Source of the DNA: a virus
Virus record (IMG/VR): IMGVR_UViG_3300021378_000078
Span: 1-35,560 of that record
DNA length: 35,560 bases
Direction: 5' to 3' (one strand)
The position numbers and the translations under genes are program-made. Below are positions 1 through 35,560 of the stretch, piece by piece. Within the stretch, counting starts at the first letter, position 1. Every line of letters begins with the position of its first letter. The notes below the pieces were generated by a model that worked only from the letters and a program-made list of their open reading frames with translations, was not told the DNA's origin and did not search any database.

Positions 1-1
1 T

Positions 2-205
2 AGAGGACTTAACGAAGAATCACAGTTTAATGTATTTTTACAAGATGGAGACTTAGTACTATACAGAAATGTTAATGGTGTTATAAGAGTTAAAATAGGT
101 GCAGCAGGTAATTTTGCATTAGAAGGTGTAACTCCAACTTGGGACGGACTAATAACTGGAAACGAGGGTGATGATATCCTCATTTATATAAATCAGGTGA
201 ATTAA
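2..205 (+). CDS. C-terminal fragment of an unidentified protein
   Basis: An open frame enters from the left edge and ends at TAA 203-205, directly abutting the ATG of the next gene. The visible 67 residues are rich in Gly, Asn, Asp and alternating hydrophobics, for example QDGDLVLYRNVNGVIRVKIG and a GNEGDD turn. This looks like a beta-structured domain such as those in phage fibres or secreted proteins. No catalytic motif is visible. The immediate junction with the curlin-like gene suggests co-translation with it. A curli accessory protein (CsgF/CsgG type) or a structural protein is conceivable from context, but the fragment does not show either, so I give no function. Confidence 0.6.
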   Translation, partial: RGLNEESQFNVFLQDGDLVLYRNVNGVIRVKIGAAGNFALEGVTPTWDGLITGNEGDDILIYINQVN

Positions 206-928
206 ATGAAAGAATTAATATTTATTTTAGGTATGTTATTATTACCATTAATGTGTTTTGCAGATGATAATACAATAACTATGGAACAGTCAGGAAATAA
301 TTTTCAGTTAGGAATTGACCAAATCGGACATAGTAACGAAATTAAAATGCTAGATAGTAATTCATATATTACTGCCACTAGTTTAGATATGTATTTAGTT
401 CAATACAACTCTCATTCTTCATATACCTATCCTAATAAAATTACATTTGATGAAATAAGTGGTGTAGGTAATCAAATGAAACTTGGTCAAGGTATTGTAT
501 GGAATACCTTAGATTCAGAAACTGATTTAGATTGGACTCATGATGGTAGTGAGGGCGGCGGTCACGAGATAGACATTACAATATATGGTGACTATAACGA
601 TTTAGCTGTTCAACAAACAAACCAACATAATGCATGGGACGGTCATGACTTTAATTTACATATGGCAGGTGACTATAATAAAGTCATAGTTAAACAGCAA
701 GGTAATGGTCCGAAAGATTTAGACCTTACAATATACAATGATAATAACGATGTGTATGTTCGTCAGAAAGGAACTAATACACCACATACTGCAAATATAA
801 CTCTTGATGGTTTATATGGAACAGACTTAACATTATTGCAATTTGGTACTAGTGGTACTCAGTCTTATACTATATCAGTCGATTGCATGACAGTCGGTGG
901 TTGTAGTACATCAGTAACTCAGGATTAG
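206..928 (+). CDS. Secreted curlin-repeat-like protein
   Basis: A 240-residue protein. The N-terminus is a clear Sec signal peptide: MKE, a hydrophobic stretch to about residue 18, then a CFA/DD cleavage site near residue 19-20. The mature part has curlin-style strands spaced by Asn/Gly turns. An early pair, MEQSGNNFQLGIDQIGHSNE, fits the QxGxxN...Q pattern of CsgA/CsgB minor repeats. Later strands read VQQTNQHN, VKQQGNG and VRQKGTN, each preceded by GDYND, GDYNK or NDNND turns. Curlins are exported subunits that form beta-solenoid amyloid fibres on the outer membrane. The gene starts one base after the previous stop and is followed by small membrane genes and a cyclase. A virion or receptor-binding beta-solenoid is an alternative. 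The repeat character is seen; amyloid formation is inference. Confidence 0.65.
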   Translation: MKELIFILGMLLLPLMCFADDNTITMEQSGNNFQLGIDQIGHSNEIKMLDSNSYITATSLDMYLVQYNSHSSYTYPNKITFDEISGVGNQMKLGQGIVWNTLDSETDLDWTHDGSEGGGHEIDITIYGDYNDLAVQQTNQHNAWDGHDFNLHMAGDYNKVIVKQQGNGPKDLDLTIYNDNNDVYVRQKGTNTPHTANITLDGLYGTDLTLLQFGTSGTQSYTISVDCMTVGGCSTSVTQD

Positions 929-933
929 TTATA

Positions 934-1014
934 ATGAATAATTATCATAGGTTTATTTGGCTAAAATATGGATGGCCTAGTAAGAAAGGATTATACGTGG
1001 ATATATACGCATGA
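934..1014 (+). CDS. 26-residue mini-ORF, translationally coupled
   Basis: The ATG at 934 lies five bases after the curlin-like stop, with an AGGA about ten bases upstream. The TGA at 1012-1014 overlaps the ATG of the next gene at 1011 (ATGA). The peptide is basic and aromatic, with Trp and Tyr residues and a PSKKG segment, and has no membrane span. It could be a real micro-protein or only a coupling leader for the following membrane protein. The support is position and overlap, not homology. Confidence 0.35.
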   Translation: MNNYHRFIWLKYGWPSKKGLYVDIYA

Positions 1015-1271
1015 GAACAGAATGCCCCGAAGAATATTACGAATGTCTAACTGAAGAAGAGTATGACGACATATTAGAACTCTTTGAAGAGAACGATATG
1101 GTTATGCCTGAATCTTTAGGTGATGTCGAAGCTGCATCTGATTTTGTTTGGCAAGTTCTCTTTCTATCACCAGTGGAGTTAATTTACATAGGTATATCAA
1201 TGTCAGTTCTGGCAACTTATGGATTATCTATTTACTATGTGTTTAAGTGGATACAAAGAAAGTTTAAATAA
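1011..1271 (+). CDS. Small acidic single-span membrane protein
   Basis: An 86-residue protein of no recognised family. Residues 1-40 are strongly acidic (EEYYE, TEEEYDD, LFEEND). One hydrophobic segment spans about 50-76 and is followed by a basic end (KWIQRKFK), which by the positive-inside rule predicts the acidic N-terminus outside or periplasmic and the C-terminus in the cytoplasm. It has Cys at residues 5 and 12. The gene is coupled to its neighbours on both sides: an ATGA overlap with the mini-ORF and a one-base TAATG overlap with the cyclase gene. A partner or adaptor for the membrane cyclase, or a holin/spanin-like protein, are both possible. The context favours co-function with the cyclase. 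Confidence 0.7.
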   Translation: MRTECPEEYYECLTEEEYDDILELFEENDMVMPESLGDVEAASDFVWQVLFLSPVELIYIGISMSVLATYGLSIYYVFKWIQRKFK

Positions 1272-3115
1272 TGAAACTAATAACCAGTATTTGGTCAACC
1301 ATAATATTATCAATTATCCTTATAGTTATAAGAATAAGTGACCCGTCTCTTGTTGAACAATTTAGATTAAATACCTTTGATGCCTTCATTGGTACTATAG
1401 AAGAGACCCAATCAAAAGAGATAGTTCTACTTAATATATCAGAAGAAACTTTAGACGAGTTAGGACAATATCCATTCCCTAGAGCAACATATGCTCAAAT
1501 GATTTCAGACTTACGTAATGCCAATGCAGGAATGATTGGATTTACAATTATGTTTCCTGAAGAAGATAGATTTGGAGGTGATGAAGTATTTGCCTCATGG
1601 ATAAAAGATAATGGTATTATACTAGCTCAAGATGCAGATAATTCTGGTAAGTCATCTACTGCTCCTTATGTTGGTTCAGCAGTCTTTGGTACAGGAGACC
1701 CCCTTAACTGGGCAATAAAATATAAGGGTCTTATTACTAATATACCACAGCTAGAAGAAGGAGCGTGGGGCCACGGACTTGTAAATGGTATGCCAGAGGT
1801 GGATGGGTTAGTAAGAAGAATTCCACTTATATCTCAAATTAATGGAGAGATGTATCCATCATTTGCATTAGAGGCTGTAAGAGTAATAGGCCAGAAATTA
1901 TCTTATACTATAAAGGTAAATGAAACGGGTATTGAAGAGATTATATTAAGGCCATTTAGAATATCTACTGATTCTAATGGTTCTATATGGATTAATCCTA
2001 ATTATAAATTTACGGAAATAAACTACGAGTCCAGTGAGTTACCGAATCTTCAAGGTCGTACTGTTCTTGTGGGTCTAACGGCAAAAGGTCTTGCTTCTCA
2101 GATACCAACTCCTCAGGGATTGAAGTCTGCACATCATCTACAAGCGGCCGCCATGCAAACGATTGTGAACCAGGATTCGATATCTCGTCCGATATGGGCA
2201 CCTTGGTTCGAATTAGTACTAATGGTAGTTGGTTCTCTTGCTCTTGTTCTTGCAGTTTACTATCTATCAATATATTATGGTGCTGCGATATTCTTAATCG
2301 TGACACTCGGTTACGGGAGCGCCGTTTATTATATTTGGAACGAATGGTATATTCTCCTAGATGTAAGTTATCCTGCAGTATTATTTATACTTCTTTTTAC
2401 TTCAGCCAGTTTTAATAACTTCTATAAACAGTTTATGTTAAGACAACAAATAAAGAAACAATTTGGTACTTATCTATCACCCGATATGGTATATATGTTA
2501 CAGAAAGACCCATCACTATTAACATTGGGTGGAGAGAGAAAAGAGATGAGCTTTCTCTTTATGGATATAGTGGGGTTTACTCCTATATCAGAACACTATA
2601 AAAACAAGAACGACCCAGAGGGTTTGGTCATACTTATTAATGAATTCTTAGATGCTATGACTAAAATTATACTAAATAATAATGGAACAATAGATAAATA
2701 TATGGGCGATTGTATTATGGCCTTCTGGAACGCTCCATTAGATTGTCCCAATCATGCAGAACTGGCCGTCAAATCAGCAATAGAGATAGAGATTAAAACA
2801 GATGAACTCCGAAGACGATATAGCGAGCAGGGTTTACCCGCCATCAATGTTGGAACTGGTGTCAATACTGGTGATTGCATTGTTGGTAATATGGGTAGTG
2901 AGTCTCGGTTTGATTACTCTGTCATCGGAGACGCAGTCAACCTCGCGGCAAGGCTCGAGGCTAAAGCAGCTAGACACGAGTTGCTTGAATACAAAACCAT
3001 CATCTCCTCATTCACAAAAGACCAACTGCCAGAAGAATATAAGTGCAAAGAAATAGGCAGTATTAATGTAAAGGGTAAGGAAGAACTTATAACCATTTAT
3101 TCTCCTAAGTTATAA
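1271..3115 (+). CDS. CHASE2-domain class III adenylate cyclase
   Basis: A 614-residue membrane protein expected to make cAMP from ATP. An N-terminal span (about 6-21) is followed by a CHASE2 sensor region (about 25-300, with the FDAF, YPFPRATYAQ, GFTIMFPE and DGLVRRIPL signatures). Three closely spaced spans follow (about 312-335, 338-355 and 362-380), then a linker and a class III cyclase domain (about 420-614). Catalytic residues are in place: metal-binding D432 in FMDIVGFT and D480 in KYMGD, purine-selecting K476, and transition-state N557 and R561 in VNLAARLE. Ser550 sits where class IIIa enzymes have Asp, which fits class IIIb. The ATG overlaps the previous stop by one base. CHASE2 cyclases are ordinary bacterial signalling proteins, and one inside a phage operon is unusual. 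The ligand is unknown. Confidence 0.93.
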   Translation: MKLITSIWSTIILSIILIVIRISDPSLVEQFRLNTFDAFIGTIEETQSKEIVLLNISEETLDELGQYPFPRATYAQMISDLRNANAGMIGFTIMFPEEDRFGGDEVFASWIKDNGIILAQDADNSGKSSTAPYVGSAVFGTGDPLNWAIKYKGLITNIPQLEEGAWGHGLVNGMPEVDGLVRRIPLISQINGEMYPSFALEAVRVIGQKLSYTIKVNETGIEEIILRPFRISTDSNGSIWINPNYKFTEINYESSELPNLQGRTVLVGLTAKGLASQIPTPQGLKSAHHLQAAAMQTIVNQDSISRPIWAPWFELVLMVVGSLALVLAVYYLSIYYGAAIFLIVTLGYGSAVYYIWNEWYILLDVSYPAVLFILLFTSASFNNFYKQFMLRQQIKKQFGTYLSPDMVYMLQKDPSLLTLGGERKEMSFLFMDIVGFTPISEHYKNKNDPEGLVILINEFLDAMTKIILNNNGTIDKYMGDCIMAFWNAPLDCPNHAELAVKSAIEIEIKTDELRRRYSEQGLPAINVGTGVNTGDCIVGNMGSESRFDYSVIGDAVNLAARLEAKAARHELLEYKTIISSFTKDQLPEEYKCKEIGSINVKGKEELITIYSPKL

Positions 3116-3144
3116 CTATATAACAAAATATTCTAAATAAATAC

Positions 3145-3173
3145 TTTACAAGCAGTAATATGCGTAGTATAAT
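3145..3173 (+). promoter_or_regulatory. Sigma70-like early promoter P1
   Basis: TTTACA at 3145-3150, a 17-base spacer, and TATAAT at 3168-3173. It reads into the 30-residue ORF and the metallopeptidase gene. It is one of five promoters in the window with the same boxes and spacing. Confidence 0.8.
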
Positions 3174-3206
3174 ATACCCATATTAAGTAATTAGAGAAAG
3201 ACTTAA

Positions 3207-3299
3207 ATGAATATAGAAAACTGGAAAATCGAACTAGAAGAAGAGGACTTTACTTTCCTCACCCAGGAAGAATATAACAAGTTAGCCGAGGAGGAGTAA
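3207..3299 (+). CDS. 30-residue acidic micro-protein
   Basis: ATG at 3207, about 28 bases downstream of the expected start of the P1 transcript, with AGAGAAAG upstream as a ribosome site. It encodes 30 residues, about a third of them Glu, with an LTQEEYNKL segment. That segment recalls LTEEEYDDI in the membrane protein at 1011-1271. The end of the ORF (GAGGAGGAG) doubles as a strong Shine-Dalgarno for the next gene, so its translation may also serve to couple that gene. No known family. Confidence 0.5.
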   Translation: MNIENWKIELEEEDFTFLTQEEYNKLAEEE

Positions 3300-3301
3300 C
3301 C

Positions 3302-3724
3302 TTGCCAATTACTATGATTAAAGGTCGTATAGCCAAAAAGAAATCCATAGAAAAGTATGTTGAAAACCTATGTAAGGAACTGGGTATTAATCGCATGTGG
3401 TCTAAAGCTATCTTTATAAAGTTTAAAACTACCCTAGATAATCAGGCAGAAGGTTTATGTTGGGGTGACCCATCAGAAGGATATGTTGATATCTCTATCG
3501 CAAGAACCTCTATAGGCAAAAAGATGACCATGAAATCAATGATGCAAACTCTTGCTCACGAAATGGTTCATGCCAAACAGTACTTACGTGGAGAACTATG
3601 TGGTTACAGTATGTCATGGAAAGGTAAGAAGCCTCGTAATTATAAATATGAAAATGCTCCATGGGAAAGAGAAGCTTATAAATTAGAGGCAGAACTCTAT
3701 TCAAAATGTTGGCCGATAGATTAA
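3302..3724 (+). CDS. SprT-like zinc metallopeptidase
   Basis: A 140-residue protein with a zinc-peptidase HExxH motif, HEMVH at residues 86-90, within LAHEMVHAKQYL. A downstream WEREAY segment (about 121-126) probably supplies the third, acidic ligand. Compact SprT/WSS-type metallopeptidases of this size are common in phages, but their substrates are mostly unknown. The TTG at 3302 is chosen as the start because a GAGGAG sits five bases upstream; the alternative ATG at 3314 would be twelve bases further. The gene follows promoter P1 and the 30-residue ORF. A non-catalytic role cannot be excluded, but the motif is intact. Confidence 0.8.
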   Translation: MPITMIKGRIAKKKSIEKYVENLCKELGINRMWSKAIFIKFKTTLDNQAEGLCWGDPSEGYVDISIARTSIGKKMTMKSMMQTLAHEMVHAKQYLRGELCGYSMSWKGKKPRNYKYENAPWEREAYKLEAELYSKCWPID

Positions 3725-3725
3725 T

Positions 3726-3758
3726 TGTTACATTTGTGTTACATTTGTGTTACATTTA
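3726..3758 (+). repeat. Three tandem 11-bp TGTTACATTTG repeats
   Basis: TGTTACATTTG occurs at 3726-3736 and 3737-3747, and once more with its last base changed at 3748-3758. The repeats lie 21 bases upstream of the -35 box of promoter P2. The unit length is close to one helical turn, so the copies would face the same side of the DNA. A related TGTTACACTTG lies at 4659-4669 upstream of P3. They are likely binding sites for a regulator. Confidence 0.7.
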
Positions 3759-3779
3759 TGAAAAATCTTTAAAAAACAC

Positions 3780-3808
3780 TTTACAAGCCATATAAAGCCT
3801 GATATAAT
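3780..3808 (+). promoter_or_regulatory. Sigma70-like early promoter P2
   Basis: TTTACA at 3780-3785, a 17-base spacer, and TATAAT at 3803-3808. The spacer (AGCCATATAAAGCCTGA) is almost the same as that of P3. It reads into the gene at 3843. The tandem repeats at 3726-3758 sit just upstream. Confidence 0.85.
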
Positions 3809-3842
3809 ATACTAGTAAATTAGAAATTAAACGGAGAAACCT

Positions 3843-4373
3843 ATGAAACTATTAATAAATACCCAATACAAAGAAAACTATGCTTGGCATAACGAAGATT
3901 ATGTCCATGGGGTTTCAGAGCCGTATTGGAAATATAAAGGTGGTTCTGCTTATGTTCTTGAGAACGTAGTCAGTCCGGTTGAAACTGGAGACGCATACGA
4001 TATGCTTCATAAGTATTATCCAGAAGTTGTGGATGCAATTTCAATGTCAGATGATGCTCAACAAGAGTATATCATTGATGTTCAACTCTTGGCAGATTCT
4101 GCCCCTCTGGCAATTGAGGAATGGGATAATCCTTATTTCATCAATGTATCTGGAAGTATTACTTGCGCAAGGACTGTGGCCAATGGAGAGTTTGGTTGGA
4201 TGAGGAAAGAAATTCTTTCTAAGAATGAGAAATGGACAATGTTACCTAATCAAGAAAGGGATAACTATACGGTCACCTTCATTATGTCAGATGGCTCTCA
4301 GTTACTCGGTCATCAAGAGCTCAAGGAATACTTAGATGCTATTGATAACGAGGTTACAGGAGTTGCAGTATAA
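3843..4373 (+). CDS. Conserved-looking phage protein of unknown function
   Basis: A 176-residue soluble protein with no signal or membrane segment. It starts MKLLINTQYKENYAWHNEDY and is acidic and rich in Tyr and Trp. I do not recognise a catalytic motif. The ATG follows a CGGAGAAA ribosome site and promoter P2, and the stop overlaps the next start by one base (TAATG), so it is co-translated with the small membrane protein. It belongs to the early-type accessory block of small genes. The function is unknown. Confidence 0.75.
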   Translation: MKLLINTQYKENYAWHNEDYVHGVSEPYWKYKGGSAYVLENVVSPVETGDAYDMLHKYYPEVVDAISMSDDAQQEYIIDVQLLADSAPLAIEEWDNPYFINVSGSITCARTVANGEFGWMRKEILSKNEKWTMLPNQERDNYTVTFIMSDGSQLLGHQELKEYLDAIDNEVTGVAV

Positions 4374-4654
4374 TGGCAAGGACTAAGGGTAAGACACTTG
4401 ATTGGTATGTTAAGTGGGTTGCTTCAGTAATAGTATTATGTGCAATGTCAGTTCGTGGAGTTCCAGAATTTCAATTCATAGACCTATCGTTATCGATAGT
4501 TGGAATAGCCTTATGGTTATGGGTATCTATCTTATGGGAAGACAGAGCACTCATCCTACTGAACGGTGCAGGTCTTGTATTACTTATCAATAACTTAGTA
4601 AAATACATTATAGAAAATGAATTACTATTTAGATTGATTAGCATGTTTACATAA
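4373..4654 (+). CDS. Small multi-span membrane protein (DUF6552-like)
   Basis: A 93-residue protein with a short basic N-terminus (MARTKGK), hydrophobic segments at about 12-28 and 35-56, and a third at about 60-80. The pattern DWYVKWVAS...FIDLSLSIVGIALWLWVSILWEDRALILLN resembles a small family of phage and marine bacterial membrane proteins that I associate with DUF6552; that name is from memory and not certain. It overlaps the preceding stop by one base. A role at the membrane early in infection is inference. Confidence 0.7.
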   Translation: MARTKGKTLDWYVKWVASVIVLCAMSVRGVPEFQFIDLSLSIVGIALWLWVSILWEDRALILLNGAGLVLLINNLVKYIIENELLFRLISMFT

Positions 4655-4658
4655 AGTA

Positions 4659-4669
4659 TGTTACACTTG
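4659..4669 (+). promoter_or_regulatory. Single TGTTACACTTG element upstream of P3
   Basis: It differs by one base from the 11-bp unit repeated at 3726-3758. It starts 42 bases before the -35 box of P3, almost the same distance (43) as the middle copy before P2. This supports a shared regulator site. Confidence 0.5.
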
Positions 4670-4700
4670 CAAAAAAGTTGGTTAAAACCGAAAAAAACTC

Positions 4701-4729
4701 TTTACAAGCGATATAAAGCCTGTTATAAT
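4701..4729 (+). promoter_or_regulatory. Sigma70-like early promoter P3
   Basis: TTTACA at 4701-4706, a 17-base spacer, and TATAAT at 4724-4729. The spacer differs from that of P2 at only two positions. It reads into the gene at 4764. Confidence 0.85.
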
Positions 4730-4763
4730 ATAAGAGTAAGTTAAAAAAGAATGGAGAATTTAT

Positions 4764-5033
4764 ATGAAAACTAGACTACAAATGATAAAAGAAGCCGCAG
4801 AAAAACAAAACATGAAGAAAACCATGAATAAAATTGACAAGAGAAAGAAGTCAATTAATACTATGGCCAAACTTAATAAGGCCATTACCAAAGCTTCACA
4901 TCAGGCACCAAATAGTTTAGAGTGTTTTCACGATAAGAATCGCAACTATACAGATAAACAGACAAGAGATTATCTTGCAGGTAGTAGTTATATGGAAACA
5001 TATATGGCAACTAAAGACGACTGGGACTATTAA
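4764..5033 (+). CDS. Lys-rich small protein of unknown function
   Basis: An 89-residue protein. The first 60 residues are strongly basic and probably helical (KTRLQMIKEAAEKQNMKK, KIDKRKKS), and the C-terminus is acidic and aromatic (ETYMATKDDWDY). It could bind nucleic acid, but no motif proves this. The ATG has an ATGGAGAA ribosome site and lies about 28 bases downstream of the expected P3 transcript start. The next gene begins two bases after the stop. Confidence 0.65.
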   Translation: MKTRLQMIKEAAEKQNMKKTMNKIDKRKKSINTMAKLNKAITKASHQAPNSLECFHDKNRNYTDKQTRDYLAGSSYMETYMATKDDWDY

Positions 5034-5034
5034 G

Positions 5035-5184
5035 ATGATTACCAGATATAAAGAAAGAATGGCCTCTCTAAAGAAGGCCGAAAAGAATGCCAAAGATAGT
5101 GATTTTAAAATCATGTGGAGAACCAAACAAAAAGAGCTCACTGATAAGTACATCTCTACTATGTCAAAGGATATTATTGAATAA
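5035..5184 (+). CDS. 49-residue basic helical protein
   Basis: The ATG at 5035 is two bases after the preceding stop. The same frame is open further upstream, but only through the previous gene, so this ATG is preferred. The peptide is charged and predicted helical (RYKERMASLKKAEKNAKDS, RTKQKELTDKYI). Its stop overlaps the next ATG by one base (TAATG). The function is unknown. It looks like one of a set of small co-translated early proteins. Confidence 0.55.
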   Translation: MITRYKERMASLKKAEKNAKDSDFKIMWRTKQKELTDKYISTMSKDIIE

Positions 5185-5492
5185 TGGGTGTTACTAATTT
5201 TTATGCCGGTTCATTAAAGTATGGGCCGTCCGGTAAGAAACGCAAGACAAAATCAATGTCTACTTCAAAACCTAAGACCATGAAAGATTACAATTGGTCG
5301 ACTCCAGTTCAGAATAGTAGTTATGTCAGAGAACAGATTAACTACCCCTCTACCCCACTTCTACCACCAGTAAAAGAAACTGATAATAGTTGGAAGAAAG
5401 AAGAAAGTAAAAAGTTCACAGTTGCACCAGCATATAATAAAGGTGCATATCAAGTAATCCCACGTAATGACGTGGAACATATAGGAAAATAG
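5184..5492 (+). CDS. Pro/Lys-rich small phage protein
   Basis: A 102-residue, probably disordered protein rich in Lys, Ser, Pro and Tyr: GPSGKKRKTKSMS near the N-terminus, several Pro in the middle (YPSTPLLPPVKE), and a well-ordered-looking end, NKGAYQVIPRNDVEHIGK. A comparable ending is familiar to me from small hypothetical proteins of other marine T4-like phages, so it is likely a conserved family without known function. It is coupled to the preceding gene by TAATG. Confidence 0.65.
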   Translation: MGVTNFYAGSLKYGPSGKKRKTKSMSTSKPKTMKDYNWSTPVQNSSYVREQINYPSTPLLPPVKETDNSWKKEESKKFTVAPAYNKGAYQVIPRNDVEHIGK

Positions 5493-5494
5493 TT

Positions 5495-5698
5495 ATGGAA
5501 ATTTTAAATGCAGTTTTATCTTTAGTTGGTTTAGTCTTTTTTGTTTATTTATGTTCGGGTGCTTTTCTACTCGCTAGAGATTCAGAACGAAGGCATAATT
5601 TAATTAAGTCTCTCAAAGTCAAATACCCAGACCTAACACATGAACAAATTATCGTCCTAGCTAAAATAGAATGGGAAGAAACATACGGAGAAAAATAA
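5495..5698 (+). CDS. Small membrane-anchored protein
   Basis: A 67-residue protein with one N-terminal span (about 5-28, LNAVLSLVGLVFFVYLCSGAFLL), then a charged cytoplasmic helix with an LTHEQIIVLAKIEWEE segment. It starts two bases after the preceding stop, and its own TAA overlaps the next ATG at 5698. No family is recognised. It is one of several small membrane proteins in this block. Confidence 0.65.
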   Translation: MEILNAVLSLVGLVFFVYLCSGAFLLARDSERRHNLIKSLKVKYPDLTHEQIIVLAKIEWEETYGEK

Positions 5699-5928
5699 TG
5701 AAATATATGTTATTAAGCGAATATGCCGGCCAAGGTGAATATTCAAATCGTAAAGCAGAAGTTCTTAGAACTGTCGGAGACATTCGTGAATTTGGAATCA
5801 AAATGTACGTGGATAATAATCTACTAGGTATTGAATGGTTTGAAGGTCACAACGAACACTTTGCAGAAGATGCGGCAGAGAACTATGTTCAAGGGATAAA
5901 GAATTATCAACAGTTACTTGTTGAGTAG
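5698..5928 (+). CDS. 76-residue acidic protein of unknown function
   Basis: ATG 5698 is chosen because it has a GGAG seven bases upstream and overlaps the previous stop. An in-frame upstream start would lie deep within the preceding gene. The protein is acidic with Tyr and Glu clusters (YAGQGEYSN, EGHNEHFAEDAAENY). It looks like a compact alpha/beta protein and no motif is recognised. It is the last gene before the hairpin at 5936-5985, so probably the end of the P3 operon. Confidence 0.6.
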   Translation: MKYMLLSEYAGQGEYSNRKAEVLRTVGDIREFGIKMYVDNNLLGIEWFEGHNEHFAEDAAENYVQGIKNYQQLLVE

Positions 5929-5935
5929 CAGTCAC

Positions 5936-5985
5936 GGGGTCAGAGATATTACTCCTTTTAATTTACAATTTATATCTCTGGCCCC
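5936..5985 (+). terminator. Hairpin at operon end, fused to the next promoter
   Basis: The arms GGGGTCAGAGATAT (5936-5949) and ATATCTCTGGCCCC (5972-5985) pair over 14 positions with one G-U pair and a 22-base AT-rich loop. The trailing run is only TTT, which is also the start of the -35 box of P4. It may therefore be a weak terminator or an RNA end-stabilising or processing structure rather than a classic terminator. Confidence 0.6.
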
Positions 5986-6014
5986 TTTACATTACACATA
6001 AAGTGTAGTATAAT
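5986..6014 (+). promoter_or_regulatory. Sigma70-like early promoter P4
   Basis: TTTACA at 5986-5991, a 17-base spacer ending AAAGTGTAG, and TATAAT at 6009-6014. The -35 box begins at the base after the hairpin stem. It reads into the gp33/DsbA/gp59 cluster. It shares AAAGTGTAGTATAAT with P5. Confidence 0.85.
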
Positions 6015-6043
6015 AGTATTATTAATTGGGAGTATTTAAAATT

Positions 6044-7228
6044 ATGGTAAGTAAAAAATTAGAAGCAACAAGAAAGAAAGGTCGTAGAAATAGAGTTACT
6101 ATTGAAGACCAATATCTAGGGCCTGAACCTATATTTAATCCAGGTGAAACAACACCCGATAAAGTAGAAAATAAAGTCCGACTAAGCCTTTGGACAAAAG
6201 GTGCACATTGGTATAACTACTTTTATAAAACAAAAGACTATGTGCCTTATGTAATTGATTTCGTAGAGGAAGTATGTGGTCTTACTAAAGAAGAAGCAAA
6301 TAGTATCAAGAAGTTAAAAGACCATTATATAACTTTCCCTCTTGGTAAATCAGCAAGGTTATTCTATCGTGGTTATGAATATACAAAAGAAGAGATAGAA
6401 AACTTTACTGAGGTTGCAAGAGAAAAGCTAGAGTCTGCAAAACTAGTAGAAGAAGTTTTAGAGGAAAAGAAAAAAGATGCACCCAAGGTAATATCCATTG
6501 CCGAAAGAACACGAAGAAAAATGATGGATAGTATTTATGGCGAGTTTGATGAAGTAATAGTAGAGGGTTGGTTAAATAAAGACTATAAACAAACCATAGA
6601 TGTATTTGGACTCTTTAAGAAACATAATCTAAAAGGTAATGCAGTTGCACCATTTAAGAAAATAATTGATAAGTATTATGAAGAGATTGAAGATGCGTTA
6701 CATAAAAGATGTGAACAAGCAGTAGAAGGATATAGTCATGTATCTACTGCAAATAAAAAGAAGATGATAAAACAGATGGATACTATCTATGCAGATTTAG
6801 ATTCACTACAATTATCATTTAAGGCAAGTAGAACTCCAAGGGCTAGAAAACCTAAGGCTTCTGATGCTCAAGTCAAGAACTTAAAATATAATATTGAAGA
6901 TATGGAATATAAACTAACTTCAATTAATCCAATTCAAATACCCGGCAAAGAAACACTCTGGGTATTTAATACCAAGACCCGTAACCTTTATGAATATGTT
7001 ACTAATTCTACTAAAGGGTTCGAAGTGGGCGGTACCACAATAAAAAGCTTTGATGAAAAACTATCAAGGTGTACTAAGTTGAGAAAACCTGATGTGATAC
7101 TTCCTTTAATATTAACAAAAACTGCCAAACAAATTGAGAAACAAGTTTGGAAAGACCAGATTACAACTAAAGTGAATTCTCCTAATGGAAGAATAAACCA
7201 AGATTGTATTTTACTAAGGATATTATGA
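6044..7228 (+). CDS. Conserved T4-like phage protein of unknown function
   Basis: A 394-residue charged soluble protein preceding gp33, a position where marine T4-like phages often carry a large hypothetical gene. The N-terminus is basic (KKLEATRKKGRRNRVT). The middle has Lys/Glu-rich, probably coiled helices (about 125-165), and the C-terminus is mixed. No nuclease, polymerase or ATPase motif is visible. ATG 6044 is preferred to an in-frame TTG at 6026, because the TTG would lie only a few bases after the P4 transcript start. A GGGAG at 6028-6032 is the likely ribosome site. Its stop overlaps the gp33 start (ATGA). A replication or late-transcription role is inferred from neighbours only. 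Confidence 0.75.
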   Translation: MVSKKLEATRKKGRRNRVTIEDQYLGPEPIFNPGETTPDKVENKVRLSLWTKGAHWYNYFYKTKDYVPYVIDFVEEVCGLTKEEANSIKKLKDHYITFPLGKSARLFYRGYEYTKEEIENFTEVAREKLESAKLVEEVLEEKKKDAPKVISIAERTRRKMMDSIYGEFDEVIVEGWLNKDYKQTIDVFGLFKKHNLKGNAVAPFKKIIDKYYEEIEDALHKRCEQAVEGYSHVSTANKKKMIKQMDTIYADLDSLQLSFKASRTPRARKPKASDAQVKNLKYNIEDMEYKLTSINPIQIPGKETLWVFNTKTRNLYEYVTNSTKGFEVGGTTIKSFDEKLSRCTKLRKPDVILPLILTKTAKQIEKQVWKDQITTKVNSPNGRINQDCILLRIL

Positions 7229-7479
7229 CAGAAAAAAAAGTATTTCAATATAAAATTATGACTAAGAAAAGATTTTCATTAGCTGTAGAGAATTTAGTTG
7301 CTGACAAACCAGATGTTAGTTACATAGATGCCGCAGTTATGATTATAGAAGAACGTGGTATGCAGTACCAGAACCTTAAAAAATTATTAACCGATTCACT
7401 AAGAGATAAGATAGAACACGAAGCTAATACTTTAAATCTTATCCGAGGTGCAAACAAAACCAATAAATTACCAATATAG
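7225..7479 (+). CDS. 33: Late promoter transcription co-activator gp33
   Basis: An 84-residue protein. In T4, gp33 links the sliding clamp to host RNA polymerase (through the beta flap) for activated late transcription with gp55. The call rests on size, the position directly before dsbA, gp59 and gp32, and a C-terminal pattern (DSLRDKIEHEANTLNLI...NKLPI) like that of marine phage gp33 proteins. ATG 7225 is preferred over an in-frame TTG at 7204. It has AAGGA a few bases upstream and overlaps the previous stop as ATGA. Similarity is low in this family, so context carries much of the call. TATAAATA boxes further along the window are its expected targets. Confidence 0.7.
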   Translation: MTEKKVFQYKIMTKKRFSLAVENLVADKPDVSYIDAAVMIIEERGMQYQNLKKLLTDSLRDKIEHEANTLNLIRGANKTNKLPI

Positions 7480-7488
7480 GAGAATATT

Positions 7489-7749
7489 ATGAGTAATGTG
7501 ATTATACCTTCATCAGATGAAGATAAGAAAAGAATCAAAGGTTGTATTGAAGAGATTTCAAATGCAATGACTATGATGGAAGCACAACGAACTTTTATTA
7601 AAGAGGCGATTAACTCTTGCGTAGAAGATGTAGAGATTGATAAGAAACATCTAAGGAAGATGGCTAATATCTACCACAAACAAAATCTAAGTGAAGTTGT
7701 AGGTGAAGTAGAAGATGTTGAAGCCCTTTATGAAGGTGTAATGGTTTGA
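7489..7749 (+). CDS. dsbA: Double-stranded DNA-binding protein DsbA
   Basis: An 86-residue protein close in length to T4 DsbA (89). T4 DsbA binds double-stranded DNA and stimulates late transcription in vitro. The shared pattern includes an N-terminal charged region, a mid helix (FIKEAINSCVEDVEIDKKHL) and a C-terminal block resembling T4 (RKMANIYHKQN...VEDVEALYEGV). In T4 the order is dsbA-33-59-32; here gp33 precedes dsbA. A strong AGGAG ribosome site precedes the ATG. This is not the bacterial thiol oxidase of the same name: no CxxC is present. Confidence 0.75.
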   Translation: MSNVIIPSSDEDKKRIKGCIEEISNAMTMMEAQRTFIKEAINSCVEDVEIDKKHLRKMANIYHKQNLSEVVGEVEDVEALYEGVMV

Positions 7750-7751
7750 GG

Positions 7752-8345
7752 ATGGATCCATTTGATTCTTACAAGATTTACAATGCTTTGAAGTTACATT
7801 TTGAAACAGATAGTTATGACGCGATTAAGTATAACTATAAATCAAATGTAACCTCAAACTCTTTTCTGAAAAGAAGGGATAAGTATTTCTTTGCCAAGAT
7901 AGGCAAGAATTATGATAAGGATGTAATTGGTTATTATGTGGCCAATTTTAAAGAGGGAGTATCTTACGTTGGTGATATGATGAATCACGAAGGTGAAGAT
8001 AACTATAATAAATACAAAAGAATAAGAGAAAGTATCCATAGAGTGTTTTCAATTGATATAAATATACTTAGTGAGATAAACGAAACTGATTTCGATGGAT
8101 TATTTGAATCTAAAGATAATCAGATTCCTCTTATTATAGAACTATTGATGCAAGATGAAATTAGTTTAGAGACTGTTTGTATCTTGGATTCAATGTTGGG
8201 GTTTGTGGAAAGAGAATCCAAAAAGATTAGCGACACGATTATGTGGCCTGACCTTAAAAGGAGAATCAAGAAATATACCCCATTCGTAAACTTTGATGGC
8301 GATAAATGTAAAATTTTATTAAGAAAAGGGTTTACAACTGCATGA
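7752..8345 (+). CDS. 59: gp59 helicase assembly/loading protein
   Basis: A 197-residue protein. T4 gp59 (217 residues) loads the gp41 helicase onto gp32-coated forks and helps couple recombination to replication. The N-terminal half carries the family pattern: YDAIKYNYKSNVTSNSF followed by KRRDKYFFAKI, close to T4's YDVIKYNW...KRRDKYFFQKL. ATG 7752 (MDPFDSYKIYNALKLHF) matches the N-terminus usual in marine gp59 proteins. A TTG at 7746 in the same frame has slightly better ribosome-site spacing and remains possible. It lies between dsbA and gp32, as expected for T4-like genomes. Promoter P5 for gp32 starts inside its last codons. Confidence 0.88.
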   Translation: MDPFDSYKIYNALKLHFETDSYDAIKYNYKSNVTSNSFLKRRDKYFFAKIGKNYDKDVIGYYVANFKEGVSYVGDMMNHEGEDNYNKYKRIRESIHRVFSIDINILSEINETDFDGLFESKDNQIPLIIELLMQDEISLETVCILDSMLGFVERESKKISDTIMWPDLKRRIKKYTPFVNFDGDKCKILLRKGFTTA

Positions 8346-8359
8346 AAGTGTAGTATAAT
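8331..8359 (+). promoter_or_regulatory. Sigma70-like promoter P5 for gp32
   Basis: TTTACA at 8331-8336, a 17-base spacer, and TATAAT at 8354-8359, overlapping the end of gp59. The spacer ends AAAGTGTAG, as in P4. It gives gp32 its own promoter and a leader of about 55 bases. Confidence 0.85.
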
Positions 8360-8423
8360 ATAACTTATATTATGAATAAAGTGGATAATTCAGTAATACA
8401 ATGCAATATACGGAGAAATAAAT

Positions 8424-9326
8424 ATGTCATTTGCTAACTTAAAGAGCTCACGAGGCTCATCTATTGATAAACTCGTAAAGGCTGCAGAAGCAGTTTCAAC
8501 CACTAAGAAAGAATCTAACTCTTATGGAGATGATAGATTCTGGAAACCCACTAGAGATAAAGCTGGTAACGGTTATGCCGTAGTCAGATTTTTACCTTGT
8601 ACAGAAGGTGAAGACCTTCCGTGGGTAAGATACTGGGACCATGGCTTTAAAGGCCCGAATGGTTTATGGTATATCGAAAACTCTTTGACTTCTATCGGTC
8701 AACCAGACCCAGTATCAGAAATGAACTCGGTTCTCTGGAATTCAGGTAGAGAAGAAGATAAAACTATTGCTAGAGATAGAAAGCGTAGACTACATTATGT
8801 AAGTAATGTTCTCGTTATTTCTGACCCTAGTAATCCAGAGAATGAAGGAAAAGTATTCCTTTATAAGTTTGGTAAGAAAATCTTTGATAAGATTATGGAA
8901 GCTATGCAACCTGCTTTTGAAGATGAAACACCATGCAATCCTTATGATTTCTGGGAAGGTGCGGACTTTAAAATTAAAATCCGTAAAGTAGAAGGTTGGG
9001 TAAACTATGATAAGTCAGAGTTTGCTTCACCAAGTTCTCTACATGATGGCGATGAGAGTAGATTAGAAGATGTTTATGGGAAACTATATCCTCTTCAAGA
9101 CTTCCTTAAGCCTGAAAACTATAAGTCTTATGATGAATTGAAGACTAAGTTAAATAGAGTACTAGGGGTGGATGCTGGACACGTATCAGCGCCAGAACCA
9201 GTAGTATCAGATGTCATGGAAGCACCAACTATGCAGACTGCAGAAGCGGCTCCTGCTGTAGAAAGTTCTTCTAATGGTGATGATGATACACTATCATACT
9301 TTGCAAAACTTGCAAATGATTCCTAA
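8424..9326 (+). CDS. 32: gp32 single-stranded DNA-binding protein
   Basis: A 300-residue protein, matching T4 gp32 (301). It coats single-stranded DNA during replication, recombination and repair. It has a basic N-terminal protein-protein region, the core with KAGNGYAVVRFLP, a WVRYWDHGFKGPNGLWY strand block and the hallmark NPENEGKVFLYKFGKKIFDKI. The C-terminus is low-complexity, ending in an acidic tail (SNGDDDTLSYFAKLANDS) used in T4 for partner contacts. The four zinc ligands of T4 gp32 (His64, Cys77, Cys87, Cys90) are missing; the corresponding stretch is DPVSEMNSVLWNSG. A CGGAG ribosome site precedes the ATG. The gene has its own promoter and a strong terminator. Confidence 0.95.
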   Translation: MSFANLKSSRGSSIDKLVKAAEAVSTTKKESNSYGDDRFWKPTRDKAGNGYAVVRFLPCTEGEDLPWVRYWDHGFKGPNGLWYIENSLTSIGQPDPVSEMNSVLWNSGREEDKTIARDRKRRLHYVSNVLVISDPSNPENEGKVFLYKFGKKIFDKIMEAMQPAFEDETPCNPYDFWEGADFKIKIRKVEGWVNYDKSEFASPSSLHDGDESRLEDVYGKLYPLQDFLKPENYKSYDELKTKLNRVLGVDAGHVSAPEPVVSDVMEAPTMQTAEAAPAVESSSNGDDDTLSYFAKLANDS

Positions 9327-9352
9327 TAATTAATAATTATAAATGGAACTTT

Positions 9353-9377
9353 GGGACCCTTCGGGGTCCCTTTTTTT
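9353..9377 (+). terminator. Rho-independent terminator after gp32
   Basis: GGGACCC (9353-9359), TTCG tetraloop, GGGTCCC (9364-9370), then seven T. It is a textbook intrinsic terminator for the plus strand. It also separates the converging minus-strand late operon ending at 9383. Read from the minus strand it has no U-tract. Confidence 0.95.
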
Positions 9378-9382
9378 GTTTA

Positions 9383-11155
9383 TTATCCTAGAGCAGGAAG
9401 TTGAAGGGCTCGTGAAGATTGGGCCCCATCAGTATTTACATGAACAACGTTTGAAGAATTAATAGTAGATGATTGTGCTGCATTAACTTGAGTAGTACCA
9501 GACATTTTACCTGAATTAACTTGAGCCATTGCGGCTTCATATGCGGCAGTGGCCTCTGCTGAATTAAAACCTAATGCTCCTTCATCTATAGATGTTGAAG
9601 TATCTCCAGTTGTTTGTTCCCTTGATTCTTCTAATTTTTTCTGTGCTGCAGCCTCTTCATTTTTCTTTCTTATCTCATCAGCTGCTCTTTTACCTCTTCC
9701 TGTATCAAGGCCTTCACTTAGAGCATCTAATGCTGATGTATCAACATCATCTCCTAATAGCCACTTCGCGGCTCTCTTACCTAAGAAGCTTATCATTTTT
9801 CTAGGTATGAATGTAAGACCATTTACAATCATTGATAAGAAATCAACAAAGTATAATGCTGCAACTTTTAACGTATCTATAATACTTGCTCCTGGTCCTA
9901 AACTCTCTCTTAATTTATTAAATCCGAAGAGTATTACTCCAATAGCTGCGACGGCACCTGCAATGATGAGTGGTATCGGGCCAAGTGCTACTATCATTGG
10001 AGTTAATCCAGCCATCATGCCAGTAAACGCACTTGATATTGTAGCAAACATAGTAGTTATTGTAGGGAACATGGTTAGTTTCATAAAGAGTCCTACTGTC
10101 TTAACTACATTTACTACAGAAATGATACCACCTATTAGAGCCGGGCCAAAGAAGAGTAAGATACCACCTGCTATTGCTGCAAAGAGTCCTAAATTTTCTT
10201 TAAAAGTTTCGAATGAACCAGCAAAATCTTGTTCGAAAAGGTCTTTAACAAAGTCAACTATTACCATAACCTTTTCAATTGCAGTATTTACTATCTTAAC
10301 AAAAGTTTCTGGACTAAAGAGTGCCAGAACTACACCAGCAAGACCTGCAACGAAACCACCACCTTTTGCCATATCACCTAACTTACTATTAAAACCTTCA
10401 ACACCACCCCTAATCTTTTCTAATGTACTATTGGCTGCATCTGATTTTTTACTTTGTTCTCTTCTTTGTTCTTCAGATGAAACTGTATCATCTAGTGCAT
10501 CGACCTGTTGTTGTGCTAATGCTATCTCTTCTTCATTACCACCAGCTGTGGCAGTTTCTAGTGCTTCTGCAACTTTTGCATATTGTTCTTTTAATTCTTT
10601 TGCTCTTGTTATATCAGCCTTACTTACGGCTTTACCAAATACACTTCCTAAGTCATTTAGTCTTTTGCCCATAGTATTATCACCCAGTTTTTCTCTGGCT
10701 ACTTCGGCTGCATTTGCAAGAGCAATCTCTTCTGAAAGACTTGAAAGACCTTTAGATAGAGGTGCGGCCGCGGCAATTGCTTCTGCCTTCCTTGTTGCTT
10801 TAATATCTTCAGCAGTTTGTTTTTCTATTGCCTTTCTGACTAAATCTAAATTTTGTTTTGAATCTAGGTCTTGTTGTTCTGAAGCATCTAGTATATTTTT
10901 TAGGTAATCATTACTAAGTTGACGACCATCACCATTAAGAACTTTTGCAAAATGTGAAGCTCTTTCTTTTAAACCTTTAGCTTGTTCACTGTTACCATCT
11001 TGTATGGCTTTATTGGCTCTTTCTAAGAGAGATTTATGTGCTTCAGCAACCTGAACCATCCTACCTTTTCTTTCATTTTGGTAATCTTGTTGCTTTTTCT
11101 TTACTGCAGCAGCATCCTTTTGATTCTTTTCTCTTAATTTTTTATTATCAGCCAT
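9383..11155 (-). CDS. 29: Tail tape measure protein (gp29-like)
   Basis: A 590-residue protein, the same length as T4 gp29. Residues 1-260 are almost entirely charged, Ala/Gln/Lys-rich helices of coiled-coil character. About 263-460 hold Gly-rich hydrophobic segments (for instance 266-280, 323-350, 380-412 and 428-447), typical of tape measure proteins. The last 110 residues are hydrophilic and low-complexity. Tape measure proteins set tail tube length and are expelled into the cell during infection. The position just after the gp26 chaperone pair fits the general rule that frameshifting chaperones precede the tape measure. AGGA lies about eight bases before the ATG. Sequence identity to T4 gp29 is not obvious by eye, so the call is by architecture and order. 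Confidence 0.75.
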   Translation of the reverse strand: MADNKKLREKNQKDAAAVKKKQQDYQNERKGRMVQVAEAHKSLLERANKAIQDGNSEQAKGLKERASHFAKVLNGDGRQLSNDYLKNILDASEQQDLDSKQNLDLVRKAIEKQTAEDIKATRKAEAIAAAAPLSKGLSSLSEEIALANAAEVAREKLGDNTMGKRLNDLGSVFGKAVSKADITRAKELKEQYAKVAEALETATAGGNEEEIALAQQQVDALDDTVSSEEQRREQSKKSDAANSTLEKIRGGVEGFNSKLGDMAKGGGFVAGLAGVVLALFSPETFVKIVNTAIEKVMVIVDFVKDLFEQDFAGSFETFKENLGLFAAIAGGILLFFGPALIGGIISVVNVVKTVGLFMKLTMFPTITTMFATISSAFTGMMAGLTPMIVALGPIPLIIAGAVAAIGVILFGFNKLRESLGPGASIIDTLKVAALYFVDFLSMIVNGLTFIPRKMISFLGKRAAKWLLGDDVDTSALDALSEGLDTGRGKRAADEIRKKNEEAAAQKKLEESREQTTGDTSTSIDEGALGFNSAEATAAYEAAMAQVNSGKMSGTTQVNAAQSSTINSSNVVHVNTDGAQSSRALQLPALG

Positions 11156-11168
11156 TAGATTAATCCTA

Positions 11169-11495
11169 TTATTTCTTATTCCCGAATGCTTGTGACCCGA
11201 AGAATGCCGCTACAATACCTGCAACTGCAACGAAGTATGTCGCTGCCATATCTCCGAGAATTTTACTTGCTGAATCTAATCCAAGAAGAACTGCCAATAC
11301 AACTGCAAATGGATATAGTAACATACCACCGAGAGCAAACCATGCCATTTTTCTTTGGGCATCTCGCATTGCATCTGCATCTTCAAGTTCTTTTCTTTTA
11401 AACTCTAAATACATTTTCTGTTCATCAGGTGTGACATATCCATCACCATTAACGTCTGCTGGATGATGTCCACTTGATTTAATTTCTTCTTCCAT
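11169..11495 (-). CDS. EF-hand, two-span membrane protein
   Basis: A 108-residue protein. Residues 14-25 (DVNGDGYVTPDE) form a perfect EF-hand/dockerin-type calcium loop, with Asp14, Asn16, Asp18, Tyr20, Thr22 and Glu25 at the coordinating positions. A charged helix (about 26-48) follows, then two hydrophobic segments (about 49-72 and 82-104) and a lysine end. The ATG overlaps the stop of the chaperone extension by one base, and the gene ends 13 bases before the tape measure start. A calcium-responsive holin, an inner-membrane docking factor or a tail-tip component are possible. None is proven. Confidence 0.75.
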   Translation of the reverse strand: MEEEIKSSGHHPADVNGDGYVTPDEQKMYLEFKRKELEDADAMRDAQRKMAWFALGGMLLYPFAVVLAVLLGLDSASKILGDMAATYFVAVAGIVAAFFGSQAFGNKK

Positions 11496-11695
11496 TACAT
11501 TCCCCCGTGTTTCTTATTTTGTGCTTTTATTCTATCATTCTCTTCTTTGATATGATTCTGTAATAAAGCCACATATATTTCCCTTTCCCATGGTATCATA
11601 TTATCTAATTCAGTTAAACTATACTTATGATGTTGCATCATAGCAAAGTTAGTTTTATAATGATTCACCAACGAATCATGGGAGAGGCCTAAGTA
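11495..11695 (-). CDS. -1 frame extension of gp26 (tail assembly chaperone, gp51/GT-like)
   Basis: This frame is open without interruption from the seven-T run at the end of gp26 to TAA 11495-11497, encoding 66 residues beyond the slip. The part just after the slip (YLGLSHDSLVNHYKTNFA) reads like genuine protein but has no ATG; the first ATG codons are at 11641 and 11638. After these come HHKYSLTELDNMIPWEREIY and a charged helix. Independent start at ATG 11641, or at GTG 11668, is possible. However, the open frame from the slip site and the lack of a good ribosome site favour expression as a gp26 fusion, like the T part of lambda GT or E' of P2. The role would be to chaperone the tape measure during tail assembly. 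Confidence 0.65.
   Translation of the reverse strand, partial: YLGLSHDSLVNHYKTNFAMMQHHKYSLTELDNMIPWEREIYVALLQNHIKEENDRIKAQNKKHGGM
11660..11679 (-). other. Stem-loop downstream of the slip site
   Basis: On the minus strand ATGATTC and GAATCAT pair perfectly over seven bases around a six-base GTTGGT loop. It begins 15 bases after the last base of the slippery run. This is a candidate frameshift stimulator, although the spacer is longer than the usual 5-9 bases. Confidence 0.45.
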
Positions 11696-12411
11696 AAAAA
11701 ACTTTGGAGACCTCTTAACTCCATCTCATGTTCGTGTCCACATTTACCACATTTATATTCTATATCTTTTTGCAGATATGGTAAATTACTAAACCACTCT
11801 GCAACCTTTTTAAACTGTTCCGAGTTAAGTTCATTAAAAAAGTTTTCAATCTCTTCTAATGTACTATCTGATGCTGGATATACATTATCTTCATCAAATA
11901 TATTACTAACTGCCGATGCAATAAGCTTCATAGTAGCATCTAATTGCTCGTCATTAGATGAGTCTGGCTTGATGCTTACTTCTTCTAGTACATCTAATGA
12001 GGGATAGTTAAACTGAACTCCCACCTCTTCGGTTACCATTACTATTCTATCTAAATCTAAACCTTTCAGTTCAATCTCTTCTAAATTAAGATTAACTGGA
12101 ATTGTGTGTCCACAATCTTTAGCCTCACAAGTAAATTTTAATTCTACTGATTCTCCTACTGATTTAGCTCTTAATTTTAAGAATAAGAATTCTAAATCAA
12201 AGGTTGTTAAATCATTTACTGCTATATCATCATATACACAAGAACGAATAACGTCCTTTAATGACCTAACTATGAGGGCCTCATCTTTAGATTCTAATGC
12301 AACCATTAATATCTTTTCTTCTTTTACTAAGAATGGTCGATATTGAACCTTCACATTCATACTTGGAATTGTTACCTCATACCTTGAGGAATTTACAATT
12401 GGTAGTGCCAT
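11689..12411 (-). CDS. 26: gp26 baseplate hub/tail assembly chaperone
   Basis: A 240-residue protein of the T4 gp26 family (208 residues in T4), named a baseplate hub assembly protein. The family pattern is clear: MALPIVNSSRYEVTIPS, then YRPFLVKEEKILMVALESKDE, and FDLEFLFLKLRAKSVGE. The end, LNSEQFKKVAEWFSNLP...LRGLQSFF, is also typical. Two Cys-rich knuckles (Cys95/Cys100/His102 and Cys221/Cys224/His226/His228) could bind zinc. The gene ends AGT TTT TTT ACT TAG, a T_TTT_TTT slippery heptamer in the right register for -1 frameshifting into 11495-11695. An AGAGG lies about nine bases before the slip, where a Shine-Dalgarno-like stimulator would sit. An AGGAG ribosome site precedes the ATG. Confidence 0.85.
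   Translation of the reverse strand: MALPIVNSSRYEVTIPSMNVKVQYRPFLVKEEKILMVALESKDEALIVRSLKDVIRSCVYDDIAVNDLTTFDLEFLFLKLRAKSVGESVELKFTCEAKDCGHTIPVNLNLEEIELKGLDLDRIVMVTEEVGVQFNYPSLDVLEEVSIKPDSSNDEQLDATMKLIASAVSNIFDEDNVYPASDSTLEEIENFFNELNSEQFKKVAEWFSNLPYLQKDIEYKCGKCGHEHEMELRGLQSFFT
11695..11701 (-). promoter_or_regulatory. Slippery heptamer for -1 frameshift
   Basis: The minus strand reads AG T TTT TTT AC, seven consecutive T with the zero frame split as T|TTT|TTT, four bases before the gp26 TAG. After slipping back one base, the frame stays open for 66 codons. Confidence 0.65.
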
Positions 12412-12436
12412 AATATTTTATTCTCCTATAATATAA

Positions 12437-13072
12437 TTATGTTAATACATCTAGTGCGGTACTGATTCCAGATAATCCGGATTCAACTGAACCTTCTAGT
12501 TTATATTTATCATATGAAAATGTCACCGTAAAACTTCCAATATCTTCCGAATCATTCGAATATTCAATTGGAGAAATAGTTATTGGGTAAGCATTTTCTA
12601 ATTTTGCTCCATAGACAACTTTATTATCCATATTTAATTGTTGAATAACAACATCGGTTGTATATTCATTCTTGTAGCTTAAAGTATATGTTTGGTCATT
12701 GATAATAGCTTGTGACCAATCATCAAACATCTTCTTCATATACATATCATTTGTAAGTAAGAAGGTCATTTCAATATCTTCATCAATAAAACCATAAACC
12801 ATTTTCACTGCTTGTTTATGCATTTGAATCTCATCAGTACTAAAAGACCTGCCTGGAATATTAGCTGAGGTACATAACATTGATATGTCACGAGGGTCAT
12901 TAATAAGACTTTTTGCATTAATTCCTTCACCAGAGATTAAACTAGTAAAGATTGCCTGTGGGTCTATATTAAATAAACTCTGTTGTGGTGGTGTAAACAT
13001 AACTTTAAATCTATTTGCCTTTGCAAGACCACCACGTTTACCTATTGTAGATTTTAATTTATCTATATTCAT
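12437..13072 (-). CDS. Tail tube-fold baseplate protein (gp54/gp19-like)
   Basis: A 211-residue protein with a pattern seen in tube and tube-initiator proteins of T4-like phages: an N-terminal KANRFKVMFTPP, a central LCTSANIPGRSFSTDEIQ, strands DIEMTFLLTNDMYMKKMFDDW, then NAYPITISPIEYSNDSEDIGSFTVTFSYDKY. The gp19/gp54/gp48 proteins share this fold and stack as tail tube, initiator and cap. In length (211) it is longer than T4 gp19 (163) and shorter than gp54 (320). Position in an assembly cluster rather than next to a sheath gene favours tube initiator (gp54). Its ATG is directly adjacent to the stop of the upstream gene. Confidence 0.55.
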   Translation of the reverse strand: MNIDKLKSTIGKRGGLAKANRFKVMFTPPQQSLFNIDPQAIFTSLISGEGINAKSLINDPRDISMLCTSANIPGRSFSTDEIQMHKQAVKMVYGFIDEDIEMTFLLTNDMYMKKMFDDWSQAIINDQTYTLSYKNEYTTDVVIQQLNMDNKVVYGAKLENAYPITISPIEYSNDSEDIGSFTVTFSYDKYKLEGSVESGLSGISTALDVLT

Positions 13073-13666
13073 TTATGTCTGTCTCGCTATTTTAATTGAA
13101 TCTGCCCATATCTTGGACTTCTGACTCTTCTTAAATTGTTCTGTTGGTAAGAATATTGCTATTTCCCATTCACTCATCGGTACTCTTACCATTCTTGATT
13201 TAACATGATTACTCAGATACATTTTAAGACACGGTCTGAACTCTTTATATTTCCTAGTACTAGAAATTAAATCATAACGTGCTTTCATTAATCTTGATTT
13301 ATCAGTAATTTTTCCTGGAGATAGTTTCATCAATTCATCTAAAAACTTTGCACGGATATCGGGTCTTAGGTAATGTAAATTTAATCCTAAAAAACCACCC
13401 TTTCTTTGTTCAATTAAAAGTACTAAAGGGAATCTATCATAATAGGGTAAAGTCTTTTTATGTTTAGGGTCATAGAAGTACATATACATTGAACCTCTCA
13501 ACTCTCGTGTAGTGGGTTCTAATGCATCATCTTTTAGTAACGCGCTTCTTGCAGGTGTTTTCATATCCTCAATTTTATTACGAAACCACTTCTGGGACTG
13601 CTTAGTCCTAGCAGTAATACCAGCCTTAAATGCCTGGGCCTGTAATGTATCGAATAATGATGCCAT
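13073..13666 (-). CDS. T4-like virion protein, possible DNA end protector gp2
   Basis: A 197-residue basic protein. The central block (LRGSMYMYFYDPKHKKTLPY, YDRFPLVLLIEQRKGGFLGLNLHYLRPDIRAKFLDEL) and the EWEIAIFLPTEQFKK segment near the end look like a family I associate with the gp2 DNA end protector of T4-like phages. T4 gp2 binds the ends of the packaged genome and protects them from RecBCD. It sits next to gp4, which is the T4 neighbour of gp2, supporting the idea. The match is from memory and the protein is shorter than T4 gp2 (274). AGGAG and a TATAAATA box (13688-13695) precede the ATG. Confidence 0.5.
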   Translation of the reverse strand: MASLFDTLQAQAFKAGITARTKQSQKWFRNKIEDMKTPARSALLKDDALEPTTRELRGSMYMYFYDPKHKKTLPYYDRFPLVLLIEQRKGGFLGLNLHYLRPDIRAKFLDELMKLSPGKITDKSRLMKARYDLISSTRKYKEFRPCLKMYLSNHVKSRMVRVPMSEWEIAIFLPTEQFKKSQKSKIWADSIKIARQT

Positions 13667-13687
13667 AAACTTTTTCTCCTGTATAAC

Positions 13688-13695
13688 TATTTATA
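13688..13695 (-). promoter_or_regulatory. T4-type late promoter box, minus strand
   Basis: TATAAATA on the minus strand, about 21 bases before the ATG at 13666, with AGGAG between. It also lies just upstream of the gp4 stop, so it would add late transcription of the gp2-like and downstream genes. Confidence 0.55.
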
Positions 13696-14142
13696 TCAAC
13701 TTTTCAGTAGTTTGATACCTAGATTGCCTAAAGTATCTTCGGTCCATACTTGAAACTTCCAACCTTTATGGTCTGCATATTGTTGTGCTGCTTCCCATTT
13801 AGATTGATTCTTAATGTATGTCATAACCTCATTAATATATCTTTTAGTTTTACGAGAGGGCTTCTTTGGGGGTGATGTTTCTTTCTTTGGTTTAATTTCA
13901 ACCAATATGATTTCTTTATTGTCTAATTCTATTAGTAAGTCTACATAATATCTGTGCAGCTTGTTATCGGTCTTACACTTATAGGGAATAACTATCTCTT
14001 CACTATTCCATCTTTTTACTTTAGGATTACTTTCACACCACTTAAATGCCTGTCTTTCCCATAATGAACGATAAACTACACTGGATGCATCACCCAGATA
14101 TTTATCTTTACGTTTAATTGTATATTTCCCTCTATAAGCCAT
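13696..14142 (-). CDS. 4: gp4 head completion protein, nuclease fold
   Basis: A 148-residue protein, matching T4 gp4 (150), which is needed for head completion before tail joining. It carries a TnsA/restriction-like nuclease core: Glu29 (SLWERQAFKW), Asp68 (RYYVDLLIE) and Glu82-x-Lys84 (LVEIKPK). The residues between 85 and 105 are Lys/Pro-rich, then come helices NEVMTYIKNQSKWEAAQQYA and a WKFQVWTEDTLG end that is typical of the family. It is the first gene of the minus-strand late operon and faces the gp48-like gene across a 54-base divergent promoter region. Nuclease activity is inferred from the conserved residues. Confidence 0.85.
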   Translation of the reverse strand: MAYRGKYTIKRKDKYLGDASSVVYRSLWERQAFKWCESNPKVKRWNSEEIVIPYKCKTDNKLHRYYVDLLIELDNKEIILVEIKPKKETSPPKKPSRKTKRYINEVMTYIKNQSKWEAAQQYADHKGWKFQVWTEDTLGNLGIKLLKS

Positions 14143-14150
14143 TATAAATA
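14143..14150 (+). promoter_or_regulatory. T4-type late promoter box, plus strand
   Basis: TATAAATA directly beside the first base of gp4 (on the other strand). It would start a plus-strand transcript near 14156, about 40 bases before the baseplate gene at 14197. It faces a minus-strand box at 14177-14184. Confidence 0.65.
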
Positions 14151-14176
14151 CTCTATATGTTAGTTAATAATATAAG

Positions 14177-14184
14177 TATTTATA
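14177..14184 (-). promoter_or_regulatory. T4-type late promoter box, minus strand
   Basis: TATAAATA on the minus strand, reading towards gp4 at 14142. With the box at 14143-14150 it makes a face-to-face pair whose transcripts would overlap by several bases. Confidence 0.65.
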
Positions 14185-14196
14185 CGGAGTAAAAGT

Positions 14197-14982
14197 ATGG
14201 CAAATATAACCTTTCCCACAGAGATAAGCTTATCTATTGAAAAAGATGCCAGTTTCGTTAGGATTGAAATAATTAATAAAAGTGGAGACATTATCAGTGA
14301 AGAAGATGGAACCATAAATATGTTTATCCCTAATGGTTTTCAAATGGAAGATAGTGCCAATTTTGGAACAATGAATTTTGGTACTATTGATGCCGTAAAG
14401 AAATTTGCAGGACAATATGGATCTGATCCCGAAGCAGCCAAGGCGAAGGCTACGGCAAGTTCTGGAGAATCACTGGCTATTGGAGCAGCAGTAATTAATA
14501 AATTATTTGCAGGTGCTGGTGATGGAGCTACTATGGCCGCTGCAAATGCAGGTGTAGTTTTAAATAGTAAAGCTACTGCAACATTTGAAGATATGGGTAT
14601 TAGAACTTTCTCATTTAATTTTAAAATGGTTCCTAGTAATAAAGAAGATAGTGATGTTATGAAAAAGATTGAAAAGACTTTTAGGAAATATATGTATCCT
14701 GAAATTATAGGAAATGTAGCAGTGTCATACCCTCCAAGATTTAAGGTTGCTTTTCATAGGGGCAAGAAGATTGATAATTACATGCCTATGATGCATGAGG
14801 CATATTTAACAGGCTTATCTTCAACTTATAATGAAAATAGTAATATGTTTTACCACACCGGCGCTCCCACAGATACAACACTTTCTTTAACATTCCAAGA
14901 AACTAGACAGTTAACAAGGGAAGATATTAATAAAATGGAAAGTATAAGAGATGATTCCCAACAAGAAACTGAGGATGCATAA
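14197..14982 (+). CDS. 48: Baseplate tail tube cap (gp48-like)
   Basis: A 261-residue protein. The C-terminal half has a pattern characteristic of T4-like baseplate tube caps: MGIRTFSFNFKMVPSNKEDS, RKYMYPEI, YPPRFKVAFHRGKKIDNYMP, ending GLSSTYNENSNMFYHTGAPT and TLSLTFQETRQLTREDINKM. The cap sits on the hub and starts tube polymerisation. It is shorter than T4 gp48 (364). The N-terminal half contains an Ala-rich stretch (about 83-120). It is the first gene of the plus-strand late baseplate operon, with a CGGAG ribosome site. The stop overlaps the gp53 start (TAATG). It could instead be named gp54, since both share the fold. Confidence 0.65.
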   Translation: MANITFPTEISLSIEKDASFVRIEIINKSGDIISEEDGTINMFIPNGFQMEDSANFGTMNFGTIDAVKKFAGQYGSDPEAAKAKATASSGESLAIGAAVINKLFAGAGDGATMAAANAGVVLNSKATATFEDMGIRTFSFNFKMVPSNKEDSDVMKKIEKTFRKYMYPEIIGNVAVSYPPRFKVAFHRGKKIDNYMPMMHEAYLTGLSSTYNENSNMFYHTGAPTDTTLSLTFQETRQLTREDINKMESIRDDSQQETEDA

Positions 14983-15932
14983 TGAATTATTTTAAATTTT
15001 TTCCTAAAATAGAATACGATATTAATAGAACAGGTACTACACAAGATATTGTTGATATCTACAGACAGGTTAGGCCTATTGGTGATAGACTTGACGAACA
15101 GTATACCTATACTACCTATGATGTTCAAGATGGTGAAAGACCAGACATTGTTTCTCAAAGATTATATGGAACTACAAAATACTATTGGACATTTTTTGTA
15201 GTAAATGATTTTTTGCATGATGGTTATAAACTTTGGCCTATGAGTACCAGAATGTTGGAAGATTATATAGAAAAAGAATTTAATGGATGGGCAGTAGCAA
15301 GTAATCCAAGACCCAATACAGATTCAGATGGAATTGTAATAGGTCATACTGATTCTATTGCAGGAAGATTTGAATTGGGTGAAACTATTACTGGTGGAAC
15401 CTCAGGTGCCACAGGTACTCTAATCAAGAAAGATATAGATAAGAACCAATTAATTATTCAAGATACTACAGGTTCATTTATAGGTGATGGTAATACATTC
15501 GAAATTATAACTGGTGGTACTTCAAACGATTCGGTACAATCATACAGGGCTTGGAAATATGCAGAGGCACCACATAGATATTATAAAAATGTCATAGATG
15601 CAAATGGTGTTACTTACCAAAGAGAATTTTCTAATATAGTATTTACAGAATCACCCGATGCAGTAAATACAAGTAATAACAATAATACTATTACTAATGA
15701 ATACGAAGCCTTATATGCTAATAGAGAAGGCCTTGTTGATGAAACAAACATTCCTCAAAGGGCTCAACTAGCAGAAGCAGATGCCACAGGAGCATCAGAG
15801 AATGGTTTACAATATATAAGTAATAGACAACACATAATTGCTCTTAACGACCAAAGGTCTAAATTAAGAGTAATCAGACCAGAAAATATAGAGCAGTTTT
15901 ACAACGACTATTTGGAATTAATTAATGAGTGA
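14982..15932 (+). CDS. 53: gp53 baseplate wedge protein
   Basis: A 316-residue protein. The first 105 residues are typical of gp53: MNYFKFFPKIEYD, then the LysM-like segment GERPDIVSQRLYGTTKYYWT and FFVVNDFLHDGYKLWPMS. T4 gp53 (196 residues) clamps neighbouring wedges together. This one is about 120 residues longer. Residues 127-178 form an inserted beta module (LGETITGGTSGATGTL ... IIQDTTGSFIGDGNTFEI) that also appears in other baseplate proteins of this window. The C-terminal third returns to the gp53 pattern (WKYAEAPHRYYKNV, and ending NIEQFYNDYLELIN). It overlaps the next gene by eight bases. Confidence 0.85.
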   Translation: MNYFKFFPKIEYDINRTGTTQDIVDIYRQVRPIGDRLDEQYTYTTYDVQDGERPDIVSQRLYGTTKYYWTFFVVNDFLHDGYKLWPMSTRMLEDYIEKEFNGWAVASNPRPNTDSDGIVIGHTDSIAGRFELGETITGGTSGATGTLIKKDIDKNQLIIQDTTGSFIGDGNTFEIITGGTSNDSVQSYRAWKYAEAPHRYYKNVIDANGVTYQREFSNIVFTESPDAVNTSNNNNTITNEYEALYANREGLVDETNIPQRAQLAEADATGASENGLQYISNRQHIIALNDQRSKLRVIRPENIEQFYNDYLELINE

Positions 15933-17289
15933 AGAATTAAACCCTGGGTTAGGTAAACTTGGTAATGTAGTAGAGGGCACAGAAGTTGCTTCTACTCCTA
16001 CTGGCTATAGAATAGCTAGGTGTAAACTAACTCGACATGATTATGTTAATAAAAAAGATGCTGACCTTGCAAATGAAATATCAGACCTCATTGCATATTT
16101 TAATATAAAAGAAGATTTAGGCAATCCTCAAATAGAAGTTAGAATTGCAATAGGTGATACTGTAAACTTTATTGGTGATGCAAAATTATCTGGTGATGAA
16201 AAAATTGAACTAGTAGTGCAAAAGAATCTACCTGATAGTCTTAAAGGAGACCAACTAGTTCGTGAAATAAAATTAAATTTAAGAATTATAGAAATACAAA
16301 ATTTTACAAGAGTAAAGCCTGGTTTAACTACTTATATTTTAAATTGTGTTTCAGAATATGTAGATTATTCTAATAAGAAAACTATAAAGAATGCATTTAA
16401 TGGTAATGTGGGAACTCTTATAAAAAACATTGCAACAAATGAACTAGATATAAAAGAAAATAAAATTGATATTCAAGAGAATGGAGTTAATATAATAAAA
16501 GGAATATATCCTAATTTAAAACCATTAAATGCTATGAGATGGTTAAAGGAATATTCTTCAGACAGTAATTCTCCTATGTTTTTATATCAAACTAATGATG
16601 GAGTATTAAGATTTAAATCACTAGATAAAATGATTGAAGATTCTAAGTCATACCAAGATTATTTTACATACGAATATAGGCCATTTATTAACTTACCTTT
16701 TAAACAAGCAGATGATGATAGCTATGAACAAGAAAGAACTTATGTAAGGGCACTTTCATCTACTGCAGGTTTCTCTAAATTCATTGCTGCAATGGAAGGT
16801 GCAATGGCATCCAAGACTTTAACTTTGGATATTGCCACTAAAGATTTTAAAGAAAATGAACAATATAAGTTTACAAAGGGTGCCCTAGAATCTGAAAAGT
16901 CATACACAGCAGATAAAAATTATGGTTATGAAGATAGCTTTGATAGTAAGACTTATCATATTTCTAAAAACTCTAAAGCTTATGGTGATGATTTAAATAT
17001 TATGCAAGAACTTAATAGAAATTATATTCATGGAAGAATTGCATCATTAAAGTCATATCAGCATTCAATTATATTGCCAGGTGATTTTTCAATTAGAGTG
17101 GGTCAGTTAATTAACTTAAAGGTAAATCACTCAGGTCATAATGAGGAAGACCGTAAAATTAAAGATGAATTTACAAGTGGCAAATATTTAATTATTAATA
17201 TAGAACATGAATTTAAAAATCAGTATTTACAAACTGTAACTATAGTGAGAGATTCTAGGCCTAAAGAAATTCAAGGGGTGGATAAATAA
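15925..17289 (+). CDS. 27: Baseplate hub protein (gp27-like)
   Basis: A 454-residue protein immediately before gp5, as expected for the hub subunit that carries the spike. The N-terminal half has strands resembling gp27-type hub proteins (YRIARCKLTRHDYV, EIRIAIGDTVNFIGDAKLSG-like segments, TRVKPGLTTYILNCVSEY). The later part has long Lys/Glu/Ser-rich stretches and ends with a hub-like strand block (GDFSIRVGQLINLKVNHSG, GKYLIINIEHEFKNQYLQTV). T4 gp27 has 391 residues. No enzymatic motif is visible. The stop overlaps the gp5 start (TAATG), so hub and spike are co-translated. The call depends on context and strand pattern. Confidence 0.7.
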   Translation: MSEELNPGLGKLGNVVEGTEVASTPTGYRIARCKLTRHDYVNKKDADLANEISDLIAYFNIKEDLGNPQIEVRIAIGDTVNFIGDAKLSGDEKIELVVQKNLPDSLKGDQLVREIKLNLRIIEIQNFTRVKPGLTTYILNCVSEYVDYSNKKTIKNAFNGNVGTLIKNIATNELDIKENKIDIQENGVNIIKGIYPNLKPLNAMRWLKEYSSDSNSPMFLYQTNDGVLRFKSLDKMIEDSKSYQDYFTYEYRPFINLPFKQADDDSYEQERTYVRALSSTAGFSKFIAAMEGAMASKTLTLDIATKDFKENEQYKFTKGALESEKSYTADKNYGYEDSFDSKTYHISKNSKAYGDDLNIMQELNRNYIHGRIASLKSYQHSIILPGDFSIRVGQLINLKVNHSGHNEEDRKIKDEFTSGKYLIINIEHEFKNQYLQTVTIVRDSRPKEIQGVDK

Positions 17290-17828
17290 TGAAAGATGAA
17301 TTTAAAGGTGGCATTTTTACTTGGTTTACTGGTATAGTAGAAGATGTAAAAGACCCAGAAAATCTCAATAGAGTAAAGGTTAGGTGTCTAGGTTTTTATG
17401 CTAGTGAAATTGAAGTTGAAGATTTACCATGGGCAACTGTTATGATGCCAACAACTTCTGCGTCTATAAAAGGTGTAGGTGGTAACCATCACTTGGAAAT
17501 AGGTTCATGGGTAGTAGGATTCTTTAGAGATGGTAACTCAGCACAAGACCCTTTAGTTATGGGTTCTATTGCGACACAAACTGACGGCGTAAAAGATGTT
17601 CCTACAGGTTCTTCTATTACTAATAAAGTTTATAATTCTAAAGCAGGACACAAAATAGAATTAGAAAATAAATCAGGAGACGAAACTATTACAGTTACAC
17701 ATGCAAAAGGTGCAGTAATAACGATTGATAAAGATAGTAATTTATCTATCACTAATAATGGTACTACTGCATTAACTTCCGCGGGTGCCATAACAATAAC
17801 ATCTGCCATTTCGACTACGGTTGTATAA
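17289..17828 (+). CDS. 5: gp5-like baseplate spike, lysozyme-less
   Basis: A 179-residue protein. Residues 1-100 form the OB-fold domain of gp5/VgrG proteins: WFTGIVEDVKDPENLNRVKV, VEDLPWATVMMPT, HHLEIGSWVVGFFRDGNSAQ, DPLVMGSI. The rest is a short needle-like repeat region (HKIELENKSGDETITVTHAK, ITIDKDSNLSITNN, ITITSAIS). The T4 protein (575 residues) has a lysozyme domain between these two; here it is absent. It would form the central spike trimer on the gp27 hub and puncture the outer membrane. It is coupled on both sides by TAATG overlaps. Confidence 0.85.
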   Translation: MKDEFKGGIFTWFTGIVEDVKDPENLNRVKVRCLGFYASEIEVEDLPWATVMMPTTSASIKGVGGNHHLEIGSWVVGFFRDGNSAQDPLVMGSIATQTDGVKDVPTGSSITNKVYNSKAGHKIELENKSGDETITVTHAKGAVITIDKDSNLSITNNGTTALTSAGAITITSAISTTVV

Positions 17829-19057
17829 TGACTGCTCCTTCGTTATCATTACCTCCTTTTGAATGTGAAGCTACTTTACTTCCAAAACCTGCAAATCTTT
17901 CTAACCTTTTCGGTGGTCTTGCAGCATATCCAGAAAAATTAAAAGCACTAGCAGTTACTACTGCGAAAGACGAAGCTGCAGAATATATTAAAATTGCAGA
18001 AGATATACAATCGCAGTTAGATAGTTTAAGGCCGTTACTTGATAAGTATGATCCAAAGAATGTAAAGTTTAGGTCACCAGAAAAAGAATGGGATATTATG
18101 GTAACTCGGTTAACTACCGAATATCCTATGTATGTACAGACTGAAATTCTAGCATTAATTAAAACTTTAGTACCGATTGATTTTAATATCACTGTTATGG
18201 GTATTACTTTTGATATAGTAGAGGTGTTTACTGATCCATCATCTATAAAAGAATCTATAAAAGAAGAAGCAGATAGACTATATGAAATGTTACCAGATGC
18301 ATATAAGAATTATGAGAAGTTTGAAACAAAAGAATTAAAAGCTGATGCAGTATGGAACTATATTAGAACAGAAATGAAAAAGAAAATGAATCTATTAATA
18401 CATGGTGGATTCGGTGCTCTTATTAGTGCCTTTCAGGAGATATGGGATACATTAGGATTACCTGCATTACCGGCACTACAAGTAATTGATGTTGAAGCAT
18501 TAGTAAAAGATAAGACTGCGGCAGAACTTAAAGCAGTATCTGTCTTTGGTTTTACTTTAGAAGATTTATTAGGGGGTGAAATAACTAATAATCTACAGAT
18601 AGATGACTATGATAAAGAAAGATTAAAAGAAAAAGCAAGACAATTTGCAGAAGAGTGGCAAACATACTTACTTAAAGAATGGATGCAAACTGTGACTAAA
18701 TTCTTTTCTGCTATAGGACTTGGGGCCCTAACACAGTGGACTTCATTTAATTTCTGTCAGTTTTTAACTCTGATAGGATTTAATCCTGTTACACTAACAT
18801 TGCCATCCTCTATAAATACAGTAACTCCAGCAGCAGGATTAACTTTACCGACTCTGCAAGAAGTTAGTAATGATACTTCTGGTTTATATGAATTTACTAC
18901 AGTACTTAATCAAACCGAATATGGAACTACAGGAGGAAGTGGCGAGGTATTTTTAGACGGTGTTAAGTTGGCAACAAATAAATACACTCATAATTCTACT
19001 AGTGTAACACTTACTGACCAGCCTATAGCCGACAAGATATTATTGGTTATTGAATAA
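17828..19057 (+). CDS. Large virion-cluster protein of unknown function
   Basis: A 409-residue protein between the spike (gp5) and gp25. It starts Pro-rich (APSLSLPPFECEATLLPKP), is mainly helical in the middle (residues about 40-320, with paired hydrophobic stretches such as IHGGFGALISAFQEIW), and ends in a small beta domain (GSGEVFLDGVKLATNKYTHN, VTLTDQPIADKILLVIE). T4 has no gene of this kind at this place that I recognise. The start overlaps the gp5 stop, so co-assembly with the hub or spike is likely. A spike-associated cargo or tip protein or an assembly chaperone are guesses. No function is assigned. Confidence 0.7.
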   Translation: MTAPSLSLPPFECEATLLPKPANLSNLFGGLAAYPEKLKALAVTTAKDEAAEYIKIAEDIQSQLDSLRPLLDKYDPKNVKFRSPEKEWDIMVTRLTTEYPMYVQTEILALIKTLVPIDFNITVMGITFDIVEVFTDPSSIKESIKEEADRLYEMLPDAYKNYEKFETKELKADAVWNYIRTEMKKKMNLLIHGGFGALISAFQEIWDTLGLPALPALQVIDVEALVKDKTAAELKAVSVFGFTLEDLLGGEITNNLQIDDYDKERLKEKARQFAEEWQTYLLKEWMQTVTKFFSAIGLGALTQWTSFNFCQFLTLIGFNPVTLTLPSSINTVTPAAGLTLPTLQEVSNDTSGLYEFTTVLNQTEYGTTGGSGEVFLDGVKLATNKYTHNSTSVTLTDQPIADKILLVIE

Positions 19058-19074
19058 TTCTTTAACTAAGCCCT

Positions 19075-19082
19075 TATAAATA
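19075..19082 (+). promoter_or_regulatory. T4-type late promoter box before gp25
   Basis: TATAAATA ends six bases before the ATG at 19088. With normal T4 spacing the transcript would begin at or next to that ATG, giving a leaderless message or use of an internal ATG at 19103. Confidence 0.5.
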
Positions 19083-19087
19083 ACTAT

Positions 19088-19540
19088 ATGAGTATACACG
19101 ATATGTCAAATAGTAGAACAAATCCATCTGATAAAACAGGTGGTTCTAATAATATAGCTCGAAAAAAGGGCCATGCTGATTTAGATTTAACTTTGGCAGT
19201 TCATCCATATAGAAAAGATATAATGCCGTTAAGAGATGATAGAGCTATCAGGAATTCATTGAAGAATCTACTCTTAACAGATTCCTTTGAAAGGCCTTTT
19301 CAGCCAGATTTAGGTGCCAATCTTAGAGGGTTACTTTTTGAGCCCATGGGAGTCTTAACTGAACTATCAATAACTAGTCAGATTAAATCAGTAATTAGGA
19401 AAGAAAGTAGAGTAGAAATTCTAAATGTAAATGTAAAAGGTAATGAAAATAAAAATAGATACGACATTACTATAAAATTTAAAATAAAAGAGAATAATCA
19501 AATAGATAAGTTTGACATTTCTCTAAGAAGATTAAGGTAA
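19088..19540 (+). CDS. 25: gp25 baseplate wedge protein
   Basis: A 150-residue member of the gp25/GpW family (T4 gp25, 132 residues), the wedge subunit closest to the sheath and related to TssE of type VI secretion. Family features: KKGHADLDLTLAVHPYRKDI, IRNSLKNLLLTDSFERPFQP (FERPF motif), GANLRGLLFEPM, then a strand pair ending FDISLRRLR. The N-terminal 25 residues are hydrophilic and variable. The start could be ATG 19088 or ATG 19103. It is followed within four bases by gp6, the usual partner. Confidence 0.92.
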   Translation: MSIHDMSNSRTNPSDKTGGSNNIARKKGHADLDLTLAVHPYRKDIMPLRDDRAIRNSLKNLLLTDSFERPFQPDLGANLRGLLFEPMGVLTELSITSQIKSVIRKESRVEILNVNVKGNENKNRYDITIKFKIKENNQIDKFDISLRRLR

Positions 19541-19544
19541 TAAT

Positions 19545-21413
19545 ATGGCTAGTAATTTAAATGTAACCGAACTAGATTTCGACCAAATCAAAGATAACTT
19601 AAAAAATTATCTAAAAAATCAATCTCAGTTTAATGATTTTAACTTTGAAGGAAGTAGTCTTAATGTACTGCTTGATGTTCTTGCATATAATACACATTAT
19701 AATGCAATGGCCGCTCACTATGCATTAAATGAAGCATTCTTAGATTCTGCTCAGATTAGAGGTAATGTAGTTACTCGTGCTAAACTTTTAGGTTATACTC
19801 CAAGAAGTATCCTTGCATCTAGGGCAACAGTAAATATTGTAATTGATGCAACTAATGAAAGTTCTAAGCCTGAAACTTTAATACTTAAAAGAGGGACTAA
19901 ACTTAGGTCACAATTAAGTGGAATCAAGTATGATTTTGCACTTCTTAATAATGAATCTGCTAACCTTGATGCAGTAACTAACAAATATACTTTTAGTAAT
20001 ATTAGTATTGTTCAAGGTGTTCTTAAAAGTCTACTCTATAGAGTTGATAATGATATTGATAATCAGAAATTTCAACTTGCAGATACTGATGCAGATACAA
20101 GCACATTAAGAGTAAGAGTACAAGACAATGAAAAATCAACCTCTTACAATATTTATACAAGATTCGAATCACTACTAAATGTAGATTCTAAAGCTCAAGT
20201 ATATTATCTACAAGAAAATCCAGGTGGTAGATATGAAGTTTACTTTGGAGATGGTATTACTGGTAAGAAACCAGTTAATGATAATATTGTAACTTTGGAT
20301 TATATTTATACAGATGGTGAAGAAGCTAATGGAGCAAGTACTTTTATATTTAATGATACTATCCCTCAACTTACTGGGTCATTTACTAATGCTATTACAA
20401 CTGTAAGTAATGCATCAGGTGGTAATGAACCAGAAACAATAGAGTCAATCAGATTTAATGCTCCTCTTACATTTACTGCACAAAATAGAGCAGTTACTGC
20501 AGAAGATTATAGGTCTATTATTCTAAAAGGATTTGCAAACATTTCTTCTATTGCTACATGGGGTGGAGAAGATAACGACCCTGCAGATTTCGGAACGGTC
20601 TATATTGCAATTAAACCTCTTACAGCACCCACACTTACAGCAACAGAAAAACTCGCGATTAAAGATACTGTACTGAAAGGTAAAAATATTGTTTCTATTA
20701 CTCCAGAAATTGTAGACCCTAACTTTACTAATTTGGAATTAGATGTATTCTTTAAGTATAATCCAAACATTACTGATAGAACTAGTGTTGAACTACAGAA
20801 TGTGGTAAGAGATGTTATTTCGGATTATAATTTTAACAACTTAAATAAGTTTGATGGAGTCTTCAGACATTCTCAACTCTTAAAATTAATTGATTCAGCA
20901 GACCCTTCTATTCTTAACTCAACTATTAGACCTTATATGTATCAGAATATTTCTGCAGGAACTACAGCAGTAGATAATGTATTTAACTTATCCTTTGCTG
21001 CTCCTTTATATGAGTCAGGTGACTCAAGTAATTTCTTAATTAGTTCAAATGCATTTAAATTGGTTCCAGGCGGTGTAGACCATTTCTTTGGTGATATTCC
21101 AATTACGGGGTCTAGTAATAGACAAGTTATGGTTTATAAAGTAGTGGATGGAAATAATATTACTGTTATAAATGATGCAGGACTTATTACTCCATCATCT
21201 GGTAAAATTTCATTAAATAACTTTACTACATCTGCATCAGGTACTTCTATTAAAATTACTGCTATTCCAAACTCACTAGATATAGCGCCTAAAAGAGACC
21301 AGTTAATTAATATAGACCAATCATTTGTAAATATTACTGCACAAGTAGATACTATTTCTACAGCAGGTTCATCAGGCTCAATAGACTATTCAGTTAATTC
21401 TAGGTTAAGATAA
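19545..21413 (+). CDS. 6: gp6 baseplate wedge protein (baseplate J-like)
   Basis: A 622-residue protein, near T4 gp6 (660). The N-terminus carries the highly conserved block: DFDQIKDNLKNYLKNQSQF, FEGSSLNVLLDVLAYNTHYN, ALNEAFLDSAQIRGNVVTRA, LLGYTPRS. Further in are ENPGGRYEVYFGDGITGKKP, and NRAVTAEDYRSIILKGF with ATWGGEDNDP, standard for gp6/BpJ. gp6 dimers form the continuous ring of the baseplate that links wedges. The last 150 residues, after about 470, are a variable beta region. It starts right after gp25 and is followed one base later by the next wedge gene. Confidence 0.95.
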   Translation: MASNLNVTELDFDQIKDNLKNYLKNQSQFNDFNFEGSSLNVLLDVLAYNTHYNAMAAHYALNEAFLDSAQIRGNVVTRAKLLGYTPRSILASRATVNIVIDATNESSKPETLILKRGTKLRSQLSGIKYDFALLNNESANLDAVTNKYTFSNISIVQGVLKSLLYRVDNDIDNQKFQLADTDADTSTLRVRVQDNEKSTSYNIYTRFESLLNVDSKAQVYYLQENPGGRYEVYFGDGITGKKPVNDNIVTLDYIYTDGEEANGASTFIFNDTIPQLTGSFTNAITTVSNASGGNEPETIESIRFNAPLTFTAQNRAVTAEDYRSIILKGFANISSIATWGGEDNDPADFGTVYIAIKPLTAPTLTATEKLAIKDTVLKGKNIVSITPEIVDPNFTNLELDVFFKYNPNITDRTSVELQNVVRDVISDYNFNNLNKFDGVFRHSQLLKLIDSADPSILNSTIRPYMYQNISAGTTAVDNVFNLSFAAPLYESGDSSNFLISSNAFKLVPGGVDHFFGDIPITGSSNRQVMVYKVVDGNNITVINDAGLITPSSGKISLNNFTTSASGTSIKITAIPNSLDIAPKRDQLINIDQSFVNITAQVDTISTAGSSGSIDYSVNSRLR

Positions 21414-21414
21414 T

Positions 21415-23595
21415 ATGTCAATAGATAATAATTCACCAGGATTTATAGAATCGGTATTCTCCTCTAAGAGAAAATCTAAGGAAGATTTGCAGGTAAAACA
21501 ATTATTACCTGATGGAATCTTAGATAATATTGATACTACCAGCAACGTTGGTATTCAAAAACTCTTGGAATCATATTATGAGTTTATGAATATGAATGAG
21601 TTTATATATCAAACTACGGAATCGTTTTCAGATAGAATATTAGATGGTCAGGCAGTCTTTAGATATCCAGACCTAGACTCTAATGGTAATGAATTCTTTT
21701 CTGACCATGATGGTGCTAATAGCACACTAGTATTAGATGATGATACAGTAATAACACTAAGTAACACAAACGTACAAATATCTAATGGTAATGAACTCCC
21801 AGGTTCTCTTGCAAAAAGCACAGTAGAAATTGGTAAGACTTTTACTGTTAGTGGTTTAGCAAGCCATAATACTAAGACTGCTAAACTTACAACCACGATT
21901 AAAAATTGGGTAGGCCCAGGGCCATCTTATGTACTTAATGCATTAGAAGATGCAATGGATATTGATAAGAACTTAGATGATGCCAAAGACCCTACTAATG
22001 AATATCTAAATTTTATGCAGAAAGAGATTGCTGCTATTATACCAAGAGATATCTCAGTTAATAAAGCGACACTTTACAAAAGAATTATTGATTTTTATAA
22101 AGTAAGAGGTAGCCAAGATTCTATTGCTACATTCTTCAGACTCTTCTTTGAAGATGAAGTAGAAGTAACAAGACCTTGGGATAATACTCTTATACCTTCT
22201 TCTGGAGATTGGGACTCTGATGCTAATCAGTTTATCTCTACTAAAGGTTTTATATCTGAAAAGAAAATTAGATTACAAGACAGTTATAGATATCAGAAGT
22301 ATAGTTATCTTATTAAGACAGGTAGAAATATTGAAGATTGGGATAGTGTATTTAATAGATTAGTTCACCCTGCAGGATTTATATTCTTCGGTGAAATTTT
22401 AATTTTATTACAATTAACCAGAACAGTATTTGGTGATAGTAATAAAGGCGTTACTGTACAGACTAAAAATCCAGAAACTGGACAGTTGGTAAATCAACTA
22501 GTAAATGCATATGGTGCAACTAGAGTTAATAGATTTACATTATCATCTATGCCAGGTATTCAGCCAGGATTAATTGGTGCAGAAGATATACCATTATTAG
22601 TAGAGGCCTTTGCTTCTATATTTACTCCTACTGCAGAAGCTAGGATTAGTCGTAATGCGGTTCTTTCTGCACAGATTACTAATGGTAAAATTAGTTCAGT
22701 ACAAGTTATTAATCCAGGATTTGGTTTTAGTTCTGTTCCTGCTGTTACAATTGCAGAGGGTGGAAATGCTACATTAACTCCAGTTCTTAATGCTCTAGGA
22801 GAGATAGAGTCTGTTACTATAAGTGGAACAAATACTGGTTATACATCTGCGTCTCTAGCAGTAGCAGCCAATAGTGGTGTTGGTACGGTTACAAAACTTA
22901 CCTTCCCTACCGAATCAGTATCTCTTAGACAATATCGTAGGCCGCCTGTTATAAAGATAGGGCAACCAACAGCAACAGATGCTGACGGAGTTCCATTAAG
23001 TACTAATGTACAGGCCACAGCACAGTTTAATCTTGCAGCAACTGGTGTAGAAAGAGTGGGTATTATATCTGGTGGTGCTGGATATACTTCAAGACCTACT
23101 GTAACTTTCTCTGCACCGACAAGTGGTGTAACTGCATTAGGTTATGCACTAATAAATGACCTAGGTGATGTAGACGGAGTTGTTATAACAAATCAAGGCA
23201 GTGGATATACTCAACCACCTACAATAACATTTAGTGGTGGCGGTGGAAGTAATGCTGTAGGTGAAGTATTTATGCTACCTGCAGGAATAACTACTATAAG
23301 TATTACTAATGCTGGTAACGGTTATGTATTAGACCCATCAGTAACTTTAGGTTCTACTACAGTTTCAGAATATAGAGCTAAGGATATTAAGATGATACTC
23401 AAAGTATTGCTTAATGACTTAAATCAAACAAGACTAAATAACTATTATAATAGTAAAGGTAATAGTTTTTATGAGAGTGATAAGCTCTTTAATAGTAACT
23501 TTACAATAGAACAATTAGGTTCTCAAATCATACAAAACAAATATAAAAACACTATAAATAGTTATAACAATAGTAGTTTTATAAACTTAGATTAA
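21415..23595 (+). CDS. Baseplate wedge protein in gp7 position, with GY repeats
   Basis: A 726-residue protein between gp6 and gp8, the place of T4 gp7 (1032 residues). The N-terminal 340 residues look like a conserved wedge region: QVKQLLPDGILDN, LLESYYEFMNM, the block TLYKRIIDFYKVRGSQDSIA with TFFRLFFEDEVEVTRPWD, and WDSVFNRLVHPAGFIFFGEI. Residues about 426-648 contain five copies of a short beta repeat built around GxGYxxxPxVT (for example SGGAGYTSRPTVTFS, NQGSGYTQPPTITFS). The end is Asn/Lys-rich. A wedge role is well supported by order. The repeats may be a surface decoration or fibre-attachment module. Direct homology to T4 gp7 is not evident by eye. Confidence 0.75.
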   Translation: MSIDNNSPGFIESVFSSKRKSKEDLQVKQLLPDGILDNIDTTSNVGIQKLLESYYEFMNMNEFIYQTTESFSDRILDGQAVFRYPDLDSNGNEFFSDHDGANSTLVLDDDTVITLSNTNVQISNGNELPGSLAKSTVEIGKTFTVSGLASHNTKTAKLTTTIKNWVGPGPSYVLNALEDAMDIDKNLDDAKDPTNEYLNFMQKEIAAIIPRDISVNKATLYKRIIDFYKVRGSQDSIATFFRLFFEDEVEVTRPWDNTLIPSSGDWDSDANQFISTKGFISEKKIRLQDSYRYQKYSYLIKTGRNIEDWDSVFNRLVHPAGFIFFGEILILLQLTRTVFGDSNKGVTVQTKNPETGQLVNQLVNAYGATRVNRFTLSSMPGIQPGLIGAEDIPLLVEAFASIFTPTAEARISRNAVLSAQITNGKISSVQVINPGFGFSSVPAVTIAEGGNATLTPVLNALGEIESVTISGTNTGYTSASLAVAANSGVGTVTKLTFPTESVSLRQYRRPPVIKIGQPTATDADGVPLSTNVQATAQFNLAATGVERVGIISGGAGYTSRPTVTFSAPTSGVTALGYALINDLGDVDGVVITNQGSGYTQPPTITFSGGGGSNAVGEVFMLPAGITTISITNAGNGYVLDPSVTLGSTTVSEYRAKDIKMILKVLLNDLNQTRLNNYYNSKGNSFYESDKLFNSNFTIEQLGSQIIQNKYKNTINSYNNSSFINLD
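23553..23560 (+). promoter_or_regulatory. T4-type late promoter box before gp8
   Basis: TATAAATA within the end of the preceding wedge gene, 55 bases before the gp8 ATG. A transcript would start near 23566, giving a leader of about 50 bases that includes the AGGAAAG ribosome site. Confidence 0.5.
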
Positions 23596-23615
23596 CATAA
23601 ACATAGGAAAGAATT

Positions 23616-25061
23616 ATGGCAGCAATTATTACAACCCCTTTTAGAGTTCTCAATGCAGAGAATTTCAAGGAAGATGTCACAGGCTCCAGTGTTTATTTGG
23701 CCATCGGTAAATCAGATGTTTGGTCGAATGCCACTTCCGACCTGACTGACACTACTCCTTTCGTCCCTGGAGACCACATTGATGATACCAATGAGTCATT
23801 CCAGCAAATACTTGGTATGAAGAAAGTCACATCTAGTGATATTTCTCATGTTATACCCAGATATAATTATGATGACGGACAAACTTACGTAGCATGGGAT
23901 TCGAATGATTCCGATATCTTTGATGAAAGATTTTATGTTGTTACAAGGTCTGAATTTAAAGTTTATAAATGTATTAAGGCAGGTGATTCAGTAACATCAG
24001 TACAGCCAGTTCATACAGGAGTTGACCCAGTTACTTTAGGTGACGGATATACATGGAAATATATGTATACTATTACTACTGCAGATTCAGAAAAGTTTTT
24101 AACTAATTCATATATGCCAGTAAAAACATTGGCAATGGCCCCAACTCTTGCAAATACAAGTGTAGATTTTCCACAACAGTCATCGCAAATTGGTTCCAGA
24201 GATTCTGCAACTGCCGCAGGTATTGAAAGAATCGAAGTTACAGCCGCAGGTACAGGATATTCTTCTAAACCAACAGTAACTATTTCGGGTGATGGTACAG
24301 GTGCAACAGTTAGTGCTGCACAAGTAACAATGGCAGGTTCTGGTTCGAACCAAACTGTTGCAAGTATTGCTGTTACTGCTAAAGGAACCGATTATACCAT
24401 TGCTGATATAGTAATTTCTGGTGGTGGTGGCTCAGGTGCTACTGCAAGAGCAGTCATTTCACCTTCTTCAGGTCATGGAGTTGACCCAGTAAGAGAACTA
24501 GGTGCCTTCTATATTGCACTTAATGCTCAATTAGATTCAGCAGAAGGTGGTGACTTAACTGTAGGTAATGATTTTAGACAGATCGGTATTATTAAGAATC
24601 CTTTTAAGAGAGCAACAAATACAGATAGTGGTCATACATCAGAAGCTAATGGAGCAGCAACTTCAACAATTGCAACTGCATCTACTCTAAAAGGTCTTAA
24701 ATACTTACAGATGAATGGTTCTGCAGATGTTACTGCATATAATGTAGACTGTTTACTTACTGGTGGTACTTCAGGTGCTAAGGCATACCTTGCAGAAATT
24801 GATACTACTAATAAAAGATTATACTATTACCAAAATAGAAAGACTGGATTTAAATCATTTACTGATGGTAGTTCAGGAGCAGCAGAACAGATTAATGGTA
24901 CTTTACCAACAGGTGGTACCTCTTCTACAGATGCTACACACCCTGTTCAAAATTCAGAATTTGTTGAAGGTAGTGGACAATTGGTATTCCTTGAGAATAG
25001 AGCTCCTATTTCAAGAACTGCCTCACAGATTGAAGATATTAAATGTATTATAGAATTCTAA
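23616..25061 (+). CDS. 8: gp8 baseplate wedge protein
   Basis: A 481-residue protein. The first 175 residues match the gp8 family strongly: MAAIITTPFRVLNAENFKED, SSVYLAIGKSDVWSN, GMKKVTSSDISHVIPRYNYD, FKVYKCIKAGD, DGYTWKYMYTITTADSEKFL. T4 gp8 has 334 residues and helps hold gp10 and gp7. Here about 150 residues are added. Residues 203-280 contain two GxGYxxxPxVT-type repeats like those of the preceding gene, and residues 379-420 contain the GGTSGA beta module also seen in gp53. The C-terminal 20 residues (FLENRAPISRTASQIEDIKC) are again typical of gp8. It has its own likely late promoter. Confidence 0.92.
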   Translation: MAAIITTPFRVLNAENFKEDVTGSSVYLAIGKSDVWSNATSDLTDTTPFVPGDHIDDTNESFQQILGMKKVTSSDISHVIPRYNYDDGQTYVAWDSNDSDIFDERFYVVTRSEFKVYKCIKAGDSVTSVQPVHTGVDPVTLGDGYTWKYMYTITTADSEKFLTNSYMPVKTLAMAPTLANTSVDFPQQSSQIGSRDSATAAGIERIEVTAAGTGYSSKPTVTISGDGTGATVSAAQVTMAGSGSNQTVASIAVTAKGTDYTIADIVISGGGGSGATARAVISPSSGHGVDPVRELGAFYIALNAQLDSAEGGDLTVGNDFRQIGIIKNPFKRATNTDSGHTSEANGAATSTIATASTLKGLKYLQMNGSADVTAYNVDCLLTGGTSGAKAYLAEIDTTNKRLYYYQNRKTGFKSFTDGSSGAAEQINGTLPTGGTSSTDATHPVQNSEFVEGSGQLVFLENRAPISRTASQIEDIKCIIEF

Positions 25062-25068
25062 TAAGTTC

Positions 25069-25076
25069 TATAAATA
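25069..25076 (+). promoter_or_regulatory. T4-type late promoter box before the DUF4815 gene
   Basis: TATAAATA between gp8 and the large gene at 25097. The expected transcript start near 25082 leaves an AGAGAGAA ribosome site just before the ATG. Confidence 0.65.
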
Positions 25077-25096
25077 TATAAAAAGAGAGAATATAA

Positions 25097-28000
25097 ATGG
25101 CTATAACAAATGTAAAAAAATTCGGCGCACCATACTATGATGATTTTGATGAAACAAAGAATTATCATAGGATTTTATTTCGTCCAGGATTTGCAGTCCA
25201 GGCAAGAGAATTAACACAATTACAAACTGCACTACAATCTCAAATTGATAAGTTGGGTCAGTATACATTTGCTGATGGTGATAGAGTACTTGGTGGTAAA
25301 CAAACATTACTTGCTAGTAATTATCAATACATTAAATTAAACGCCACTCATAACAGTGCAGCCATTTCTGCTTATCTTTCCACTTTCTTAGGTAAAGAAA
25401 TTCAAAATACAGCTGGTCTTAAGGCTAGAGTATTAAATGTAGTTGCAGCAGAAACAGTTAATGGTTCTGCAGAACCTGATACTCTTTATCTTGAATATGT
25501 TAATTCTGGTACTAATACAACAACATCAGTCTTTTCAGAGGGTGATGTAATTTCAACCACATCAGGTACAGTAGTAAGTGCCACTATTAGTTCATCAACA
25601 GGTAGTGGAGCAGTTGCAAATCCAATTGGGTTTGGTTCTGCATATGCAATTGAAGAAGGTATCTTTTTCGTAAATGGTTCTTTTGTTCACGTACCAGCAG
25701 AAACAATCTTACTTGATAAGTACACAAATACTCCTACTTATATTCTCGGTCTAGAAATTACAGGTGGTATTAAATCTAACCTAGATTCAGGTTATGGTGA
25801 CTTAGTAGATAATGCTACAGGAAGTCCAAATGAATCTGCGCCAGGTGCAAATAGATATGTTATCAATCTAAATCTAATTAAAGAGAATATTAGTTTAGCT
25901 AGCAGATCTGTTAATGATTATATTCATTTGGCAGATATTAAAAATGGTATTATAGTAAAGAAAGATGATACTCCAATTAATACTGGGCTTTCAGATAGAT
26001 TTGAAAGAAGAACAAGTGAAGAATCTGGAGATTATATTCTTGCGCCATTCGTTCTTGATATTAAAGAACATTTAAATGCCAATAATAATAATGGTTATCT
26101 AATTCAATCACAAGGTGGTAATGATGCAAAACTTGCAATTGGTATTGAACCAAGTGTTGCATATATCGAAGGCCGTAGAATAGAAAAAACCAAGACTGAC
26201 CATATAGTAATAGATAAGGGTAGAGGTACATCTGATGAAAGAGTAATTAATGGTATTACTCAATCAGTTGGGTTTGGTAACTATATTAAATTAGACCCTA
26301 ATGAGTGTGAAGGCACACCAGACATTAATGACTTTACTACAGTAAACTTAAAGAATTCAAGTAGTGCAACTATAGGTACAGCTAGAGCAAGAGGCTTCGA
26401 ACATGATTCAGCTTCTCCACAACACTTTAGATTATACATCTTTGATGTAACAATGAATTCAGGTCAAAGCTTTAGTTCAGTTCAAAAAGTTTCTCAGGGT
26501 ACTAACTTTGAAGCTAATTTAGGTGCAAGGAATGGATCTAGCTTAGTTACTACTGGTATTTTAGGAACTAGGTTTGAAACTGGTAATAATAGTTTAGTAT
26601 ATAATCTACCTACATCAGCGGTAAAAACACTAAAGACTGGTGGCAATTTTACTGCTGCTTATAATGTAAGAGTAAAAGTTTCAGGTACTATTTCAGGCAC
26701 TGGCGTAACTATTAATATGCCGTCAGGAGTTTCACTTGCAAATGATGATGATGTTATTTATCACATCGGAAACCTATCAGCTAATAATGATGCAGTGGCT
26801 GCACCGGACTCTATAGTAAGTGGTGTAGGTGGTGGAGCTATAACATTAAGCTCTCTAGGTAGTAATGATGGGGCAAGTATTACCGTTATATGTACTGGTG
26901 CTATTACTACAGGTTCAGTAAAAACCAAAACTGCAAAAGATAATGGAAGTACAACACTTACCTATAGTTCATCTCAATCAATTTATGAATTAAATGAAGT
27001 TGATATCAGAGAGTTAACAGAAATTAGAGATTCTGCAAATAATGTAGTAACCGATAAGTTTATTTTAGATAACGGGCAAAGAGATTCCTATTATGATAGA
27101 GGTAAAGTAATTCTAAAAGGTGGTCAAACTCTTCCTGCGGGTAACTTTACTGTAACCTTTAAATGTTTTACTCATAATGAATCTGGTAATTACTTTTCAG
27201 TTGATTCTTATGGTGCGATTCCTTATGCTGACATAGGTTCTTATAACGGCCAATCACTAAGAGATGTTTTAGATTTTAGACCAACGAAAGGTAGGTCAGG
27301 AACAACAACAGGCCAAGAGTTTAGTACAGGTGCTGGTCACTCAGGACTTAACATGCTACCTCCAGTTGGCACAATTTCATATAATCTAACTCACTTTGTT
27401 GGAAGAATTGATAAGTTATTCTTAGCAAAAGATGGAACATATAAAGTAGTAAAAGGTGAATCAGGACTATATCCTGTTGAACCTGAAGGGCTAGAAAATG
27501 CCATTCATCTTTATAATATTAGTTTAAATCCTTATGTCTTTAGTGTAGAAGATGTTAAAGTACAAAAGATTGATAATAAAAGATATACAATGAGAGATAT
27601 AGGCCAGATTGATTCTCGTGTTAAAAGATTAGAATACTACACTTCACTTTCTCTATTAGAAAAGTCTGCTTCAGAAGCACAACTTTTTGACGGAAGTGGT
27701 CAAGCAAGATTTAAAAATGGATTTATTGTAGATGGTTTCTTTGGCCATGGTATCGGAGATGCATCACATCCAGACTATAATGTTTCAGTAGATAGAGATG
27801 TAGGTATATTAAGACCTAAGTTTGATGAAAGAAGTATAAATCTCATCAGAAAGACTGGAGATAGTGGAACTGCAGTTAAGTCTGCCAAAGGTGGTATTAT
27901 TACAATGCCATATACAAATGTAGTTGAACTAAATCAACCATACTCTTCATATGCAGAGTTTGTTAATCCTTATGATGTAGTAATCTGGGACGGAACAGTT

Positions 28001-30496
28001 AGACTCTCACCAGAATCAGATGAATGGAAAGATGTAGACCAAAGACCAGATATTATCATTGATGATACAAGTGCATTCGACCAGTTTGTTACTGCTGCAG
28101 AAAGTGAAGGTATTTTGGGTACAGTATGGAACGAATGGGAAACTAACTGGACGGGAAGGTCAGTAGGTGGTATTATAAGTCAAAGAACACAAAATGTTTC
28201 AGGTAGAGAAGGTCAAAGATTAACTGGTGTTGCAAATACTAGAGGTAAGGCTAGGGCAGAAGTTAATACTACTACTAGAGCTGTTACACAAACAGGAACT
28301 GCAACTAGAACAGGTCAAGATGCATATGTTGCATTCGACAGAGAGACAAAGGAAATTGGTAATGTAGTAGTTGAAGTTAATTTCATACCATTTATGAGGT
28401 CAAGAAAAATCTTCTTTGATGCAGAACTATTAAAACCATCTACTAAATTATATGCATTCTTTAATGGAGTAGATGTTACTGCTTATTGTAGACAAGAATC
28501 TTCATTCTCAGAATTCTCAGACCGAGCAAATGTTATCACATATCAAGGTAAGACTTCCCATCCAGGAAGCAGTAGTGGTGCACTAGTATCTGATGCCTCA
28601 GGTAGATGTATCGGGTCATTTGTTATTCCTAGAAATGATGTATTAAAATTTAAGGCTGGAACAAGAGAATTTAAACTAACTGATTCAAATGTTAATAATG
28701 ATGCTAACTCTACTACTAAAGCAGCAGTTAACTTCTATTCACAGGGTGTATTAGAAACATATCAGAAAACAATTATTTCTACTAAAGTTCCTAGAATTGC
28801 CTTTAGAGAAGTAAGTGAAACTAATGCAGTTACACAAAGAAGTAGCGAAACAACTCACGAATTAATTAGATACTATGACCCTCTTGCAGAAACATTCGTT
28901 GTTAGTACTCAGGGTGGTATCTTTACTACTTCAGTAGACTTATTCTTTGCAATAAAAGATGCTAATATTCCAATTCATGTTTCTATTAGAGAAGTAGAAA
29001 ATGGTATACCGACTCAAAGAGAAGTGCCAGGAGCATCTACAGTAGTATATCCAACTTCTATTAATGTTGCATCAGATATGACTGCAAATAATGGTGTTGG
29101 TAATGCTGACGTTGCAACTACAATTAGTTGGGACCATCCAGTATATCTTAAAGAAGGAACAGAATATGCTATAGTACTTGTTTCTAACTCTAGTGTATAT
29201 AAAGTATATGTTTCAGAGACTAGTAAGTTTGATTTAACTAATAATGCTTACCGAATTACTAAACAGCCATTTAATGGGGTATTCTTTACTTCTGCAAATG
29301 CTTCAACATGGACTCCTGAACAAACTAAAGACCTTAAATTCAAATTAAATAGAGCATCCTTTACAGGTTCATCTGCACAAGTTAATCTAGTTAATGATGT
29401 AGTACCACCTAAAGAATTAGTTGCAGATCCATTTATATTCTTATCTAAAGATGCAAGTGCAGATACAACTACAATTAGAGTTCTACACCCAAATCATGGC
29501 ATGTATGGAACGGATACTCAACATAAAGTTACACTATCTATTCCTACTACTACATCTACTATTAATGGATTAGCTAGAACAGTATTTAATGGCTCTCATG
29601 TAGTAACTAAGGCAGAACATGATTCTTATGTACTAGTATTAGATGACCAACAAAGTTCAACAGTAGCAGATGGAAGAAGAGGTGGTGGTGTTGAGATTAC
29701 AGCTACAGAAAATCAGATGTATGATTTAACCAGACTTAATGCGCAGACACTTGAATTCCCAGGTAATCCTGAAGACCCAACTGACGATGTTACTATTACA
29801 TTTAGTCATATTGGAATGTCCACGAAATCATTAGATGGAAATAGTGATTCAGCACAAACACTATATACTAATACAGCGTCAGTTCCTATAATTGCAAATC
29901 AGAATACTCTACTTGAAGTGCCTAGTGCAGTCGTATCAGAAATTAATAAAACTCATAATAGTATTACTCAACAAGGAACTTATCAGATTAATGCTGTACT
30001 AAGTAATAATGGAATTGAAAATCTATCTCCAGTAATTGATTTAAATAGAACATCAGCAATATGTGTTCAGAATAGAATTAATGATGCTACTACTAATGTT
30101 GCTGGTTACACTTCTAAGGGTACTTATGTTGCAGAGACTAATGCTACTGGTACCAGTAATGTTGCAAAATATATTACTAAGAAAGTAATACTAAATACAG
30201 ACGGTAGTAATATAGATATATTCTTAGATACAAATAGACCTACTGGCACCAACATTGATGTTTACTATAAAGCAACAGATGATACTGATATAGACTTTGA
30301 TGATATTGGCTGGACTCTTGTTAATCCTTTATTGCCACTACCAATTAATCAAAATGAATTCGATTATCACGAAGCACATTATCAGGTGGCTGCAGGATTC
30401 CCATTCAATGCTTTCTCTATTAAGATTGTATTAAGAAGTAGTAATAGTTGTTATGTTCCTACAGTTAAAAACCTAAGGGCAATTGCAAATACATAA
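25097..30496 (+). CDS. Giant DUF4815-family baseplate/tail structural protein
   Basis: A 1799-residue protein. The N-terminus is that of DUF4815 virion proteins in marine T4-like phages: KKFGAPYYDDFDETKNYHRI, LFRPGFAVQARELTQLQTAL, QSQIDKLGQYTFADGDRVLG. Later family blocks include DYIHLADIKNGIIVKKDD, PSVAYIEGRRIEKTKTD, VNFIPFMRSRKIFFDAELLK with PSTKLYAFFNGVDVTAYC, and YYDPLAETFVVSTQGGIFTT. Residues 96-152 resemble the beta module of gp53 and gp8. The second half is rich in beta strands and ends with receptor- or fold-like segments. Position after gp8 corresponds to gp9/gp10 in T4, so it probably forms the outer baseplate and fibre-attachment layer. No enzymatic motif was seen. Confidence 0.85.
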   Translation: MAITNVKKFGAPYYDDFDETKNYHRILFRPGFAVQARELTQLQTALQSQIDKLGQYTFADGDRVLGGKQTLLASNYQYIKLNATHNSAAISAYLSTFLGKEIQNTAGLKARVLNVVAAETVNGSAEPDTLYLEYVNSGTNTTTSVFSEGDVISTTSGTVVSATISSSTGSGAVANPIGFGSAYAIEEGIFFVNGSFVHVPAETILLDKYTNTPTYILGLEITGGIKSNLDSGYGDLVDNATGSPNESAPGANRYVINLNLIKENISLASRSVNDYIHLADIKNGIIVKKDDTPINTGLSDRFERRTSEESGDYILAPFVLDIKEHLNANNNNGYLIQSQGGNDAKLAIGIEPSVAYIEGRRIEKTKTDHIVIDKGRGTSDERVINGITQSVGFGNYIKLDPNECEGTPDINDFTTVNLKNSSSATIGTARARGFEHDSASPQHFRLYIFDVTMNSGQSFSSVQKVSQGTNFEANLGARNGSSLVTTGILGTRFETGNNSLVYNLPTSAVKTLKTGGNFTAAYNVRVKVSGTISGTGVTINMPSGVSLANDDDVIYHIGNLSANNDAVAAPDSIVSGVGGGAITLSSLGSNDGASITVICTGAITTGSVKTKTAKDNGSTTLTYSSSQSIYELNEVDIRELTEIRDSANNVVTDKFILDNGQRDSYYDRGKVILKGGQTLPAGNFTVTFKCFTHNESGNYFSVDSYGAIPYADIGSYNGQSLRDVLDFRPTKGRSGTTTGQEFSTGAGHSGLNMLPPVGTISYNLTHFVGRIDKLFLAKDGTYKVVKGESGLYPVEPEGLENAIHLYNISLNPYVFSVEDVKVQKIDNKRYTMRDIGQIDSRVKRLEYYTSLSLLEKSASEAQLFDGSGQARFKNGFIVDGFFGHGIGDASHPDYNVSVDRDVGILRPKFDERSINLIRKTGDSGTAVKSAKGGIITMPYTNVVELNQPYSSYAEFVNPYDVVIWDGTVRLSPESDEWKDVDQRPDIIIDDTSAFDQFVTAAESEGILGTVWNEWETNWTGRSVGGIISQRTQNVSGREGQRLTGVANTRGKARAEVNTTTRAVTQTGTATRTGQDAYVAFDRETKEIGNVVVEVNFIPFMRSRKIFFDAELLKPSTKLYAFFNGVDVTAYCRQESSFSEFSDRANVITYQGKTSHPGSSSGALVSDASGRCIGSFVIPRNDVLKFKAGTREFKLTDSNVNNDANSTTKAAVNFYSQGVLETYQKTIISTKVPRIAFREVSETNAVTQRSSETTHELIRYYDPLAETFVVSTQGGIFTTSVDLFFAIKDANIPIHVSIREVENGIPTQREVPGASTVVYPTSINVASDMTANNGVGNADVATTISWDHPVYLKEGTEYAIVLVSNSSVYKVYVSETSKFDLTNNAYRITKQPFNGVFFTSANASTWTPEQTKDLKFKLNRASFTGSSAQVNLVNDVVPPKELVADPFIFLSKDASADTTTIRVLHPNHGMYGTDTQHKVTLSIPTTTSTINGLARTVFNGSHVVTKAEHDSYVLVLDDQQSSTVADGRRGGGVEITATENQMYDLTRLNAQTLEFPGNPEDPTDDVTITFSHIGMSTKSLDGNSDSAQTLYTNTASVPIIANQNTLLEVPSAVVSEINKTHNSITQQGTYQINAVLSNNGIENLSPVIDLNRTSAICVQNRINDATTNVAGYTSKGTYVAETNATGTSNVAKYITKKVILNTDGSNIDIFLDTNRPTGTNIDVYYKATDDTDIDFDDIGWTLVNPLLPLPINQNEFDYHEAHYQVAAGFPFNAFSIKIVLRSSNSCYVPTVKNLRAIANT

Positions 30497-30497
30497 A

Positions 30498-30698
30498 ATG
30501 GAAAGAGTAAAAATAAAAGACAATTTGGAATTAGAACGAGATATCCATAGTAATGCCGTTATAAATACTAATATGAATGGTTACGAAAATCGACTAAATC
30601 AAATAAAAAATCAACAGAAGTTCAATGATGAATTTCAAAGTTTAAAGGCCGATATGGCTGAAATAAAAGAACTCCTTAAAACACTAGGTGGTAAATAA
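30498..30698 (+). CDS. Small coiled-coil protein before the tail fibre
   Basis: A 66-residue protein. ATG 30498 lies one base after the preceding stop; an in-frame TTG at 30483 inside the previous gene is less likely. The segment RDIHSNAVINTNMNGYENRL followed by a Lys/Gln-rich helix and a heptad-like end (LKADMAEIKELLKTLGG) resembles small proteins that accompany virion genes in marine T4-like phages. It may be a linker or chaperone for the neighbouring fibre. Its stop overlaps the fibre start (TAATG). Confidence 0.65.
   Translation: MERVKIKDNLELERDIHSNAVINTNMNGYENRLNQIKNQQKFNDEFQSLKADMAEIKELLKTLGGK
30560..30567 (+). promoter_or_regulatory. Possible late promoter box before the tail fibre
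   Basis: TATAAATA inside the small preceding gene, 138 bases before the fibre ATG. It is weaker than the others because it lies in coding sequence and such boxes occur by chance in AT-rich DNA. Confidence 0.3.
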
Positions 30699-33600
30699 TG
30701 GCAAATGATATAAAAGTTTTAAAGAATAATACTTTAGAAGAATTAAGACAAAAGACAAATGAAGTTTCTTTTAATCAAGGTGATAGTACAACACTTGATG
30801 TTACAAGACTAGCAGATAAAGTATTTTCTTATTCAGCTACAACTGCCAATGGTGGAAAATTCTTCGGAAATAGTTTAGTATTTTCTCACTTACCTGAAAT
30901 AACTATTGATAATACTGGCGGATATATTATCTTAAAGGATAGTACAACTATTCCAGCAAGTTTTGCAACAGATTCTACTCTTTCACAATCAGGTGGATTT
31001 AGTGCAACACTAGTAAGTATTTCAATAGTAGATGGCAAAAAGAAACTATTGGTTAAAAATACAAGTGGTACTTTTAATGCTGGTCAAGATTTAACAGATG
31101 GTACTGGTAGTATAGGTAATGCAAACGTAATAAGACTTATAGTAGAATCTTATCAAGTAGGCTCTATTAGAGTTACTAAGGCCGGTACAGAGTTAGTACA
31201 AGACTTAACTGCTACTGGTTATCATGTTCCTACTATTGCAGGTTCAATAACTCTTACAGGAAGTAATACTCTAACTGATATTACAGAAGGTACATTATCT
31301 TATCAAGGTGCTGCTCAAACTACTGTTGCAGGTGTAGAGGCAAATGGTACTTGGTACGGAACAGTTTATCATATTAATGCTACTACTTTACTTGTTAAAA
31401 CAATAAGTGGTGTATTTGCCGAAGGTAATATAATTAGATTCTTAGGCCTAAGTAATACTATTGCTGGAGCCAATCATGGAAATATTACTAATCTATCTCC
31501 TGCTGATTCTCATATAGTAGAACTTAATACACCAGCTACTAATGGTCAGGCAGTAAAAGTTATTACTGGAGATATCATAGATGCAGTTAATGAATTGCAA
31601 GATGATATTGGAACAGTAGAAAATTTACAATCAAGATATTCAACAAAGGAAGTAGTAACTGCACTTAACCAAATTGATACACATCTATATGATAGTGGAG
31701 TATCATTCACTGGTCTATCAGCTAACGACTTTAAAGCAGGTATTAATGAACTAAGAGCAGAACTTGGTAATCATAATGATATTAATAATGCTACTGGTTA
31801 TACAGCAACAACAGCTGTAACTGGTATCACAGAAATCCAAGGCGATATCGGTGATGTTACATCATTAACCACATCACATAAAGCTACTTTGGTTGGAGCC
31901 ATCGGAGAAATTGAAGCAGTATTCGATGCATCAACACATGAGATTAGTGCAGGTTCAAATGCATTTAATATTACATCTGGGACATTTACTATTGATTCTG
32001 CTGGAGATGTTATATTAGATTCGGGTGCTGGTAATTTAACACTAAAGGCCGGTGGTACTCAATATGGAGAAATAGACAAAGTAAGTGGTACCAATAATAT
32101 TCTTATTAAATCTGGTACTTCTACAATGATAACAGGTAATGGTGCCAATGCAACCTTTGCCAATAACTTAACAGTCACAAATGACCTAGATGTTGATAAC
32201 AATTTAAATGTAGATGGTCAAGGTGTTATTGATTTAACTCTATCGGTAGGTGGACTTGCAAGTCTTAATGGTGGTATTGCAGTAGATGGTACTGCATTCA
32301 CAGTTGCAAACACTAGTGGTAATACATCTATTGCAGGAACACTTGGAGTTACAGGTGCAACTACTCTAACAGGTAATTTAGCTACTCAAGGTAATAATAC
32401 TCTAGGTAATGGTACAGGAGATGATACAACAGTCTCTGGAGACTTAACAGTTAATGTTAATACACTATTAAGTGGAACAGTTAACATTGACGGTGCTACA
32501 GATATTGATTCTACTCTTGATGTTCTTAACGGAACAACTCTAAGAAGTACACTAGATGTAAATGGTGTTACTAACTTTAATAGTACTACTCAATCTACAA
32601 GTACAACTACAGGTGCAGTTAGAATTGACGGCGGTGTTGGAATTGCAAAGGATACTTATGTTGGTGGAAATCTTGATGTAACAGGTACATTAGATATTGG
32701 TGCACTAACAACGACAGCACAAACAGTAAAATTGGCTATCAATGAATTACAATCAGAAATTGGTTCTGCAAATTTCGTCGGAGATATTACAAATGGTGCA
32801 GGTTCAGTAACAGCGGCAATTGGTTTAATAGAAACAGAGATTGGTAATGATGAAGGATATAGAGCCACAGGTAGTGAAGCAATTACTTATGGTGCAACAA
32901 CAATTTCTGGAGTATTAGTAAATCTTAATGATGAACTAGATGCTCTGAATGGACTTAATCTCACTGCAGGTAGTGGTCTTACAGGTGGCGGAACACTTGC
33001 ATCCAATAGAACATTCAATGTAGGTCAAGGAACAGGTATTAATGTTACGGCCGATGCAGTAGGTATTGCAAATGGGGGAGTTGGAACAACTCAACTAGCA
33101 ACAGATGCAGTTACAACTATTAAGATTACAGATGGTAATGTAACTAATGCTAAACTTGATAATTCTACTATTACTATTGGTGCAGAAAGTGGAACTGCTC
33201 ATGCAATTGCTCTTGGAGAAACTCTAACAGTAAGTGCTGGTGAAGGTATTAACACTAATATTAATGATAACACATTACAGATATCTGGAGAGGATGCATC
33301 AACTACTAATAAAGGTGTTGCTAAATTTACATCTACTGACTTTACAGTTTCAAGTGGCACAGTATCATTAAAAGATGAGGCTATTCAAGATATAGTCGGA
33401 TTGATGGTTAATAGTTCTAGTGAAGATGGAATTAGTGTTACCTATGATGATACAAGTGGAAAACTTCACTTTGATATAGATGATGATGGTGATGATGGTG
33501 TAATGAGATTATCACAAGACCAAGAAATTTCTGGAACAAAGACATTTACTGGAACAATAAATTTATCAGGTGGTTCTCTCATACTAGGTGGAGGAGCTGG

Positions 33601-35560
33601 TAGTGCCCAAACATTTAATACGGCATTCATAACATTAAATTCAACTGCAAGTACAGAAGGTTTAAAAGTAGATAGAAGTGAAATTACTGCTAATAGTGTT
33701 CAACCAACAGTAGATGCCGTATTACAATGGAGCGAGGGTAGAGTAGGCACAGGTGCTAATAATACTTCTCATAGAGCTTGGCAACTAGCTGGACTTACTA
33801 ATGATAATGCTCCTGTTGCTAATACTGCTGACGTAGTTACTTTCTACAATGCAAAAGATTTAATTACTTCCAATACAGAAACTGCTATTACAGTAGGTTG
33901 GGATTCTACTAATCAGAACTTTGATTTTGGTGTAAATGTAGATAATTCCTCTATTGAAGTAAGTAGTAATAATCTAAGAGTTAAGGCTCTTGGTATTACT
34001 AATGCAATGTTGGCCGGAAGTATTGCTGCAAGTAAACTTGCAGGAAGTATTGGAAATTCTAAATTAACTAATTCAAGTATTACAATTGGTAATAGTACAA
34101 TCGCACTAGGTGGTTCAGATACTACTCTTACAGGGTTAACAGACATTGATTTAACTGCAGGTAGTAAAACAATCTTTGACGGAGTTGGTGCAAACAATTT
34201 AACTATTGGTGCTAATACAACGTCCGTTATTATTGCAGGTAACTTAGAAGTTCAAGGAACAACGACATATCTCAATACTACAAATGTAGAAATTACAGAT
34301 AAAAATATTCTATTAGGTAAAGGTTCTACTACTGGTACTGCAAATACTGGAACCGGAATTACCTTTGGTGAATATGCGGCCGCTGCAACATTTAATTATA
34401 ATCATACAGGAACTAAATTAGAGTCTAATAAAAATATTCAGGCTCCTACATTCCTTGGTAATCTTGCTGCATCTTATCTAACTGGAACAATTGCAGATGC
34501 TAGATTGCCAAATAGTATTTCATCAAGTATTACAGGTAATGCTGCTACTGCAACTCAAGTTTATGTAACAGAAAACAATACAGAGAGTGCTAATTTAAGA
34601 TTATTATTCCATGATGGAACTGGGACAGGAAATAGTGGAGTTGAACATGATGATAACTTACTATACAATCCAAGCTCAAATACATTAACTGCTGGAACAT
34701 TTAGTGGTAACATTGCATGGGGTAATGTAACTGGTAAACCAACACTAGATAATTATAACTATTGGACACTACAGGCCGACTCGGGTAGTAACGATAATAT
34801 TACATCAACTGAAGTTGTAGATTTCCAAGGTGGTAATGCAATTTCTACTGTTGCAAATACTAATGGTATTGAAATAAAATTAGATAGTAATTCTATTGCA
34901 GTAGATGAATTAAATTGTGCAGATGGAAGTGCTGGCCAAGTATTACAGACAGATGGTGCTGGTACTCTATCTTTTGGTTCAGTATCAACAGCAAATAACT
35001 TTGTTACTGGTGCTTCATGGAATACTGGTAATGGTGTTCTTACACTTTCACGTCAAGGGCTATCTGCAGTAACTGTTGACCTAGATGGAAGATACTTAAC
35101 AACAGACCAATCTCAAGCAACAGTATTTCAAGTTGAAAACGATGCAAGTACAGACCAATTCTCAGTAGGTCATGGAGATGGGATAGAGTTTGCTGCAGGT
35201 GGTAATTTATCAGTTGCATTTGATGCATCACAAAAGAAAGTCACTTATTCATATACAACACCAGCTGATGATAATACAACATACTTACTAAAAGCACAAC
35301 AGACAGATGGTGATAATACAAATCCAAATCTATTCTTAGACGCGTCAACTGGAGCTGATGATACTATTAAATTAGTAGGTAGTGGTGAAACAACAGTAAC
35401 TAGAAATAATGATGGTCAGATTACATTTAATACCCCAAGTCCAGGCAATGGTATTCTTACTTTAAGTACAAGTGCTGGTCTTGATGGATCTGCAACATTT
35501 TCTGCAAACCAAGCTGGGGCATCTAGTTATAATGTTTCACTAGATTTATCTGAACTTGAT
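30698..35560 (+). CDS. Very long tail fibre protein, 3' end outside the window
   Basis: An open frame of 1621 codons from ATG 30698 to the window edge, without a stop. The N-terminal 260 residues contain two copies of the small beta module seen in baseplate proteins (about 97-133 and 205-248). From about 280 come helical spacers (VITGDIIDAVNELQDDIGT) and long Gly/Thr/Asn-rich beta repeats of the NLDVTGTLDIGALTTTAQTV type. It has the marine fibre signature EVQGTTTYLNTTNVEITDKN followed by ILLGKG (about residues 1185-1210) and twin 'TNAKLDNSTITIG / GNSKLTNSSITIG' blocks. Such proteins trimerise and recognise the host surface. The C-terminal receptor or chaperone part is not visible. Confidence 0.88.
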   Translation, partial: MANDIKVLKNNTLEELRQKTNEVSFNQGDSTTLDVTRLADKVFSYSATTANGGKFFGNSLVFSHLPEITIDNTGGYIILKDSTTIPASFATDSTLSQSGGFSATLVSISIVDGKKKLLVKNTSGTFNAGQDLTDGTGSIGNANVIRLIVESYQVGSIRVTKAGTELVQDLTATGYHVPTIAGSITLTGSNTLTDITEGTLSYQGAAQTTVAGVEANGTWYGTVYHINATTLLVKTISGVFAEGNIIRFLGLSNTIAGANHGNITNLSPADSHIVELNTPATNGQAVKVITGDIIDAVNELQDDIGTVENLQSRYSTKEVVTALNQIDTHLYDSGVSFTGLSANDFKAGINELRAELGNHNDINNATGYTATTAVTGITEIQGDIGDVTSLTTSHKATLVGAIGEIEAVFDASTHEISAGSNAFNITSGTFTIDSAGDVILDSGAGNLTLKAGGTQYGEIDKVSGTNNILIKSGTSTMITGNGANATFANNLTVTNDLDVDNNLNVDGQGVIDLTLSVGGLASLNGGIAVDGTAFTVANTSGNTSIAGTLGVTGATTLTGNLATQGNNTLGNGTGDDTTVSGDLTVNVNTLLSGTVNIDGATDIDSTLDVLNGTTLRSTLDVNGVTNFNSTTQSTSTTTGAVRIDGGVGIAKDTYVGGNLDVTGTLDIGALTTTAQTVKLAINELQSEIGSANFVGDITNGAGSVTAAIGLIETEIGNDEGYRATGSEAITYGATTISGVLVNLNDELDALNGLNLTAGSGLTGGGTLASNRTFNVGQGTGINVTADAVGIANGGVGTTQLATDAVTTIKITDGNVTNAKLDNSTITIGAESGTAHAIALGETLTVSAGEGINTNINDNTLQISGEDASTTNKGVAKFTSTDFTVSSGTVSLKDEAIQDIVGLMVNSSSEDGISVTYDDTSGKLHFDIDDDGDDGVMRLSQDQEISGTKTFTGTINLSGGSLILGGGAGSAQTFNTAFITLNSTASTEGLKVDRSEITANSVQPTVDAVLQWSEGRVGTGANNTSHRAWQLAGLTNDNAPVANTADVVTFYNAKDLITSNTETAITVGWDSTNQNFDFGVNVDNSSIEVSSNNLRVKALGITNAMLAGSIAASKLAGSIGNSKLTNSSITIGNSTIALGGSDTTLTGLTDIDLTAGSKTIFDGVGANNLTIGANTTSVIIAGNLEVQGTTTYLNTTNVEITDKNILLGKGSTTGTANTGTGITFGEYAAAATFNYNHTGTKLESNKNIQAPTFLGNLAASYLTGTIADARLPNSISSSITGNAATATQVYVTENNTESANLRLLFHDGTGTGNSGVEHDDNLLYNPSSNTLTAGTFSGNIAWGNVTGKPTLDNYNYWTLQADSGSNDNITSTEVVDFQGGNAISTVANTNGIEIKLDSNSIAVDELNCADGSAGQVLQTDGAGTLSFGSVSTANNFVTGASWNTGNGVLTLSRQGLSAVTVDLDGRYLTTDQSQATVFQVENDASTDQFSVGHGDGIEFAAGGNLSVAFDASQKKVTYSYTTPADDNTTYLLKAQQTDGDNTNPNLFLDASTGADDTIKLVGSGETTVTRNNDGQITFNTPSPGNGILTLSTSAGLDGSATFSANQAGASSYNVSLDLSELD

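Follow-up and report, generated by a model that had tools for sequence, protein, structure and literature searches.

The window, i.e., the whole stretch of 35,560 bases analysed here and the entire IMG/VR record, encodes a predicted CHASE2 membrane adenylate cyclase; judged from gene order, this is the gene with which a viral curli (type VIII secretion) cassette of wide occurrence normally ends. A preliminary description had reported this enzyme with D432, K476, D480, N557, and R561 intact, and had considered such a sensory enzyme unusual on a virus. The five residues are exactly in place, S550 can be added to them, and the phage location and full CHASE2-cyclase architecture are confirmed by the phage flanks, Pfam, and AlphaFold2. 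The gene is, instead of an isolated oddity, the usual last member of a published cassette that is found in cultured phages too. Little has been said about cyclic-nucleotide synthases of phages, and the present enzyme is maintained, with predicted activity, across a widespread marine phage group.

A curli operon has been documented in pelagimyophages (PMC7029224, 2020) and in phage Melnitz (PMC9004378, 2022), and an adenylate cyclase and FecR have been named as parts of the viral curli cluster (PMC9599517, 2022). In the latter work, CsgE is absent from the cluster, the cyclase tree points to Alphaproteobacteria, and metatranscriptomic expression evidence is given for "all of these", a wording that is ambiguous regarding the cyclase; the word CHASE is absent from that paper. 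No enzyme test of a phage cyclase was found in the literature. Nor were a Caulobacteraceae cassette, the FecR/curlin C-terminal motif, curlin2 swapping, or the missing cNMP-binding domains described below found in the literature on these phages.

Architecture and Conservation of the Cyclase

Both Pfam matches of the cyclase ORF (CHASE2 and Guanylate_cyc, Table 1) lie far above the cut-offs. The AlphaFold2 model (mean pLDDT 86.7) displays a helix (residues 7-23), the alpha/beta CHASE2 domain, three further helices (310-331, 334-359, and 366-401), and the cyclase domain. Together, Pfam and AlphaFold2 thus reveal the layout of a CHASE2 sensor cyclase: an N-terminal membrane helix, CHASE2, more membrane helices, and a catalytic domain. 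The CHASE2 domain would be periplasmic and the cyclase domain cytoplasmic.

Table 1. Features at the start of the window, with the evidence for each.
Feature	Positions	Strand	Basis
FecR-domain protein, C-terminal 67 residues, cut by the contig end; last motif IYINQVN (curlin-like)	2..205	+	98.5% identity to residues 303-369 of the FecR of contig L012
curlin2 (second curlin-repeat protein), 240 aa, signal-peptide-like start; candidate fibre subunit	206..928	+	Pfam Curlin_rpt E 2e-5; homologous to counterparts in other phage cassettes
86-aa ORF, acidic N-terminus, hydrophobic stretch at the C-terminus	1011..1271	+	ORF reading; 14 homologue matches, from a minority of the cassettes
Predicted CHASE2 membrane adenylate cyclase, ATG start, 614 aa	1271..3115	+	ORF reading, Pfam, residue check, AlphaFold2, conservation
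CHASE2 domain (residues 16-326), predicted periplasmic sensor	1316..2248	+	Pfam PF05226 E 6e-38; AlphaFold2
Class III cyclase catalytic domain (residues 424-608)	2540..3094	+	Pfam Guanylate_cyc PF00211 E 4e-19; residue check

The catalytic domain harbors the two Asp (D432 and D480, metal), the Lys and Ser/Thr (K476 and S550, base-selecting), and the Asn and Arg (N557 and R561, transition state) that characterize class III cyclases, a set that we take to be IIIb-like. From K476, S550, and the relatives, the predicted product is cAMP, made from ATP. The catalytic domain matches solved structures of bacterial adenylate cyclases. One of them, the proven adenylate cyclase CyaB of P. aeruginosa (PDB ID: 3r5g), has the same catalytic-domain fold, with 36% identity; it is chromosomal, in contrast with the phage-borne enzyme, and its sensor region differs from that of the phage cyclase.

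The six residues are all present in 76 of 77 phage homologues and in 72 of 72 bacterial CHASE2 cyclases, and no broken copy occurs among the full-length phage cyclases. The exception is the cyclase of Melnitz (L003:7932-9983), in which S550 is replaced by D and N557 by S, and which has a C-terminal extension; given these substitutions, its specificity or rate may be different. Codon analysis yields a whole-gene omega of ~0.08-0.14 where dS is unsaturated, indicative of purifying selection, and the catalytic domain shows zero amino-acid changes relative to the closest relative at a pS of 0.20. Of note, synonymous divergence between the window gene (1271-3115) and that of contig L012 (4104-5948) is 0.03 for the CHASE2 part but 0.20 for the catalytic part, a jump that suggests recombination within the gene.

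The Curli Cassette

In curli systems, the outer-membrane pore is made of CsgG and CsgF, and the fibres are made of curlins. Since the contig starts inside the FecR gene, the upstream curli genes are missing from the window, which contains the FecR end, a curlin, and the cyclase, the start codon of the latter being overlapped by the stop of the 86-aa ORF; csgF and csgG would lie beyond the contig start. They are found in contig L012, near-identical around the cassette, in the order csgF (partial)-csgG-curlin-FecR-curlin-ORF-cyclase, in which the FecR protein has a Pfam FecR match. In all 48 related viral loci that extend 4.5 kb or more upstream, the cyclase closes a csgF-csgG-curlin-FecR-(curlin)-cyclase array; conversely, it lies downstream of csgG in all 42 csgG loci that extend 6 kb or more on that side. 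Both figures apply to this lineage, as the two sets consist of the closest relatives and have some contigs in common.

The cultured phages HTVC008M and Melnitz possess the same csgF-csgG-curlin-FecR-curlin-cyclase order. Homologues of the cyclase are encoded by Pelagibacter phage HTVC008M (AGE60353.1, 45%) and Methylophilales phage Melnitz (QZI94833.1, 35%), over 96% of the sequence. The pelagiphage curli cluster cyclase (PMC9599517) is of the same family and phage type as that of the window and, judged from the relatives, probably of the same gene order; the window differs from the cultured copies by a 55-65% divergence, by upstream genes cut by the contig end, and by the extra 86-aa ORF between curlin2 and the cyclase.

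The curlin2 gene stands apart from its surroundings. The DNA of the window and of L012 is 94.7% identical before position ~342 and 97.9% identical after 937, with no alignment in between, and the two curlin2 proteins (window 206-928, L012:3073-3774) share 40% identity despite neighbours at 95-98%. This looks like local swapping of the fibre-subunit gene between near-identical phages. Furthermore, of 27 non-overlapping nearest cassette pairs, 18 have curlin2 as their least conserved gene, and such swapping suggests that the pressure to change falls on the fibre itself more than on the machinery.

Phage Origin of the Contig

Around the cyclase, the window carries genes for a helicase loader, an ssDNA-binding protein, baseplate, tail tube, and head closure proteins, and a DNA end protector; from this gene content, it is a genuine fragment of a T4-like myophage. 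A chimera of host and phage DNA, the outcome named beforehand as fatal to the phage-borne reading, was looked for and not found: contig L012, from a different sample, is colinear with the window (97.9% identity over 8.2 kb, including the cyclase), and the gene order is common to cultured phages, which together rule it out. By their baseplate protein, the closest cultured phages are Melnitz, HTVC008M, and Mosig (38-39%), unlike the DNA end protector, for which it is C48C1; the two proteins thus point to different phages and to no single host for the window phage. Matches from Acinetobacter "phages", named cyaA, cover the catalytic domain alone and may be chromosomal; they were set aside. On the 3' side of the cyclase, the window encodes a small putative metallopeptidase (3302-3724, under the Pfam cut-offs) and, at 4373-4654, a membrane protein of the DUF6552 family that weakly resembles SemiSWEET.

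Cellular Relatives

In the final tree, built without divergent cyclase paralogues, 84 sequences fall into a single clade with a support of 0.999; it comprises the phage copies, the misbinned phage-like contigs, L089, and L086 from Caulobacteraceae, with L089 branching first and L086 next. Adjacent to this clade are alphaproteobacterial CHASE2 cyclases. An earlier tree placing divergent paralogues inside the phage clade was discarded, this placement being probably due to long-branch attraction. Five candidate bacterial relatives (L084, L085, L087, L088, and L091, from MAGs labelled Flavobacteriaceae, Saprospirales, Sphingobacteriales, Synechococcus, and Pelagibacter) fall within the phage clade and were taken as probable misbinned phage contigs.

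The same explanation was considered for L086, given its high similarity, and was overturned by its chromosomal flanking genes. In this Caulobacteraceae genome (G029; L086/L282), a csgF-csgG-curlin-curlin-FecR-cyclase operon is found among genes for glycosyltransferases, a prolyl oligopeptidase, and a TonB receptor, and the locus looks chromosomal. A second Caulobacteraceae genome (G166, L281) contains the same operon with a 93% identical cyclase, next to methylmalonyl-CoA mutase, acyl-CoA dehydrogenase, amidohydrolase, and TetR genes. As far as gene order tells, these two genomes are carriers of a cellular version of the phage curli-FecR-cyclase cassette. This cellular operon offers a bacterial system for probing what CHASE2 and FecR sense.

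More generally, the alphaproteobacterial CHASE2 cyclases (e.g., of Thalassospira and Caulobacteraceae) resemble the phage enzyme in architecture, in catalytic residues, and, for some of them, in an adjoining FecR gene. In contrast, they are chromosomal, share 30-42% identity with it, usually have no curli genes nearby, and belong to hosts with many cNMP-binding proteins. A contig from a Rickettsiales MAG (L089:3-7718) carries a phage-type exonuclease and a CHASE2 cyclase, the latter preceded upstream by a large ORF that contains repeats and looks like a surface protein, and by a TolC-type outer membrane efflux protein; there are no curli genes there, as if the cyclase were paired with another export system.

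FecR as a Candidate Partner

A survey of 964 kb surrounding 72 bacterial CHASE2 cyclases returned 14 FecR finds. Eleven of these 14 directly adjoin the cyclase on its upstream side, in loci devoid of curli genes; this is a plain count, in which 6 of the 11 are from Thalassospira and hence not independent. At L111, FecR and the cyclase are adjacent; the distance computed for this pair is spurious, as the ORF starts overlap. For many bacterial CHASE2 cyclases, there is no FecR in the vicinity.

Within the viral cassettes, FecR shares a C-terminal signature with the curlins: [IV]xQ followed by at most 7 residues ends 119 of 119 viral FecR proteins, 103 of 105 curlin2, and 106 of 118 curlin1, versus 21 of 792 other ORFs. 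This ending resembles the last strand of a curlin repeat. The shared motif points to a FecR that is part of the fibre or its cap, or that takes the same export route as the curlins. The FecR structure model is of moderate confidence (pLDDT 70.6); a fold search with it returned one weak match of note, the cell-surface signalling domain of the PupR anti-sigma protein (E 8e-4), and no curlin fold.

Proposed Function and the Missing Receiver

We give about an even chance to a reading in which the cyclase, as the terminal gene of a phage csgF-csgG-curlin1-FecR-curlin2-(small ORF)-cyclase operon, senses fibre export or assembly via FecR, with cAMP as output. During infection, the operon would equip the surface of the host with a CsgG/CsgF pore and with fibres of the curlin type. 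FecR, secreted and residing in the periplasm or at the base of the fibre, would report subunit export or assembly to the periplasmic CHASE2 domain, and the cyclase would set cytoplasmic cAMP to match. Past domain identification, we infer every step: the cAMP product, the CHASE2-FecR contact, the sensing of assembly, and the downstream effects. This assembly-sensing reading draws on the domains and residues, the adenylate-cyclase fold, purifying selection, the 48/48 and 42/42 linkage, the bacterial FecR-CHASE2 cyclase pairing, the Caulobacteraceae cassettes, and the shared [IV]xQ motif. The moderate FecR model and the many CHASE2 cyclases with no FecR nearby count against it.

So does the lack of a recognised receiver for cAMP. 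The cNMP-binding domain PF00027 was detected in none of 28 phage records, several of them fragments, including the window, HTVC008M, and Melnitz. It is present in 4 of 79 Pelagibacteraceae genomes, some of which are incomplete, a Crp-type HTH exceeds the cut-off in one of 79, and the RecA control was found in 76 of 79; this is the host family of HTVC008M, and the host of the window phage may differ. Class III cyclases occur in three of these 79 genomes, one being under the cut-off and another being a phage-like contig. As judged from these domain searches, the phage signal appears unreadable by any recognised route in the known host family, and receptors lacking PF00027 may exist. Any job of the cAMP in hosts like Pelagibacter would apparently have to bypass CRP, so that looking for the receptor is worth the effort. 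In a bolder reading, which we consider rather less likely than not, the phage installs a fibre apparatus that has an envelope sensor and a second messenger of its own; in a host family with almost no class III cyclases and no recognised cAMP receptors, its signal would act through an unrecognised class of receptor, from phage or host.

These counts weigh on the idea, raised in the preliminary description, that the phage reprograms host metabolism through cAMP; the cyclase would lift cAMP so that a host CRP-type regulator is bound and host transcription altered. An intact catalytic site agrees with it, PF00027 proteins are present in all 25 of the bacterial genomes drawn from those carrying CHASE2 cyclases or near them, and the window phage could infect a host that has the receptor; yet with PF00027 missing from 75 of 79 Pelagibacteraceae and from the 28 phage records, this idea is weakened and we regard it as unlikely. 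The absence of a receiver from the 28 records and in the Pelagibacteraceae would fit a cyclase that arrived with a bacterial curli-FecR-cyclase operon, as the same gene order in Caulobacteraceae chromosomes might indicate, and was retained mainly because the operon moves and is expressed as a unit, its cAMP having little effect. Strong purifying selection, complete catalytic residues in all but one of the phage copies, and the fact that the gene was never lost from the 42 csgG loci, although genomes of this small size should not keep genes that serve no use, make such a passenger quite unlikely.

Lysis timing and anti-defence roles, also put forward beforehand, found no direct support. The cyclase might disturb a nucleotide-signalling defence such as Pycsar, or time lysis together with CsgGF, for which a lysis role of the pore was suggested in Melnitz (PMC9004378). 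The catalytic domain does score against models of the Pycsar cyclase PycC, as any class III cyclase may, but the three neighbouring cassette proteins scanned gave no PADLOC defence-family match, the phage record holds no cNMP-binding effector, and the constant partners are curli genes; we deem either role very unlikely. With neither a cNMP-activated effector in the record nor a PADLOC match in these three neighbours, identity as a Pycsar defence cyclase was rejected.

As a separate observation, two Caulobacteraceae loci (L284:6285-13720 and L285:1208-8578) encode an ORF of 815 and 814 aa, respectively, with a cNMP-binding domain, 2.7 kb upstream of a CHASE2 cyclase and on the same strand, possibly a receptor encoded beside its synthase.
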